A DNA stretch of 64,000 nucleotides from an uncultured Clostridia bacterium (GTDB lineage: Bacteria; Bacillota; Clostridia; UMGS1883): positions 1-64,000 of the forward strand of contig CANQRB010000002.1 of NCBI GenBank assembly GCA_947626145.1, written 5' to 3'. Shown piece by piece: positions 1-64,000 of the stretch. The translations under genes were made by a program, and so were the position numbers. Within the stretch, counting starts at the first letter, position 1; the number at the start of each line of letters is the position of its first letter. The notes beneath the pieces are model-generated. The model saw nothing but the letters and a program-made list of their open reading frames with translations, was not told where the DNA came from and ran no database searches.

Positions 1-72
1 TATAACAAGATAAGTTCCAAAACCCTTGATTTTATGCGGTTTTCAGCACTTGTCTTTATTATACCATAGGGG

Positions 73-243
73 CACACCTTTGCCACCCGTGCATTGGAGG
101 TCGGCATGGACTTTAAGACGTTGAGCGAGATACTCGGTCATTCAAGCGTGGCAATAACTCTTGACCTATATGTTCATTCGCTGGACGAGTATAAAAGAAA
201 TCAGATGTCCAAGCTCGGTGAAATCTATTTGCCGTCGGAATAA
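73..243 (+). pseudogene. Tyrosine recombinase (phage-type integrase), 3' fragment only
   Basis: The reading frame from 73 gives the C-terminal end of a tyrosine recombinase: HTFATR (box II, with the HxxR histidine region and arginine), LGHSS (the second catalytic histidine) and TLDLYVH (the tyrosine nucleophile region), ending at TAA 241-243. A TAG at 67-69 lies in frame just upstream, and the 72 bases before the homology do not continue an integrase. The N-terminal core-binding domain and most of the catalytic domain are therefore absent. The break falls almost exactly before the His-Thr-Phe box. This is either a remnant cut by another insertion or the edge of an excised element. It lies at the left edge of the AT-rich island and could mark an old integration boundary. 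The family call is confident; the mechanism of truncation is inferred. Confidence 0.8.
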
Positions 244-427
244 GCCGTCAGAAAATGGATATAACGCCATAGTTACGCCAAAAAAGAAAAGCCAGTCCTT
301 AAATACAAAGTTTAAGGACAAAAACCTTTCAATTGGTTCGTTAAATGTTTAAAGCTATAGTCTACTTATATTTTATTATAGAAAAATGAACAATTATACT
401 TAAAATATTAAACTGGAGGGAAACAGC

Positions 428-1501
428 ATGGCAAAAATAAATATCGTCATTGGGGACACGGATGAACTCTATTTGAACAGTATAGTAAACTATATCATTG
501 AACATAACAGTGGTTTTGACGTTCAATCGTTTACTATTAAAGAAAGCATGCTTAAGTACATTGAAAACAGGGCGAATAAAATTGATATTATAGCAATAAG
601 CGATGGTATGACAGATGAAAAAGTTTTGCAAAGTAATATTCCGGCAAAAGTCTTTCTGTCCGATGGTTCATATTTCGATGACAACAATTATGAAGTGGTA
701 AACAAATATCAAAAGGCAGAAGCCTTTTTAAATCAAATATTAATGATTTACGCAGAAAAAACCGGAAGAGCGGATGTTGTTATCGACGGCGGAAAAAGCA
801 CTTCGGTTATAGGCTTTTACTCGCCTATCGGTGGTTGTGGAAAAACGACGTTAGCCTTAGCTTCTGCTGTTGTATTGGCAAAAAAGGGAAAACGCGTCAT
901 TTACCTCAATTTGGAAAAAATTAATTCCGTCGCCGGTATTGTAAGCGGAGCTCAAACCGGAACCATGTCGGACGTATATTTGGCCAAAAAGACCAAGGGC
1001 GTAAATGTGGGATTGAGAATAATTGCTAACAAACAAATCTTGCCGGTTTTAGGTTTCAATTATATCAATCCCGCGGAAAGCTCGCTTGAGATTAACGAGC
1101 TGTCATCGGAGGAAATTGTGAGCCTTATACAAGATTTCAAGCAATTGGGAGAATTTGATTATGTGTTTGCGGATTTTGACGGAGAATTAAGCAACGAAAA
1201 GATAACCGAATTAGGAGTATGCGATAAAATTGTCGCTCCGTTTTCTCCTGAGCAAACAGCGGTAAATAAGATGATGTCCTTTGCGAGGGAATTAAGTATG
1301 CATGAGGAACTTGCCGATTTAGCAAATAAAATTATAGTTATACTTAATAAAGCTACGCCCGGGGTAAATATACCGCAAGTTCCGGAACATGATATAGCTG
1401 CCTTTGTGTCAGTTTCTCCAATTTTGTCCGATATTCGTTCCGGCTTAAGCAGTCCAGAGCACTTTTCGACCATTTTAAACGATCTTGTATCGCTTTTATA
1501 A
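428..1501 (+). CDS. tadZ: TadZ/CpaE-like pilus-localisation ATPase
   Basis: This 357-residue protein has an N-terminal region of about 120 residues like the atypical receiver domain of CpaE/TadZ proteins. A MinD/ParA-like ATPase domain follows, whose deviant Walker A GGCGKTT lies near residue 134. Proteins of this family sit at the cell pole or membrane and recruit the Tad secretion machine. It is the first gene of the pilus operon and lies 17 bases before the TadA-type ATPase. The start is ATG 428, preceded by a good GGAGG ribosome site (about 415-419). No strong promoter was identified in the AT-rich 362-415. The ATPase call is sure; the TadZ assignment rests on gene order and the two-domain layout. 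Confidence 0.85.
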   Translation: MAKINIVIGDTDELYLNSIVNYIIEHNSGFDVQSFTIKESMLKYIENRANKIDIIAISDGMTDEKVLQSNIPAKVFLSDGSYFDDNNYEVVNKYQKAEAFLNQILMIYAEKTGRADVVIDGGKSTSVIGFYSPIGGCGKTTLALASAVVLAKKGKRVIYLNLEKINSVAGIVSGAQTGTMSDVYLAKKTKGVNVGLRIIANKQILPVLGFNYINPAESSLEINELSSEEIVSLIQDFKQLGEFDYVFADFDGELSNEKITELGVCDKIVAPFSPEQTAVNKMMSFARELSMHEELADLANKIIVILNKATPGVNIPQVPEHDIAAFVSVSPILSDIRSGLSSPEHFSTILNDLVSLL

Positions 1502-1518
1502 AAGAGGATTGAGTAATC

Positions 1519-2754
1519 ATGATTGAAAAAATGAATGATTATATCGCGAATATACGGCAATTAGTATCAGATCGGCTTGATATGACAAGAGAACTGTCAG
1601 ACGACGACGTTCGCGAAATGATTTCACAGGTCATTGCCGAAAAGTCTGCCGAAAAGTATTTGAGTCTCAGTGAAAAAAAGGCAATAATGGACGGCGTGTT
1701 CAACTCCATGCGCGGCCTCGGCGTGCTTCAGCCTTTGGTGGACGACCCTTCGGTCACAGAGATAATGATAAACGGCCCCGACGATATCTTTATAGAACAA
1801 AACGGAAAACTGTTTAAGAAAAACATCAGCTTTGGCAGCAACGAAAAATTGGAGAATGTAATTCAAAGCATTGTATCCAAGGTGAATAGAACGGTAAACG
1901 AATCTACGCCAATCGTAGATGCAAGACTTAAGGACGGATCGCGCGTCAACGTTGTCCTTCCTCCTATCGCCCTTAACGGTCCCACCGTAACCATCCGTAA
2001 ATTCCCGGAGGATCCCATGACCGTTCAGCAGCTCATTGCGTACAAATCCATAACTCCGGAGGTCGCGGAATTTTTAAAGAGGCTCGTGATAGCAAAATAC
2101 AACATTTTCATCAGCGGAGGTACGGGCAGCGGAAAAACTACCTTTTTAAATGCGCTTTCAAATTTTATCCCACACGACGAGCGTGTAATCACTATCGAGG
2201 ACTCCGCTGAGCTTCAAATAAGGGGCGTTGACAATCTGGTGCGCATGGAAACCCGAAACGCTAATATGGAGGGCAAAGGCGAAATCACTATACGCGATTT
2301 GATAAAGTCGTCCTTGCGTATGCGTCCGGAACGTATAGTCGTCGGCGAGGTCAGAGGCGCCGAGGCCCTTGATATGCTTCAAGCCATGAACACCGGCCAC
2401 GACGGTTCGCTTTCCACCGGCCACGCCAATTCCACTCACGATATTCTTTCCCGTCTTGAAACGATGGTACTTACCGGTGCGCAGATTCCGTTGGAGGCCA
2501 TCCGCCAACAAATTGCGTCCGCTGTCGATATTATTATACAGCTTTCCCGTCTAAGGGACAAATCCAGAAGGACGATGGAAATATGTGAGGTTACCGGCTA
2601 TGAAGACGGAGAAATTAAGCTTAATCCGCTGTTTAAGTTCGTAGAGAGGGGCGAGGATGAAAACAAGAAAATAATCGGCGGTCTGGAGAGAACGGAAAAC
2701 CCGATGATACATACGGAAAAATTCAGTGCTGCCGGAATAAAGGCTGGGATATAG
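1519..2754 (+). CDS. tadA: TadA/CpaF-type secretion ATPase
   Basis: This 411-residue hexameric ATPase of the type II/IV secretion family powers assembly of type IVb (Flp/Tad) pili from the cytoplasmic face of the membrane. Walker A is GGTGSGKTTF near residues 199-208, and the Asp box and Walker B region (RIVVGEVRG) and the His-box GHDGSLSTGHANS follow in the usual order. Length fits the family. The start is ATG 1519 after AGAGGAT; an in-frame ATG at 1531 is possible. It is followed after 11 bases by tadB-like 2766. The order TadZ, TadA, TadB, TadC is the standard Tad core. Confidence 0.95.
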   Translation: MIEKMNDYIANIRQLVSDRLDMTRELSDDDVREMISQVIAEKSAEKYLSLSEKKAIMDGVFNSMRGLGVLQPLVDDPSVTEIMINGPDDIFIEQNGKLFKKNISFGSNEKLENVIQSIVSKVNRTVNESTPIVDARLKDGSRVNVVLPPIALNGPTVTIRKFPEDPMTVQQLIAYKSITPEVAEFLKRLVIAKYNIFISGGTGSGKTTFLNALSNFIPHDERVITIEDSAELQIRGVDNLVRMETRNANMEGKGEITIRDLIKSSLRMRPERIVVGEVRGAEALDMLQAMNTGHDGSLSTGHANSTHDILSRLETMVLTGAQIPLEAIRQQIASAVDIIIQLSRLRDKSRRTMEICEVTGYEDGEIKLNPLFKFVERGEDENKKIIGGLERTENPMIHTEKFSAAGIKAGI

Positions 2755-2765
2755 GAGGCGTTAAG

Positions 2766-3560
2766 ATGGCGTTGTTTAAGAAAAAAGAGCCCGATATGGT
2801 CGAACGAGCGGACGGGTTGACGGATTATGACGTGTATGTCATGAGCAAAAAGGAAAAAATCATATACATCGTTTTCGCCGCAGTTGTTATTTTTGCGGTG
2901 GGAATGCTATTCTATCACAATGTGATTTTGGCCCTGCTACTGTCTCTTTTTGCCTTTAAGTTCCCAAAGATCAGACGCGGTCAAATCATAGCAAAAAGGA
3001 AAAGAGAATTAAACTTGCAGTTTAAAGATTTGCTGTACTCTCTTTCTTCATCCATGACAGCGGGACGTTCATTGGAAATGGCGTTTAAGGACGCTCTCCG
3101 CGATATGAGCGTAATATATCCCAATCCCCAAACCCCTATTATGGTTGAAACAGCCTATATTGTGCGCCGGCTTGAAATGAATGAAATAGTCGAAGACGCT
3201 ATAATGCAGTTCGCTGAAAGGGCGCATCTTGACGATATATCGAGCTTTGCTGATATCGTTAAAATATGTAAGCGTACAGGCGGCAACTTGATAGAGGTTA
3301 TCAGGAGTACGTCAAGCATGATCGGCGATAAGATTGAAACTAAAAATGAGATCGAAACGACTATTACCGCTAAAAAGTTTGAATCCCGCGTTTTGACGGT
3401 AGTACCTATATTTATGGTCGCGGTATTGAGCTTTTCATCGCCTGACTATATGGCTCCGGTTTTTAATACGGTTGTCGGAGCGATCGCTATGACAGTAGCT
3501 ATAATACTTTTTGTAATTGCGTTCTTTATATCGGAAAAAATTATGGATATCGAGGTGTGA
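2766..3560 (+). CDS. tadB: TadB-like inner-membrane platform protein
   Basis: The 264-residue membrane protein has two hydrophobic segments near the N-terminus (about residues 33-70), a cytoplasmic type II secretion F domain (about 75-200, with the SSSMTAGRSLEMAF and ICKRTGGNL signatures) and two C-terminal membrane segments. TadB and TadC form the platform that couples the TadA ATPase to pilin polymerisation. AGGAGG sits just before ATG 2766. The gene is separated by 3 bases from the next T2SSF gene. Assignment to TadB rather than TadC rests on gene order. Confidence 0.88.
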   Translation: MALFKKKEPDMVERADGLTDYDVYVMSKKEKIIYIVFAAVVIFAVGMLFYHNVILALLLSLFAFKFPKIRRGQIIAKRKRELNLQFKDLLYSLSSSMTAGRSLEMAFKDALRDMSVIYPNPQTPIMVETAYIVRRLEMNEIVEDAIMQFAERAHLDDISSFADIVKICKRTGGNLIEVIRSTSSMIGDKIETKNEIETTITAKKFESRVLTVVPIFMVAVLSFSSPDYMAPVFNTVVGAIAMTVAIILFVIAFFISEKIMDIEV

Positions 3561-3563
3561 CGT

Positions 3564-4493
3564 ATGGCGGCAATAGTGAATATTATCGTGGGCGCTGTGT
3601 TCGTCATAAGTCTTATAGTCGTTTTGATTATATGGAAAAAGGCCGGTAAAACGTATGACGAATATCTTGCTCCACTTGACGAAGAGGAATTTAAATATAA
3701 AAAGTATATGCCAATAGGTATGTATCTAAGTGAAAAAATAGATATTACTAAGCACCTGCCGGCTACTATGAAAGAAATGTTGGCAAAATACAGCGTTTCA
3801 GTCCGCGCAAAGGTCGGAGAGTTATATGGAACGAGATATGTTGACTACTATTCCCAGATACATACCGCCACAAAGTGGATGTTCGGAGTTGTGGGCTTTG
3901 TGCTGATGACGGCCTTTGCCGGAATAAATTGCGTAAACAATAACCAATCCAGTGCGATAATATGTCTTGTTGCCGCCCCTGTCGTTGCTATAGCTCTGCC
4001 GCTTTTTCTCGATAAGGACCTTGACGGCAAAATAGATGACCGCCGAGAACAGATAAAGGTCGAGTTTCCGGAGTTTATAAATAAGCTTTTACTCCTTGTA
4101 AACGCCGGTATGACCATTTCAAAGGCTTGGGAAAAAATTGTAACGGAAAACCACAAAAAAAGCCCGTTGTATAACGAACTTGATATATCGCTTGCCGATA
4201 TAAGGGCCGGAAAGCCGGAAACTATAGCCTACGAGGAGTTTGCCCGCCGGTGCAAAATAAAGGAAATAATCAAATTTGTTTCGGTAATAATACTTAACCT
4301 TAAAAAGGGCGGCGCGGAAATTGTGCCTACATTGAGGGCCCAGTCCGACGAATGTTGGGAAATGAGGCGCGCCACTGCAAGGCGAATGGGAGAAAAGGCT
4401 TCAAGCAAGCTTCTCCTCCCCATGGCAATCATGCTGATAGGCATAATTCTTATTGTCGCGTTACCAGCGGTATTGGCGCTGACCGAGGTTTAA
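3564..4493 (+). CDS. tadC: TadC-like inner-membrane platform protein
   Basis: The 309-residue protein has an N-terminal membrane anchor, a pair of hydrophobic segments near residues 105-150, a cytoplasmic T2SSF domain (about 155-285, with LVNAGMTISKAWEKI and the typical RRMGEKASSKLLLP end) and a C-terminal membrane helix. It is the second platform subunit of the Tad machine. It starts 3 bases after tadB with GAGGTG as ribosome site, so the two are almost certainly translated together. A 49-base gap then leads to the pilin gene. Confidence 0.88.
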   Translation: MAAIVNIIVGAVFVISLIVVLIIWKKAGKTYDEYLAPLDEEEFKYKKYMPIGMYLSEKIDITKHLPATMKEMLAKYSVSVRAKVGELYGTRYVDYYSQIHTATKWMFGVVGFVLMTAFAGINCVNNNQSSAIICLVAAPVVAIALPLFLDKDLDGKIDDRREQIKVEFPEFINKLLLLVNAGMTISKAWEKIVTENHKKSPLYNELDISLADIRAGKPETIAYEEFARRCKIKEIIKFVSVIILNLKKGGAEIVPTLRAQSDECWEMRRATARRMGEKASSKLLLPMAIMLIGIILIVALPAVLALTEV

Positions 4494-4542
4494 TTCCCGG
4501 AAGGCGTAAGTATACAAATTTACGAGGAAGGAGGTAAAAAAT

Positions 4543-4752
4543 ATGCTGAAATGTATAAAAAACTTCTTCACTGAAGAGGACGGTATGGGTGTTATTGAGA
4601 TCGTTATTATAATTGGCGTTCTTGTGGCGTTAGCGTTGTTATTCCAAGATAGGATAAAAGAGTTCGCAAAGAATCTTATGGATACTATGTTTGGCGAAGA
4701 TGGCGATGGCGGCCCACCGAAGCCTAATTTTAACGATGATGACATTACTTGA
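4543..4752 (+). CDS. Flp1-family type IVb pilin
   Basis: This 69-residue prepilin has a short basic leader ending DG, then MGVIEIVIIIGVLVALALL. Cleavage after Gly14 would leave Glu at mature position +5, the hallmark of type IV pilins. The hydrophobic helix and the short acidic, Gly/Pro-rich tail fit the Flp1-like Firmicute family. It would be the major subunit of the pilus, processed by a prepilin peptidase of this locus (8928 or 12024). An AAGGAGG ribosome site lies about 8 bases before ATG 4543, one of the strongest in the operon, as expected for a major structural protein. A long hairpin follows the stop. Confidence 0.9.
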   Translation: MLKCIKNFFTEEDGMGVIEIVIIIGVLVALALLFQDRIKEFAKNLMDTMFGEDGDGGPPKPNFNDDDIT

Positions 4753-4793
4753 ATATAACGTCTAAAAGCCTCAAGTAATATTATTCTGCGTAA

Positions 4794-4848
4794 GTAGTAA
4801 ATGGGGAGTGCCCTATAAACAATTAATAAGACACTCCCTAACTACTAC
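4794..4848 (+). promoter_or_regulatory. Long stem-loop after the pilin gene (mRNA stabiliser or partial terminator)
   Basis: Arms 4794-4810 and 4832-4848 pair at about 14 of 17 positions, including GGGAGTG with CACTCCC, around a 21-base loop. There is no run of T after the stem. It therefore looks more like a 3'-end processing or stability hairpin that raises pilin mRNA over the downstream genes than a complete terminator. Confidence 0.65.
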
Positions 4849-4878
4849 CTACATCTAAAAAAGAAAAGAGGACTTACG

Positions 4879-5520
4879 ATGAGTGCATCTACGCAAAAAA
4901 GCTATAAGAGTTCCTTTACTCTCGAGGCGGTCATAGTCATGAGCGCCATTTTGCTCATTCTGTGCGCCGTGCTTTACGCGTTCATGCTCTTATATCAAAA
5001 TATAGTAACCGTGTATGCAGCCAATTACGCCGCCCAACAGGGAGCCGTAAACTGGATAAACAGCGGCATAGATATGGAAACCGGTGAGGGAAAGTATAAG
5101 GAAGAGATATATTACCGTATAGCCGAGTTTGCCGAAACCAAAACCGTGAAAAATAAAAAAGCAAAAATTGAAGATATGGTTAAGGAAAAATTGAAGTCGG
5201 GGATTTTGTCGCCGAAAAAAAGTGATATAAAGGTTGAATTTAAAAACTACGTAGTTCAAAGGCAGGTACAGGTGGAGATAACACAGGAACTGCCAATACC
5301 GTTTTCCGGGATAATACAGTTCTTCGGCGGAGGAAAGCCATTTGAGATATCCACAAAGGCTGTGGCCGTTGTGCCGGAACCGGCGGAATACATACGTAAT
5401 ATTGATTATATAGGAGAAATCGCCACATCACTGTTGGATTGGGTAAAGGAAAAGCTCAACCTTGGCAGTGACGGCGAGGCGGCTAACAAAATGGAAGATG
5501 CTTTAAAAACCGTAAAATGA
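4879..5520 (+). CDS. TadE-like minor pseudopilin
   Basis: The 213-residue protein has a short basic N-terminus, then SFTLEAVIVMSAILLILCA, a class III-type signal with Glu at +5 if cleaved between Ser11 and Ser12 (a -1 Ser is unusual; Gly or Ala is the rule). A hydrophobic helix leads into a predicted extracytoplasmic domain ending in a Lys-rich tail. TadE-type pseudopilins are needed for Flp pilus assembly. It follows the pilin hairpin and is followed directly by the TadG-like gene. The family call relies on the N-terminus and context; the remainder has no motif I recognise. Confidence 0.75.
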   Translation: MSASTQKSYKSSFTLEAVIVMSAILLILCAVLYAFMLLYQNIVTVYAANYAAQQGAVNWINSGIDMETGEGKYKEEIYYRIAEFAETKTVKNKKAKIEDMVKEKLKSGILSPKKSDIKVEFKNYVVQRQVQVEITQELPIPFSGIIQFFGGGKPFEISTKAVAVVPEPAEYIRNIDYIGEIATSLLDWVKEKLNLGSDGEAANKMEDALKTVK

Positions 5521-5530
5521 GGTGGAAGGG

Positions 5531-7951
5531 ATGAAAAAATATAACGGCGCGATTTCGCTGTTTATGGTCATAATACTGTTGTCAAGCTTCATCTTTGGCG
5601 GCGTGTTTATTGACGCATCGCGCGTTATTGTAGCAAAAAACAAGGTTAAAACCTCAATGAATTCAGCTCTTCGTTCCTCAATATCATACTATGACACAAA
5701 GCTTGTGGGCGATTACGGTCTTTATGCCTTTGACGGAGAGACTGCAAAAACAAACTTTGACAAGTATTTTAAAGCTAATATGCGTATCAAAGACAGTGGC
5801 ATAAATATGTTCAAGTATACTATTAATGATTCGAAAATTACATATTCGACACCGATAACCGACGACGCCGAGCTGCGCCGTCAGATTGCCGAATATTCCA
5901 AATACAGAGCGCCCGTTACAACTACGATGTTGCTTGTTGAGAAGGTTGCCGGCGTGTTTGCCGATATGAAAAACTGCTCTGATGAAATCGGCGACAGTGC
6001 CGATGATCTTGACAATTTCAAAAAGGAATTTAAAAAAGGTGCAAATCAAGTCACAGAGGGGCTTAAAAGTTTCAAAAAAAATGCGTCAAATCAAATAAAG
6101 GATGCAGTAAAGGATCATTTTGAAAGCTTGAAGGACGACCCAAGCGCCATTAACGATATTAAGTCGGAAATTGACGGGGCTTTTTCAGATCTACTGGGAG
6201 AATGCGAAAATTCAAAGAACAAGGTCGATGAACTGGAAAAGGATACGGAAAATTTCATAGAAGAATCCAAAGAAAAGGTATCAAAGATAGGCGATAACTT
6301 TCCGCCGATAACTGACAGTGAAGTCAGCGAGGAGGAATGTCCCAAAGGTACCGAAGGCGATCCACCGCAGGATGCTCTTGACAAGGTAAAAAACGGCGGA
6401 AGCTTTAGAAAAGATGTAAACGATTTTGAAAGTAACGTTAAGCAAATTCAAGAGAACGTCAATGCATTGCTTGAAAGACTTGGAGCGAAATCAAGCGAGC
6501 TTGAACGTGAGAAGGGCGTTCTGGAAACAAAAAAGAGCGAATATAATTCGGCTCAAAATGACTATGACTCGAAAAAAACTACGGTGGCCAATGCTTTTAG
6601 CAAAAGAAGTAAATACACTGACGCTGTCGCAAGTCTTAACACATTGCTCAACAATAGAGCTTCGCTTCTTAATGCAATGAATACCGAAGTGGACAAATAC
6701 AACTCTGACGCTCAAGCCGCTACCATAATAAAAATATATCGTGATCCGACTTTATCCTCGGAGTACGACTCATCCAAGACACAAGAGGATGCGGAAAACG
6801 AGGTGCGGAGCAATTTAAGATCCGCACACCCCGAACTGTCGACGGCATTTAAGGCAATAGATGATTACAATAACAACGAAAAGGCCATCACGACCGCTAA
6901 TGAGGCTGTGAACAATTCTTCAAGCCTTGAAGCTGCCTACAATAATGCGGTTGTCGAAAGGGATGCCGCCAAGGCCACCAGAGACGCCGCCAAGACGGCT
7001 AGGGACCAACAGCAGAAGAAGGTTGACGGAATTTCCGACGAAATAGATGCAATAAAGAAGGATATAAACACACAAATAGAGTATTTGGAAATTCTTGATG
7101 AACCCGAGGCAGGTAAGCTGAAGGAGGGCGACATAAAAAAAGACAGCATCCTAAATTCTATCTTCGGGAATATAGATATAGTTAAAACTCTCGGGGATCT
7201 CGGAACGGAAATGAACAAAACTATGCTACCTTATAATGCGGGCAAGGAAGACGATGTCGAGGGCAAGCTGAAAAGTGGTATAATCAAGAAAATAAAAGCC
7301 GTCTGCGACTATTGCGGTGATATGTTCGACACGTTCACCCATCTCGATAAATTGCGTGATAACGCCTATATGGTGGATTACATAATGGACAAATCCACCT
7401 TCCTTACATCGCAAACAGTGAGAGATCACCATTTTAAATGGGGAGAGGTTGAGTATATTATTTTCGGCAAAGAAACACAGATTGGTAACATTGCCGCCTC
7501 TGTGGCCTCACTTACCATGATGAGATTTGCGATAAACTTTATAAATTATTTCATAACTGGTCCCGGCGAACTGGTGGCGCGGGCAATTTACGACCTCAGC
7601 CGTGGAGCCGTTCAAACCGCCAAAGATATGTACAAGCTGTTGTTTACAGATGAAGGCTGTGCGTTATGTCCGTCATTTAAACACCTTAAGCTCACTTACT
7701 CCGATCATATGCGACTCATGCTGTTTATGAAATTCAGCAATCAGCAGGAAGGGCTTAAAACTGTCATTAATACAAACATGAAGCAAACCCTTGGCGGCGG
7801 AGATATCAATAATCTATATACCAGAATGACGGCCGAGGTTGATGTTGAGGTAAATCTTCTTATTCTGCCAATATTTTTTGGCAACTTTACAGGGGCAAAT
7901 TTCAGAAACGGGAAATATGTCATAAAAGACAGTGCAACATTGGGATATTAA
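5531..7951 (+). CDS. TadG-like membrane protein with long coiled coil
   Basis: The start is set at ATG 5531 because GAGGTGG at about 5519-5525 is well spaced for it; a GTG at 5522 would overlap that site. The 806-residue product begins with GAISLFMVIILL, a pseudopilin-like signal without the +5 Glu, which is common in TadG-type proteins. Roughly residues 140-520 are Glu/Lys/Ala/Asp-rich and strongly coiled-coil, for example EREKGVLETKKSEYNSAQND. The C-terminal 250 residues hold a hydrophobic patch and a mixed domain. TadG proteins reach the cell surface and affect pilus function. At about 800 residues this is longer than typical TadG, and the coiled coil suggests a cell-wall-spanning spacer. 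Confidence 0.7.
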   Translation: MKKYNGAISLFMVIILLSSFIFGGVFIDASRVIVAKNKVKTSMNSALRSSISYYDTKLVGDYGLYAFDGETAKTNFDKYFKANMRIKDSGINMFKYTINDSKITYSTPITDDAELRRQIAEYSKYRAPVTTTMLLVEKVAGVFADMKNCSDEIGDSADDLDNFKKEFKKGANQVTEGLKSFKKNASNQIKDAVKDHFESLKDDPSAINDIKSEIDGAFSDLLGECENSKNKVDELEKDTENFIEESKEKVSKIGDNFPPITDSEVSEEECPKGTEGDPPQDALDKVKNGGSFRKDVNDFESNVKQIQENVNALLERLGAKSSELEREKGVLETKKSEYNSAQNDYDSKKTTVANAFSKRSKYTDAVASLNTLLNNRASLLNAMNTEVDKYNSDAQAATIIKIYRDPTLSSEYDSSKTQEDAENEVRSNLRSAHPELSTAFKAIDDYNNNEKAITTANEAVNNSSSLEAAYNNAVVERDAAKATRDAAKTARDQQQKKVDGISDEIDAIKKDINTQIEYLEILDEPEAGKLKEGDIKKDSILNSIFGNIDIVKTLGDLGTEMNKTMLPYNAGKEDDVEGKLKSGIIKKIKAVCDYCGDMFDTFTHLDKLRDNAYMVDYIMDKSTFLTSQTVRDHHFKWGEVEYIIFGKETQIGNIAASVASLTMMRFAINFINYFITGPGELVARAIYDLSRGAVQTAKDMYKLLFTDEGCALCPSFKHLKLTYSDHMRLMLFMKFSNQQEGLKTVINTNMKQTLGGGDINNLYTRMTAEVDVEVNLLILPIFFGNFTGANFRNGKYVIKDSATLGY

Positions 7952-7967
7952 AAAAAGGGGGATAAGC

Positions 7968-8912
7968 ATGAGAAAGTTAAAGGGTTCGCTCTCTTTGGAG
8001 GCGGTGATTTCCTTTACGGTTTTTATATCATTTATGTTCATGCTTATGACGATTGTTAAGTTTGCAATAATGCGAATTGCCTTGAATGCGGCTGTTTCTG
8101 AAACTGCAAAACAAATCGCGACCCAAACTTATCCGTTGTCATATTTGATAGAATGGGAAGAAAGCGAGGGCAAAAAGGTCGAATCGTACGAAAAAGAGAT
8201 GAAGCTAATGGATGGAGTTGAGAATTCTGAAGTTAGTGAAAATGTTGGAGCGCTATTTAATCTTGATGAAGAAACATCAACTGGAATAGTCAGCGTAGCT
8301 ACAAAAGCAAAGGACATTCTTTCCGGAGGCGATAATGCGGAAGCTGCGGCAAACAGTCTGCTGCTACGCGACTTGACAGAATTGGAAAAAGCAGGCGGAA
8401 CTCAACTGATTTGTGCTATATTTAATGGTTGCCTGGATAATAGTCATGTTAATTTTAACAAGGATAATATAACGGTATCTATCGCTAAATTTCCTCAATC
8501 GGAATACGCCTATAAAAAGACCGGTAATAGCGCAGGGTATGCCTCTCTTGAGTTAAAAAAAGATGAAGACTATTCTGCCGAAGATGTAGTAATAGCAGCG
8601 GAATATAAGTATAATTTAGCGCTCCCCTTTATCCCGTCGTTTGAAATTACAATGAGAGAAGCCGCCGTTGAACACGCCTGGCTTTATGGAGGGAACGGAA
8701 CCATAACAAATCGAAAAGAGGGACTTGACGTTGAAAAGCTCAAGGACTTCATATTTGGCAGTGGCGAGAGGGTATATCTTGGAAGTATGCTTACAGGTAA
8801 AAAATATCATAAAAAGGATTGCCGCACCTTAAAACGGTGCGGTGGAATAATGACCACTAAAGAAGTTGCCGAAGACGATGGTTATACGCCTTGTAAGGTT
8901 TGCAAGCCTTAG
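7968..8912 (+). CDS. TadE/TadG-like pseudopilin with C-terminal Cys-rich module
   Basis: ATG 7968 follows a strong AAAGGGGG site. The longer frame from 7932 has no ribosome site and overlaps the previous gene. The leader MRKLKG is followed by SLSLEAVISFTVFISFMFML; cleavage after Gly6 puts Glu at +5, a good prepilin-peptidase site. The middle is a mostly soluble extracytoplasmic region. The last 45 residues form a distinct module with GKKYHKKDCRTLKRCGG and GYTPCKVCKP, giving four Cys plus a His, like the small Zn-ribbon-like tails seen in several secreted Firmicute proteins. Such a tail on a pseudopilin is unusual. The product is 315 residues. Confidence 0.72.
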   Translation: MRKLKGSLSLEAVISFTVFISFMFMLMTIVKFAIMRIALNAAVSETAKQIATQTYPLSYLIEWEESEGKKVESYEKEMKLMDGVENSEVSENVGALFNLDEETSTGIVSVATKAKDILSGGDNAEAAANSLLLRDLTELEKAGGTQLICAIFNGCLDNSHVNFNKDNITVSIAKFPQSEYAYKKTGNSAGYASLELKKDEDYSAEDVVIAAEYKYNLALPFIPSFEITMREAAVEHAWLYGGNGTITNRKEGLDVEKLKDFIFGSGERVYLGSMLTGKKYHKKDCRTLKRCGGIMTTKEVAEDDGYTPCKVCKP

Positions 8913-8927
8913 TTGCAGGAGGATAAA

Positions 8928-9527
8928 GTGCTGAAATACATTGTAATGATTTCGTTTGGAATTGTGCTGGCTGTTCTTGTGTCGTTTCTCGCAAATAAAA
9001 ACCGCACAATCAATTATAGATATATTTTGATTTACATGGCTATATGCGTCTGCGAAATAGTATCGGCGTTTTTACTGGCCTACAAATTTGGACTTAGAAT
9101 ATACAGCCTGCTTATGCTGGTTTATATTGCTGAGATGTGCTTGATTTCAGTTGGAGATATTGCTGAACACCTAATAAGCCGACCTAAAATCTATGGATTA
9201 CTTTTTACCGGCTTAATGATCAGCTTTTTTGTGCCGGGGGTAAGTTTTTGGATCCCAATTTTAACCGCCGTTGTTATTGGCGGCGCGCTATATCTTGTTT
9301 CAGTTAAATCAAAAGAAGCTATTGGCAAAGGGGACGTTTTTTGCATTGCGTCAACAGCGTTGTGTTTTCCGTTAAGCGGATTTTTCAACGCCGTTATATA
9401 TACTCTTATAGCCGGACTTATATATGGCTTGTTTGGAGTATTTTTCAAAAAAAAGGGCATAAAACAAGCGATACCCTTTGCGCCCTGTCTTGTATTCGGC
9501 ATTATACTGACATTATTTTACATATAA
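8928..9527 (+). CDS. Prepilin peptidase-like A24 membrane protein (first copy)
   Basis: GTG 8928 is chosen because AGGAGG lies at 8917-8922; the longer frame from TTG 8913 would begin before that site. The product of about 200 residues is nearly all membrane helices. IGKGDVFC matches the GxGD aspartyl-protease motif of A24 prepilin peptidases, and an Asp in SVGDIAEHLISRPK could be the first catalytic aspartate. It probably cleaves leaders of the pilin or pseudopilins at the cytoplasmic membrane. A second A24 gene lies 3 kb downstream (12024), so the two may divide substrates. Confidence 0.72.
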   Translation: MLKYIVMISFGIVLAVLVSFLANKNRTINYRYILIYMAICVCEIVSAFLLAYKFGLRIYSLLMLVYIAEMCLISVGDIAEHLISRPKIYGLLFTGLMISFFVPGVSFWIPILTAVVIGGALYLVSVKSKEAIGKGDVFCIASTALCFPLSGFFNAVIYTLIAGLIYGLFGVFFKKKGIKQAIPFAPCLVFGIILTLFYI

Positions 9528-9550
9528 AATTTTAAGAAAGGACGATACAA

Positions 9551-11083
9551 ATGAGTGTAAGCTATCACTACGAAAGCGTAGGTAATTCCAGTTATTTGGT
9601 GGCGACAGTCGCCCAAGGTCAAGGAATAGTAAACTTTGAGCTGCAAATGCTGACAAATAACACCATCAAAAATCTTTTACAGGTGAGCCGACGGCAAAAA
9701 AATGATGACGTATGTCTGTTTTACAATGTCACATCTAAAATGTCGTTAGCTCAAGTTACGTCAAAAAAGAAGATAAGCAAAAAGGGCTTTATTCAGCTTC
9801 TTAACGGAGCACTTAACGCAGTTGAGGAGGCCGGTGAATATCAGCTGACAAGTTCCGGATTTGTATTTAGCCCCGAATATATTTTTGTTCAGCCCGGAAG
9901 TTTTGACCCGAGTTTTGTCTATATGCCGACAGCGGTCGAAGAAAAAGGAATTGAGCCGCTTAAGCGTTTCCTTATGGACTTGATTTTCAAAAGCATGGTG
10001 GAAGTGACAAATGATAATTTTGTCCAAGTTGTCCTTGAGGCTATCAACGATCCGGCTGTTTCCATAAAATCGTTGAGGACTCTTTGCGAAAAGTATTCAA
10101 ATCCGGTTGAGCCGGAACCCATGCCCGGACCCGCGCCTATTCCTAATCCCAAGCCCGTTCCCGAGCCGCTGCCAGTTCCCGAGCCAACGCCTGTTCCCAA
10201 ACCCATACCGGGATCTTTGCATAGCGACATACCCATTCCCGGGCCAATGCCCATCAAACCCATAGAACATACTCCCAATCATGATAAAAAGGAACATAAG
10301 CCTAACGGGAACGGCAAAAAAGAACTTTCGCCAAAGAAAATTATCTTCATTGTAATGCAGGCTGTCTTCGTTGGCGCGATCGCGTTCCTTGCATTATCCG
10401 GAGTGTTGAGTAACTCTGAGGGCAAGCTTAATATACAGTATATAGCCGGAATATTGATTGCCGTTGCCGGAGTGGATTTTATAGTGTACAGAGAGATGTT
10501 TGTCAATTCAAAGGGCGGTAAAAATGGCGAAGGTGAAAAGGCTCAAGCCGTGAAAACGGAGCGAGCCACCGAAAAGGCCAAACCTCAACCGTATTTTCCG
10601 TCTAAGCCCGCGGCTGCTCCGCCAACTCCCGCTCCATATACTCCCCCAACCGCACCGAACGCATATGCTCCGCAAACGCCGCAACCAAGCGCACAATTTG
10701 CCCGTGATTATAGAAAGGCGGAAGTTAAGCCCCTTGTCGAGGACGATAACTCCGACAGCACTGTTATAGACGATTTGCCCTCGGGAGCGTACCTGGAATA
10801 TTTTGAAAACGGTCTTTCGACGAGATTCATACTTGACAAAGACAGCTCTTTGGTGGGACGCATGAAAAGTCAGTGTGACTTTACCCTTGCAAATAATAAA
10901 ATCAGTAAGGTTCATGCCGAGTTTATCAGGCGCGGCGGTGAATATTTTGTGAAAGACTATAACTCCGCCAACGGAACATATATCAACGAAAGCAGTCAAA
11001 GAATATCCGCCAATACGGAGTATCCCATACATAACGGAGATAAGATAACCTTGGCCAATTCTGAACTTATATTCAGGTGTTAG
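9551..11083 (+). CDS. FHA-domain membrane protein (DUF6382-like N-terminus)
   Basis: The 510-residue protein has four parts. An N-terminal domain (about 1-180) resembles the DUF6382 region that precedes FHA domains in Clostridia. A Pro-rich linker (about 185-245) repeats the P-x-P pattern in PEPLPVPEPTPVPKP. Two membrane helices span about 270-320. A Pro/Ala-rich segment leads to a C-terminal FHA domain (about 425-510) with LVGR, ISKVHAEF and DYNSANGTYIN, the usual phosphothreonine-binding signature. It would read Thr phosphorylation made by the kinase at 12741 and removed by the phosphatase at 11095. The AAAGGA site fits ATG 9551. Confidence 0.85.
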   Translation: MSVSYHYESVGNSSYLVATVAQGQGIVNFELQMLTNNTIKNLLQVSRRQKNDDVCLFYNVTSKMSLAQVTSKKKISKKGFIQLLNGALNAVEEAGEYQLTSSGFVFSPEYIFVQPGSFDPSFVYMPTAVEEKGIEPLKRFLMDLIFKSMVEVTNDNFVQVVLEAINDPAVSIKSLRTLCEKYSNPVEPEPMPGPAPIPNPKPVPEPLPVPEPTPVPKPIPGSLHSDIPIPGPMPIKPIEHTPNHDKKEHKPNGNGKKELSPKKIIFIVMQAVFVGAIAFLALSGVLSNSEGKLNIQYIAGILIAVAGVDFIVYREMFVNSKGGKNGEGEKAQAVKTERATEKAKPQPYFPSKPAAAPPTPAPYTPPTAPNAYAPQTPQPSAQFARDYRKAEVKPLVEDDNSDSTVIDDLPSGAYLEYFENGLSTRFILDKDSSLVGRMKSQCDFTLANNKISKVHAEFIRRGGEYFVKDYNSANGTYINESSQRISANTEYPIHNGDKITLANSELIFRC

Positions 11084-11094
11084 GGGCGCTGTAA

Positions 11095-12027
11095 ATGTAT
11101 GAGATAAGAACGGTCTGCCATACTGATACAGGCGATATAAGAGAACAAAACCAGGATAGTATATTTGCTCAGGTTGAGAAAATAGACGGTCATGACGTTG
11201 GTTTGTTCATAGTTGCCGACGGTTGCGGTGGGCTATCGAGCGGGGATCAGGTAAGCAGATTGGCGACTTCGCATTTTTCGCGTGTATGGCATGAGAGAAT
11301 ACATAGTGTTCTCGGATTGAAAATCACTGAGGAAAGACTTGCTGTTAACGATTTGTTAGAAAATTCGATACATGATATAAACCAGATGGCGCTAAACTTT
11401 GGGAATCAAATGGAATCAAAAGTGGGTTCAACGCTTTCTCTGCTTTTGTCAATCGACAACCGTTATTACATAAAAAACCTTGGAGATAGCCGAATATATC
11501 TCATCCGCCGAGGGAAAATGCGCCAACTGACACAGGATCAGTCCCTTGTGGCCGATATGGTACGCAATGGGAAAATATCTGTAAAGGAATCGGAAAAGTT
11601 CAAACGAAAAAATGTTCTTACAATGTGTATAGGCTTTTACGACGAGGCAAAAAGTTTCAGCGCGTCTGGGATAATAAAAAATGAAGATATATTTCTTCTT
11701 TGCAGCGATGGGTTTTATAATTGCGTAAAAAATATAGATGTTTTAAAGGCTATAAAAAAATCCGGCCCATATGAAACTGCGGTTAATGAGCTTCGGAACG
11801 GAATTCCCGAGGGTAAGGCAAAGGATAATGTCTCTGTGATACTGTGTGCTTATGAGTGCAAAAGGAAATGGCGCGGCCTGTTAACGGCGGCAATAATATT
11901 AGCCTTGTTAGCGCTTGTGGCAATATTGTTCCGAAACCAGATTGCCAATATCATCCGTGAGCTTACACAGCCGATATTGCCGGGAGGACTTCCGCAAAAT
12001 GAATTGTTGGCGAGGCTATTGCCATGA
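11095..12027 (+). CDS. PP2C-family Ser/Thr phosphatase, membrane-anchored
   Basis: The 310-residue protein carries PP2C metal-binding motifs: TGDIREQNQDS, VADGCGG, NLGDSRIYLIRRG, LCSDGFYNC and KDNVSVILC. A hydrophobic helix at about residues 258-280 is followed by a short tail. The enzyme dephosphorylates phospho-Ser/Thr and usually opposes a Hanks-type kinase. It begins 11 bases after the FHA gene and overlaps the next gene by 4 bases (ATGA), so it is translationally coupled inside the pilus operon. The family call is firm; its substrates are inferred. Confidence 0.92.
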   Translation: MYEIRTVCHTDTGDIREQNQDSIFAQVEKIDGHDVGLFIVADGCGGLSSGDQVSRLATSHFSRVWHERIHSVLGLKITEERLAVNDLLENSIHDINQMALNFGNQMESKVGSTLSLLLSIDNRYYIKNLGDSRIYLIRRGKMRQLTQDQSLVADMVRNGKISVKESEKFKRKNVLTMCIGFYDEAKSFSASGIIKNEDIFLLCSDGFYNCVKNIDVLKAIKKSGPYETAVNELRNGIPEGKAKDNVSVILCAYECKRKWRGLLTAAIILALLALVAILFRNQIANIIRELTQPILPGGLPQNELLARLLP

Positions 12028-12539
12028 TTACAGTCTTAAAATTTGCGGCGGCATTTATATTTGCCGCAGTTATAACGGTGTCTGACTTCAAGACGTACAA
12101 AATAAAAAACAAATGTGTCCTCGCGGCGTTATCCGTTGGATTGATTTTGGGAATTGTCAGCGGAAATATAGGCGCATCTCTGGGAGGAATGGCGTTTCCC
12201 TTGGTGCTTTTTCCGCTATACGTTTTGAGAATGCTCGGCGCCGGAGACGTTAAGGCACTTTGTGCTATCGGCGCAATATTGGGGTTTCATGATTCAGTCA
12301 GAAATCTGTTGTTTACCTTCTTGGCCGGCGGAGCAATAGGGATAGTGTTTTTGGTGGTTAACAAGAACGGCCTGTCGAGATTTAGGTATTTGTGGAACTA
12401 TCTTAAGAGCTGTTTCCTTACAGGCAGGATAGAAAAATATGATTTTGGCGGCGGTGAAAAAAGCTACTTTCGTTTTGCCTACGCAATAGTGGGCGGACTG
12501 ATTTTAACGGCGCTCAATAATTGGTTAAATATAATATGA
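12024..12539 (+). CDS. tadV: TadV/CpaA-type A24 prepilin peptidase (second copy)
   Basis: This 171-residue membrane protein fits the short CpaA/TadV class. The first catalytic Asp is in VSDFKTYKIKNK, the second in LGAGDVKALCAIG (GxGD). Length and motif spacing are close to TadV, so this is the better candidate for processing the Flp1 prepilin. ATG 12024 overlaps the phosphatase stop by 4 bases. A 52-codon gene follows after 13 bases. Confidence 0.85.
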   Translation: MITVLKFAAAFIFAAVITVSDFKTYKIKNKCVLAALSVGLILGIVSGNIGASLGGMAFPLVLFPLYVLRMLGAGDVKALCAIGAILGFHDSVRNLLFTFLAGGAIGIVFLVVNKNGLSRFRYLWNYLKSCFLTGRIEKYDFGGGEKSYFRFAYAIVGGLILTALNNWLNII

Positions 12540-12552
12540 ACGGAGAGTTAAC

Positions 12553-12711
12553 ATGGAACTTGCGATATCAGACGCGATGCTTGTACAGGGAGGCGCGGTG
12601 GTAGCGATAGCCGCGTTGGCGATTGGGGCAGTTTCGTTTATCATGCTGGGGATTAAAGGTCATTTGTTGAAAAAACGCTTTGATCAGGAATATGGCAAAC
12701 TAAAAAAGTAA
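12553..12711 (+). CDS. 52-residue single-span membrane peptide
   Basis: A short frame begins at ATG 12553, 6 bases after the GGAGAG site, and ends at TAA 12709-12711. It encodes an acidic N-terminus, one hydrophobic helix (VVAIAALAIGAVSFIMLGI) and a Lys-rich tail ending KLKK. It sits in the pilus operon between tadV and the kinase and is co-directional with both. I recognise no family. It may be a small regulatory or assembly subunit. Confidence 0.65.
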   Translation: MELAISDAMLVQGGAVVAIAALAIGAVSFIMLGIKGHLLKKRFDQEYGKLKK

Positions 12712-12740
12712 AATGCCGCAGGAGAGGAAGGCGAAAAATA

Positions 12741-15700
12741 GTGTCTCAAATAATAGTAGGTACTTATGAAATAATTGGACAGATAGGCTCCGGCGGCGGA
12801 GGAATTGTCTATTTGGCAAATCATTTGCGTCTCGGAAAAAGAGTTGTACTTAAAGCCGATAAAAGACGGCTGACGACTAAGCCGGAGGCTTTAAGGCGCG
12901 AGGTCGACGTGCTTAAAAACTTAAGCCACACATATATCCCTCAGGTATACGACTTCTTCGTAGAAGGTGAAACGGTATATACCGTCATGGACTACATTGA
13001 TGGTGAAAGTCTCGACAAACCGCTTAAATCCGGAGAACGTTTCCCACAGTCTCAGGTTGTCGGCTGGGCGATTGAGTTGCTGGAGGCTCTCAGCTATCTG
13101 CACAGTCCCACGCACGGCGACCCGCCTCACGGAATTGTGCACAGCGATATAAAGCCCGCGAATATAATGCTGCGGCCAAGTGGGGATATTTGCCTTATTG
13201 ACTTTAACATTGCTCTTGCTATCGGCGAAGATAACGTAATTGGCCGAAGCGACGGCTATTCTTCCCCGGAACACTATGGCTTGGATTTTTCCTTCAGCGG
13301 CAATGACACTGAGGGACTTGACAGCACTGAGGTTATAGAGGATGCCGGCGAGACTGTTGTGGTGACGGACAGTTCCACTTCGAGCAAAAAGGTTATTGTA
13401 CCTGACGCCAGATCCGATATTTACAGTCTTGGTGCAACGCTGTATCATTTTCTTTCCGGGGAAAAACCTAATAAAAATGCAAAGGAAGTAATTCCTCTTT
13501 CGGAAAAAGCTTTCAGTCGGCAGATAGTGGCTATAATTACGAAAGCTATGAATCCAAATCCCGATTTGCGTTATCAAAGTGCCGACGAAATGCTTCGTGC
13601 ATTTAGAAACCTCAGAAAAAACGATCCAAGGACTAAACGCTTAAGACGGGCGAGGGTGTCCGTGGCGGCTGCTTCTGCTTTTGTGTTTGCCGTGGGAGCG
13701 TTTTCATCCTTTACAGGATTAAAACGTATGGAGCAGACCCAAAGAAATTTGACTATGGCGGAATACTCACAAAATGCTTTGGAAGCAGGCGATACAGAGA
13801 ACGCGATTAAGTATGCTCTGCGCGCCCTTCCGCAAAAGAGCGGCATATTCGATCCTCCGTGGAGTTCTCAGGCAAAAAAGGCGCTGACCGACGCGACGGG
13901 TGTCTACAATCTTTCGGAGGGCTTTAAAGCAAACGCACTCGTTACGCTTCCGTCGGAGACCTTCAAAACGGTTCTTTCGCCTGACGGGAAAACCTGCGCG
14001 GCTCTGTATACCTTTGAAATGGCGCTTGTCGATACGGCATCAGGGAAAATTATCAAGACTTTGCCGCTTATTGAATCGGCATTGGCGGACGCTGTTTTTG
14101 TCGGGAATGATGTTGTTATCTATGCCGGTGCGGACGGTATAACTGCTTATAATATAAAAAATGACGCCGTGCTTTGGACTGGCAAGCCGACGACCGGGAT
14201 TGCGGTTTCCGCCGACGGAAGCACCGTCGCGGCGGTGAACCGAGATGAGCAGCTTGCTTATATATATGATATTGATGGTACGGAGCGCGGAAGCGTTTCA
14301 TTTGAAGGGAAAAGTCAGAAGGTAGTGTCAAACGACACCTTCGGCGATCCAAACGACAGCTTGTTTTCCCTTAACGCCACCGGTCAATATTTGGCGGTCA
14401 GCTTCAGCAACGGCGGATTGTACGTATATGACACGGCGGATCCGGAAAATACGATCGAGATATATGACGCGTCTGATTACTTCCATTTTGAGGGCGGCTT
14501 TTACGGGCAGTATTTCGCTTTCTCGTCCACTAAAGACGGTGAATCCGTATTTGCGGTCATAGATATGTCTGAGTTTACTCAAACGGGTGGATTTGACTCT
14601 GTAAGCCGATTCGGGGTATACGCTGACGAAAACGGCATTTTGCTTTCCAACGAGGGCGTGCTTGTAAATATTCACCCCGTTACTGGAGAACAAAAGGAAG
14701 TCGCGTATACTACGATGCCCATACGAAGCTTTTCCTCGGACGGGAAAAACACCGTCATTGTGACCGAAAATAACGACATATTCTTTTTTGACGAAAACTC
14801 GAAGCTGACGTCGGAGTACAGCTTTGGACAAAACAGCTGTGACTTTGCCTTAGTCGGCGGAGACTCTGCCGTGCTGGCCGGGCGGGACACCCCGGAGCTC
14901 AAGCTGCTTAGGTACGAAAGCCATAAGGACGCCGATGTCCTTAATTACGTCCCGTATGAGCATGACGAACTCAGGATAAACAAAGACGGGACAAAGCTTA
15001 CACTGTTCAACTATAAGAACTTCAGATTGTGTGATATTGACGGAAATATCATAGCCGATACAGAAATACCCGACGCCGAAAATGTATATGATCAGCAGTA
15101 CAGTAAGGAAAGCGGAAACCTCGCCGTAATATATCCCGATGCGTTGAGAATATATTCCGGCGAAAACGGCGCACTTGTTTTTGAGGAAACGGGGCTTAAA
15201 TCAGTGAGCTATGCGCCTTACGGAATAAGCATACTTCGTCCCGACGGCACGCTGCTTTTAGTTGACAGAGATACCGGCGCTGCGGAAGAAAAATGTACTG
15301 TCAATGGCAACTTCGGCGCTTGGTGCGGCGTGATTGTTGACGACAAGCTCCTTAACGGCGGCGATTTTGTTGGCTCGGGTCAGACCGGAGGACAGTATTA
15401 CTTCGCTGTTAATCGGGGCGACAGCTGCTCGGTATATAACGGAAAGGGCGACAAGCTCTTTGCGGTGCCCGCCCTTGAACGGTGTGAAACCTTTTACGCC
15501 GCCGGCGCAGTAATACTTTCGCCCTTGCACGGAACTCCTGTCGCGTATTCGCTGTCTACAGGCAAAAAAATTGCCGAATTAGAAAAAGATGCGTACTTGA
15601 CATATGTAACTGAACTTGATAAATATGTTCTCAGCGAGTATATATCTACCGAGGGTGAGCGATACGGCATTTTGCTTGACAAGTCGAGCTTTGAGCCGCT

Positions 15701-15839
15701 GGCACATCTGCCGTCTTTGACGGATATATATGGCGACGAACTGTTATTTGACTACAAACCGGGAACATTGCGGAAATCCCGCATTTATTCCATAGATGAA
15801 TTGATCAGCATCGCGAAGGGCGGTGACGCGGCAGAATAA
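12741..15839 (+). CDS. Hanks-type Ser/Thr kinase with C-terminal beta-propeller-like sensor
   Basis: GTG 12741 lies after GGAGAGG. The 1032-residue protein has a kinase domain at about 1-290: Gly loop GSGGGGIVY, catalytic Lys in RVVLKAD, catalytic loop HSDIKPANIML near 133 and metal motif DFN near 153 in place of DFG. YSSPEHYG is the APE-like motif. An acidic insert of about 45 residues (GNDTEGLDSTEVIEDAGET) sits after it. One membrane helix at about 307-327 is followed by some 700 residues of repeated beta-rich units (SPDGKT, SADGST, DKDTG-like) that look like WD40/PQQ-type propeller blades, probably outside the cell. It would phosphorylate proteins of the pilus system; the FHA protein and PP2C phosphatase are the natural partners. 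Confidence 0.88.
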   Translation: MSQIIVGTYEIIGQIGSGGGGIVYLANHLRLGKRVVLKADKRRLTTKPEALRREVDVLKNLSHTYIPQVYDFFVEGETVYTVMDYIDGESLDKPLKSGERFPQSQVVGWAIELLEALSYLHSPTHGDPPHGIVHSDIKPANIMLRPSGDICLIDFNIALAIGEDNVIGRSDGYSSPEHYGLDFSFSGNDTEGLDSTEVIEDAGETVVVTDSSTSSKKVIVPDARSDIYSLGATLYHFLSGEKPNKNAKEVIPLSEKAFSRQIVAIITKAMNPNPDLRYQSADEMLRAFRNLRKNDPRTKRLRRARVSVAAASAFVFAVGAFSSFTGLKRMEQTQRNLTMAEYSQNALEAGDTENAIKYALRALPQKSGIFDPPWSSQAKKALTDATGVYNLSEGFKANALVTLPSETFKTVLSPDGKTCAALYTFEMALVDTASGKIIKTLPLIESALADAVFVGNDVVIYAGADGITAYNIKNDAVLWTGKPTTGIAVSADGSTVAAVNRDEQLAYIYDIDGTERGSVSFEGKSQKVVSNDTFGDPNDSLFSLNATGQYLAVSFSNGGLYVYDTADPENTIEIYDASDYFHFEGGFYGQYFAFSSTKDGESVFAVIDMSEFTQTGGFDSVSRFGVYADENGILLSNEGVLVNIHPVTGEQKEVAYTTMPIRSFSSDGKNTVIVTENNDIFFFDENSKLTSEYSFGQNSCDFALVGGDSAVLAGRDTPELKLLRYESHKDADVLNYVPYEHDELRINKDGTKLTLFNYKNFRLCDIDGNIIADTEIPDAENVYDQQYSKESGNLAVIYPDALRIYSGENGALVFEETGLKSVSYAPYGISILRPDGTLLLVDRDTGAAEEKCTVNGNFGAWCGVIVDDKLLNGGDFVGSGQTGGQYYFAVNRGDSCSVYNGKGDKLFAVPALERCETFYAAGAVILSPLHGTPVAYSLSTGKKIAELEKDAYLTYVTELDKYVLSEYISTEGERYGILLDKSSFEPLAHLPSLTDIYGDELLFDYKPGTLRKSRIYSIDELISIAKGGDAAE

Positions 15840-15884
15840 TGTTGGTCAATTTAAAAAATTTATAACAGAAGGAGAGATTTACAG

Positions 15885-18800
15885 ATGAACAGAACAAAAA
15901 AATTTGTGTCATTACTGATCGTGCTTACAATGTTAATGTCGGTAATGTCAATCGGAGCGTTTGCAGCGGGTGAAAATGCCCCTGCCTCGCTGCTCCCGCT
16001 TGAAGAAAAAAGAGTCAGCCTTGATTTGACCGGATATCTTCCGGTTGAGCTGCAAAGTATTCCCGTGAGGACAATATTATCCAATCTTATTGACGACAGA
16101 ACAGATGAGCCGATTGTTGTCGAAGATGGCGTAACTACTGTCTGGAGTCAGTTTAAGACGAAAGATGACGATTACAGTGCATCAGATGATGTTTGGAAAA
16201 AGGTCGGAATAGATGAATCAATTGATATGTCAAGAGCTTGGTGGTATGACCTTGAAATTATAGTTGGTTCCGGGCTCCAGCTTGATTCCGGAAACATAAG
16301 ATATGATGTAGACGTTGAAGTGGATGAAGATTACTGCCCGTTTACTTTTACGCTGTACACACAGGATGAAAACGGTGTGCGTACGGAAGTCCCCATCAAT
16401 CAAGAAGGGTATGAATTACCAGATAGTGAAGGTATATATTACGATGTAGACTATAGCAGATATATTACAGTGTTAGGTGCGGATAATAAATATACAGATG
16501 CGCCGGGCTATGAAATAAGCATTCCTTCCACCTATGAACGAAGGCAGGAATATTATCTTTCTATGACATTAAAGCCTGAGCATAGCGATATCAGCTTGGC
16601 TGTGTATGACGGTATTTTTGATACCGTTGAAGCTGCGGAAGCTGCTGCGGCAGCTAATCCAGCCATAAATATTTCATCTCAGATATGTGCTGCGGATATG
16701 TCTCTCATAGACGCTGGCTGGAAAAATGTTTATGCTCAAAGAACAGACGCCGATGGGACGCGCCATGGATGCCCATGTATAACTGTTGCCTATAAAAAAA
16801 ATGGCACAGAGCTTTTGGGACTTGAAAAGGTTGCTATAGAAGTTTATCCAAGGAACGATTACATTAATGTGGACGACGCTTATGTGATATTAGATGGTCA
16901 GGCGGAAAGAGTTCCTTGGGAAGGGCGTTATTCCGATGAGACTGTGAAGGACGGCATTGAAATCTTAACAGAGACTATAGAACTGCCAGTAGGTTATAGT
17001 GCTTATGCAGAATATATAGTTCCATTTTATTTTAGGGATGGGACAAAAAGAACATACAACAAAAGTAGAGTCGTAAAAGCTGTGCTCGGTGATTTTAACA
17101 GCATTGAAGCCGCTACAAATGAACCTGATATCAAGGATAAGCTTTTCCTATCAGATGATATCTTTTATGAAGATGAGAATGGCATAATTTTTGAAAATGG
17201 ATATAGAGCCTCGTTTGCGGGAGAGGGTCAAGTTTTTACTGTTTTTTCGGATACCAAAACGTATAAGATAATAATAAAAATGGAAGAAAGTACATCTTCG
17301 GCAGAAGATGAGGAAGAATCTACCCCCGACTTCTCATCAAGCGAGCGTGATCTTCGATTATCTGACGCTAAAGTTAACAACGAAGAGCTTTATGGATATG
17401 TGCTCCCATTTGAACATGATTCGTATGGCGTAAATGGATTCCAGACTCTATTTGTGGACGATGAAGATGTTGACCTGACATCTGTAAGCCCCGTTGTAGA
17501 TTTGGATGAAAAGGTACATGTATATACAAACGGTAATCTTGAGGAAACCGGAGACGAGACATACAATGTTACACTTTCTCCTCAAAACTTTACCGGTGCG
17601 GCAACAGCTGACACTCCTGCAAACACAGTAAAATATACAGTTTCAGCCGAAAATCGCAGCGACCAGAAAAACTACTGGCTCAATATTGTGAAAAAGGTCC
17701 AAGGAGCAAAGCTCTATGTCAATGGTCCCGATACTCGTGAGGTGTTTTTGGATGACGCTTACGGCAACAAACACGATATTTTTATTGCTAATATTGGCGA
17801 TCAGCCATTGACCGGAATTAATGTTTCTCTCAATGCCACAAACGTTGTTCTTGACGATTATTGGACAGTAGGCGGAGACGGAAATAACACACTTGCCCCC
17901 ATGGATTTCAGTGAGGAAAGAAGCTATAATAACGAGCATCAAAATATTGCCAAGATACGCATAATTCCCACCGGCGAGGGCAAAATTGATGGTACACTTA
18001 CAGTTGCGGCTGACGGACAGGAACCGAGAGTTATTACATTAAAAGGTCAGGCAGGTAACCCGAGAATAGATACCGAGACCATTCCTGCCGGTGTAAAGTT
18101 TGTACCCTATTCCTCTATAATAACGACTACGAATATACACGACTGGAATAAGGTTACGTTTAGTTTGTACAGCGGCAAACTGCCTGCGGGCGTAGAACTT
18201 CTTCCCAGCGGTGAAATCTACGGTGTTCCCACCGAAACAGGCGATTTTAGTTTCCGGGTAATGGCCGATTACAGTTATAGGAGTTTCTCGAACTCTTATG
18301 CGGATTTTACGCTACATATTGATGAAAATACTGATGAAAATGTAGCCGCACAGACTGACGAGGGCTACGGAATTATGCACCGCATAGAGGATATGACGAA
18401 TTATACTGACCAAGTGTTCGAGATAGAGGGCGCGCTCGTAGAGTTTATGGACTTCTGGCTTGACGGTCAAAAGCTCGTTCGTGGTGTTGATTATGGCGCT
18501 GAAGAGGGTAGCACAAAGATAACTATTAATGCTCAAACATTTAGCAAGGCTGGCACCGGTACACACACTATAGCCGGCGAATTCCGTAAAAATGGCGACA
18601 GAAACAATACGATGGCAAAGGCGGCTCAGAACTATACATCTGGAAAGAGAACCGTTAACAAAGGTAATACTAACACAGGTAATACAACCAATAATAGTAA
18701 GGGCAAGGGTAATTCGGGAAGCACAGGTACAAACTACAAAGTAGTGCCTATAAACAGCGCATATACTGTGGGCACACAGGTAGTGTTTAATGGCGGACAG

Positions 18801-18986
18801 GTATTTGTTTCGTCAGTTGCACGCCGTGCGGCGGCGCGTCGTGGTACAAGTACTTGCATCATAACATATTTGGCCCCCGGAACCTCCCATCCCTATCACC
18901 TTGTATCGGTGGATGATGGTAGGGTATATGGCTGGGTAAATGCCGAGGATGTTGAAGGCGGAGTTGGCACCGAAACATCTAATTAG
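15885..18986 (+). CDS. Large secreted protein with Ig-like and C-terminal SH3-like domains
   Basis: A signal peptide of about 28 residues (LIVLTMLMSVMSIGAFAAG) follows the strong AAGGAGAG site before ATG 15885. Total length is 1033. The region around residues 50-500 has no motif I know. About residues 725-815 contain a putative Ig (He_PIG) domain with LPAGVELLPSGEIYGVP. A Thr/Asn/Gly-rich linker near 925-950 leads to an SH3-like module (GTSHPYHLVSVDDGRVYGWV), of the kind found at the end of Clostridial wall-binding proteins. It is a clear paralogue of the next gene over most of its length. Its place directly after the kinase suggests a surface partner or target of the pilus system; that is inference. 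Confidence 0.75.
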   Translation: MNRTKKFVSLLIVLTMLMSVMSIGAFAAGENAPASLLPLEEKRVSLDLTGYLPVELQSIPVRTILSNLIDDRTDEPIVVEDGVTTVWSQFKTKDDDYSASDDVWKKVGIDESIDMSRAWWYDLEIIVGSGLQLDSGNIRYDVDVEVDEDYCPFTFTLYTQDENGVRTEVPINQEGYELPDSEGIYYDVDYSRYITVLGADNKYTDAPGYEISIPSTYERRQEYYLSMTLKPEHSDISLAVYDGIFDTVEAAEAAAAANPAINISSQICAADMSLIDAGWKNVYAQRTDADGTRHGCPCITVAYKKNGTELLGLEKVAIEVYPRNDYINVDDAYVILDGQAERVPWEGRYSDETVKDGIEILTETIELPVGYSAYAEYIVPFYFRDGTKRTYNKSRVVKAVLGDFNSIEAATNEPDIKDKLFLSDDIFYEDENGIIFENGYRASFAGEGQVFTVFSDTKTYKIIIKMEESTSSAEDEEESTPDFSSSERDLRLSDAKVNNEELYGYVLPFEHDSYGVNGFQTLFVDDEDVDLTSVSPVVDLDEKVHVYTNGNLEETGDETYNVTLSPQNFTGAATADTPANTVKYTVSAENRSDQKNYWLNIVKKVQGAKLYVNGPDTREVFLDDAYGNKHDIFIANIGDQPLTGINVSLNATNVVLDDYWTVGGDGNNTLAPMDFSEERSYNNEHQNIAKIRIIPTGEGKIDGTLTVAADGQEPRVITLKGQAGNPRIDTETIPAGVKFVPYSSIITTTNIHDWNKVTFSLYSGKLPAGVELLPSGEIYGVPTETGDFSFRVMADYSYRSFSNSYADFTLHIDENTDENVAAQTDEGYGIMHRIEDMTNYTDQVFEIEGALVEFMDFWLDGQKLVRGVDYGAEEGSTKITINAQTFSKAGTGTHTIAGEFRKNGDRNNTMAKAAQNYTSGKRTVNKGNTNTGNTTNNSKGKGNSGSTGTNYKVVPINSAYTVGTQVVFNGGQVFVSSVARRAAARRGTSTCIITYLAPGTSHPYHLVSVDDGRVYGWVNAEDVEGGVGTETSN

Positions 18987-19001
18987 CGAATAGTCTGAAA
19001 A

Positions 19002-19030
19002 CGGCCCCACGCTTTGCCGTGGGGCCGCTT
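19002..19030 (+). terminator. Hairpin between the two secreted paralogues
   Basis: A perfect 10-bp stem, CGGCCCCACG with CGTGGGGCCG (19002-19011 and 19018-19027), has a 6-base loop. Only a short CTT follows, so termination may be partial. A similar GGCC-rich hairpin follows the second paralogue at 22983, so the pair seems to share 3' structures as well as coding sequence. Confidence 0.7.
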
Positions 19031-19060
19031 ACACATAAAAAATATAGTGAGGTGTTGTAT

Positions 19061-22000
19061 ATGAAAATTAAAGCATTTTCAATGCTGATTGTTGTTTTTA
19101 TGCTTTTTTCTACTGTTCCATTGACATCATTTGCTGAAGCGGATGAGGTTTTTGTCGAACATGATTTAATTGATATTGATTTTGAATTCACAGATTTAGA
19201 CAACGAAGCTGCGCCGGACGGTGATATGACTATTACAAATATAATGGATGGACAGGATGAAACTTCGGATAGCGATAGTTTGGAAAAATGTGACAATGCC
19301 GAGCTTATGTCACTGCTTCCGCTCGAAGAAGTAGAAGCGGCATTAGTGTTAGACGGTTATACTGAGGATGAAATAAAGGCTGTTCCTTTATCTACTGTGC
19401 TAAGTCTTCTTGTTGATAATGATGGTAATAAAATAGAAATCCCGGCGGATGCCAGAGTAGTGTGGGCACACTTTAAGGACAACGAGGGCAACGTTATACG
19501 AGATGAATACCATGAAATTGGACGCGATGAGGTTGTCGATTTGTCAGAATTTGAATACACTACGGGATATACCATGGAATTGATTGTTGGAAGCGGAAAG
19601 CAACTGGACACTGAAAGCAAAAGGTATATAGTCAGGGTGTATCTAACGGATGAGATACAAGAAAAGTTACATTTTGATTTTTATGTACAGGATGATTCCG
19701 AAAGAAAAAAAATAACAGTTAATGGATCGCAAATTAATTTGCCTTCAGATTGGTTGAAATCTTTAATTGTACAATTTGGAATGATTCAATCAGATAATCC
19801 AATAAATGTTTTTGGAATGCAAACTTATATTGAACCAAATGATGAAAATTATATTGGGAAAAGTTTATATCTTATAATGTCGTCGCAAGCCGAGAAGCAC
19901 CCCAATTGGGGAATTGACATTTATTATGATACAATTGATACTGATGGAATACCGTTTATGCTATATGGAGATATGTATATAAAGTTTCAACATCCAATTA
20001 ACGATTTTATTTTGAATAAAACTGGTGAAGGGTATAAGTTATTTGATAATGGAGATGTAACGGGTTTCTTTATAGTGTATTATAAGTTAAATAAAGGCGA
20101 AAATGGCGAGAACAATAAAAGTATCACAAATTTAAGCTATGTTTCATTTAGAAAAGAAGACCCCACTGGAGGTATTTCGTTTGATGGCAACCTATATAGT
20201 TTAGAAAATGGTATTGTAGTAGAAGCAGCAAATGTATTAAAAGCTGAAACTGAGGCAGATGATAACCCTGAAATAGAAAGCAACATATTATTGCATACGT
20301 TTGAAATGAAAAACGGGTATAAAGCAGATGATGAACTATATTATAAACTCAGGACTGACAAGCCTTGGAAAGAGAATATTGTGAAAGCGGTTGAAGGACA
20401 TTATTCATATATAGAAGAAACAGAAGGAATCCCTGATATAAAGGAAGATTTATTTGGCGATGAGTCCATAGGTTATAAGGCTGTTTACAGCGGAAAAGGG
20501 GTTGATTTTACGCTGTTTCACGCAGATGGAGGTGTTAATAAACTTACTGTCAAGGCTTTGGAAATAAATCCCACAAGCATAGATTTTGACACCGCTCCGG
20601 TTGTGGGGAGGGCAGACCCTTATTTTAGAATGACAGGAATCAATCAGGGCGATAATGGGTTAGATACCTACAATGTAGAAAATGGCGGGGTATATAATCT
20701 TGACACTTATTACGGGTACGGATATCAGACGCTGCTCATAAATGATGCAGATGCCGAACTTGGAGAAATTATACCAAAATTCTGGGTGGCAGATGAGAAT
20801 GTACTGGAAATTTATCAGGGTGATAAACAATTTTCAGGGGAAACGGTAAAAGATTTTTCCGACGGTACGCTTCAGTATGAAGCCGTTTGGAGGAATGATA
20901 CTAACAATATAAAGAATTACTGGATAACTGTGGCAAAAAAAGAACATGGCCCAAAGCTTTTTGTTAACGGACCGAGCGAACGTGAAATTTTCCTCGACGA
21001 TTATTTTGAGGAGAAGCACGACATATTTATCGCAAATATAGGAGATGAACCACTGACCGGACTAAAGGTGGAATTAGACGCGGAGAATGTTAAACTTGAC
21101 GATTATTGGACTGTAGGTGGAGCAAAAAACGACACGTTGGCAGCCTTTACGGAAACAAATACAAATTCCGACTACAGTGAACTTCCAAATGTAGCTAAAA
21201 TCAGACTACTGCCTGATGGAGAAAAGAAAGGCGATATAAGTGGAACACTTACTATATCGGCCGACGGACAGGAACCACAGACAATAAAGTTAACGGGTAA
21301 GGCGGGCAATCCTGAAATTGTAACGGAAAAAATTAACGATGCCGTAAAATATGTTCCATATTCATATTTAATTGCTACAAATAATATGCATGAATGGAAT
21401 AAGGTCACATTTACCTTGATAGACGGAGAACTTCCGGAGGGATTGGAATTAAGACCTTCTGGAGAGGTTTATGGTGTACCCCAAAAAACGGGAAAATACA
21501 CATTTACCGTCAGAGCGGATTACAGCAGAGAACAGTTCGAACCATCTGTTGCCGAATTCACCTTTGAAGTTAAAAATAACACGAGTGAAAATGTTGACGC
21601 TGAGACGGATGAAGGGTATGAAATAATTAACCGGGTAGAGGATATGACAACGTCCTCATATAAGGATCAAGTATTTGAGATTGAGGGCGATCTTGATGAA
21701 TTTGTGGCTCTTTGGCTTGATGGCGAAAAAGTAGACGAGGACGGGTATGATCTCGAGAGAGGAAGCACAAAAGTTGTAATTAAAGAAAAAACCTTCCGTG
21801 AAGCCTCTGAAGGCGAACATACTATTGCCGGTGAGTTTAGAAAAAATAGCGGCAGTGATAATGGAACGATGAAAAAATCTGCACAAAATTATAAAGTTAC
21901 GAAAAAGAAAACTTCAAACCGTACCGGTGGTAGTGGAAGTAGCAAAACTTATTTTACGGTCAAATTTGTTACAAACGGAGGAACAGGCATATCCAATAAA

Positions 22001-22915
22001 ACAGTTGAAAAAAACAAAACTCTGTCCAGCATTCCAGAGACAACAAGGCAAGGCTATGTATTTGCCGGATGGTACATGGACAAGGAGCTGACAATTCCAT
22101 ATGACCCCAATGGCATTGCTATGGACAACTTTACTCTTTATGCAAAATGGAAACGGCAATTTAAAGTGAATTTCAATTCCAACGGGGGCACTGACGTAAA
22201 AAGCATGCTGATTGATGAGGGTACGCAACTTTCCACTTTGCCTGTTCCAACAAGAGAGGGCTATAAATTTGACGGATGGTATATTGACGAAAATTTTAGC
22301 AATATGTTGGCTGATAACGCTACTGTTTGGGATAACTTTACAGCCTATGCAAAGTGGGTGCCCGATGTTGCTCCAATAGATGCGTCCGGTTTTATTGATA
22401 TAGAGGCAGGAGCATGGTATTATGACGATGTAAACTGGGCGTATAGTAACGGGATAATGGTGGGCATGAACAATCTTGAATTTGCACCTGACGCCACCGT
22501 AACTCAGTGTATGGTCACGACAGTTCTTGCGAGATGCGCCGGCGTCAACATTGAGCAGTACAAGAGTGATGATGAAAATTGGTATGCCCCATATGTCAAT
22601 TGGGCTGAATCCGTCGGATTGTACAGAGGCGTGAATGTTGTTCCGGGCGAAATGATAACCCGTGAAGATATGTGCTTGATCATCAATAACTTTCTTGATT
22701 ACGTTGGCGTTGAGAAAGCAAAGTCCGAAGGCAGTGTATTTAACGACGATACTTTCATAAACGAAAATGCAAAGTCTGCAGTGTATAATCTTGTTAATCA
22801 TGGTATAATTAATGGCATCGGCAACGGGTATTTTAGCCCGGACAGCGCTACAACAAGGGCCCAGTTGGCTGCTATGATCCACAGAATTAAGAATGTTATG
22901 ACCGAGGCAAAGTGA
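19061..22915 (+). CDS. Large SLH-anchored surface protein with InlB-type repeats
   Basis: ATG 19061 follows GAGGTG; an upstream in-frame ATG at 19019 lies inside the terminator hairpin and is rejected. The 1284-residue protein has a signal peptide, an N-terminal region homologous to the preceding gene (MSLLPLEE, LIVGSGKQLD), an He_PIG Ig-like domain (LPEGLELRPSGEVYGVP), then two Listeria/Bacteroides (Flg_new, InlB B-type) repeats with GYVFAGWYMDKELTIPY and GYKFDGWYIDENFS. Three SLH motifs close it (WAYSNGIMVGMNNLEFAPD, WAESVGLYRG, GIINGIGNGYFSPDSATTRA). SLH domains bind pyruvylated wall polymers, so this protein is held at the cell surface. It may be an adhesin. Confidence 0.88.
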   Translation: MKIKAFSMLIVVFMLFSTVPLTSFAEADEVFVEHDLIDIDFEFTDLDNEAAPDGDMTITNIMDGQDETSDSDSLEKCDNAELMSLLPLEEVEAALVLDGYTEDEIKAVPLSTVLSLLVDNDGNKIEIPADARVVWAHFKDNEGNVIRDEYHEIGRDEVVDLSEFEYTTGYTMELIVGSGKQLDTESKRYIVRVYLTDEIQEKLHFDFYVQDDSERKKITVNGSQINLPSDWLKSLIVQFGMIQSDNPINVFGMQTYIEPNDENYIGKSLYLIMSSQAEKHPNWGIDIYYDTIDTDGIPFMLYGDMYIKFQHPINDFILNKTGEGYKLFDNGDVTGFFIVYYKLNKGENGENNKSITNLSYVSFRKEDPTGGISFDGNLYSLENGIVVEAANVLKAETEADDNPEIESNILLHTFEMKNGYKADDELYYKLRTDKPWKENIVKAVEGHYSYIEETEGIPDIKEDLFGDESIGYKAVYSGKGVDFTLFHADGGVNKLTVKALEINPTSIDFDTAPVVGRADPYFRMTGINQGDNGLDTYNVENGGVYNLDTYYGYGYQTLLINDADAELGEIIPKFWVADENVLEIYQGDKQFSGETVKDFSDGTLQYEAVWRNDTNNIKNYWITVAKKEHGPKLFVNGPSEREIFLDDYFEEKHDIFIANIGDEPLTGLKVELDAENVKLDDYWTVGGAKNDTLAAFTETNTNSDYSELPNVAKIRLLPDGEKKGDISGTLTISADGQEPQTIKLTGKAGNPEIVTEKINDAVKYVPYSYLIATNNMHEWNKVTFTLIDGELPEGLELRPSGEVYGVPQKTGKYTFTVRADYSREQFEPSVAEFTFEVKNNTSENVDAETDEGYEIINRVEDMTTSSYKDQVFEIEGDLDEFVALWLDGEKVDEDGYDLERGSTKVVIKEKTFREASEGEHTIAGEFRKNSGSDNGTMKKSAQNYKVTKKKTSNRTGGSGSSKTYFTVKFVTNGGTGISNKTVEKNKTLSSIPETTRQGYVFAGWYMDKELTIPYDPNGIAMDNFTLYAKWKRQFKVNFNSNGGTDVKSMLIDEGTQLSTLPVPTREGYKFDGWYIDENFSNMLADNATVWDNFTAYAKWVPDVAPIDASGFIDIEAGAWYYDDVNWAYSNGIMVGMNNLEFAPDATVTQCMVTTVLARCAGVNIEQYKSDDENWYAPYVNWAESVGLYRGVNVVPGEMITREDMCLIINNFLDYVGVEKAKSEGSVFNDDTFINENAKSAVYNLVNHGIINGIGNGYFSPDSATTRAQLAAMIHRIKNVMTEAK

Positions 22916-22982
22916 TTGAGTCACATAGTGTTTGGATTTAAAAGGCCTTGGTACATAAACGTATAATCAGTAAATAGTATGA

Positions 22983-23017
22983 AACCGGCCTCGCATTTTG
23001 CAGTGGGGCCGGTTTTT
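22983..23017 (+). terminator. Rho-independent terminator after the SLH protein
   Basis: AACCGGCC (22983-22990) pairs with GGCCGGTT (23007-23014), and the stem runs into TTTTT. It closes the pilus and surface-protein region. Confidence 0.82.
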
Positions 23018-23108
23018 ATAAAAATGAAAATTGAGTGGACGTATTTTTGACATAACCGAATTGAATTTGTGGCTGTTAAACATATTATAAAAAAAGGAGA
23101 GGCGCATT

Positions 23109-23627
23109 ATGAGTGACAGTATTAATATAAAAAAGGGCGATATAACGAAATTTGAAGGTGATTGTATAGTTAACGCCGCCAATGGCACGCTTTTGGGCGG
23201 TGGTGGCGTTGATTTTGCTGTTCATAGAGCCGCCGGCATAAGACTGTTTTTTAAAGGGCTGACAATGGGTGGATGTAAAACCGGAAATGCAAAAATAACC
23301 AAGGGTTATAACCTAAAAGCTAAGTACATAATCCATGCCGTTGGTCCCAAATATTCCGGAAAACCAAGGGATGGAGAACTTCTGGCTTCATGTTATATAA
23401 AATCTTTGGATTTGGCGTATGAACATAGTATTCACAGTATTGCATTTCCGTCAATTTCAACAGGCATATATAAATATCCTCTGTCGAAAGCTGTGCCGAT
23501 AGCCATTCAGTCAGTATTATCATGGCTCAACAAATACAAAGACTATGATTTGACAGTTAATTTTATATGTTATAATGATAAAACATATAAAGTATATATG
23601 GAATATATTGCTTTATTTCAAAAATAG
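23109..23627 (+). CDS. Macro-domain protein (ADP-ribose or O-acetyl-ADP-ribose hydrolase type)
   Basis: The 172-residue single-domain protein has INIKKGDITKFEGDCIVNAA, NGTLLGGGGVDFAVHRAAG and FPSISTGIYKYP, the three core macro-domain motifs for ADP-ribose binding in the YmdB/MacroD type. It probably removes ADP-ribose from proteins or hydrolyses O-acetyl-ADP-ribose in the cytosol. AAAAAGGAGAGGCG precedes ATG 23109. It stands alone after a terminator, in an accessory stretch with small hypothetical genes and regulators. Confidence 0.92.
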   Translation: MSDSINIKKGDITKFEGDCIVNAANGTLLGGGGVDFAVHRAAGIRLFFKGLTMGGCKTGNAKITKGYNLKAKYIIHAVGPKYSGKPRDGELLASCYIKSLDLAYEHSIHSIAFPSISTGIYKYPLSKAVPIAIQSVLSWLNKYKDYDLTVNFICYNDKTYKVYMEYIALFQK

Positions 23628-23750
23628 TCTTCGTCGGGAGCAACTTAGTTGCACATGTAGAATGAATACACACATATACTCGGCAAGCCTAAGCCTTAGT
23701 TTTGGAGAGGATAGTTTATGCGATAATACCGAAATAATAATACCCTGTCC

Positions 23751-23779
23751 CTGACATTTATGTCTAATTATGCTATAAT
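23751..23779 (+). promoter_or_regulatory. Sigma-A type promoter for the DUF6465-like gene
   Basis: CTGACA (23751-23756), 17-base spacer, TATAAT (23774-23779). It is 24 bases upstream of ATG 23803. Confidence 0.7.
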
Positions 23780-23802
23780 CGTGGAAAAGGAGATGTATAA
23801 TT

Positions 23803-24132
23803 ATGCCAAGGAAAAAGAAAGCGGGTGCGCCGTCTGAGCCCGCTACATCCAGCGAAGCAATAACTACCGAAACGAAAGATGAACTCACAAAAAGAAAACC
23901 CGCTCGCAAGCCAACGATAGCCAAAACGCCGACGGAAAAAGCTCCCAAGGAAACCGTTATGGTACAGTTTGCCGGCAAAGAGTATGATGTCGACGCAATC
24001 AAAGCGGCTGTCAAAGCTGATATTAAGGGAAAGGTAAAAGGCAAAATAAAAATAATCGATATTTACATTAAGCCAGAAGATGGAGCTGCCTATTATGTCG
24101 CTAACGAATTGGCTGGAAAGGTTGAACTTTAA
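23803..24132 (+). CDS. DUF6465-like small protein
   Basis: This 109-residue protein has a Lys/Ala/Thr/Pro-rich, probably disordered basic N-terminal half (KKKAGAPSEPATSSE, KRKPARKPT) and a compact C-terminal half with VMVQFAGKEYDVDAIKAAVK and KIKIIDIYIKPEDGAAYYV. The pattern matches the uncharacterised Clostridial family DUF6465. The basic tail may bind nucleic acid, but this is a guess. A small gene follows after 14 bases and a strong terminator follows that, so the two form a short operon under the promoter at 23751. Confidence 0.75.
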   Translation: MPRKKKAGAPSEPATSSEAITTETKDELTKRKPARKPTIAKTPTEKAPKETVMVQFAGKEYDVDAIKAAVKADIKGKVKGKIKIIDIYIKPEDGAAYYVANELAGKVEL

Positions 24133-24146
24133 ACAGGTGATTTCAT

Positions 24147-24332
24147 ATGGTTTACTTAGCATGGTGCTATTTTGACGGAGACAGCTATTATTATGCCTAC
24201 ACTAACGAAATGTCTGTTTCAGAGTTTGCCAATCGCCTATCGCTGAAGCTTAACGATGAAATTCCGACGGGTGGAATTGTGGGAGTTAGCCGAGACAAGG
24301 ATTTACTTGAACTTCAAGCAAAACACATTTAA
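24147..24332 (+). CDS. 61-residue hypothetical protein
   Basis: ATG 24147 lies after AGGTGATTTCAT. The acidic, Tyr-rich start (WCYFDGDSYYYAYT) and MSVSEFANRLSLKLN do not match a family I know. It shares the operon of the DUF6465-like gene and ends just before a strong terminator. Confidence 0.65.
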   Translation: MVYLAWCYFDGDSYYYAYTNEMSVSEFANRLSLKLNDEIPTGGIVGVSRDKDLLELQAKHI

Positions 24333-24337
24333 ATCAT

Positions 24338-24368
24338 GAAGCTGCCTATTATTGGCGGCTTCTTTTTT
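24338..24368 (+). terminator. Rho-independent terminator
   Basis: GAAGCTGCC (24338-24346) pairs with GGCGGCTTC (24354-24362) through nine pairs including one G-U, with TTTTTT at 24363-24368. Confidence 0.92.
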
Positions 24369-24482
24369 GCATTCTTTACTAATCCGTATACTATCACTGC
24401 CTTATTTTCTGATACCCATAGGAGAAATTTATTATTTTTTGATATTTTGTCAAAATAGACCGTATAAGGGCGAAAATATTTT

Positions 24483-24506
24483 TGTAATTGTTGTATACTA
24501 ATTACA
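24483..24506 (+). promoter_or_regulatory. Dyad operator candidate over the XRE-gene promoter
   Basis: TGTAATT (24483-24489) and AATTACA (24500-24506) form a perfect 7-base dyad with a 10-base spacer. The spacer holds TATACT, a plausible -10 box, about 30 bases before the XRE-type regulator at 24530. Autoregulation by that protein is a reasonable inference. Confidence 0.5.
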
Positions 24507-24529
24507 GTCTTTTTACGGGCGGTGAAGAT

Positions 24530-24772
24530 ATGAAAGCGCAGGAAGCGGTTAAAGATAGAATACTTGAATTGTGCAGAGCGAGAATGATAACTGTAAACGC
24601 TCTTGCGACTATATCCGGTATGCCGCCGTCAACATTAAAAAATATAATATACGGCGCAACGAAAAATACCGGGATTGCAACTATAAAGGCACTTTGTGAT
24701 GGCCTTGAAATCAGTCTCCCTGAATTTTTCGATACAGAAGCATTTCGCAATCTGGAGCAAGAAGTAGGGTAA
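24530..24772 (+). CDS. XRE-family HTH transcriptional regulator
   Basis: The 80-residue protein is essentially one helix-turn-helix domain: ITVNALATISGMPPSTLKNI is the recognition region, then a short acidic tail (LPEFFDTEAFRNLEQE). ATG 24530 has GGGCGGTGAAG before it; the longer frame from 24488 has none. Such short Cro/C1-type proteins often control mobile elements. A dyad covers the likely promoter. Confidence 0.88.
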   Translation: MKAQEAVKDRILELCRARMITVNALATISGMPPSTLKNIIYGATKNTGIATIKALCDGLEISLPEFFDTEAFRNLEQEVG

Positions 24773-24778
24773 AAACAA

Positions 24779-24810
24779 CCCGTTCTATCATTCCGGTAGA
24801 ACGGGCTTTT
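24779..24810 (+). terminator. Rho-independent terminator of the XRE gene
   Basis: CCCGTTCTA (24779-24787) pairs with TAGAACGGG (24797-24805), then CTTTTATTTTG. The 240 bases that follow up to 25050 are AT-rich and I see no gene in them. Confidence 0.9.
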
Positions 24811-25050
24811 ATTTTGTATATATAATTTAATAGTTTCTTTTGCAGCAGTATAGTTATTAAGGACTTATAATTATGCTGCTTTTTTCTGTAGTTTATTAAC
24901 CATGTATGGCAAAATTTATGAAAAAAAGCTAATGTTTTTTGCCAAACTTAACAAAGGACGAGTTTTTGCATGAAAAATTTTTTTATTAGTCAAGGAACCC
25001 TTTATTATCGGGTGATATAATTTTTTCTTGAAGGGAGGTTAGGATGAGCT

Positions 25051-25386
25051 GTGGAGAATAAGCTGTGCACGAGCGATAGAAGGCTTAGTATTCTAAACTA
25101 TATAATTGTTCGCAAACAGACAACTCGCAGCGCATTGGCAGAAAGGTACGCGGTATCACTTGCTACTATAACCAATGATATTGCCCATTTAAGCAGACAT
25201 GTTCCAATCTACACCCGACCGGGAGGCAATGGCGGCATTTACATACTTCCGGAATACAAAATCCGTAATCATTACTTAAATGACATTGAAAAAGAATGCC
25301 TTATTAGAATAAAGGAAATTGTGGACATCACAGACCGTAAAATAATTGAAGAAATAATAGTAAAGTTTTCTCGAACCGCTGTATAA
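25051..25386 (+). CDS. DeoR/HTH_11-type small DNA-binding protein
   Basis: The 111-residue protein starts at GTG 25051; GGGAGG at 25033-25038 is a little far and AGGA at 25041 is closer. SILNYIIVRKQTTRSALAERYAVSLATITNDIAHLS is a winged helix of the DeoR/HTH_11 type, followed by a wing YTRPGGNGGIYILPEYK. The C-terminal 45 residues are helical and too short for a sugar-binding domain. Its targets are not visible. Its position just before the structured stretch and the recombinases suggests a role in regulating the mobile region. Confidence 0.75.
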   Translation: MENKLCTSDRRLSILNYIIVRKQTTRSALAERYAVSLATITNDIAHLSRHVPIYTRPGGNGGIYILPEYKIRNHYLNDIEKECLIRIKEIVDITDRKIIEEIIVKFSRTAV

Positions 25387-25405
25387 ACTTTGCCTATAAT
25401 ATTAA

Positions 25406-25457
25406 GCCATATAATCTATCAAAGAGTGTTTTGCACTCTTTGATAGGCTTATATGGC
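25406..25457. repeat. Long near-perfect hairpin, about 23 bp stem
   Basis: GCCATATA (25406-25413) pairs with TATATGGC (25450-25457) and TATCAAAGAGTG (25417-25428) with CACTCTTTGATA (25434-25445); only a single bulged base interrupts them if a G-U pair is allowed. The loop is five bases. There is no U-run on either strand after the stem. It could be a bidirectional transcription block or the subterminal palindrome of an IS200/IS605-like element. Confidence 0.75.
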
Positions 25458-25499
25458 CTGCGTACTTTGATAAAGAAAGCCCGGAAGATAACGCCGGCG

Positions 25500-25765
25500 C
25501 AGCATAGTGCATGACGGATACATTCTGGTACGGCGAAGCCATACGGAAAATGCGCGATGAGGCCCGAAAATTCGGGCGGAGCGGGAACATCACCTCCGAA
25601 AAGCAGCCTTGCGAGCTGCGGGCGAAGATTCCGTACCTATATAATAATACTTCCGCTTAGCCATAATTTGAGCGTTAAAAGCGTCACACATATTGGGAGC
25701 GGCCCCGGCAACACCGGAGAGGTGGAATTCCTATGGAGCAGTGCGCAGACTGCCGTCCGTTAAGG
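25500..25765 (+). ncRNA. Candidate structured non-coding RNA in a gene-free stretch
   Basis: Between 25387 and 25845 there is no convincing gene, yet the sequence is locally GC-rich and full of complementary segments. GGTACGG (25527-25533) pairs with CCGTACC (25631-25637), enclosing GCCCGA/TCGGGC (25562-25577), CGGAG/CTCCG (25577-25581, 25594-25598; it shares C25577 with the previous helix) and GCAGC/GCTGC (25603-25619). Downstream are CCGG/CCGG (25705-25717) and GCAGT/ACTGC (25738-25753). A 49-codon frame at 25511-25660 has no ribosome site. Size, GC contrast and nested helices suggest a functional RNA. An IscB-associated (HEARO-like) or other transposon RNA is one possibility; I cannot verify this from memory. 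No IscB or TnpB gene is in the window. Strand is assumed. Confidence 0.5.
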
Positions 25766-25845
25766 CATTTTATTTTAAGATTTGATTTATTAAGATATAA
25801 TTGGAGGTTTGTTATAGGAACAATTTTTTAAGGAGGTCGAAGCCA

Positions 25846-26112
25846 ATGGCTTCAAAGGTGGATGAAAAAAGTAAATCATTGTCCGAGGTTGACATCCGTA
25901 CGGCGGACAAGTCATCTCTGACAGACATAAATGAAATCGTAATCAATACCAACCAGCCGGTGGGCAAACGAGTAGAAAGCTATATCAAACAAGTATCAAA
26001 TCCGTACTGTGTTCTGGTAGAAGGAGTCGCGGTAAAATTTACATATTCCGATACAAAGGACACTTTGGAAGACAGATTAAAAGAATTTTTTACTCACGAG
26101 CCGACAAAATGA
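25846..26112 (+). CDS. DUF6870-like small protein next to recombinases
   Basis: ATG 25846 follows a near-ideal AAGGAGGTCG; the longer frame from 25801 runs through that site. The 88-residue product has SEVDIRTADKSSLTDI, PVGKRVESYIKQVSNPYC and SYSDTKDTLEDRLKEFF-like segments, as in the uncharacterised DUF6870 family commonly found beside serine recombinases in Clostridial mobile elements. It may be an accessory factor of recombination or transfer; function is not known. Confidence 0.72.
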   Translation: MASKVDEKSKSLSEVDIRTADKSSLTDINEIVINTNQPVGKRVESYIKQVSNPYCVLVEGVAVKFTYSDTKDTLEDRLKEFFTHEPTK

Positions 26113-26183
26113 CTTGAAAAAAATAAAAAAGGGGTGGACAAGCTGTGAAGGCTGTGATATAATGAACATGGACTATATGGTGA

Positions 26184-26228
26184 AACTCCTTTTTGAAGGG
26201 TTTAGTGATTAAACTTTGAAAAGGAGTT
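26184..26228 (+). promoter_or_regulatory. Hairpin that hides the ribosome site of the first recombinase
   Basis: AACTCCTTTT (26184-26193) is exactly complementary to AAAAGGAGTT (26219-26228), which contains the Shine-Dalgarno sequence for GTG 26235. A smaller stem, GTTTA/TAAAC, sits inside. Folding would block ribosome entry, so recombinase synthesis is probably translationally restrained. Confidence 0.65.
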
Positions 26229-26234
26229 GTTTGT

Positions 26235-27866
26235 GTGAAAACTGAATACTCGACGGATATATATGTCCGCCTCTCCCGAGAGGATGGGGACAAACCCGAA
26301 AGCGACAGTATATCCAATCAGAAAAAGCTGATCTTGGACTTCTTGAAATCAAGGCCCGAGCTGTGTCTCCATCAAATTCGTGTGGACGACGGCTACAGCG
26401 GGGTCAATTTTGAGCGTCCTTCTTTTTTGGAAATGATGCGTGACATAAAGGCCAAAAAAGTTAATTGCGTGGTCGTAAAAGACCTCTCCCGCTTTGGCCG
26501 CAACTGGCTTGAGGCTGGCAAGTATATACAGCAGATATTTCCATACTTCGGTGTGCGGTTCATCGCTATCAATGACAACTATGACAGTCTTAGCAGCGAT
26601 ACGGATACCGCTCAACTTGTGTTGCCTATTCGCAATCTCATAAACGACACCTACGCTGGCGACATTTCCATGAAGACCCGATCCAATTTCGCGGCAAAAC
26701 GTAAACTTGGCGAGTTTGTGGGGGCTTTCGCCGCCTATGGTTACAAAAAGGATCCGTCAAACAGGCATAAGCTCATTATTGACGAGGATGCAGCCGGTGT
26801 CGTCCGCGACATATTCGCCATGAAAAAGCGCGGCCTTAATCTTACGGCTATTGCGGAAAAACTAAATAGCCTTGATATTCCCTCCCCAATGGAGTATAAG
26901 CGGCTGATCGGAGAAAGATATGCCACAAGCTTCAAGTGCGGGGACAAGGCTAAATGGACGCCGGTGGCTGTGAATAGGATACTTTCCAACGAGCTTTACA
27001 TAGGCAACCTCGTTCAAGGTAAAAGAGGTTCGGTAAACTATAAGGATAAGAATGTGAAGCTGCTCCCGGAGGAGGACTGGGTAAGGGTAGACAACACCCA
27101 CGAGCCCATCATATCCCGGGACGACTTCGAGCTTGTCCAAAAGCTTAAGAGCTATGACAGTCGAACGGCCCCCAATGTAGAGGGAGTATATCTGTTCAGC
27201 GGGCTGCTGTTTTGCGGCGATTGTAAGCAAAACATGGTGCGGCATCCTGTGACGTCCAAAAGCAGGCAATATAACTACTACGTTTGCTCATCACATAAGA
27301 AAGATGCGAAACTTTGCAGTATCCACAGCATAAATGAAGATATTCTCATTAGCGTCGTACTCGGCGTGTTGCGCCAGCATATCAATCAGATAGTGGAGCT
27401 TGACGAACTGCTGTCTTTCCTTGGCGAGTTACCCCATGAAAACGAACGTCAGCAGAGACTCACTCACCTTATCGAACAGCGGCGGCAGGCAATCATTGAT
27501 ATAGAAGCAAAGAAAAGGAGCCTTTATGACGATCTAAAGGACGGCCTTGTGTCAAAAGAGGATTATCGTTGCATAAACGAGACCTATACCCGTGAGATAG
27601 CCGATGAAAACGCAGCCATATGCAAATATGAGGATGAACGGCGAAAGCTTGAGGATCCAAATAATCAATACAAATGGATAGAGCGGGTAAAAAACTTGGC
27701 CAACCTCGAAAGGCTTGACAGGGAGCTGCTCGTAACTTTAGTGGATAAAATCTACGTCTACGAGGGAAAGCGTATAGAGATAAAACTGAATTTTAGTGAC
27801 GAATATGCGGACATTATGAAATACATTTCCGCTATTGAGGCCGGCGGCGAAACGGAGGCGATATGA
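26235..27866 (+). CDS. Large serine recombinase 1 of 3
   Basis: Starting at GTG 26235, this 543-residue protein has an N-terminal resolvase domain (about 1-150; nucleophile Ser in YVRLSRED; VVVKDLSRFGRNWLEAGKYI), a recombinase domain (about 160-300, with FAAYGYKKDPSNRHKLIIDE) and a zinc ribbon near 325-375 (FCGDCKQ ... CSSHKKDAKLC). A coiled coil near 410-470 precedes a beta-rich end. Enzymes of this family integrate and excise mobile elements through attP/attB exchange. It overlaps the next recombinase by 4 bases. A hairpin covers its ribosome site. Confidence 0.95.
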   Translation: MKTEYSTDIYVRLSREDGDKPESDSISNQKKLILDFLKSRPELCLHQIRVDDGYSGVNFERPSFLEMMRDIKAKKVNCVVVKDLSRFGRNWLEAGKYIQQIFPYFGVRFIAINDNYDSLSSDTDTAQLVLPIRNLINDTYAGDISMKTRSNFAAKRKLGEFVGAFAAYGYKKDPSNRHKLIIDEDAAGVVRDIFAMKKRGLNLTAIAEKLNSLDIPSPMEYKRLIGERYATSFKCGDKAKWTPVAVNRILSNELYIGNLVQGKRGSVNYKDKNVKLLPEEDWVRVDNTHEPIISRDDFELVQKLKSYDSRTAPNVEGVYLFSGLLFCGDCKQNMVRHPVTSKSRQYNYYVCSSHKKDAKLCSIHSINEDILISVVLGVLRQHINQIVELDELLSFLGELPHENERQQRLTHLIEQRRQAIIDIEAKKRSLYDDLKDGLVSKEDYRCINETYTREIADENAAICKYEDERRKLEDPNNQYKWIERVKNLANLERLDRELLVTLVDKIYVYEGKRIEIKLNFSDEYADIMKYISAIEAGGETEAI

Positions 27867-29572
27867 TGGCAAGGAAAAGCAGACGCCGGCAAATCGCTGA
27901 AATCAACGAAAACGGTTTTATCAGTACCCAAGCAGAAATTTCCACATACAGAACGGCCGTATACGCCAGACTTTCCGTTGAGGACACAAGAACCGGCAGC
28001 GGGGATACTCTAAGCACTCAGGTGTACTTCATTAAAAAATACCTTGAGGACAAGCCCTATCTTAAGCTGTCCGGAATATGGACGGACAACGGCTTCACCG
28101 GTACGAACTTTGACCGGCCCGGTTTTGAGGCTCTTATGGACAAGGTCAGGGACGGCGAGATCGACTGTATAGTGGTCAAGGATCTTTCCCGTTTTGGCCG
28201 AAATTATCTTGAGACGGGGAAATACATCGAGCATCTGCTGCCCTTCTTCGGAGTGCGGTTCATCGCCATAAATGACGGCTATGACAGCAACGACGCAGCG
28301 GACAGCAACGCTAAGCTGTCAGTGGCGATAAAGAGCCTTATCAATGAACGGTACGCCCATGACATATCTCAAAAGGTAAATTCCGCATTTAAAGCAAAAA
28401 TGCTTTGTGGTGAGTCAGTGGCCTCATATGCTCCTTATGGATATTTCAAAGACCCAAGCGACAAAAACAAATTTGTGGTTGACTGTGATACGGCTCCGGT
28501 TGTGCGCCGCATGTTCGAGCTTTACGCTGATGGAAAGTCTGCCAATGCCATAGCCGACATTTTTAACCGTGAACGGGTAGAAACGCCCTCGGCTTACAAG
28601 GAAAGGCTCGGCATCGCACGTCACAGAAGCGGAACGACATGCCAGTGCTGGAATGCGTCGTATATCCGTAAAATGCTAAAGGATCCTGTATATACCGGCT
28701 GCATGGCACAGGGACGCACTGCGACGTGCAAATTTGAAGAAAGTTGGTCTGCCAAAGACAGAGAAAGCTGGATATGTGTCGAAAACACTCATAGTGCCAT
28801 TATATCGCCGGAATTGTGGAAAGTAGTGCAGGACAAATTTGCGTTGTCTCAAAGTAAATATGATGATAGCCAAAGGGAAACTCATAGTCCGAAAAACATT
28901 TTAAAGCGTAAGTTGTTTTGCGGAGACTGTGGATATGCTCTTTCACGCAATATAAAGCGCCGAGAAAGCGGAGATGTGGTCGAATACTATTGTCGGCATC
29001 ACGACCCGGACGGGAAAGTTTGTCCCTCAAAGTTTATGCGGGAACAAAAACTGTTCGAACTTATTTTCAACGCGGTGAAAATTCAAATGAGGCTATGCGC
29101 CGATTACAAGGCCATTGCCGCCGAAATAGCAAAGCAGACTGGCTATACAACAGAGAGTGAAAGACTTAACTGCGAACGGAGCAAGCTAATATCGGAGAAA
29201 ATAAGGGTGTCGAACCATAAGGTAGCCCTTTACGATGATTATACCGAGAAACGCATAAGCAAAGACGATTACCTCATGATAAATCAAAGATACAGCGAAG
29301 ATATCATGAGGCTAACCTCGCGAATTTCAGAGCTGGAGGCGATAATAGCAAAGCGTGAGGTCACATTCTCCCCGCATAATGACTGTATAAAGGCGTTTGA
29401 AAGCTTCAAACGGCGGCGTACACTGTCGGGCGATATGTCCGATGTCCTAATAAAGAAAGTCATAGTTTACAGTCGGGACAGGATAGAAGTGGAGTTCAAC
29501 TTTGCCGACGAGTTTAAGGATTTGATAGACGGCGTTGCTTCCTTCCAAAAGGGCGGTGCGGCAAATGAATAA
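27863..29572 (+). CDS. Large serine recombinase 2 of 3
   Basis: The 569-residue protein starts at ATG 27863 inside the end of recombinase 1 (ATGA overlap). A basic N-terminal extension (MMARKSRRRQIAEI) precedes the resolvase domain, whose nucleophile Ser is in VYARLSVEDTRTGSG; IVVKDLSRFGRNYLETGKYI is the second signature. A recombinase domain, a zinc ribbon (FCGDCGYALSRN ... YCRHHDPDGKVC) and a coiled coil follow. It is a diverged paralogue of the flanking enzymes, not a recent copy. Translation is coupled to both neighbours. Confidence 0.95.
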   Translation: MMARKSRRRQIAEINENGFISTQAEISTYRTAVYARLSVEDTRTGSGDTLSTQVYFIKKYLEDKPYLKLSGIWTDNGFTGTNFDRPGFEALMDKVRDGEIDCIVVKDLSRFGRNYLETGKYIEHLLPFFGVRFIAINDGYDSNDAADSNAKLSVAIKSLINERYAHDISQKVNSAFKAKMLCGESVASYAPYGYFKDPSDKNKFVVDCDTAPVVRRMFELYADGKSANAIADIFNRERVETPSAYKERLGIARHRSGTTCQCWNASYIRKMLKDPVYTGCMAQGRTATCKFEESWSAKDRESWICVENTHSAIISPELWKVVQDKFALSQSKYDDSQRETHSPKNILKRKLFCGDCGYALSRNIKRRESGDVVEYYCRHHDPDGKVCPSKFMREQKLFELIFNAVKIQMRLCADYKAIAAEIAKQTGYTTESERLNCERSKLISEKIRVSNHKVALYDDYTEKRISKDDYLMINQRYSEDIMRLTSRISELEAIIAKREVTFSPHNDCIKAFESFKRRRTLSGDMSDVLIKKVIVYSRDRIEVEFNFADEFKDLIDGVASFQKGGAANE

Positions 29573-31106
29573 CTATACTATAGCACTCTACAGCCGCCTT
29601 TCATCGGAGGACGCTCTCAAGGGGAACGACCCCAGCAATAGCATCGTTAATCAAAAAATCCTGCTTGACGAATTTGTCGGAAATCACAGTGAGCTGGCGG
29701 GAAGCAAAACGATACATATATCCGATGACGGTTACAGCGGCACGAACTTCAACCGTCCCGGCGTCCAAAGGCTCCTTGACATGGCGCGCAAGCGCAGTAT
29801 TCAATGCATCGCGGTAAAGGACTTTTCCCGTTTCGGCCGAAACTACATTGAGGTCGGCAGTTACCTTGAGGAAATATTCCCTTTTCTTGGGATACGCTTC
29901 ATCTCGGTAAACGACGGCTTCGACAGCAAATACAACTCAGCGGCCGGGTCGTTAGATATAGGGTTTAAGAACATTATGCATGAGTATTACGCTCAGTCTA
30001 CCTCAAGAAAAGTTGCTGAGGCAAAGCTCATGAGAGCTAAAATGGGAATGTTTGTTGGCGGTTTTTCATTTTTCGGTTATCAAAAAAGTCCCGTTGACAG
30101 GCATAAGCTCGTAATTAATGAAGCGGAAGCTGCAGTAGTCCGGAAAATATTTGATATGAGGCTGAAAAACTATTCTTTGGCGGAAATTGCACGGACACTA
30201 AACAAAAGCGGAATCCCCACCCCGGGCGGATTTAAGCGACAAAACGGTTCTTCACAACATATTACCGGTGGGGACACTGTCTGGCAAGGCGAAAAAGTTT
30301 CCCGAATATTGGCTGATGAACGTTACACAGGGAAGCTGGTATATCGAAAGACCGCCCGATCAGGAACCGCAGGTTTCGGTAGGAAATCCGTTCCCGAAAG
30401 TGAGTGGTTACGCATTAACGAGGCATTTGACCCTATAATTTCCGAGGATGATTTCAACGCCGTGAGACTTATGCGCGTTCATAAAACGAACAAAAATCCT
30501 AAGAGGCAGAGTCTTTTCAGAGGATTGTTGAAATGCGGATTTTGCGGGAAAAGGCTTGTGGCAGGGAATTTTGAGAGTGGTAATTGCTATTGCGCAAGAC
30601 GTTGGTGTGTCCCGGAATCTGAATGCGCCAAAATGCAAATATCGTATGAAACTCTGAAAACCGTTGTTTTTGAAGCTGTCGGGCTGCAAGTTCAGTTATA
30701 TTGTGACGCTTTCGAAAAAATTTCCAAATCTGTAGCTTCAAACAGCTTTAATAATGAGGAGATATTATCGTTACAAAAAATCGTTGACAGAAGGGACAGC
30801 GACGTTTTTGAGTTATATGAAGAATATGTGCAATGTAAGATTAGCCGTGACGAATTTGTTCTGCGAAGGGATCAAATAACAAAAGAAGCAGAAAGAGCAA
30901 GGAGTACGCTCGACTCCCTGCAGCAATCTGCTTCAAATGAAATAGATGAAGATCGGCTCAATACCTTGTCGTTGATTAAACAACGCGGCAAGAAACTTGA
31001 TATCGACAATACCCTTTTAATGGCATTGATCAACGAAATCAAGGTCTACGCTCCGGATAGAATTGAAATTGTCTGGAAATACAGTGTACCAAACATATAT
31101 GAGTGA
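29565..31106 (+). CDS. Large serine recombinase 3 of 3
   Basis: ATG 29565 lies inside the end of recombinase 2 (8-base overlap) after GGGCGGTGCGG; a start at 29535 is less likely. The 513-residue protein has the resolvase domain with the nucleophile Ser in LYSRLSSEDALKGND and VKDFSRFGRNYIEVGSYL, the recombinase domain, a zinc ribbon (KCGFCGKRLVAGNF ... CARRWCVPESEC) and a coiled coil. It closes the three-gene recombinase operon. Whether all three act on one element or one is an excision or control factor cannot be told from sequence. Confidence 0.95.
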   Translation: MNNYTIALYSRLSSEDALKGNDPSNSIVNQKILLDEFVGNHSELAGSKTIHISDDGYSGTNFNRPGVQRLLDMARKRSIQCIAVKDFSRFGRNYIEVGSYLEEIFPFLGIRFISVNDGFDSKYNSAAGSLDIGFKNIMHEYYAQSTSRKVAEAKLMRAKMGMFVGGFSFFGYQKSPVDRHKLVINEAEAAVVRKIFDMRLKNYSLAEIARTLNKSGIPTPGGFKRQNGSSQHITGGDTVWQGEKVSRILADERYTGKLVYRKTARSGTAGFGRKSVPESEWLRINEAFDPIISEDDFNAVRLMRVHKTNKNPKRQSLFRGLLKCGFCGKRLVAGNFESGNCYCARRWCVPESECAKMQISYETLKTVVFEAVGLQVQLYCDAFEKISKSVASNSFNNEEILSLQKIVDRRDSDVFELYEEYVQCKISRDEFVLRRDQITKEAERARSTLDSLQQSASNEIDEDRLNTLSLIKQRGKKLDIDNTLLMALINEIKVYAPDRIEIVWKYSVPNIYE

Positions 31107-31216
31107 GTAAACCTTTCTTTGTTAAAAGTGTACTATTATCGTAAGCCAAATTTGTGAATAATGTGGAAAAACAAATTTTTTAGAAAAAATATCTTTTCCC
31201 ACCTTGACACATGACT

Positions 31217-31293
31217 ACGAACGAAAATCACCGCTCGGCGGCTTGGGGCCGCCTGCGCGGGCTGATTTTCGTCCGTTCTGCACGATTTTTTTG
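31217..31293 (+). terminator. Strong hairpin terminator at the end of the island
   Basis: ACGAACGAAAATCA (31217-31230) pairs with TGATTTTCGTCCGT (31263-31276), 13 of 14, around an inner GGCGGC/GCCGCC stem, and is followed by TTTTTTT at 31287-31293 on the plus strand. The surrounding base composition changes here from AT-rich to GC-rich. Bases 31107-31216 hold no gene that I see. Confidence 0.75.
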
Positions 31294-31358
31294 GACAGCC
31301 CCCGTGCCTCCAGGTTACACTGCCGCGCCACCGTCACGGCCACACCCGCAAAATCCCC

Positions 31359-31916
31359 TCAAACCCTGACGAAAACATAGTCCCCGGCCCGTTCCGCTCC
31401 CCCGGTGCAGGGGAAGGGGGCCGGGTCGCCGGGCTCGTACCTTGCGGCGACGGCGTAGCGCTCGCCGTCCCTGGCGAAAAGGTAGTAGCCGTATTTTTTA
31501 AAGGAGGCGAAAAAGGCGTTGTTGCTCAGCACAAAGCGCACCCGTTCGTCACCGGAGGGGAAGTCCCTGCCGGTTATCTTCTCCCAGTTCAGATCGGGCA
31601 GGGGCGCATAGGGGTTTTCAGCGGCGGGCTCCGGTTCGGCGGGGATTTCCTTACCCTCGGGAGCGGGCTCCCACTCGCCGTAGAACATCTGCCGTCCGGA
31701 TTGGGTGATAAGTATCGCCCGATAGCCGGCGGTGTCAATCTCTTTGATGAGCTTGCCGCCGGTCACGTTGCCTATGGGCAGGTTGTTCTCGCCGATGAGC
31801 CAGACCTTCAGCGCCCCCATGACTCCACTGACCCTGACCTCGACGGTGCTGTCGCCGATTATCGCGTGTCCCCGGCCCAGATCGGCCAGGGGCCGAAGTT
31901 CTATTCTTTTTGGCAT
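31359..31916 (-). CDS. Hypothetical protein, 185 residues
   Basis: The start is at 31916 with AAGGAG about ten bases upstream on the minus strand. No signal peptide or membrane helix is visible. The N-terminal 85 residues look like a small beta-rich domain (GDSTVEVRVSGVMGALKVWL, GKLIKEIDTAGYRAILI). A Pro/Glu-rich linker (EIPAEPEPAAENPYAPLP) joins it to a second domain rich in aromatic residues that ends GDYVFVRV. I do not recognise a family. GC-rich codon use matches the right-hand, housekeeping half of the window. It is divergent from groES. Confidence 0.7.
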   Translation of the reverse strand: MPKRIELRPLADLGRGHAIIGDSTVEVRVSGVMGALKVWLIGENNLPIGNVTGGKLIKEIDTAGYRAILITQSGRQMFYGEWEPAPEGKEIPAEPEPAAENPYAPLPDLNWEKITGRDFPSGDERVRFVLSNNAFFASFKKYGYYLFARDGERYAVAARYEPGDPAPFPCTGGAERAGDYVFVRV

Positions 31917-32061
31917 GAATGTACATCTCCTTCCATATATTATTAGTACGTCGCCGGGGAAAATAAAATGATAAAAATATAAAACATGAAATACAACAAG
32001 AAAACACGAGCAAAACGGAGAAATGACGAGATATTCCCAAAATAAATCAAAAAAACGGGAG

Positions 32062-32090
32062 TTGCCATATGCTTCCGCAGGAAGTAATAT
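32062..32090 (+). promoter_or_regulatory. groESL promoter
   Basis: TTGCCA (32062-32067), 17-base spacer, TAATAT (32085-32090). The CIRCE operator begins four bases after the -10 box. Confidence 0.8.
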
Positions 32091-32094
32091 ATTG

Positions 32095-32121
32095 TTAGCA
32101 CTCGATGAGAGTGAGTGCTAA
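32095..32121 (+). promoter_or_regulatory. CIRCE operator (HrcA site)
   Basis: TTAGCACTC, nine bases, GAGTGCTAA: a perfect match to the CIRCE consensus. HrcA binding here represses groESL until heat or misfolded protein titrates GroEL. No hrcA gene is in the window. Confidence 0.97.
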
Positions 32122-32145
32122 CACACAGACGTAAATAAATTATAG

Positions 32146-32442
<297 letters not shown>

Positions 32443-32446
32443 ATAG

Positions 32447-34090
<1,644 letters not shown>

Positions 34091-34115
34091 TTCCGAGATT
34101 TAAACGTAAAAACAT

Positions 34116-34141
34116 GGGCCGCATTTGCGGCCCAATTTTTT
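34116..34141 (+). terminator. groESL terminator
   Basis: GGGCCGCA (34116-34123) pairs with TGCGGCCC (34126-34133), followed by AATTTTTTT. Confidence 0.92.
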
Positions 34142-34143
34142 TC

Positions 34144-34712
34144 AATTAGGAGTGAGGAATTAGGAGTGAGGAATGAGGAATGAGGAATATTGCTGGGCAG
34201 ATACTTTGGTTTGCGTATATGTACCGTAAGTGTGACAATGACAAAATATTCGGTAGGGCGCGACGACCCCGGCGCGCCGCCGTACAAATTTAGGGAAACA
34301 ACGACAAATAAAAAGGCTTCCCCTCGAGGGGAAGCTGTCGGCGAAGGCCGACTGATGAGGTGTAGGATGCGAAGCATCCGTTATAAATTCACGGTTACAA
34401 TAACGCCGCACAGCGGCTACACCTCATCCGGCACTTCGTGCCACCTTCTCCTCAAGGAGAAGGCTTTGGTGTCGTCTGTCGTTGGTAACGTAAGGCTGTA
34501 CAGCGGCGCGCCGAGGTCGTCGCGCCCTACCGGGTATTTGTCATTGTTACATTTATTGTACGGTCACGCCTGTCAAGGTTACGGCACAGGTACAGTCACA
34601 CAAAACAAGGCAACCGCACTACACACTACACACTACCCACTAATCACTGCCCACTAATCGCTATTATTCCTAATTCCTCATTCCTAACTCCTAATTTTTA
34701 TAATTCCTCATT
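34144..34712. repeat. Intergenic nested palindromic repeat A
   Basis: The gap between groEL and engB is filled by three nested inverted repeats. The outer arms are runs of AATTAGGAGTGAGGAAT units (34144-34188) and their reverse complement (34665-34695, extending to the engB stop). The middle arms are 34251-34279 and 34504-34532, complementary at 28 of 29 bases (GGTAGGGCGCGACGACC core). The inner arms (34315-34364 and 34417-34464) share the GATGAGGTGTAG core and each contain their own hairpin. No gene is supported inside. Related units recur at 37963, 53874, 57110, 59820, 61432 and 63789. Confidence 0.9.
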
Positions 34713-35301
34713 GTTCCACTCCGCACAGCTCTTTTATGGCCTCCCATGCGTCATCAATACCCATGCCGGTCTCGCCGCTTACGGGGATGAGGATGTCGTC
34801 GTCCTCAAGGTTCAGGGCATAATACACCTCGTCAAGGTTGTCGGTGAGTTTGGTCTTGGCGACCTTGTCGCATTTGGTGGCGAAAACCAGAGCGAAGCCC
34901 TGTCTTTTTCTTATCCAGTCAAGCATCGTCTTGTCGTCCTCGGTGGGGGAGTGGCGGGCGTCCACCAGCAGGGCCGTACACTTAAGCTGTTCCCGGCTGT
35001 TGAGGTAGGTCTCTATCATGGCCGCCCAGCGTTTTTTCTCCTCCTTGCTGACCTGAGCGAAGCCGTAGCCCGGCAGGTCGACGAAGTGGATGCAGTCGTC
35101 TATGTTGTAAAAATTGATCGTGGCCGTCTTGCCGGGCTTTGAGCTGATACGGGCAAGACTTTTACGGTTCAGCAGCTTGTTTATCAGTGAGCTTTTCCCC
35201 ACGTTGCTCCTGCCGGCAAAGGCTATTTCCGGGAAGGCCGTTTTCGGGTACTGAGCGGGGGATACGGCGCTTATTGTCAGCGCGGCGTTATGAATATTCA
35301 T
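34708..35301 (-). CDS. engB: Ribosome biogenesis GTPase EngB/YsxC
   Basis: The 197-residue TrmE-Era-EngA-like GTPase has G1 FAGRSNVGKSSLINKLL, a G2-region segment GKTATINFYNI, G3 DLPGYGFAQVS, G4 TKCDK. It assists maturation of the 50S subunit. AAAGGAGG lies upstream of the start at 35301. The first 14 bases overlap the end of lon, the typical lon-engB arrangement, so the two are coupled. Its stop codon abuts the outer arm of repeat A. Confidence 0.97.
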   Translation of the reverse strand: MNIHNAALTISAVSPAQYPKTAFPEIAFAGRSNVGKSSLINKLLNRKSLARISSKPGKTATINFYNIDDCIHFVDLPGYGFAQVSKEEKKRWAAMIETYLNSREQLKCTALLVDARHSPTEDDKTMLDWIRKRQGFALVFATKCDKVAKTKLTDNLDEVYYALNLEDDDILIPVSGETGMGIDDAWEAIKELCGVEQ

Positions 35302-37702
35302 GGTGGTGGGGCCTCCTTTCCACCGGAACGGGGGTCACAGGCGGCGCGGCGGTCAGACCGATCTCCGGCGGGGCCGCCACAGGCATAAGAGCCGTGCGCA
35401 GCACCTCCCGGCAGTCCTTGACCGGTATGAAGTTTATTTCAGACCGGATCGCCGCCGGCAGCTCTTCCAGATCTTTGCGGTTCTCCTCGGGAATGATGAT
35501 GTTCTTTATCCCAAGCCGGTAGGCCGCCAGTGATTTTTCCTTGAGGCCGCCGATAGGCAGCACCCGTCCCCGCAGGGAAATTTCCCCCGTCATTGCCAGA
35601 TCCGTCCGAACGGGACGGCAGGTGAGGGCGCTGGCCACGGCGGTTGCCATGGTTATTCCGGCGCTGGGGCCGTCCTTGGGCGTGGCCCCCTCGGGAATGT
35701 GTATGTGTATATCCTTTGTCTTGTAAAAATCGCCGTCTATCTTCAGATCCCGGGCAATAGTGCGGACGAAACTCACCGCCGCTTTGGCGGATTCCTTCAT
35801 CACGTCACCGAGGCTGCCGGTCAGTTCCAGCTTGCCGGTGCCGTCCATTATGCCTACCTCGATTTCGAGGGTGTCGCCGCCGACGCTGGTCCAGGCCAGA
35901 CCGGTGACCACGCCTACCGTCGGTTCCTTTTCCTTTACCGGATCAAGGAATTTCCGCGGCCCCAGCAGCTTGTGCAGGGACGGCACGCTGACGGTGACGG
36001 AGCGGCGCCCGCTCACTATCTCCATGGCGGCCTTGCGGCACAGGGTGCCAAGCTCCCGCTCCAGATTGCGGACGCCGGCCTCGCAGGTGTAGCCGCTTAT
36101 CACGGCCTTTACCACGTCCTCCTTTATGTGGAAGCTGCTTTTTTTCAGGCCGTGCTTTTTCATTTGCTTTGGCAACAAATGAGCCATGGCGATGTTCAGC
36201 TTTTCCTCCCGGGTATAGCTGGACAGCTCGATTACCTCCATGCGGTCAAGCAGAGGCCGCGGCACGGGGTCGAGGGAGTTGGCCGTGGTGATGAAGAGTA
36301 CCTTTGAAAGGTCAAGGGGCAGCTCAAGATAGTTGTCACGGAAGGAAGAATTCTGCTCCCCGTCCAGCACCTCCAGCAGGGCCGCCGCCGGGTCGCCGTG
36401 GCCGTCGCTGCACATCTTGTCTATTTCGTCCAGCAGTATCAGGGGATTCATGCTGCCCGCCTGATTGATGGCGTTCACCAGCCGTCCGGGCATGGCGCCC
36501 ACGTAGGTCTTTCTGTGGCCCCTTATTTCGGCCTCGTCCCGGACTCCGCCCAGACTCATTCTCGCAAATTTACGGCCCGTGGCCTCGGCCAGCGACCGGG
36601 CGACGGAGGTCTTACCCACGCCGGGAGGGCCCACAAGGCAGAGCACGGTGCCCTGAACGCTGCCGGTAAGTTGTTGCACCGCCAGCTGCTCAAGTATGCG
36701 CTCCTTCACCTTTTCCAGCCCGTAATGATCCCGGTTCAGGACGGCGCGGGCGTTTTCTATGTCGTTATTTTCCTCGGTGTACTTGTTCCAAGGCAGCTCG
36801 AGGATAAGGTCGAGATAATTTCGCGAAATGGTGTTCTCCGGCGATGTGGGGGAGGAACGGTCCATTCGCCGCGCCTCGGCCAGAGCGGCTTTTTTCACCT
36901 GCTCGGGCAGGTCGGCGGCATTGATTTTTTCCGTGTACTCATCGGCCTCGGAGTCCTCGTACTCGCCGAGCTCCTCCTTTATGGCTCTGACCTGCTCCCG
37001 AAGGAAGTAGTCACGGTTGTTCTGCTCCATCTGCTCGTTTACGCGGTCGAGGATCATAGCCTCGGTTTCCAGTACCTTCAGCTCGGTACTGATGAGCTCT
37101 ATCAGCCGCCGGGCCCTTGCATCCAGACTCAGGGTCTCAAGAATTTCCTGTTTATCCTCCACGCGTATGAGAATGTTGCCGGCCAGAGCGTCCAGCATGG
37201 AGTCCACGTCCTGCCGAAAAACCTGTGCAAAAAAGGAGTCAGGCGGAACGGCGGCATTTTCGTGGCCGCCCATAATGCGAAAACCGTCCACAAGGGCCTT
37301 AAGCCGCCGAACGGCGGCCTCCAGAGCTACGGAGTCGATGTCGTTAACCGAGCGGCACTGGCTTATATTCGCCCGCAGGCAGCTTCCGTCGTCGGAAAAG
37401 CCGACCAAAAGCGCCCTTGAGCAGCCCTCGATATGTATGCGGACGCCGCCGTCGCTCAGGTCTATTTTTTGCTTTATCCGGGCCACGGTACCCATGGGGT
37501 AAAGATCCTCCGCACCTACGTTTTCCACATTTTCGTCCCTCTGCGAAACCAGCAGTATCAGCCGGTCGCCGTCAAGGGCCTGCTCAACGGCGGCTACGGA
37601 CTTGGGTCTGGCCACGTCGAAGCTCAGGTTCATGTAGGGAAAAACCACCAGACTGCGCACCGCAATCAGGGGCATTGTTTTGTTTCTTGTCGTTCTTGCC
37701 AT
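35288..37702 (-). CDS. lon: ATP-dependent Lon protease
   Basis: ATG 37702 ([15 protein letters not shown]) has AAAGGCGAG six bases upstream; the longer frame from 37777 has no ribosome site and would run through the inverted repeat at 37721. The 804-residue protein has an N-terminal substrate domain ([17 protein letters not shown]), an AAA+ module ([20 protein letters not shown] near residue 350) and a Ser-Lys protease domain with [14 protein letters not shown]. It degrades misfolded and regulatory proteins in the cytosol. A MITE-like element lies immediately upstream, where the promoter should be. Confidence 0.97.
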
Positions 37703-37720
37703 TATCATCTCGCCTTTCAT

Positions 37721-37890
37721 GTAAACGCTGATTAAATACAGTGCGGCGATTGGCGAGACATAATTTTCACGAGACAAGGAAAAAAGCGCAGAAATACTTG
37801 ATGTATTTCGAGCATTTTTGACGCAGTATCGGGGAAATTTGACCGCCAGGCGTCGTGCTGAGCCGCAGGCGTTATTTAATCAGTGTTTAC
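37721..37890. mobile_element. MITE-like element upstream of lon
   Basis: GTAAACGCTGATTAAATA (37721-37738) is repeated in inverted form at 37873-37890 with one mismatch, enclosing about 134 bases without a gene. An inner hairpin, GAAATAC/GTATTTC, lies near the centre. The element starts 19 bases upstream of the lon start codon, so it must carry or replace the lon promoter region or its leader. Size, terminal inverted repeats and lack of coding capacity fit a MITE. Confidence 0.7.
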
Positions 37891-37962
37891 TTATACGAAA
37901 AAAGAATTTTGCTACTATATTATAGCGGTTTTGCTCCGTTAAGTCAATAGTTAAAAGTAAAA

Positions 37963-38306
37963 AAATTAGGAATGGGAGATGGGAAATGAAAAATTAGGAA
38001 TGAGGAATGAGGAATGAGGAATGAGGAATAAGGAATAAGGAATAAGGAATAAACAAGGACATTCGCCGCTTTTGTTAAAACGGCGGATGTCCAATTAAAT
38101 TTGCTCTTGAACGTTCTGTAGGGGCGCGCTTTGTGTGTCCGCTTACACAAATTTATAATAATTTTTATACGATTTGCGGACACATTTATCATAATAAAGT
38201 TCACAATCACGGTCGTAAACATTTGATGGCGGACGGCCAATGCGGCTCCCCCTATGATATCAAGGTTCCATTAATATTCCTAATTCCTCATTCCTAATTC
38301 CTAATT
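37963..38306. repeat. Intergenic mosaic repeat B
   Basis: The left side is a tract of GGAATGA/GGAATAA units (37963-38052). The right side is the reverse complement, ATTCCTAATTCCTCATTCC (38275-38306). Between them lie an ACATTCGCCGC/GGCGGATGT hairpin and a module TTGATGGCGGACGGCCAATG (near 38223-38241) that recurs at 61549-61588 and, inverted, at 63875-63917. The rest of 37891-38363 holds no gene. Confidence 0.85.
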
Positions 38307-38363
38307 ATCGTTTACGGTACCAAGGCTGCATTTTTGTTTTTTGACACGCTCAAGATCCATGTT

Positions 38364-41300
38364 TTATTTAGTTGATACCTCTCCCGCCGAGGTGGTGCGC
38401 ACATTCAGCACACCTCCGGCGCAGGTGCTGTCGCTCTTTACGGCGAACTTTACGGTGATTTTGTCCTTGTCAAGGGTCAGATTTTCGGGAATTTCGTAGA
38501 ACACGTTATAAGGGGTGTCCACGGTGTTGCGGTCGATGGTCTGACTGCCTATGATTTCTCCGTCAACAAGAATGTCGAAATTTCGTGTATAGTGTCTGCC
38601 GCCGGCGTCAAAGGGGCCGTCCGGTCCCCAGTAGGACACATACAGATAGTTGGGCTTCTCGCTGTCTACATTCAGCTCATAGCTGAAATACGAGTCCGCG
38701 CTGCCGTAGGCGTCACGCCAGAAATAAGTGGTTATGCCGCTTGTGAGGCTGCCATTGTGGGAGTTTTTACCCTCCTGGCCGTGACCGATTTCGTCCTGCT
38801 GTCCGTCGGGAATTACCGAATCGACGGTTATGTCGTTCAGTGCCTTTTCGTATGGGTCGGCCTGGGCGTTAAGGTACCAATATACATTGTGGAACTGGTG
38901 ATGTATGGAATAGAAGGGCACGAGGGTCAATGCCTGTCCGTTGGAGGTGTACTGTCCGTCGATTTTGAACTCCAGCTTTGACAGGTCAACCGGGGTGATG
39001 AAGTCGTTGGGATCGGCGCTCTCGGTCTTGAGCGAGGGCACGGCCACGGTGTTGGAGGGTAAGGATGTTTCCCTGACCCTTGTATCCTCGGCCAGCAGGT
39101 CGAAGCCCTCCAGCTCGGTGCCCAAAGGCGCCGCCAGCACGATGGGCCCGTATTTGAAGGCCACCTTGTTTTCGCTGTCACGGGCGGTATAGACCGAAAG
39201 GCTCATTGGCAGGGTCAGTTCAACGGTGTCGCCCACGCTCCAATCACGTTCGACGGTGATATAGCCGTTCTCGGGTTCGGCGTCCGCGGCCTCTCCGTTG
39301 ACGTTAACGGTCATGCCGTCAGCCCATGCGGGGACGCGGAATTTGAGGGCTGAGTGGCCGCTGCCGCCCGCAACAGTAATAGTCACTTTGTCGGAATAGG
39401 GCAGCTCCGTTTCCATGCGGAGGGTAAGTCTCGTTTCCTTCCACACTACCTGAGATGGGATATAGAGGTTGACATAAAGACTGTCAAGGTCTTTATAATA
39501 AATCATCTTCGAGTACCGGCCGGGATTTTCCATGCCGCTGCCGGTGCAGCACCACCATGAGCTGTCCGGCGTGCCGTAAATGCGGAAGTGGCCCGGCAGC
39601 ATGGAGGTGAAGTACATCTTGTTGCCGGTTTCCGGATCCTGAGAGCCAAGAATGTCGTTGTAGAGGGCATTTTCCACAAAGTCCATGTATTTGCCCTGAT
39701 GTTCCCAGCGGAAGAGGTGCTCGGTGAGCTTTATCATGTTGTAGGTGTTGCAGGTCTCGGCGTCCTTGATGTGGAGGGTTTCGGCGCCCTCGGCCTCAAA
39801 GTGTTCGCTGACGCTGTTGCCGCCGATGACGAAGGAGCGGTGATTTACCACTCTGTCCCAGAAAAACTCCGAGGCCGCCCTGTAATCGGTATGGCTGCCG
39901 TCGCTGTCATAAATGGCCGCCGCGCCCACTATCTTGGGTATTTGGGTGTTGGCGTGCTTGCCGCTCAGCTCGTCTTTCCCCTTTGCGAGAGGATCGACAA
40001 TGGCCTTGTGGGTGAAGCGGACGGCGGCGTCGAGATAAGCTTCGCTGCCGGTGATGTCATAGAGCTGGGCAAAAACGTCGTTCATGCCGCCGTGCTCGGT
40101 GTTCAGCATTTGCTGCATCTGATCGTCGCTGAGATTTGAGATGCCGTCCACGGCCCAGTCGGCAAATTTGGTCACGACGTCCAGCGCCCGGTCTATTCCG
40201 GCGATGCTGTAGGCGTCTATGAGCCCCTGATATATCTTGTGTACGCTGTACCACGGCACCCAGGCCCCGTTCAGGTCAAAGCCCCCGGCGTTTATGGTGC
40301 CGGCAAAGGCCTGTTCAAAGGGCCTTACACTCAGGCCGCCGATATAGCCGCTGCCGGTCTCGGTCTGGATGCGGGCCAATTCGCCGACGGCGTACTCCAG
40401 TTTTTCCCGAAGCTCGGCGCCGTAGCGGGCGGATTCGACACAGGCGGAGCTCATGGCGCTCATCCAGTGGCCCAGGGAATGTCCGCTGATGCCCATGTTG
40501 TCGGGCCAGCCCGCCCAGCCTTGGGACTCCCAGCCGCCGTAGCGTTCGGCCTTCGGGGTCAATCCGGCGGCTTCCATGCTTGGGGCCAGCAGCCGGTCCG
40601 GATCAATGGCCATGAGATAGTCCTCGTTGAGATTTCGGGCGGTGAGGAACATACCGTCCAACAGTGTCACGTCGCTTAAGGGCATAAACTGTCCTCCTTC
40701 TTCAATGTCTATGGGCCGGGCCTCTGCTTCGATAAGAGGGGCAAGGGTGGCGCTGCTCCAAAGTAGCAGCTTGGCCGTGAAGCCCGGATATATCGGGGCG
40801 GGAACGGTGATCTCCGCCTTGGCGGCCTCGGTGGGAACCATAGTTTTCGTATTGACGGAGGCCAGCTCCCCCTCCGCGTCAAAAAGTACCAGAGCGGCGG
40901 TGAGCTTGTCGGCTTTGTCGGTGTAAACGCCGAAGCGGGCGGTGAGCTCGCCGTCCCTGCCGCTTATTTCCCGGGAAATACTGTAATCCGGGTCAATGCT
41001 GTCGCTGTAAACGGTGACGGCGGCGGTAACGGGGTACTCGTCCGCGCCCACGTAAGCCGTGCCATCAACGATGTACTCGCCGTCGCGAACGGCCTCGAAG
41101 GGTTCCCAGACGACTTTGGCCCTGCCGGAGGCCCCGCCCTCAAATGTGACGCCTATTGATGAAGGAAGAGCGGGAACGGTGCCGGCGTAGGCGCTGACGC
41201 TGACATCCTCAAAGCTTTCGGCCTTTGCGGGTTCCACGGGAATGAGGGTGAAGCCGTTTACGCAGACGAAATCAATGGCCTGAAGCCAGTAAATATTGAG

Positions 41301-41981
41301 GAAAAAGTAGTCCGCATCCTCGTCGGCGGTGATAAGCGCCTCGTGCTTTTCCCAAGGCAGGTTGCGCAGCACATTGTCGCCGTCATATTCGTCCACGTTT
41401 ACGCCGCCGCTGCCGCTCCAGACGATTTTGCCGTCGGCAGCTTTAGAGCAGAAGTCCCCGGAATTTATGGCCCCGAACCTTATTGATGAGTTGAGTGAAG
41501 AATTTCGGGCATTGGTGAACACATAATAGGAGAAATAATAGCTCTTGCCGCCCTTGATGGGAACATAGGCTTGCAGAGCCCTATTGCCGTTCCAGTAGCT
41601 GCCATCGGCGTTTGTGATATACTCGCAGAGGAAGTAGTCGCTGCCCGTGGCGGACAGTGCTCCGCCGCTGGAGTAGTAGAAGGCGTTTTTGCCGTTGGCC
41701 TCGCCCTCGCTGCCAACAACCACGTCCTCAAGAGGGGTGAGGTTTTCAAGAGTATTGGGGTCGGGAGCCTTGCCGTCCCAGCTTGTGCCGGTGTTGGCGC
41801 CCACGTACCACTGCGGGGCCTCCCGTCCGGCCTCGCCGCCGAAGTTGGGACTGTTGAAAAGATTTTCTCCGGCGGCAACGTAGACCGTGCCGTCGAAAGT
41901 CATTGTCTCATCCGCCGCCGCTGCGGAAAAAGCCAGCGGCAGCAGGGAAAGGCAGAGCATGAGACAGAGCAGTTTTTTCAT
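38364..41981 (-). CDS. Secreted GH127 beta-L-arabinofuranosidase, multidomain
   Basis: Two ATGs exist; 41981 is nine bases from the AAAAGAGG site, 41987 only three, so the shorter form (1205 residues) is preferred. A signal peptide (LLCLMLCLSLLPLAFSAAAA) leads to a carbohydrate-binding-like region (to about 260), a bacterial Ig-like Big_4 segment, then a GH127 catalytic domain from about 435 (LLDGMFLTARNLNEDYL; GHSLGHWMSAMSSA). The Glu/Cys zinc-nucleophile site is visible: DAETCNTYNMIKL near 745 and WWCCTGSGMENPGR near 812. The C-terminal part resembles accessory domains of DUF1680 enzymes. It would release L-arabinofuranose outside the cell. It is the last gene of a three-gene operon. Confidence 0.93.
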   Translation of the reverse strand: MKKLLCLMLCLSLLPLAFSAAAADETMTFDGTVYVAAGENLFNSPNFGGEAGREAPQWYVGANTGTSWDGKAPDPNTLENLTPLEDVVVGSEGEANGKNAFYYSSGGALSATGSDYFLCEYITNADGSYWNGNRALQAYVPIKGGKSYYFSYYVFTNARNSSLNSSIRFGAINSGDFCSKAADGKIVWSGSGGVNVDEYDGDNVLRNLPWEKHEALITADEDADYFFLNIYWLQAIDFVCVNGFTLIPVEPAKAESFEDVSVSAYAGTVPALPSSIGVTFEGGASGRAKVVWEPFEAVRDGEYIVDGTAYVGADEYPVTAAVTVYSDSIDPDYSISREISGRDGELTARFGVYTDKADKLTAALVLFDAEGELASVNTKTMVPTEAAKAEITVPAPIYPGFTAKLLLWSSATLAPLIEAEARPIDIEEGGQFMPLSDVTLLDGMFLTARNLNEDYLMAIDPDRLLAPSMEAAGLTPKAERYGGWESQGWAGWPDNMGISGHSLGHWMSAMSSACVESARYGAELREKLEYAVGELARIQTETGSGYIGGLSVRPFEQAFAGTINAGGFDLNGAWVPWYSVHKIYQGLIDAYSIAGIDRALDVVTKFADWAVDGISNLSDDQMQQMLNTEHGGMNDVFAQLYDITGSEAYLDAAVRFTHKAIVDPLAKGKDELSGKHANTQIPKIVGAAAIYDSDGSHTDYRAASEFFWDRVVNHRSFVIGGNSVSEHFEAEGAETLHIKDAETCNTYNMIKLTEHLFRWEHQGKYMDFVENALYNDILGSQDPETGNKMYFTSMLPGHFRIYGTPDSSWWCCTGSGMENPGRYSKMIYYKDLDSLYVNLYIPSQVVWKETRLTLRMETELPYSDKVTITVAGGSGHSALKFRVPAWADGMTVNVNGEAADAEPENGYITVERDWSVGDTVELTLPMSLSVYTARDSENKVAFKYGPIVLAAPLGTELEGFDLLAEDTRVRETSLPSNTVAVPSLKTESADPNDFITPVDLSKLEFKIDGQYTSNGQALTLVPFYSIHHQFHNVYWYLNAQADPYEKALNDITVDSVIPDGQQDEIGHGQEGKNSHNGSLTSGITTYFWRDAYGSADSYFSYELNVDSEKPNYLYVSYWGPDGPFDAGGRHYTRNFDILVDGEIIGSQTIDRNTVDTPYNVFYEIPENLTLDKDKITVKFAVKSDSTCAGGVLNVRTTSAGEVSTK

Positions 41982-41987
41982 TTTCAT

Positions 41988-43949
41988 TTACCTCTTTTCT
42001 ATAGTCAGGCGTCCGCCAGGAGCCAAAACAAGCGGAATCTGTTCGACCGAGAGTCCGGGCAGCGTTATTTCGTACACATCGATAGCGGTCACTTTTTCGC
42101 CCTCATAGGTGAACAGTGTGACGGCGGCCACGGCGGAAGCGTCGCCGTAATTGGTCACTGTGACCTGTCCTCCGTCAAAGGCGGCAGCGCTGATTTCGCC
42201 GTCGAGGGCGACGGAACTCTGTTGTTTAAATTCTCCGGAGTCGGGGTCGAAAGCTATGACCTCCGCTCCCGAGGCGCCGCCCATATCAAAGCCGACTTCG
42301 AGACTGTCGCCGGAGACCTTCCGCACCTCGCTGCTTATGAGACCGCCGTTTTCGCCGTAAAGGCTGACCGCCAGCATACAGTCACGGCTGAGCGACACGC
42401 CGAGACGGCCGCCGCCTGTGACGAGGGCCGTTATATATCCCGGGCTTATGCCGTCGGCGTCCGTTGAGAATTTTTCGTAAATCTCGTCCCCGTCCATGAC
42501 GTAGGAATAGACGGTAAATTCGTTGATCGTTCCCCTGAAATTCGGAGCGTCAAAGGCGGCTTTGCCGAGGAAGCTCTTTACCCCGCCGCCAAGGTCCGAA
42601 ACTTTAAGTCCCAAGTCGCCATCGGCCGAGAGGATGCCGTCAACATACATCTTGTAACGGGTGTCCTCGGCGGTTATAACGACGGACGCATAGCGCAGCC
42701 CCGTTATGCCGGGGGCGGCCGCCAAATCCCTTTCGCCCTCCGCGCCGTTGTCTGTAATTGCCGCTCGGAGCAGGTTCGTCCGTGGAGCGGAGGCGTTTAG
42801 GAGAAAGTATTCCTCCGCGGAATTGCCTATGCAGAAGGCCGCCTGATTTACGGTGCTGTTCCATGGGGTCAGCCGCAGCACAAGAGTGAAGCTGTCAAGG
42901 CCGCTGAATATCCCCTTTGGCAGATCGACCCAGTCCCCGCCGTCGAAGTTGCCGCCGGTCAGGTCGCCGTGGATCACCCCGTGGTTGCCGTTACCGCTCA
43001 GATCGGTGAGGACGTTCCTCTCCGCTTCCGTGGGAAGATAGCTGAGGACGGTGTCCCCGTTGGCGCCGGGGCTGCCGCCAAGGGCCGTGAAGGTAAATTT
43101 CCGCGTAATATCCCTGTATGGGGCGGTCACGGGGACATTACGGTATACGGCGGTGAGAGTGACCCCCGTATCCACGGCGGGCCGGTTGAGAACGCCGCCT
43201 TTGCTCAGTACGCTCTCGTTGTCGGAAGTCCATTCCACATCGGCGCCGCCGGGAACAACACTCAGGTCAAGGTCGCTGACTATGAGCTCCGAGGGAAATT
43301 CGTACCGCTCAAAACGGACGGGAACCACCTTTGTCTTGTATATTTCCGTTATTTCTTCCTGTGTGAGTGCCCGGTCAAGGAGTTCAACGTTGTCCACTCC
43401 GCCGGACAGGGCGTCGGCGCTCCAATATGTCACGCCGAGATATATGTCGCCGGGGTCGCTTAACGCCGCCCCCTCGGACACGGGTTCTCCGTCAACGTAC
43501 AGTCTCCCCGTGCCGTCGGTCTCGGTATAGGTCAGCCAGACCCAGGTGTTCATGACGTTTTTGGCGGAGGTGGGCCGCTTGCTCCAGCCCTCGCGCACCC
43601 AGAAGGTGGGCACGCCGCCGTTGAATATGACGCCTGTCCAATTCTCGTTTTCGAGGGAGCCCATGTTCTTGAAAAACAACGTCCGGTTGTCCCCGCCGGA
43701 GGTGACCTTCACCATGGCGGAGACTGTGAAGTCGCCCTCCGCCCGGCCCAGCTTAAGGCCATAGCTTCCGTCCAGCTTAAGGCCCTGTCCTTCAAAGCCC
43801 TCGTCAAAGGCCGCTTCGCCGCCGTTTTCAAGGCTGTTGGTGACCGTTTCAAGACCGCCGCCGTCCTCGAAGTCATAGCTTTCGGCGAAAGCGGCGGTTG
43901 ACAAAATGAGCAAAAATGCCGTCGCTAAACAAAATATCAGCTTTTTCAT
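41988..43949 (-). CDS. Secreted LamG/concanavalin-fold protein with two lectin domains
   Basis: The 653-residue protein has a signal peptide (MKKLIFCLATAFLLILSTAA). A first LamG-like domain runs about 25-210 (GQGLKLDGSYGLKLG; GTGRLYVDGEPVSEGAAL), then an Ig-like Big_4 remnant (VSDLDLSVVPGGADVEW). A second LamG domain runs about 310-480 (LTDLSGNGNHGVIHGD; YKMYVDGILSADGDLG), followed by a beta-sandwich tail. No catalytic residues are evident, so a binding role towards polysaccharide is likely, though an uncharacterised glycosidase cannot be excluded. It overlaps the GH43 gene by four bases and its stop abuts the GH127 start. Confidence 0.82.
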   Translation of the reverse strand: MKKLIFCLATAFLLILSTAAFAESYDFEDGGGLETVTNSLENGGEAAFDEGFEGQGLKLDGSYGLKLGRAEGDFTVSAMVKVTSGGDNRTLFFKNMGSLENENWTGVIFNGGVPTFWVREGWSKRPTSAKNVMNTWVWLTYTETDGTGRLYVDGEPVSEGAALSDPGDIYLGVTYWSADALSGGVDNVELLDRALTQEEITEIYKTKVVPVRFERYEFPSELIVSDLDLSVVPGGADVEWTSDNESVLSKGGVLNRPAVDTGVTLTAVYRNVPVTAPYRDITRKFTFTALGGSPGANGDTVLSYLPTEAERNVLTDLSGNGNHGVIHGDLTGGNFDGGDWVDLPKGIFSGLDSFTLVLRLTPWNSTVNQAAFCIGNSAEEYFLLNASAPRTNLLRAAITDNGAEGERDLAAAPGITGLRYASVVITAEDTRYKMYVDGILSADGDLGLKVSDLGGGVKSFLGKAAFDAPNFRGTINEFTVYSYVMDGDEIYEKFSTDADGISPGYITALVTGGGRLGVSLSRDCMLAVSLYGENGGLISSEVRKVSGDSLEVGFDMGGASGAEVIAFDPDSGEFKQQSSVALDGEISAAAFDGGQVTVTNYGDASAVAAVTLFTYEGEKVTAIDVYEITLPGLSVEQIPLVLAPGGRLTIEKR

Positions 43950-45622
43950 TGGCTTTCACCTCCGAAACCCACTTTTACCGTCCTGCCGAGGCAGTAGATT
44001 GTGTACTCGCCGGGGACGGAAGGGGTAAAGGTATAGGTCAGACGGCCGTTTTCGTCGGTGGCCGCAAGGCCGACATGGGCCGCCGGGCCCCGGGCCGTTA
44101 TCACTGCCCTGATATTGGGCGTCCCCTGGGCGGTGACGGTGATTTTTCCGTCGGTGGCGGCGGCGCTTATGTTCGCCGGAACTCTCGCGGTTTCAACGCC
44201 GAACACGGCGGGCTCGTCCGAAAGCACGATGTTCCCGTGACTGTCCAGTGAAAGATACTTGCCCGGAGAGGCCAGGCTCTCGAATATGAAGCCTCCGCCG
44301 CTCAGAGTTTGGATAAAGGTTCTCGCCGTCCGGGACTCTACGGTGCCCTCAGTGTCGTGGGTCAGGCGGGGGAAGCCCCGGAAGTCGGTGACAAAATATC
44401 CCATTTTGTTCACGGACTGAATGGAAACATGGCCTTCGCCGGGGATTTTCCCGGGGACAAGCTGCCACAGTCCGTCGGTTTCGTGCCGGGGGTCTCCGTC
44501 AAGCTTCAGCGTGCCGGCCATTGGATACTCCGCGTCGGCGTGGGAGTTTTCAAAGTGGCTGTGCCAAAGCTGCCGTCCGTCAATGGTGAGCTTCACCGCC
44601 TGACCGTCGAGGCCGAGGCTGCTCTCTTCGATTTGAGCCACGCCGCCATTTTCGTCAAAAATGAGGCGGCCGACGCAGACGGAGCGCAGATACCCGCCGC
44701 CCATCTCCTGAGCGCCGGTGTGGTAGAATATGTACGTCTCTCCGTTGAAGTCCAAAACAGCGGGGTGGTTGGTGTTGCTGCTGGCGCCCACGTCCATGAC
44801 AAGACCGCCGTAGTCGTAGGGGCCGTATATGCTATCGCTTGTAGCATAGCTCAGATCCTCCCGCCAGCCGCTGGCGAAAAACAGATAATACAGTCCGTTC
44901 CGCTTATATATCCACGGGGCCTCAGTGTAGCCTGTGGGAATATTTTCGATAAACACCTCGTCGATGTCGTCACCGTCAATTTTGCCGTCGCCGCTGCGGT
45001 CGGTGAGGTTCACCATGTCGGGTTCCAGCTCCGCCATGTAGACGTTGCCGTTGCCCCAGCACAGATAGCGGTGCTCGATCCCGTTTTCGTCATTTTCCAC
45101 CCAGACGGTGGGGTCTATGTCGTCCCAGCTCACGTTGCCCTTTGTCCAGCCGGGCTCGATGAGCTTAACTCCGTCCCGTGCGTCGGTGAAGGGGCCGGTG
45201 GGGCTGTCGCTGACGGCCACCGATATGCCGGTGGCGTTCTTGCTGTTATAGAAGTAATATTTTCCGCCGTGCTTCACCACCTGGGCGGCCCAGGCGTCGC
45301 TGGGGCTGCCCCAGCCGAAGTCCGCCGCCCGCAGGGGTATTCCCTCGTATTTCCAGTTTATCAGGTCGGTGGAGGAGTAGCACAGGTAATTGGGCATATA
45401 ATAGTAGCTGCCGTCGCCGGTGTCCTCGCCGGCATAGAGATAGACTGTTCCGTCGTCGTCCAGCAGCACCGCCGGATCCCCGCAGTACACGGCGTCCACG
45501 GCAATATTCCCGCCGGTATTCGGTTCATAGACCTCGCCCGGCCCCGAGGTTATGGGGTTGGCCGCCGAGGCCGCCGTACACAGCAGCCCCGCCGCCAGCA
45601 GGGAGCACATGACTTTTTTCAT
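43946..45622 (-). CDS. Secreted GH43 arabinosidase/xylosidase with AbfB-like C-terminus
   Basis: AGGAGGCG precedes the start at 45622. The 558-residue protein has a signal peptide and a five-bladed GH43 catalytic domain (about 35-330). Its acid/base set is visible as AVYCGDPAVLL (general base Asp near 48), WDDIDPTVWV (pKa Asp near 168) and PTGYTEAPWIY (acid Glu near 232). An Asp-rich loop, DRSGDGKIDGDDID, looks like a calcium site. After a short linker, an AbfB/CBM42-like beta-trefoil (HVSIQSVNKMGYFVTDF; GKYLSLDSHGN) and a beta-rich tail close it. Likely substrates are arabinan or arabinoxylan side chains. It is the first gene of the operon with the LamG and GH127 genes. Confidence 0.92.
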   Translation of the reverse strand: MKKVMCSLLAAGLLCTAASAANPITSGPGEVYEPNTGGNIAVDAVYCGDPAVLLDDDGTVYLYAGEDTGDGSYYYMPNYLCYSSTDLINWKYEGIPLRAADFGWGSPSDAWAAQVVKHGGKYYFYNSKNATGISVAVSDSPTGPFTDARDGVKLIEPGWTKGNVSWDDIDPTVWVENDENGIEHRYLCWGNGNVYMAELEPDMVNLTDRSGDGKIDGDDIDEVFIENIPTGYTEAPWIYKRNGLYYLFFASGWREDLSYATSDSIYGPYDYGGLVMDVGASSNTNHPAVLDFNGETYIFYHTGAQEMGGGYLRSVCVGRLIFDENGGVAQIEESSLGLDGQAVKLTIDGRQLWHSHFENSHADAEYPMAGTLKLDGDPRHETDGLWQLVPGKIPGEGHVSIQSVNKMGYFVTDFRGFPRLTHDTEGTVESRTARTFIQTLSGGGFIFESLASPGKYLSLDSHGNIVLSDEPAVFGVETARVPANISAAATDGKITVTAQGTPNIRAVITARGPAAHVGLAATDENGRLTYTFTPSVPGEYTIYCLGRTVKVGFGGESQ

Positions 45623-45715
45623 TGATTTCGCCTCCTATAATTTAATTCTACTATTATAACGTATAAATGTCAATGAAAAATTTCCTTCAATTTATAAAAT
45701 GTTTAAATATAGTTC

Positions 45716-45744
45716 TTGACTAACAGGGAAATTAATAGTATAAT
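45716..45744 (+). promoter_or_regulatory. galTK promoter
   Basis: TTGACT (45716-45721), 17-base spacer, TATAAT (45739-45744): close to the sigma-A consensus. A divergent promoter for the GH43 operon must lie in the same 200-base gap; TATAAT is present on the minus strand at 45653-45658 without a clear -35. Confidence 0.85.
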
Positions 45745-45834
45745 ATAATTGAAATAATGTGCGGGGACAAGTTTTGCCATTTTCTCCGCAGAGCTTTGTT
45801 TTAACAGATTAAATTTATATATGAGGTGATATTT

Positions 45835-46818
45835 ATGGCAGAATTACGTTGGCATCCACTCACTAAGGATTGGATCATGATCGCGTCTCACCGGCAGAAC
45901 CGGCCCCAGATGCCCAAGGACTGGTGCCCCTTCTGTCCCGGCCCGGACAATGACAAGGTGCCTAAGGCCTTCGACGTCTATGAGTACGACAATGATTTCC
46001 CCGCCCTGATGCAGAACCCTCCCGTTCCCGACGACGTGGAGACAAATATCTATAAGGTTCGGCCCGCCTACGGCAAGTGCGAGGTTATTCTCTACTCTCC
46101 CGAGCACACCGTCACCCTGCCCGAGCTTCCCGAGGATCACGTGCGCAAGCTGGTTGATCTCTGGGTGGAGCGCTTCGAGGCTCTCCGCGCCGACAAGAAC
46201 ATCAAGTATGTGTTCATCTTTGAGAACCGGGGCGCCGTGGTCGGCGTTACCATGCCCCATCCCCACGGCCAGATCTACGGCTACAGCGTGGTTCCCAAGA
46301 AGCTGGAGCTGGAGCTCCGGTCCTGCAAGGAGCATCATGATGAGACCGGTCACTGCCTCATCTGCGACATGATACATGACGAGGTTGAGGACGGACGCCG
46401 CATAATCTTTGAAAATGAGGATTTTGTGGTATTCCTTCCCTTCTTCAGCGAGTACCCCTACGGCATTTATATTGCCGCCAAGAGCCACAAGCAGTATATC
46501 AGCGAGTTCACCGACAGCGAAAAGACCAATCTGGCCAAGGCCGTGCGCGAGGCCGCCGGTACGCTGGACAGCCTTTTCGGCTACACCTTCCCCTATATGA
46601 TGTGTATGTACAACGGCCCCGTGAACGCCGACGAGGACACAAGCGACTACTATCATTTCCACATCGCCTTCTATCCTCCCATGCGGAGCGCCGACAAGCA
46701 GAAGTTCAACTCCTCAAGCGAGACCGGAGCCTGGGCCCACTGCAACCCCACCGCCCCCGAGGCCACCAGCGTCGAGCTGAGAGAGGCTTACAAGAGATTT
46801 AAGGAGAGTGACAAATAA
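45835..46818 (+). CDS. galT: Galactose-1-phosphate uridylyltransferase
   Basis: ATG 45835 follows GAGGTGA; an upstream in-frame ATG at 45826 overlaps that site. The 327-residue protein has AELRWHPLTKDWIMIASHR, a CPFCPG zinc site and the active-site GVTMPHPHGQIYGYS with the nucleophilic His. It transfers UMP between UDP-glucose and galactose-1-phosphate in the Leloir pathway. It abuts galK with no gap. Divergence from the arabinoside cluster suggests joint use of arabinogalactan-like polymers. Confidence 0.96.
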   Translation: MAELRWHPLTKDWIMIASHRQNRPQMPKDWCPFCPGPDNDKVPKAFDVYEYDNDFPALMQNPPVPDDVETNIYKVRPAYGKCEVILYSPEHTVTLPELPEDHVRKLVDLWVERFEALRADKNIKYVFIFENRGAVVGVTMPHPHGQIYGYSVVPKKLELELRSCKEHHDETGHCLICDMIHDEVEDGRRIIFENEDFVVFLPFFSEYPYGIYIAAKSHKQYISEFTDSEKTNLAKAVREAAGTLDSLFGYTFPYMMCMYNGPVNADEDTSDYYHFHIAFYPPMRSADKQKFNSSSETGAWAHCNPTAPEATSVELREAYKRFKESDK

Positions 46819-48003
46819 ATGACCATAGCCGAACTTAAGAAGGAATTTGTAAAGTGCTACGGCGGGGATGAGAGCGACGTCCGCATCTTCATGAGCCCCG
46901 GCCGTGTGAACCTTATAGGCGAGCACACCGACTACAACGGGGGCTATGTGTTCCCCGCCGCCCTCACCATGGGCACCACCATCGCCGTCCGCCGCATACC
47001 CGAGAACGTTATCCGTCTGCGGGCCACCGATCTGCCCGACTATGTTGAGGCTGACATAGACAACCTTGACGCCTACCGCGACCTGAACTGGGGCAATTAT
47101 CAGATAGGCTGCGCCGTGGAGCTTCAAAAGCGTGGCTATGAGATTTTGGGCTGTGAAATGCTTTTCCACGGCAACCTGCCCTACGGCGGCGGCCTCAGCT
47201 CCTCCGCATCCATCGAGGTTTCCACCGCTCTGGCTCTCGCCACCTTCTCCAACGAAAAGAAAGGCATAACCGAGCCCGTGAACATGATAGAGATGGCCCA
47301 GGTGGGTCAGGGCTCCGAGTGCAACTACTGCGGCGTCAACTGCGGCATCATGGATCAGTTCGCCTCCGCCATGGGCCAGAAGAATCACGTTATTTTCCTG
47401 AACTGCAAGGACTTGAGCTACGAGATAGTTCCCCTTGAGATGGACGGCTATAAGATAGTTATCGCCAACACCAACAAAAAGCGCTCCCTTGCGGACAGCA
47501 AGTACAACGAGCGCCGTGCTCAGTGCGAGGCCGGTCTTGCCGCCCTTCAGCAGGCTATCCCCGAGGCCACCTGCCTTGGCGACATTTCCATGGAGCAGTT
47601 CATTCAGTATAAGCACCTCATCGAGGACGATGTTATCCGCAACCGTGTTGAGCACGTCATATCCGAGGACAACCGGGTGCTGCTCAGCATCGAGGCCCTT
47701 AACAGCGGCAACGTCATTGAGTTTGGCCGCCTGATGAACGGCAGCGGCGACAGTCTGCGGGATCTTTACGAGGTCACCGGCATCGAGCTGGACACCCTCG
47801 TTGAGGAGGCCCGTAAGATCGACGGCACCATCGGCAGCCGCATGACCGGCGCGGGCTTCGGCGGCTGTACGGTATCTATCGTCCGTGAGGACGCCGTGGA
47901 CGAGTTCATCGAGAAGGTTGGCAAGGCCTATGAGGAAAAGATAGGCTATGCCGCGTCCTTCTATGTTGACAACGTGGGCGACGGCGGACACGAGATAAAG
48001 TAA
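46819..48003 (+). CDS. galK: Galactokinase
   Basis: The 394-residue GHMP kinase has the GalK signature SPGRVNLIGEHTDYNGGYVF, the ATP loop GNLPYGGGLSSSASIEVSTA and the third motif GAGFGGCTVSIV. It phosphorylates galactose at C1 and supplies GalT, encoded directly upstream, in the same operon. A strong terminator follows. Confidence 0.97.
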   Translation: MTIAELKKEFVKCYGGDESDVRIFMSPGRVNLIGEHTDYNGGYVFPAALTMGTTIAVRRIPENVIRLRATDLPDYVEADIDNLDAYRDLNWGNYQIGCAVELQKRGYEILGCEMLFHGNLPYGGGLSSSASIEVSTALALATFSNEKKGITEPVNMIEMAQVGQGSECNYCGVNCGIMDQFASAMGQKNHVIFLNCKDLSYEIVPLEMDGYKIVIANTNKKRSLADSKYNERRAQCEAGLAALQQAIPEATCLGDISMEQFIQYKHLIEDDVIRNRVEHVISEDNRVLLSIEALNSGNVIEFGRLMNGSGDSLRDLYEVTGIELDTLVEEARKIDGTIGSRMTGAGFGGCTVSIVREDAVDEFIEKVGKAYEEKIGYAASFYVDNVGDGGHEIK

Positions 48004-48017
48004 AAAAACGGTTTTTC

Positions 48018-48054
48018 CGGCGGAGCCTGCAGCGGCTCCGCCGATGTTTTTTTT
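48018..48054 (+). terminator. galTK terminator
   Basis: CGGCGGAGCC (48018-48027) pairs perfectly with GGCTCCGCCG (48034-48043), and T8 follows at 48047-48054. Confidence 0.95.
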
Positions 48055-48136
48055 CAAAAAATTGTGACCGTCCCGCCGTCTTTTGTGTCCATATAAATGT
48101 AAGGCAAATTATGTCTGAAAAAGGGAGGAATAGAAA

Positions 48137-49648
48137 ATGAAAAAATTTCTTTGCGCGGTTATCGCTCTGTCAATGCTGCTGGCCGCTTTGCCGGCCTTTG
48201 CGGCGGACTGCGGGGATTTGGCCCTGCTGCCCGCCCATGTGCGCTGGGTAAAAAGCAAAATGGACGGGGGCGAATATGGGAACGATGTGCATCAGTTCTT
48301 CTTCTATGATCCGGTAAGCGGACGTTACTGTGACATTTTACTCTATTATGAGGACGGTCTGCCGAGGCTGCACAGGATATGGACGGACTGCGAGGGCGAG
48401 CCGGACGACAGCTTTTCGTACCGTATGTACGGCTACGGCAGGCCATCCGAGGGACTGTGCGGCTTCATTAACGGCGGCGGCTTCGCTGACCTCAAGGACT
48501 GTGAGGGCGACGGAGATATAGACGTATATTACGCCCACCTCACCGCCGACGGCGTAGATTATATGCAGATAAACGGACTTGACGGCAACAGTCCGTATTA
48601 TCCCATAATCAGTCTGGTTATGGAGGACAGCCGCTTTGCCGACGACGTAAAATACTACAGGGAGCAATACGCCATCTATGCGGCTCCCCTGCAGGAAAGG
48701 TATGAGCGGGGCGAGCTTGGGGACGAGGCCTTTGTTTTAAAAAGCTACTCCACGTGGAACGGCAACGAACGGGTGATCGGCATTATTTCCGTAAAGGACG
48801 GCAGGGCCGTTATCGTCGGGGAAAACGGCTGCCGGGAGCTGCCAGATGACGGGCTGGCCCGTATAAAAGGCTTTGTTGAGGAGAACAACTTCGACGCCCT
48901 GCCCCATTACACCAACAGCGGCGTCAATGACGGCGGCGGCTACAGATACGTTCACCTCACCCCCGAGGGCACAAAATATTTGAAGATTCACAACGCCTTA
49001 ATAAGAAAAACCAAAATCATGGGTTCCGGCGGCGAGTGGGTGGAGGCCTATGACGCCTATGCCGACGACGGCGCGGTCTACGCCGATCTGGAGCAGCTCG
49101 TGTATTCGCTTTACGAGGACGGGGGGCTTAAGCCCTGCGACGGCTCCGAGGCGAAGCTTTGGGACGAGGCGGAGCCGCCCATAAATAAGGTGAGCATAAG
49201 CGTCAACGGCTCCGCCGCCGGGGAGGGCGTGGACACGGGTCAGGCTGTGACCGCGCCTCTTGACAGAGCGCTGCTGGACGCCCTTGGCATAAAAAGGACA
49301 AAGCGGCCCGACATGAGCACCGTTGTTCTGAGCCGCGGCACAAGGCTCGTCATGTACGAGCCCTGCCAAAGCACCCTGACCGTGGTGGACGCCGGCGGTT
49401 ACGACAGTCCCGACGCTCTGGCGGCGGCTCTCTCCTCGCCCGCCGCCTATGAGAGCGGGGCGGCAAAGGCCGTTTCCATCGGATACACCGTCGCCAACGA
49501 ACGGCTGCCCCTTGAGGCCGTGTGCCGGGCCTTCGGTCTGGAATACGCGGCTGACGGCGGCTCCGTGAGCATAAACGCTCCGGCGGCGGAAAGTCTGGAC
49601 AGTGATTATGTAAAACGGCTCACCGCACTTTTGATGAGCGGAGAATAA
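48137..49648 (+). CDS. Secreted hypothetical protein with C-terminal stalk-like domain
   Basis: AGGGAGG precedes ATG 48137. A signal peptide (FLCAVIALSMLLAALPAFAA) starts the 503-residue protein. The first 330 residues hold a beta-rich domain with Asp/Gly/Tyr-rich segments (YYEDGLPRLHRIWTDCEGE) that I do not recognise. The last 160 residues resemble copper amine oxidase-like (stalk) domains: a beta-hairpin, a long loop and ERLPLEAVCRAFGLEYAADG. It stands alone between the galTK terminator and the tyrS promoter. Confidence 0.7.
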   Translation: MKKFLCAVIALSMLLAALPAFAADCGDLALLPAHVRWVKSKMDGGEYGNDVHQFFFYDPVSGRYCDILLYYEDGLPRLHRIWTDCEGEPDDSFSYRMYGYGRPSEGLCGFINGGGFADLKDCEGDGDIDVYYAHLTADGVDYMQINGLDGNSPYYPIISLVMEDSRFADDVKYYREQYAIYAAPLQERYERGELGDEAFVLKSYSTWNGNERVIGIISVKDGRAVIVGENGCRELPDDGLARIKGFVEENNFDALPHYTNSGVNDGGGYRYVHLTPEGTKYLKIHNALIRKTKIMGSGGEWVEAYDAYADDGAVYADLEQLVYSLYEDGGLKPCDGSEAKLWDEAEPPINKVSISVNGSAAGEGVDTGQAVTAPLDRALLDALGIKRTKRPDMSTVVLSRGTRLVMYEPCQSTLTVVDAGGYDSPDALAAALSSPAAYESGAAKAVSIGYTVANERLPLEAVCRAFGLEYAADGGSVSINAPAAESLDSDYVKRLTALLMSGE

Positions 49649-49709
49649 ATCGGAAGCATTTACGGCATACGCTGTTTGTGCGGGGACGCGATAAAATACA
49701 AAAAATCCA

Positions 49710-49738
49710 TTGACAAATCCGGCGTTATGTGTTAAAAT
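49710..49738 (+). promoter_or_regulatory. tyrS promoter
   Basis: TTGACA (49710-49715), 17-base spacer, TAAAAT (49733-49738), about 48 bases before ATG 49787. The leader is too short for a T-box. Confidence 0.85.
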
Positions 49739-49786
49739 ATTGAAAGCGTCACAAAACGCAAAATCTTAAAGAAAGGATTGTCCGAA

Positions 49787-51013
49787 ATGGAAAATGTATT
49801 TGACGTTCTCAAGGAACGGGGCCTCATTGCACAGACAACTCACGAGGAAGAAATACGCGAGCTGCTGGGAAAGGAGAAGATATCGTTCTATATCGGCTTT
49901 GATCCCACGGCTGACAGCCTCCACGTAGGGCACTTCCTTCAGATGGTGGTTATGAAGCATATGCAGGATCACGGCCATCGGCCCATCGCCCTTATCGGCG
50001 GCGGCACGGCCCACATCGGCGACCCCAGCGGCCGCACCGATATGCGCCAGATGATGACTTCCGAGACCATTCGGCACAACGGCGACTGCTTCAAAAAGCA
50101 GATGAGTACCCTTATTGACTTTTCCGAGGGAAAGGCCATAATGGTAAATAACGCCGACTGGCTGCTGAAGCTGAACTATGTGGATTTTATACGGGACATC
50201 GGTTCCTGCTTCTCCGTGAACCAGATGCTCACCGCCGAATGCTTCAGGCAGAGGCTGGAAAAGGGGCTCAGCTTTTTGGAGTTTAACTATATGCTCATGC
50301 AGAGCTATGACTTCCTGATGCTGGCCCGCGACTACGACTGCAAGATGCAGCTGGGCGGCGACGACCAGTGGAGCAATATCCTTGGCGGCATCGATTTGAA
50401 CCGCCGCAAGGACCGCCGTCAGGTTTACGGCATGACCTTCACCCTCCTGACCACCAGCGAGGGCAAGAAGATGGGTAAGACCGCCAAGGGCGCCGTGTGG
50501 CTGGATCCCGCCAAGACATCTCCCTACGAGTTTTATCAGTACTGGCGGAACGTGGACGACGCCGACGTGTGCAAGTGCCTGCGGCTTTTGACCTTTATCC
50601 CCATGGACGAGATAAGAGAGTACGAAAAGCTGGAGGGCAGCGCCCTCAACGAGGTAAAGGCCCGTCTGGCCTATGAGCTCACCGCCATGGTACACGGCAG
50701 GGAAGAGGCCGACAAGGCCGATTCCGCCGCAAAGGCCGTGTTCAGCGGAGCGGGGGACGACGCCAATATGCCCACGGCCGAAATTGCCGAGGCGGAGCTT
50801 GGCGAAGGTATGCCGGTTCTGGATCTGCTCGCGGCGGTGAAGTTCATTCCCTCCAAGGGCGAGGGCCGCAGGCTCATCCAGCAGAACGGCCTGAGCATAA
50901 ACGATGAAAAGATCACCGACATAGGTACGGTTATCACCAAGGACAGCTTCGCCGACGGAAAGCTCGTGGCGAAAAAGGGTAAGAAGTCATTCCTGAAGAT
51001 CGTCCTCAAATAG
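49787..51013 (+). CDS. tyrS: Tyrosyl-tRNA synthetase
   Basis: ATG 49787 lies nine bases after GAAAGGA; a TTG at 49778 is less likely. The 408-residue class Ic synthetase has the HIGH-type SLHVGHFLQ, the KMSKS-type [10 protein letters not shown], a Tyr-binding region [14 protein letters not shown] and a C-terminal S4 RNA-binding domain ([19 protein letters not shown]). It charges tRNA-Tyr. The putative Mn exporter gene follows after 15 bases and is probably co-transcribed. Confidence 0.97.
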
Positions 51014-51028
51014 CAGGCGGGTGGTATA

Positions 51029-51604
51029 TTGAACCTGATAATGATTTTTCTCACGGCGGTGTCGCTGGCCATGGACGCCTTCGCCGTTTCCGTGACCAAC
51101 GGTATCGTGGTGACGGATCTCCGTCCCCGCCACGCCGTTAAAATGGGCCTGTATTTCGGGACTTTTCAGTTCGTTATGCCCCTGATCGGCTATGTGCTTG
51201 GCAGCGGTCTGCGGGAGTACATCGAGGCCTTCGACCACTGGATAGCCTTCGGGCTGCTGGCCATTATCGGCGGCAACATGATAAGGGAGAGTTTTTCTCC
51301 CGAGGAGGAGGCCCGGGGCGGAAAGTCCGCCAAGGAGGCGCTGAGCTGCAAGGTTCTGACCCTTCAGGCCATAGCCACCAGCATTGACGCTCTGGCCGTG
51401 GGGGTGAGCTTTTCCCTCCTGCCGGACGTTGATATGTGGCTCTCCTGCTCAGTTATAGGCGTTGTGGCCTTTGCCTTTGGCTTCGGCGGCGCTCTCATGG
51501 GTAAGCGCGTGGGCGGACTGTTCCGGGACAAGGCGGAGCTTGCCGGCGGAATAGTGCTGTGCGTGATAGGCATAAAAATACTTATCGAGCATCTGTTTTT
51601 CTAA
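51029..51604 (+). CDS. mntP: MntP-type manganese efflux protein
   Basis: TTG 51029 follows GGGTGG. The 191-residue protein has six membrane helices and the twin MntP repeats with their acidic motifs: SLAMDAFAVSVTNG in helix 1 and ATSIDALAVGVSFSLL in helix 4. The family exports Mn2+ and protects against its excess. It is coupled to tyrS. No yybP-ykoY (Mn) riboswitch is present in the 15-base gap, although such RNAs often control this family. Confidence 0.92.
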   Translation: MNLIMIFLTAVSLAMDAFAVSVTNGIVVTDLRPRHAVKMGLYFGTFQFVMPLIGYVLGSGLREYIEAFDHWIAFGLLAIIGGNMIRESFSPEEEARGGKSAKEALSCKVLTLQAIATSIDALAVGVSFSLLPDVDMWLSCSVIGVVAFAFGFGGALMGKRVGGLFRDKAELAGGIVLCVIGIKILIEHLFF

Positions 51605-51630
51605 AGACAATTTTACCAAAATTAAATAAA

Positions 51631-51670
51631 AGACAGTTCGTGACCATCCTGTCTATAAACAAAACTACGG
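51631..51670 (+). ncRNA. preQ1-I riboswitch aptamer
   Basis: The stem AGACAG (51631-51636) pairs with CTGTCT (51649-51654) around a 12-base loop, and the A-rich tail ATAAACAAAACTAC follows. This is the compact H-type pseudoknot layout of preQ1 class I, which senses the queuosine precursor preQ1. It precedes queT, a preQ1/queuosine-precursor transporter, which fits the regulon. Confidence 0.85.
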
Positions 51671-51673
51671 ATT

Positions 51674-51730
51674 TAAGAGGGTGTATTATATGTCCTCTTA
51701 GAAGGGCGGGGTCACACCCCGCCAATTTTA
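51674..51730 (+). terminator. Riboswitch expression platform with terminator
   Basis: A TAAGAGG/CCTCTTA hairpin (51674-51700) is followed by the perfect GGCGGGGT/ACCCCGCC stem (51705-51723) and an AATTTTATTT tail. It is the likely transcription-termination switch for queT, about 25 bases before its ribosome site. Confidence 0.78.
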
Positions 51731-51760
51731 TTTCAATTTTATTTTTGGAGGAGTTTTACA

Positions 51761-52261
51761 ATGCAAAAGAAAATGGCAACAAGGTACATGGTTCAGGGCG
51801 CGATGATAGCGGCCGTTTACGTGGCGCTCACCAAACTGTTCGAGCCGCTGAGCTTCGGCATGAACGGTGCCATTCAGTGCCGTGTCAGCGAGCTGCTGAC
51901 GGTTTTGCCGGTGTTTACTCCGGCGGCGGTGCCCGGCCTGTTCGTGGGCTGCCTGCTGGGGAACCTGCTTGGCGTGGGAGTTTCGCCGGTGGACATAATA
52001 TTCGGTTCACTGACCACTCTGCTGGCGGCCTGCGGCACAAGAATGCTGCGGAAGAATTGGTTCCTGGCGGTGCTGCCTCCCATAGTGCTTAACGGCCTTA
52101 TTGTGGGCGGTTACCTGCCCGGAGTGTACGGCATGAATATACCCATCTGGCTTTCCATGGTATATGTGGCCGCCGGACAGGTCATTTCATGCGGCGTCGG
52201 CGGTCTGCTGCTGGCTAAGGTGATTTCCAGAACGCCGATATTCAGATGCGAGTATAATTAA
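51761..52261 (+). CDS. queT: QueT family queuosine-precursor transporter
   Basis: The 166-residue ECF-transporter S component has about five to six membrane helices and the family patterns VQGAMIAAVYVALTKLFEPL, YGMNIPIWLSM and AAGQVISCGVGG. It imports a queuosine precursor such as preQ1 with a shared energy-coupling module that is not in the window. TTGGAGGAG sits before ATG 51761. The preQ1 riboswitch upstream supports this substrate. A perfect hairpin terminator follows. Confidence 0.93.
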   Translation: MQKKMATRYMVQGAMIAAVYVALTKLFEPLSFGMNGAIQCRVSELLTVLPVFTPAAVPGLFVGCLLGNLLGVGVSPVDIIFGSLTTLLAACGTRMLRKNWFLAVLPPIVLNGLIVGGYLPGVYGMNIPIWLSMVYVAAGQVISCGVGGLLLAKVISRTPIFRCEYN

Positions 52262-52271
52262 GTTTAGCAAA

Positions 52272-52316
52272 ACAGAAAAGTTCCCGAAAATCTTGAGGTT
52301 TCGGGAACTTTTCTGT
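52272..52316. terminator. Perfect 18-bp hairpin terminator after queT
   Basis: ACAGAAAAGTTCCCGAAA (52272-52289) is exactly complementary to 52299-52316. The 3' arm ends in TTTTCTGTATCT, so it is a terminator, probably usable in both directions. Confidence 0.88.
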
Positions 52317-52435
52317 ATCTATATTACGGTAGGTATAAAATCTTAAATTTATCATATTTGCCTATTGCAATATGCGGCATAATGTAGTAAAATTAACCTG
52401 ATATAATATAATGTGAAAAAACAGGAGGTCATACT

Positions 52436-53869
52436 ATGTCCAATAACACCTATCAGACGCCCCTCAACTCCCGCTATGCCAGCAAGGAGATGCAGTACCT
52501 CTTTTCCAACGATATGAAGTTCCGCACCTGGCGGCGGCTGTGGATAGCCCTGGCCGAAACGGAGATGGAGCTGGGCCTGCCCGTCACTCAGGAGCAGGTG
52601 GACGAGCTCAAGGCCCACGCTGACGACATCAATTACGAGGTGGCTCAGGAGCGGGAAAAGCAGGTTCGCCACGACGTTATGAGCCACGTTTACGCATATG
52701 GCGTCCAGTGTCCCAAGGCCAAGGGCATTATTCATCTTGGCGCAACAAGCTGTTACGTGGGCGACAACACCGACATTATAATCATGACCGAGGCTCTTAA
52801 GCTTATCCGCAAAAAGCTTATCAACGTTATCGCCAAGCTCAGCGCCTTTGCCATGAAGTATAAGGATCTGCCCACTCTTGGCTTCACTCACTTCCAGCCG
52901 GCTCAGCTCACCACCGTGGGCAAGCGCGCCACCCTTTGGATACAGGATCTTGTGATGGATCTTGAGGATCTGGATCACCAGCTTTCCAAGGCCAAGCTTC
53001 TGGGCAGCAAGGGCACCACCGGCACTCAGGCCAGCTTTCTTGAGCTTTTCGAGGGCGACCATGAGAAGGTCAAGGCCCTTGACATGAAGATAGCCGAAAA
53101 AATGGGCTACAACGCGGTGTTCCCCGTTTCCGGCCAGACCTATGCCCGCAAGCTGGACACCCAAATGCTGAATATCCTCGCCGGAATAGCCCAGAGCGCC
53201 TATAAATTCAGCAACGACCTCCGCCTGCTCCAGCACCTGAAGGAGATGGAGGAGCCCTTTGAAAAGAGCCAGATAGGCTCCAGCGCCATGGCCTATAAGC
53301 GGAACCCCATGCGCAGTGAGCGCATTTCCTCTCTGGCCCGCTATGTCATTGTGGACGCCTTAAATCCGGCAATCACCGCCTCTACCCAGTGGTTCGAGCG
53401 CACTTTGGACGACAGCGCCAACAAGCGTCTCAGCGTGGCCGAGGCCTTCCTTGCCACCGACGCCATACTGGAAATTTACATCAATATCACCGACGGAATG
53501 GTGGTCTATCCCAAGGTCATCGAGAGCCGCATCATGAGCGAACTGCCCTTCATGGCCACCGAAAACATCATGATGCAGGCGGTCAAGCAGGGCGGCGACC
53601 GTCAGGAGCTCCACGAGAAGATAAGGGAGCTGTCCATGGAGGCCGGCAAAAACGTAAAGGTCAACGGCGGGCCCAACAACCTCATCGATCTGATCGCCGC
53701 CGACGGCAGCTTCAATCTGGACATCGACGCTCTCAAGGCCATACTCAAGCCCGAGAACTATGTGGGCCGCGCCCCTCAGCAGACGGAGGAGTTTGTCAGC
53801 ACCGTTGTTCAGCCCATACTTGACGCCAATAAGGAACTGCTCGGCATGACGGCGGAGCTTAGTGTGTGA
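52436..53869 (+). CDS. purB: Adenylosuccinate lyase
   Basis: AGGAGG precedes ATG 52436. The 477-residue fumarase/aspartase-superfamily protein has IHLGATSCYVGDNTD, GFTHFQPAQLTTVGKR and the signature loop SSAMAYKRNPMRSERI with the catalytic Ser. It cleaves adenylosuccinate and SAICAR in purine synthesis. A plausible promoter is TTGCCT at 52358 with TAATGT at 52380. No other purine genes are adjacent. Repeat C starts within five bases of its stop. Confidence 0.96.
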   Translation: MSNNTYQTPLNSRYASKEMQYLFSNDMKFRTWRRLWIALAETEMELGLPVTQEQVDELKAHADDINYEVAQEREKQVRHDVMSHVYAYGVQCPKAKGIIHLGATSCYVGDNTDIIIMTEALKLIRKKLINVIAKLSAFAMKYKDLPTLGFTHFQPAQLTTVGKRATLWIQDLVMDLEDLDHQLSKAKLLGSKGTTGTQASFLELFEGDHEKVKALDMKIAEKMGYNAVFPVSGQTYARKLDTQMLNILAGIAQSAYKFSNDLRLLQHLKEMEEPFEKSQIGSSAMAYKRNPMRSERISSLARYVIVDALNPAITASTQWFERTLDDSANKRLSVAEAFLATDAILEIYINITDGMVVYPKVIESRIMSELPFMATENIMMQAVKQGGDRQELHEKIRELSMEAGKNVKVNGGPNNLIDLIAADGSFNLDIDALKAILKPENYVGRAPQQTEEFVSTVVQPILDANKELLGMTAELSV

Positions 53870-53873
53870 CGAT

Positions 53874-54200
53874 GAATTAGGAATGAGGAATGAGGAATGA
53901 GGAATATTCCGTGCACTGACTTTATTTTTCGTTGATAATGTGAGGCGTACATAAGTATATATGACAAATAACCGGTAGGGCGCTACGAGGAGACGCGTCT
54001 CCCGGCGCGCCGTTGCGCAAATTTATGGTAACAATGACAGGAGATAAGCCTTCCCCTTTGAGGGGAAGGTGGCCCGCAGGGCCGGATGAGGTGTAGGATG
54101 CGTAGCATCCGTTATACGTTTACAGTTATACTGACGCCGCCCAGCGGCTACACCTCATCAGTCGGCCTTCGCCGACAGCTTCCCCTCGAGAGGAAGCCTT
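53874..54200. repeat. Intergenic repeat C, inverted relative to repeat A
   Basis: It begins with GAATTAGGAATGAGGAAT units (53874-53904), then the GGTAGGGCGC module (near 53973-54013). Two arms, 54049-54105 and 54148-54198, carry the GATGAGGTGTAG/CTACACCTCATC cores and GGGGAAGG-type hairpins. These are the arms of repeat A (34315-34464) in the opposite orientation. No gene is supported in 53870-54274. Confidence 0.88.
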
Positions 54201-54274
54201 GGCATTATTTGTCATTTGTACTTTTCACTGTTCTAATCTAATTTAAAAAATTTTAAAAATTTTTTTAAAAACAC

Positions 54275-54304
54275 GGAACTTTTTCGGCACTTCCCGCGTC
54301 TAAA
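54275..54304 (+). promoter_or_regulatory. ECF-sigma-like promoter, copy 1
   Basis: GGAACTT (54275-54281), 15 bases, CGTCTAAA (54297-54304): the -35/-10 pattern of ECF (sigma-E/sigma-W group) promoters. The same element with identical spacing precedes the second paralogue. Confidence 0.65.
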
Positions 54305-54347
54305 CTATAGAACATATTTATGTTACTATATTTTAGGAGGAATACCT

Positions 54348-57101
54348 ATGAAAAAACTATTTGCCGCAATTCTGGCCGTGGGGACGGTCTTTGCCGCCTC
54401 GGCGGCCATGGCTCAGGACGAGGCCGCCGTACTGCCGGCCTTCGACGTGACGCTGAACGGCCAGAAGGTTGACAGCCAAAACAGGGAATACCCTCTGTTC
54501 GTGTACAGGGACATCACCTATTTCCCAATGACCTATTTTGACTGCCGCTTCCTTGGCCTAACCACAGACTGGGACGACCGGGCTTACACTCTGACCATCA
54601 ACAAAGAGAATATCGCCGGAATGTATCGGGACTACGCCTCCGAAACGAATAACCCCGACAGTTGGACCGTGCGTCCGGTGGAGGTTCCCGTCGGTCAGGA
54701 GTCCCGCTACACGGGGGAATGTGTTGAGCCCGCTCACTTTGTCACCTATGTGAACGGTAAGGAGGTCGGCGGCGGGGAATACCCCCTCATGACCCTGCGG
54801 GGCGTGACCTACTTCCCCCTGACATGGGAGTACGCCCACGATATGTTCGGTTGGGACTACGGCTTTGACGAAAACGGCCTGAACATAAGCAGTGACAACT
54901 ACCACACCGAAATTTTAAACTTGCCCGGCTTCGACGGCACAAACGCGGCCGAGTACGGCGGATATTACTTCTATCAGGCGGGGCAGGAGATACGCCTTGC
55001 CCCCATGGACAATCTTTCCGCCGCCGAGACGGTTTATACCATGCCTTTGCCGCCTTATCATGTGGGAGATGAAATCATGTGGGGAGACGTCGCCTATCCC
55101 GCCCAGTTCAGCATCCGGGACGGCGAGCTGCGTATGACCTTCACCGACGTTGACACGGCTACCTTCACCAGCGTTTACAGTTTTAAGTACGATCCGGCCC
55201 AAAATACCTTTGTGGAGGACAATAGGCCCGACACCGTGAGCAACCCCACCGGGCCGGACACCCGTTATTATTATGCGGACGACATTGTTGTCAGGATAGG
55301 GTATACCGCCTCGTACAGCCGGGGCGGCGAGGAGGTCAGCCTTAAGGAGCTGGGCAACGCCTACGGCTGCCGTGTCCTCGGCCACAGGCTCTATCTCCGC
55401 TGCGGCCCGGCCAAGGGCTATGACAGCGGCGCCTTGTCCGACTTGTACATGGTGGACATGGACACCGGCGAGATAACCCTCGTAACTCGGGGAATAAACG
55501 GATTTTGGGCCTTTGAGGGGCCGGAGGGCGACCTTATCTACACCTATACCGACGGCGAGGGCCTTGTGCGCCTTGACACCGACGAGGTGATAATATACAA
55601 CGCCGATTATTGGGTGTCTTACGCTTATAAGACATTGGAGTTGACCCTTCTTGGCGAGGAGCTGGCCGTATACAGCCGCGACGACGGCCATACCCGACTT
55701 CAAGTCTTTCCTGAGTATGGCTCCGGCCAACCCCGGGAAATACTGTCGTCCGATGCTTACGGCAGCTACGGCGGCTTTGACGGCGGATTTTATGTTTGTC
55801 TGGATGAGGAGCTGCCCGAGGACAAGTACCGCATAGCCATACTCCGGGAGGGCAGGGAGCCCTATCTCAGCTCCGACGTTCCGGAAAGCTGGTACGGCAA
55901 AGTTTTTGCGGAGGGCGGCGACGCGATCTATGTCACCGAGGGCAAGGCCGTGCGCGTAACTCTTGACCGCAAGGCGGAGCCCTACAGCGCCCACCGGAGC
56001 GAGATATTGAACCTGCCCGGCACCATAGCCGTCACCGACGGGGAATACTATTACTATCAGGACTCCGATTTGAACGCCTACCGCACTCCGGTGGACGACC
56101 TTAACTCCCCTCAGCTGATAATGGACTTCGGCTGGGAGCCCGGCAAAGGCATGGGCCCCGGCGTCAGCTATTGGCCGGAGGACGGCGGTATGATAATGGA
56201 GACCGTCAGGGGCAGCTCGCCGATAATGAGCAGCACCTATGTTTACCGCATAGGCCCCGACGGTCAGGCGGAGGAGATAGACAGCTGGGGCAACAGCGCC
56301 GGCAACGTCAACAGAATTTACGTTGACGGCGGGCTCTCCGTCACGATGAGCGACTGGGGCGGCCCCGGCGGCAACAGGGTGAGCTATACCTACAACGGTG
56401 AGGAATACAAAATAAGCGACATCAGTGACGGGGCCTACGGACAGGTGGGCTACGACGGTATAATAAAGCTGACCCGTGACTTTTACCGACTGGGGGATTA
56501 TCTGTACTTCACCGGCTGGCAGTTTGAGGACGAAGCAACCCAGGCCGGCGACAGCAGCCTTTTCCGGGTGCGTTTGGGCGAAACCGAAGTGGAGAAGGTT
56601 CTTGACGGAGTGGGACGGTTTTACATCTTTGACGCTCCCGACGGGGACACCGTGGTTTATTGGAACGACGGCAAGCTCCTGCGCCACTGCCTTGACACCG
56701 GAAAAACCACTGTCATGATGAAAACGGAGCAGCCCTTCTTCTGCGCCGGCGGCGATGAAAAGCTGGCGGTCGCCCTGTCCGGTGAGGACTACGGCTGGCC
56801 CCGTGAGATAAGAGCCGACCTGCTCATCTTTGACGATTACGGCAGAGGCGAGGGCAGGCTCATTCATCAGGGGCTGGATAATTCCGTGGCCGGAAAATCC
56901 GGCAACCTTGTCTATGTCAGAGAGAGGAACGACAACGAGGACATCAACACCTTCTTTACCGCCGTGGATACCACCGTCAGCGACGAGCCATATTATTCCT
57001 CCGATCGGGTCAGCGAATTGTGGTACTATGACGGAATAATCACCTATTACGGATATTCGGGAAACGGCGGAGCGCTGAAAAAAGTAGACCTTGGGGAGTG
57101 A
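54348..57101 (+). CDS. Secreted stalk-domain/propeller-like protein, long copy
   Basis: AGGAGG precedes ATG 54348. The 917-residue protein has a signal peptide (LFAAILAVGTVFAASAAMA) and two copper amine oxidase-like stalk units (FDVTLNGQKVDSQNREYPLF near 28; FVTYVNGKEVGGGEYPL near 130). From about residue 185 there are repeated beta-rich units (LNLPGFDGTN; YYFYQAGQEIRLAPMDNL; YYYYQDSDLNAYRTPVDDL) like blades of a DUF5050-type propeller. No catalytic motif is seen. Its first 540 residues are almost the same as the next gene. Both have the same ECF-like promoter, so an envelope-stress-controlled surface or secreted role is likely. Confidence 0.8.
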   Translation: MKKLFAAILAVGTVFAASAAMAQDEAAVLPAFDVTLNGQKVDSQNREYPLFVYRDITYFPMTYFDCRFLGLTTDWDDRAYTLTINKENIAGMYRDYASETNNPDSWTVRPVEVPVGQESRYTGECVEPAHFVTYVNGKEVGGGEYPLMTLRGVTYFPLTWEYAHDMFGWDYGFDENGLNISSDNYHTEILNLPGFDGTNAAEYGGYYFYQAGQEIRLAPMDNLSAAETVYTMPLPPYHVGDEIMWGDVAYPAQFSIRDGELRMTFTDVDTATFTSVYSFKYDPAQNTFVEDNRPDTVSNPTGPDTRYYYADDIVVRIGYTASYSRGGEEVSLKELGNAYGCRVLGHRLYLRCGPAKGYDSGALSDLYMVDMDTGEITLVTRGINGFWAFEGPEGDLIYTYTDGEGLVRLDTDEVIIYNADYWVSYAYKTLELTLLGEELAVYSRDDGHTRLQVFPEYGSGQPREILSSDAYGSYGGFDGGFYVCLDEELPEDKYRIAILREGREPYLSSDVPESWYGKVFAEGGDAIYVTEGKAVRVTLDRKAEPYSAHRSEILNLPGTIAVTDGEYYYYQDSDLNAYRTPVDDLNSPQLIMDFGWEPGKGMGPGVSYWPEDGGMIMETVRGSSPIMSSTYVYRIGPDGQAEEIDSWGNSAGNVNRIYVDGGLSVTMSDWGGPGGNRVSYTYNGEEYKISDISDGAYGQVGYDGIIKLTRDFYRLGDYLYFTGWQFEDEATQAGDSSLFRVRLGETEVEKVLDGVGRFYIFDAPDGDTVVYWNDGKLLRHCLDTGKTTVMMKTEQPFFCAGGDEKLAVALSGEDYGWPREIRADLLIFDDYGRGEGRLIHQGLDNSVAGKSGNLVYVRERNDNEDINTFFTAVDTTVSDEPYYSSDRVSELWYYDGIITYYGYSGNGGALKKVDLGE

Positions 57102-57109
57102 AGAAGAAA

Positions 57110-57240
57110 ATGAGGAATTAGGAATGAGGAATTAGGAATATTTCGGGGCAGATACTTTGATTGTCGTGTATGTACCGTAAATATAACAATGACAAACGTA
57201 AAGCTTTCCCCTCGGGGGGAAGCCTCAGCACTGCTCTAAT
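57110..57240. repeat. Intergenic repeat D between the duplicated genes
   Basis: Runs of GAGGAATTAGGAATGAGGAAT-type units (from 57111) are followed by a short mixed segment that includes the AGATACTTTG...TACCGTAA module of repeat A and a GCTTTCCCCTCGGGGGGAAGC hairpin (57211-57231). The AT-rich leader that follows is a copy of that before 54348. Confidence 0.82.
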
Positions 57241-57271
57241 TAAAAAAATTTAAAAATTTTTTTAAAAACAT

Positions 57272-57300
57272 GGAACTTTTTCGGAACTTCCCGCGTCTAA
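57272..57300 (+). promoter_or_regulatory. ECF-sigma-like promoter, copy 2
   Basis: GGAACTT (57272-57278), 15 bases, CGTCTAA (57294-57300), the same element and spacing as at 54275, so the promoter was duplicated with the gene. Confidence 0.65.
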
Positions 57301-57346
57301 ACTATAGAACCTGCATTAAGGTTACTATATTTTAGGAGGAATACCT

Positions 57347-58969
57347 ATGAAAAAACTATTTGCCGCAATCGCGGCCGTGGGGACGGTCTTTGCCGCCTCG
57401 GCGGCCATGGCTCAGGACGAGGCCGCCGTATTGCCGGCCTTCGACGTGACGCTGAACGGCCAGAAGGTTGACAGCCAAAACAGGGAATATCCCTTGTTCG
57501 TGTACAGGGACATCACCTATTTCCCCATGACCTATTTTGACTGCCGCTTCCTTGGCCTCACCACAGACTGGGACGACCGGGCTTACACTTTGACCATCAA
57601 CAAAGAGAATATCGCCGGAATGTATCGGGACTACGCCTCCGAAACGAATAACCCCGACAGTTGGACCGTGCGTCCGGTGGAAGTCCCCGTCGGTCAGGAG
57701 TCCCGCTACACGGGGGAATGTGTTGAGCCTGCTCACTTTGTCACCTATGTGAACGGTAAGGAGGTCGGCGGCGGGGAATACCCCCTCATGACCCTGCGAG
57801 GCGTGACTTACTTCCCGCTGACATGGGAGTATGCCCACGATATGTTCGGCTGGGACTACGGCTTTGACGAAAACGGCCTGAACATAAGCAGCGACAACTA
57901 CCACACCGAAATTTTAAACTTGCCCGGCTTCGACGGCACAAACGTGGCCGAGTACGGCGGATATTACTTCTATCAGGCGGGGCAGGAGATACGCCGTGCC
58001 CCCGTGGACAATCTTTCCGCCGCCGAAACGGTCTACACCATGCCCCTTCCGCCATGGCATGAGGGGGCCGAATGGGGTACTGCTGCCAATCCCGCCATGT
58101 TCAGCGTCCGGGACGGTGAGCTGCGCATGACCTTTACCGACGTTGACACGGCCACGTTCACCGACTACCATAATATGAAGTACGATTCGGCCCAAAACAC
58201 CTTTGTTAATGACGACCGGCCCGACACCGTGAGTAATTCCACGGGGCCAAGCGTCCGTTATTATTATGCGGACGACATTGTTGTAAAAATAGGGTATACC
58301 GCCTCGTACAGCCGGGGCGGCGAGGAGGTCAGCCTTAGGGAGCTGGGCAACGCCTACGGCTGCCGTGTCCTCGGCCACAGGCTCTACCTCCGCTGCGCCC
58401 CCGCCGATGGCTATGACAGCGGCGCCTTGTCCGACTTGTATAAGGTGGACATGGATACCGGCGAGATAACCCTCGTAACTCGGGGAATAAACGGATTTTG
58501 GGCCTTTGAGGGGCCGGAGGGCGACCTTATCTACACCCGTACTTACGGCGAGGGTCTGACGCGCCTTGACACCGGCGAGCTGATCTACTCTGAAGCCGGT
58601 TTGGCGGAAGGTACTCACGCGGAGCTGGATATGGCTCTCCTTGGCGATGAGCTGGCCTTATACAGCCGCGCCGACGGCCTTACCCGGCTTCAGGTCTTTA
58701 CGGAGTACGGCTCCGGCCAACCCCGGGAAATAATGTCGTCCGATGCTTACGGCAGCTGCGGCAGCTTTGACGGCGGATTTTATGTTTATCTGGGCGGGGA
58801 GCTGCCCGAGGACAAGTACCGCGTCGCCATACTCCGGGAGGGCAGCGAGCCCTATCTCAGCTCCGACATTCCGGAAAGCTGGTACGGCAAAATTTTTGCG
58901 GAGGGCGGCGATGCGATCTATGTCACCGAGGGCAAGGCCGTGCGCGTGACTCTTGACCGCGAGGCATAA
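57347..58969 (+). CDS. Secreted stalk-domain/propeller-like protein, short copy
   Basis: This 540-residue copy of the previous gene keeps the signal peptide, both stalk units and the first propeller-like units. It stops where the long copy continues from RVTLDRKAEP; here the frame reads RVTLDREA and ends. Similarity to the long copy ends at this codon, so the 3' part was lost by deletion or never duplicated. The first 220 residues are almost identical, while internal loops (for example around residues 230-290 and 395-425) have diverged. It may still be a functional, shorter protein. proC follows after 43 bases with its own ribosome site. Confidence 0.78.
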   Translation: MKKLFAAIAAVGTVFAASAAMAQDEAAVLPAFDVTLNGQKVDSQNREYPLFVYRDITYFPMTYFDCRFLGLTTDWDDRAYTLTINKENIAGMYRDYASETNNPDSWTVRPVEVPVGQESRYTGECVEPAHFVTYVNGKEVGGGEYPLMTLRGVTYFPLTWEYAHDMFGWDYGFDENGLNISSDNYHTEILNLPGFDGTNVAEYGGYYFYQAGQEIRRAPVDNLSAAETVYTMPLPPWHEGAEWGTAANPAMFSVRDGELRMTFTDVDTATFTDYHNMKYDSAQNTFVNDDRPDTVSNSTGPSVRYYYADDIVVKIGYTASYSRGGEEVSLRELGNAYGCRVLGHRLYLRCAPADGYDSGALSDLYKVDMDTGEITLVTRGINGFWAFEGPEGDLIYTRTYGEGLTRLDTGELIYSEAGLAEGTHAELDMALLGDELALYSRADGLTRLQVFTEYGSGQPREIMSSDAYGSCGSFDGGFYVYLGGELPEDKYRVAILREGSEPYLSSDIPESWYGKIFAEGGDAIYVTEGKAVRVTLDREA

Positions 58970-59012
58970 AAAATAAAGCAACAAATGCAACAAAAGAAAG
59001 GAAAGGCAAAAC

Positions 59013-59816
59013 ATGAAGCTTGGAGTTATCGGCGCCGGAAATATTGCCGGCGCAATCGTAAACGGAGTAGTACACGCCGGCATCATAAAGCCGGAGGACA
59101 TCACGGTCAGCGACCTCTATGACCGTAAGCTTGCCACCTTGAGGGAGCTTGGGGTGAACACCACCACCCATAACACCGAGGCCGCCGCCGCGGGAGAAGT
59201 GGTTCTGCTGGCCATCAAGCCCAACGTGGCCGAAAAGGTGCTGGCGGAAATAGCCCCCCACATTCAGGGTAAGCTGCTGGTCAGCGTGGTGGCGGGCTTC
59301 ACCCGTGAGCACATCGCCGGCATAGTGGGGGAGAGCGTGCGCATAGTCCGCACCATGCCCAACGTGCCCGCCCTTGTGGGCGAGGCCATGACCGTCCTCT
59401 GCCGCACCGATAACGTCAGCGACGGGGACTTTGACGGGGTTATAAAGATATTTGACGCCATAGGCAAGACCTCGGTTCTGGACGAGAGCCTTTTTGACGC
59501 AGCCACCGCCACCAACGGCAGCGGCCCGGCCTACGTTTTCGTGATGATCGAGGCCATGGCCGACGCGGCGGTGCTTCAGGGCATACCCCGTGACATCGCC
59601 TATCTGCTTGTGGAGCAGACGATTTTGGGCTCCGCCAAGCTGGCTCTGTCCACCATGGAGCACCCCGGCAAGCTCAAGGACATGGTCTGCTCCCCCGGCG
59701 GCACCACCATCGAGGCCATCTACCGCCTTGAGGAAAAGGGCCTTCGGGCAACCATGATAGACGCCGTAGCCGCCTGCGCCAAGAAGTCCGCCGAGCTTGG
59801 ACGGAAAAACGGATGA
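59013..59816 (+). CDS. proC: Pyrroline-5-carboxylate reductase
   Basis: AAAGGAAAGG precedes ATG 59013. The 267-residue protein has the Rossmann start KLGVIGAGNIAGAI, VVLLAIKPN, RTMPNVPALVGEAM and the C-terminal dimerisation signature with SPGGTTIEAIYRLEEKGLRA. It makes proline from P5C with NAD(P)H. Only this proline gene is in the window. Confidence 0.97.
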   Translation: MKLGVIGAGNIAGAIVNGVVHAGIIKPEDITVSDLYDRKLATLRELGVNTTTHNTEAAAAGEVVLLAIKPNVAEKVLAEIAPHIQGKLLVSVVAGFTREHIAGIVGESVRIVRTMPNVPALVGEAMTVLCRTDNVSDGDFDGVIKIFDAIGKTSVLDESLFDAATATNGSGPAYVFVMIEAMADAAVLQGIPRDIAYLLVEQTILGSAKLALSTMEHPGKLKDMVCSPGGTTIEAIYRLEEKGLRATMIDAVAACAKKSAELGRKNG

Positions 59817-59819
59817 GAA

Positions 59820-59850
59820 TGAGAAATTAGGAATTAGGAATTAGGAATAC
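59820..59850. repeat. Short GGAATTA repeat tract E
   Basis: Three AATTAGG units lie immediately after the proC stop, followed by the CTGACGTGGCAGTCGCGGT module that also follows the tract at 63789. No right arm is present, so this is a minimal member of the repeat family. Confidence 0.7.
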
Positions 59851-59906
59851 TGACGTGGCAGTCGCGGTATTGCCTTAAACTTTGGTATCAGTCTTTCATA
59901 AAAAAC

Positions 59907-59942
59907 CGTCCCCTTTCATAGGCTGAGAGGGGATGATTTTTT
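59907..59942 (+). terminator. Hairpin and T-run abutting the next start codon
   Basis: TCCCCTTTC (59909-59917) pairs with GAGAGGGGA (59925-59933), followed by TGATTTTTT directly before ATG 59943. The right arm also holds the only ribosome site for 59943, so the fold would end transcription and hide that site. Confidence 0.68.
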
Positions 59943-60452
59943 ATGGATAAGCAAAGGAACATACTGCTTTTTTTCACGGGAATTTTCATGGTGGGACTGA
60001 CCCTGGGCAGCGTCATAGGGCTGGGCGGCACGGCGGAGGTGGAGCTGGCCGCAGCCTCGGCCCGTCGGTATATAGCCGTCTGCGCCGTGACGAACCTGCC
60101 CTTCTGGTGCTGTGTCCTGCTGCCCTGCCGCCGGGGGCACAGACTGGGCTTTTCCGCTCTGGCTCTTTTTATCAAGGGAGTGCTGCTTGGCTGCTCGGGG
60201 GTGTTTGTCCTCTCCGCCGGCGGGCCGGGGCGCTACCTGACCGACATATTCCCCCAAATTCTCTCCACGGTGCCTTTGTACATTTTTACCTCCGTCAGGA
60301 ACCTTGGCACCGAGGAGACTCCCTATACATATTACGCAATATTGACAAATTTCTGCCTCTCAATTTTGGCGGATTTTTTCTCATCTTGTGTTCAATACCT
60401 GATTTTTTTCACTTTTTCTACTATTCAAGGTTTTTTTATAACAAATTTGTGA
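59943..60452 (+). CDS. Polytopic membrane protein, candidate SpoIIM
   Basis: The 169-residue protein is almost entirely membrane helices (about five), starting LLFFTGIFMVGLTLGSVIGL and with LPFWCCVLLPCRRGHRLGF in the middle. Topology and the FxxGxxxGs-type first helix recall stage II sporulation protein M, and in Firmicutes spoIIM commonly sits near xerD, as here. The length is a little below the usual 200 or so. Sequence similarity cannot be judged by eye with certainty; an unrelated membrane protein is possible. Expression is likely limited by the hairpin just before its start. Confidence 0.5.
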   Translation: MDKQRNILLFFTGIFMVGLTLGSVIGLGGTAEVELAAASARRYIAVCAVTNLPFWCCVLLPCRRGHRLGFSALALFIKGVLLGCSGVFVLSAGGPGRYLTDIFPQILSTVPLYIFTSVRNLGTEETPYTYYAILTNFCLSILADFFSSCVQYLIFFTFSTIQGFFITNL

Positions 60453-60543
60453 AATTTTTTTAGTGCATTAAGGCAATATACTTTTCCGACGGATTGATAT
60501 AAAATTAATTATCATCATTACTGTCGGTAAAGGAAGATGCAGC

Positions 60544-61428
60544 ATGAATAAACTTATCGACGATTTTACTCTTTTTTTGTCAAAAAAACACAGGGTAAGC
60601 AAAAATACCCTCATGTCATACCGGCGGGATGTGGAAGCCTTCCTTAACGGACTGGGGCTTGAAGAACCCGAAGCCTGCTTCGCCGTCACGAGGGACAGGG
60701 TGCAGGAGTACGTTCATGGCCTTGAACTGGAGGGCAAGGCCGATTCCACCGTGCTCCGCAGCGCCAGCTCCATACGCAGCTTTTACGGCTTCCTCGCGGA
60801 GCGGGGCCTTGTGGAGGAAAATCCCGCCGACAGTCTGATCCTGCCCTCCGCCTCGCGTAAGGCGCCCGTGGTTCTCACTCCGGGCGAGATAAGCCGGCTC
60901 ATGGCTCAGCCCAAGGTGGGCGAGGCCAAGGGAGCCCGGGACAAGGCCATGCTGGAGTTGCTCTACGCCACGGGCATGAAGGTTTCGGAGCTGATCTCCG
61001 TGGAGCTTCGGGACATCGATCTGACCGAGGGCGTGGTCGTATGCAATAACGGCGAGCACTCCCGAGTGATACCTATGGGCGGCGCGGCCGAGGAGGCGGT
61101 AAGGTATTATCTGGAAAACGTTCGTGACGGGATGGTGGAAAACCAGAGGATAAAGACGCTTTTCGTGAATTGCAGCGGCCAGCCCATGACCCGCCAGGGC
61201 TTCTGGAAGCTGATAAAGGGCTATATCGAGGCGGCCGGCATAAAAAAGCGCGTCACTCCGCAGACTCTGCGCCACTCCTTTGCCGTGCATCTGCTCCAGA
61301 ACGGGGCCGACGCGGCCGTGGTTTCCCAGATGATGGGGTATAGCGACGCGGTTTCCACCAAGGTATACAGCGAAATGCTCCGTGACCGTATGAAAAAAGT
61401 ATATAACCGCTCCCACCCGAGAGCGTGA
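60544..61428 (+). CDS. xerD: XerD-family tyrosine recombinase with altered active site
   Basis: The 294-residue protein has the XerC/D layout: an N-terminal SAM-like core-binding domain (about 1-100) and a catalytic domain. Several catalytic positions differ from the family: Lys146 in YATGMKVSEL where Arg is expected, Asn168/169 where the beta-hairpin Lys should be, Gln240 in TPQTLRHSF where His is expected, and Tyr266 in MMGYSD where His is expected. Arg243 and the nucleophile Tyr275 (STKVYSE) are kept. It is full length with no stops or frameshifts, so it is not a simple pseudogene. It may be a structural partner or a control factor rather than an active recombinase. Confidence 0.8.
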   Translation: MNKLIDDFTLFLSKKHRVSKNTLMSYRRDVEAFLNGLGLEEPEACFAVTRDRVQEYVHGLELEGKADSTVLRSASSIRSFYGFLAERGLVEENPADSLILPSASRKAPVVLTPGEISRLMAQPKVGEAKGARDKAMLELLYATGMKVSELISVELRDIDLTEGVVVCNNGEHSRVIPMGGAAEEAVRYYLENVRDGMVENQRIKTLFVNCSGQPMTRQGFWKLIKGYIEAAGIKKRVTPQTLRHSFAVHLLQNGADAAVVSQMMGYSDAVSTKVYSEMLRDRMKKVYNRSHPRA

Positions 61429-61431
61429 GGT

Positions 61432-61676
61432 AATTAGGAATGAGGAGTGAGGAATTAGGAATATTAATTTGGCAGCTGCACTGTTTGTCGTTTTTGCCGT
61501 AAAACGGTGCAGGAAAGTTTGATTGATAATCCGTTTATCGTTGCCGCCGTAAACGCTTGATGGCGGATGCCCAATGGGCGCCCCTACGGAATCAATGTTA
61601 CGGCACAAGCACGGTCACACAAAACAATGTAACTGCCCTGCCAATATTCCTCATTCCTCATTCCTAACTCCTCATT
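61432..61676. repeat. Intergenic repeat F with inverted outer arms
   Basis: AATTAGGAATGAGGAGTGAGG units (61432-61464) are matched by their reverse complement at 61645-61676. Inside is GTAAACGCTTGATGGCGGAT (from 61549), shared with repeat B, and an ACTGCC segment near the right arm that can pair with GGCAG near the left. No gene is seen in 61429-61735. Confidence 0.85.
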
Positions 61677-61750
61677 TTTCATTTCTCTGCCCGCAATTTA
61701 TATGAATATTACGCCGCCCCATACGCATATATAGTATCGGGGTGGTTATT

Positions 61751-62143
61751 TTGAAATCGGTTAACGAAAAAAAGCGGCCGGCGCTGGGCCGGTGCCTGAT
61801 CAATCTTGTGACGGCCTTCGCCGTGACGGTGGTGCTTGTGCTGGCCTTTGCCCTTGTGCTGTGCTACACCGACATTGACGAGGTGTGGATAAGCCGTGGC
61901 GCCAGAATTATCTCGGTGTTCTCCGTCGCGCTGGCCGGAGCCCTCTGCGCCCGTGGCGGCAAAAGCGGAGGCTGGCTGATAGGCGGGATAAGCGGGGCGG
62001 CGTACATGGTGATACTCTACGCCGTGGGCTATCTGGTGTTCGGCCGGCTGGAGCTGGACGCGGACGCCGTCGTGAAGCTTATTTATGGGGTCGTCGCTGG
62101 AATAGTGGGCGGCATTATCGGAATAAATCTCAACGGCAAGTGA
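61751..62143 (+). CDS. TIGR04086-type membrane protein
   Basis: TTG 61751 is preferred, five to six bases after GGGGTGG; a GTG at 61742 overlaps that site. The product of 130 residues has four predicted helices (INLVTAFAVTVVLVLAFALV; ISVFSVALAGALCA; GWLIGGISGAAYMVILYA; YGVVAGIVGGIIGINL). It resembles the TIGR04086 family of small Clostridial membrane proteins, which is often found next to the SCIFF locus, as here. Function is not known. Confidence 0.75.
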   Translation: MKSVNEKKRPALGRCLINLVTAFAVTVVLVLAFALVLCYTDIDEVWISRGARIISVFSVALAGALCARGGKSGGWLIGGISGAAYMVILYAVGYLVFGRLELDADAVVKLIYGVVAGIVGGIIGINLNGK

Positions 62144-62151
62144 AATTTCTA

Positions 62152-62180
62152 TTGACAAAAGTCGGCGGCCGTGGTATAAT
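62152..62180 (+). promoter_or_regulatory. SCIFF promoter
   Basis: TTGACA (62152-62157), 17-base spacer, TATAAT (62175-62180): a perfect consensus, 42 bases before ATG 62222. Confidence 0.92.
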
Positions 62181-62221
62181 AAAGCTGAACACAAAGAAAC
62201 GAGATAAGGAGGCAAAAATCT

Positions 62222-62368
62222 ATGAAACACGTTAAGACGATTTCCGGAGCAAATCTGGCTAAGTCCGTTAATAAGGGCGGCTGCGGCGAGTGCCAGACGT
62301 CCTGCCAGTCCGCCTGCAAAACTTCCTGCACTGTGGCCAATCAGAAGTGCGAGCAGAAGAAGGACTGA
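62222..62368 (+). CDS. scfA: SCIFF ranthipeptide precursor
   Basis: This 48-residue peptide, too short for most gene finders, has a leader MKHVKTISGANLAKSV and a core with six Cys (21, 24, 28, 32, 36, 43) in GGCGECQTSCQSACKTSC and the tail. This is the Six-Cys-in-Forty-Five peptide conserved across Clostridia. The maturase encoded next forms sulfur-to-carbon thioethers on it. TAAGGAGG lies before ATG 62222. A hairpin after the stop probably gives more peptide than maturase. Confidence 0.95.
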   Translation: MKHVKTISGANLAKSVNKGGCGECQTSCQSACKTSCTVANQKCEQKKD

Positions 62369-62378
62369 GGTCTAAATG

Positions 62379-62408
62379 AAAGGGGCTGCGCAAAACAGCC
62401 CCTTTATT
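62379..62408 (+). terminator. Attenuating hairpin between SCIFF peptide and maturase
   Basis: AAAGGGGCTG (62379-62388) pairs exactly with CAGCCCCTTT (62396-62405), then ATTTTGTTG. It lies between the precursor stop and the maturase start and should be a partial terminator. Confidence 0.8.
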
Positions 62409-62429
62409 TTGTTGTAAAGGATGAAGCAA

Positions 62430-63794
62430 ATGATACATAAATTTAAAAATCTGGGGCAGTACATAGTGCTGGATGTGGCCAGCGGAGCTATTCATTCCCT
62501 TGACGAAAAGGCTTATAATCTGCTGGACTGCTATGACGGAGAAGGCGTGTTTCAACCTGAAAAGGCGGCGGAGCTGGGCCTTGTGGGGCCGGAGTACGAC
62601 GAGGCCGCGGAGGAGCTCCAAAGCTTAATCGACGGGAAGCTTCTGTTCACAAAGGACATCTACGCCGAGATAGCCAGGCACTGGGACAAGCAGTCGGTGG
62701 TCAAGGCCCTCTGTCTCCACATCGCCCACGACTGCAACCTTCGATGCAAGTACTGCTTCGCCGACGGCGGCGAGTACATGGGTAAGCGTGAGCTCATGAG
62801 CGCCGAGGTGGGGAAGAAGGCCATTGATTTTGTGATTGAGCAGAGCGGGAACCGGAAAAATATCGAGATAGACTACTTCGGCGGCGAGCCCCTGATGAAT
62901 TTTGACGTGGTAAAGGAGATAACCGAGTACGCCAAGGAACAGGGGCGGCTCCACGGCAAGAGCTTCCGCTTCACCATAACCACCAACGGCGTTCTGCTGG
63001 ACGAGGACAAGCAGGCATATATTAATGAAAACATGAGCAACGTTGTCCTCTCGCTTGACGGGCGCAAAGAGGTTCACGACGCCGTCCGTGTCCGCGTGGA
63101 CGGCAGCGGCAGCTATGACCGTGTGGTGCCAAAATTCCAAAAGCTGGCCGACAGCCGGAATCAGAACAACTACTACGTGCGGGGCACCTTCACAAGGGAC
63201 AATCTGGACTTCGCCGAGGATGTGAAGCACCTTATGGACTTAGGCTTTGAGCAGATAAGCGTGGAGCCCGTTGTGGCCCCCGAAACCGAGGATTACTCCC
63301 TCCGCCGGGAGGATCTGCCCGCCATTTTTGCCGAGTACGATCGTTTGGTGGAACTGCTGACCAATACCCGCAAGAGCGGCAAATTCGTGAATTTCTTCCA
63401 TTTTATGATAGACCTTGAGCAGGGCCCCTGCGCCTACAAGCGGCTGTCCGGCTGCGGCAGCGGCCATGAGTATCTGGCGGTAACCCCCTCCGGCGACCTG
63501 TACCCCTGCCACCAGTTTGTGGGTAAGCCGGAATTCAAGATGGGTACCGTGTTCGAGGGCAAGCTGGATGAGAATATCAGAAAGCGCTTTATGAACAGCA
63601 ATATTTATACCAAGGAGGCCTGCTCCACCTGCTGGAACCGCTTCTATTGCAGCGGCGGCTGCGCGGCCAACGCCTTCAACATGAACGGCGACATAGACAA
63701 GCCCTACGAGATAGCCTGCGAGATGCAGAAAAAACGCACCGAGTGCGCCATCGCCATGGCCGCCGCTTTGAGCGAGGAGCGGAGTGAAAATTAG
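62430..63794 (+). CDS. scfB: SCIFF radical SAM maturase
   Basis: ATG 62430 (MIHKFKN) is preferred over 62421 because AAAGGA is eight bases away and family members begin in the same way. The 454-residue enzyme has a peptide-recognition (RRE-like) N-terminus, the radical SAM CxxxCxxC cluster site in DCNLRCKYCFADGG (near residue 105), the IDYFGGEPLM motif and a C-terminal SPASM domain with two auxiliary clusters (CGSGHEYLAVTPSGDLYPCH; CSTCWNRFYCSGGC). It installs thioether bridges between Cys and other residues of the SCIFF peptide. It is transcribed with the precursor through a weak terminator. Confidence 0.95.
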   Translation: MIHKFKNLGQYIVLDVASGAIHSLDEKAYNLLDCYDGEGVFQPEKAAELGLVGPEYDEAAEELQSLIDGKLLFTKDIYAEIARHWDKQSVVKALCLHIAHDCNLRCKYCFADGGEYMGKRELMSAEVGKKAIDFVIEQSGNRKNIEIDYFGGEPLMNFDVVKEITEYAKEQGRLHGKSFRFTITTNGVLLDEDKQAYINENMSNVVLSLDGRKEVHDAVRVRVDGSGSYDRVVPKFQKLADSRNQNNYYVRGTFTRDNLDFAEDVKHLMDLGFEQISVEPVVAPETEDYSLRREDLPAIFAEYDRLVELLTNTRKSGKFVNFFHFMIDLEQGPCAYKRLSGCGSGHEYLAVTPSGDLYPCHQFVGKPEFKMGTVFEGKLDENIRKRFMNSNIYTKEACSTCWNRFYCSGGCAANAFNMNGDIDKPYEIACEMQKKRTECAIAMAAALSEERSEN

Positions 63795-64000
63795 GAATTA
63801 GGAATGAGGAATTAGGAATACTGACGGGGCAGCTGCGGCGTTTGCGTATGTGTACCCTAAACGTAGCCTTGACGCCGTAGGGGGTCGTTGGCCGTCCGCC
63901 ATCAAACGTTTACGGTAAAAATAACGAACGAAATTATAAATCAAATTTCCCTGCACCGTCTTACGGTAAAAACGACGAATAGTGTAACTACTAAATTAAT
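63789..64000. repeat. Intergenic repeat G running off the window
   Basis: AATTAGGAATTAGGAATGAGG units start at 63789 over the end of the maturase gene and continue to 63819. The inverted form of the TTGATGGCGGACGGCC module of repeats B and F follows (63875-63917). The right arm is not reached before the window ends. Confidence 0.8.

Follow-up and report, generated by a model that had tools for sequence, protein, structure and literature searches.

A family-wide XerD with a degraded catalytic site in Clostridia, and a second Xer recombinase with a symmetric candidate dif site

The window analysed here is a stretch of 64,000 nucleotides from the genome of an uncultured Clostridia bacterium (G000; contig CANQRB010000002.1). 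Near its 3′ end lies an open reading frame that resembles the tyrosine recombinase XerD over its full length and departs from it in the active site. The original prediction held that four of six catalytic residues are lost from an intact frame, that selection acts on another function, e.g. as structural partner or regulator of a recombinase, and that chromosome dimer resolution would need a new explanation if the genome carries no other XerD. The locus thus raises two questions, what such a XerD is kept for and which enzyme resolves chromosome dimers. The features discussed are given in Table 1.

Table 1. Location and characteristics of the features discussed
Feature	Coordinates	Strand	Remarks
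proC, pyrroline-5-carboxylate reductase	59013..59816	+	neighbours spoIIM-xerD in several Clostridia families
SpoIIM-like membrane protein, divergent	59943..60452	+	directly upstream of xerD; marks conserved spoIIM-xerD order
xerD orthologue, degraded catalytic site	60544..61428	+	294 aa, intact open reading frame, stop within coordinates
Lys146, codon AAG	60979..60981	+	at E. coli XerD Arg148 (Arg I); in 18 family members Lys 14, Ser 1, Arg 3
Asn168-Asn169, codons AAT AAC	61045..61050	+	at Lys172; K-beta hairpin of Clostridia shorter by one residue
Gln240, codon CAG	61261..61263	+	at His244; in 18 family members Gln 17, Tyr 1
Arg243, codon CGC	61270..61272	+	equivalent to Arg247 (Arg II); does not vary in alignments A1 and A2
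Tyr266, codon TAT	61339..61341	+	at His270; Tyr/Phe in 11 of 18 family members
Tyr275, codon TAC	61366..61368	+	equivalent to nucleophile Tyr279; does not vary in alignments A1 and A2
28-bp perfect inverted repeat (11+6+11), ATTCAACAAAA-TAAAAA-TTTTGTTGAAT	G000:C1:134901-134928		about 30 bp 5′ of x2 start
x2, second Xer	G000:C1:134958-135944		328 aa; outside the window, beside purA

The XerD of the window and its catalytic site

The window XerD shows the two-domain Xer architecture, PF02899 plus PF00589, with Pfam profiles. Its best NCBIfam model is TIGR02225 (XerD), with 298.5 bits over positions 7–294 against a curated cut-off of 329.6. Among solved structures, E. coli XerD (1a0p) is matched from residue 12 to the C-terminal HPRA (E-value = 4.8e-47), and the match to 5dcf extends to residue 294. 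The AlphaFold model has a mean pLDDT of 90 and a pTM of 0.65, which leaves the relative placement of the two domains uncertain; 1a0p is also the closest solved structure in the fold comparison. The predicted intact, XerD-like frame is thus upheld by the length of the open reading frame and by the extent of the E. coli match.

The gene neighbourhood is that of other Clostridia xerD genes. A spoIIM gene is present in 66 of 80 named Clostridia xerD loci, and is directly 5′ of xerD in those loci shown. The product of the corresponding gene in the window matches the SpoIIM profile weakly (E-value = 0.001) and gave no match in a Pfam search, and family orthologues at the same place reach E-values of up to 6e-13. 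By sequence, the window gene is a vertically inherited XerD of a Clostridia family and an orthologue of B. subtilis RipX.

Other elements surround the gene. Two genes 3′ of xerD, after a DUF3792 protein, positions 62421-63794 encode a SCIFF peptide maturase of the radical SAM/SPASM type (TIGR03974, 692 bits). Two very similar secreted proteins are encoded in tandem at 54348-57101 (917 aa) and 57347-58969 (540 aa), the second being a shorter copy; an NCBIfam search of the two gave no match, and tandem genes of this kind are also found beside proC in G003 and G006. A short intergenic repeat based on GAGGAATTAGGAAT flanks genes around xerD in both orientations (57109-57152, 59818-59861, 61432-61475, and 61622-61676).

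Alignment to E. coli XerD confirms the predicted catalytic positions: R148-K172-H244-R247-H270-Y279 reads K-N-Q-R-Y-Y in the window XerD, which departs from the hexad R-K-H-R-H/W-Y. XerD orthologues are present in most of 60 relatives searched, and the catalytic columns were read from the 18 readable members of the family. All 18 are degraded, to differing degrees, and the predicted substitutions are therefore a property of the clade: H244 and K172 are lost in every one, R148 in 15 and H270 in 11, and R247 and Y279 are kept throughout. In all eight genus genomes XerD carries the pattern K/x/Q/R/[YF]/Y with no lysine at the second position. Sequence error, which had been named as a possible refutation, is excluded by the occurrence of the same changes in these independent assemblies.

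The four losses are not of one kind. Among the 80 named Clostridia loci (L136-L215), K172 is lost in 78, R148 in nine, H244 in two, and H270 in none. In these 78 loci the K-beta hairpin, which bears K172 as the lysine of GKG, is shorter by one residue. The loss of K172 as a specific feature of the window XerD was therefore rejected; it is class-wide and older than the decay in the family. A neighbouring lysine or arginine may replace K172 in Clostridia XerD. The GKG lysine is also missing from the XerD of genera in which the other catalytic residues are intact. What stands of the predicted four losses as distinctive of the family is R148K, H244Q, and H270Y/F, and the sequence comparison indicates that these are a stepwise decay of the family's own.

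About half of the class-conserved XerD positions that are changed or relaxed in the family lie in residues 238-244 and 266-273 of the window XerD, near the active site, and the RQGFWK motif, R243, Y275, and the C-terminal HPR are invariant in the class/family comparison. The alternative that XerD still recombines, possibly at a low rate or at different sites, through an altered active site in which Lys replaces Arg I, the hairpin Lys/Arg is displaced, and the histidines are Gln and Tyr, has to be weighed against this distribution. Arg II and the nucleophile Tyr are indeed invariant and three family members keep Arg I; moreover both histidine positions are variable in some active tyrosine recombinases. 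However, the relaxation of conserved positions falls in the active-site segments, and most members lose three to four of the six positions together. R225 of the Tn1549 integrase, a relative with a solved structure, is presumably Arg I, in which case R225K matches the Arg-I-to-Lys change of the window. R225K inactivates that integrase and served as the inactive mutant (PMC5871717). Continued recombination by XerD is thus considered unlikely, and it is very probable, judged from the residues present, that the window XerD is unable to recombine.

A second recombinase and its candidate dif site

The genome shows seven PF00589 matches. The search for another Xer that the original prediction had called for yielded x2, which carries all six catalytic residues, with RKHRHY complete in 11/11 family copies, and which evolves slowly (dN/dS = 0.021). 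x2 falls below the cut-offs of the XerC, XerD, XerS, and archaeal XerA models, e.g. with 147.3 bits for XerS (cut-off 267) and 198.8 bits for XerA (cut-off 220). An FtsK with a gamma domain is encoded in the genome as well.

L003, L005, and L006 were tried as further Xer candidates and rejected as resembling integrases of mobile elements, and L007 is a fragment. L004 contains an intact Xer-like recombinase of 290 aa in which the catalytic residues seem to be complete (L004:1456-2328, region of G000:C6:74497-74925). Its gene has an HflX-like GTPase gene on one side and a dipicolinate synthase B-like gene on the other, and relatives of similar size are found in other genomes of the genus. The dipicolinate synthase-like gene suggests that sporulation genes are retained; the SpoIIM-like neighbour of xerD has diverged past Pfam recognition in the genus.

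The 28-bp inverted repeat 5′ of x2, in full ATTCAACAAAATAAAAATTTTGTTGAAT, is A+T-rich and occurs as one exact copy per genome. It is identical and perfect in 11/11 family genomes, and these copies lie in a non-coding position. In other families the site recurs 5′ of x2 with different yet matched arms, i.e. the arms change together. Twenty-nine of 33 representative sites are perfectly symmetric, with 17 different perfect arms, and shuffled upstream regions attain an 11/11 arm match in 0 of 3300 cases. The class pattern ATTNNNCNAAATNNNNNTTTNGNNNAAT is found in 49 of 63 genomes with x2 vs 3 of 45 without it (Fisher p = 2.7e-14), nearly always once. As to the three x2-negative matches, in G039 a contig ends in an x2-like fragment, and the match in G085 is asymmetric. 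Direct inspection showed perfect sites that depart from the pattern in six x2 genomes (G050, G057, G061, G066, G089, and G093). Class-wide, the pattern is present in 111 of 293 genomes and is again nearly always single. The Oscillospiraceae MAG JAAWHG010000001.1 carries x2 with a variant site (L190:9151).

The repeat lies mostly in the leader just 5′ of the x2 start codon, a position that would also suit an operator or an RNA hairpin controlling x2, and a hairpin would likewise conserve the pairing of the arms. However, the 11-6-11 spacing is fixed, and the site is kept as a single copy when it is away from x2: it is 66 kb distant in G051 and 12 kb distant in G040, lies 3′ of x2 in G063 and G090, and is on another contig than x2 in G084, G101, and G049. 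GC skew, sampled in stretches, bears on the same point, its change of sign marking the replication terminus. In G051, which like G063 is a single-contig genome, the skew flips between 2,360,000 and 2,370,000; the site is at 2,365,777, so that the flip marks the site and not x2. In G063 the sign changes between 1,465,000 and 1,475,000, with the site at 1,470,833. On the x2 contig of the window genome the values left of the site are positive overall, with a weak and noisy signal, and every stretch sampled on its right is negative. A purely regulatory role of the repeat is therefore highly improbable.

The 11+6+11 architecture, which is that of dif, the single copy, the co-occurrence with x2, the covariation of the arms, the separability from x2, and the position relative to GC skew together make the 28-bp repeat fit a dif used by one recombinase. 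It is very likely, from this comparative evidence, that x2 and the repeat are a recombinase/dif pair, and x2 would be the enzyme that cuts the site. Dimer resolution thus appears to belong to x2 at a symmetric terminus site. The predicted puzzle of dimer resolution without another XerD is answered for this genome by an enzyme with a full catalytic set and a dif-like site; the original interpretation as a whole is supported in part.

A search for the classical Firmicutes dif, with TATAATNNNNNNATTATRTNAA and with a shortened version of it, yielded scattered matches only, with a modest excess over the reversed-pattern control that is confounded by promoter −10 boxes. A viral collection searched with two site sequences contained no copy of them.

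What XerD may be kept for

The dN/dS of the window XerD is 0.083 (G000 vs G007) and ranges from 0.08 to 0.26 across those genus pairs where it is measurable, dS being saturated in many pairs. The XerD frames are open in 18/18 family sequences, and identity across the family is about 40–46%. With the dN/dS of about 0.08, the intact predicted fold, and the retained spoIIM-xerD order, the window gene is taken to be the true orthologue of XerD, retained although its catalytic site is gone. That selection acts on something other than recombination, as predicted, is also supported by the changes, which are largely confined to the active-site segments while other motifs are invariant. Thus the sequences indicate that the catalytic site of XerD is decayed family-wide while selection preserves the protein.

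It might be argued that XerD is in early decay and looks selected merely since the loss is recent. Its dN/dS is several times that of x2 (0.083 vs 0.021), and several x2-bearing genomes are without XerD. But the value is far under 1 in every measurable pair, and the degradation is common to a whole family that has diverged to the identities given above with all frames open. A neutral gene would not hold its frame that long, and XerD is therefore not regarded as neutral; recent loss is a very unlikely explanation.

A catalytically silent partner is another alternative. XerD would bind dif beside x2 and stimulate or regulate the exchange by x2, comparable to the mutual activation of XerC and XerD in E. 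coli. Both domains of the fold and the HPRA tail at the C terminus are retained, and FtsK with its gamma domain, the usual activator of Xer, is at hand. Yet the arms of the site are identical and covarying, leaving no distinct XerD arm, and x2 and the site are present in G040, G042, G049, and G054, where no XerD is detectable. The structural partner of the original prediction is thereby disfavoured, and a silent partner is fairly unlikely.

The explanation that is slightly favoured is a retired XerD that is kept for a non-catalytic task, with x2 and its dif taking over dimer resolution. Each of the two identical arms in a dif would be bound by one x2 monomer, two such sites would synapse at the terminus, and x2 would carry out both strand exchanges, probably under the control of FtsK. 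Dimer resolution would have passed to a single, fully catalytic Xer. As the site would have no XerD arm, XerD could lose catalysis without penalty and still be selected for another role. Freed of catalysis, it would have lost, step by step, the general acid, Arg I, and the two histidines, keeping the fold, the most conserved motifs, and the C-terminal tail. Its remaining task would most likely be to bind DNA at specific sites and to unload SMC-ScpAB close to the terminus.

This last step draws on analogy. Unloading of SMC by XerD is expected to need no catalysis. In B. subtilis, XerD is described as a sequence-specific SMC unloader (PMC12322038, PMC8357415, PMC10945525). SMC unloading is the best-supported candidate for the role retained by XerD, and is put forward tentatively. 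The scpA gene is located about 4–8 kb from xerD in six other families (G037, G046, G047, G048, G051, and G056). ScpA is present in G000 and in 98 of 108 relatives, and also in genomes without XerD; its co-occurrence with XerD was rejected as a test of the SMC link since a near-universal protein does not discriminate. Against the favoured explanation as a whole, the nucleophile Tyr and Arg II are not obviously needed by a purely structural protein and are nevertheless invariant.

Some genomes do not fit a simple exchange of XerD for x2. XerD, often degraded, is found without x2 and without the site in G023, G024, G028, G036, and G052 and in the family MAGs G005, G010, and G012. Several of the x2-negative family genomes are incomplete MAGs; the XerD genomes negative for both x2 and the site include near-complete ones, and their XerD shows various losses. 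G073 resembles the first five in having XerD or other recombinases with x2 and the 28-bp site absent. Because XerD decays also in genomes without x2 or site, x2 alone cannot account for every XerD loss.

Significance and comparison with known Xer systems

A dif located exactly and class-wide would mark the terminus precisely, and in many gut bacteria mobile elements would be likely to enter there; x2 with its symmetric arms would be a recombinase suited to work on mechanism. A family with a selected XerD whose catalytic site is lost is a natural test of whether the chromosome-organizing role stands apart from recombination. The annotation "XerD" in Clostridia is also no guarantee of a working XerCD/dif system. 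More speculatively, it is possible that much of Clostridia has an undescribed one-enzyme Xer system consisting of x2 and a perfectly symmetric 28-bp dif, that the ancestral XerD was released from recombination, and that in the family of the window XerD is a pseudoenzyme surviving solely as a terminus-binding SMC unloader; the two jobs of XerD would then have been separated naturally.

The closest relative of the window XerD in a known system is B. subtilis XerD (RipX), its orthologue according to best match and to the spoIIM-xerD gene order seen in Clostridia. The SMC role of the B. subtilis protein is reported to operate through binding at specific DNA sites close to the terminus (PMC12322038, PMC8357415). 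However, together with XerC (CodV) the B. subtilis protein also recombines actively at dif (PMC13220808), whereas the window XerD is without four catalytic residues. With NF002685 the window XerD scores 46 bits, against a cut-off of 178. That model perhaps represents the streptococcal "XerD-like" protein, a XerD relative that is annotated as taking no part in cleavage at difSL, is retained by bacteria with a single Xer, and may be a parallel.

Single-recombinase Xer systems have been described in streptococci and lactococci, Helicobacter and Campylobacter, archaea, and Legionellales (PMC5357621, PMC9765430), and a literature search of partial coverage found none of Clostridia. XerS/difSL of streptococci and XerH/difH of Helicobacter and Campylobacter are similar to x2 in that a single catalytic Xer has a dif adjoining its gene (PMC5357621); however, the arms of difSL and difH are imperfect, whereas those of the x2 site are perfect 11-bp repeats with a 6-bp spacer. 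XerL of Legionellales is likewise a single recombinase with a long uninterrupted inverted-repeat dif (PMC9765430), but belongs to another phylum, and in L. pneumophila xerL is more than 400 kb from dif, whereas usually no more than about 100 bp separate x2 from its site. The likeness and the distinction of x2 with respect to XerH and XerL are drawn from descriptions of the systems; the model-library matches included neither a XerH nor a XerL model. XerA of archaea also acts alone on a 28-bp terminus site; x2, in contrast, is bacterial, is usually linked to its site, and falls short of the XerA model. Thus x2 and its site are set apart from XerS, XerH, XerA, and XerL by the perfect arms together with the usual gene linkage, and by the host class.
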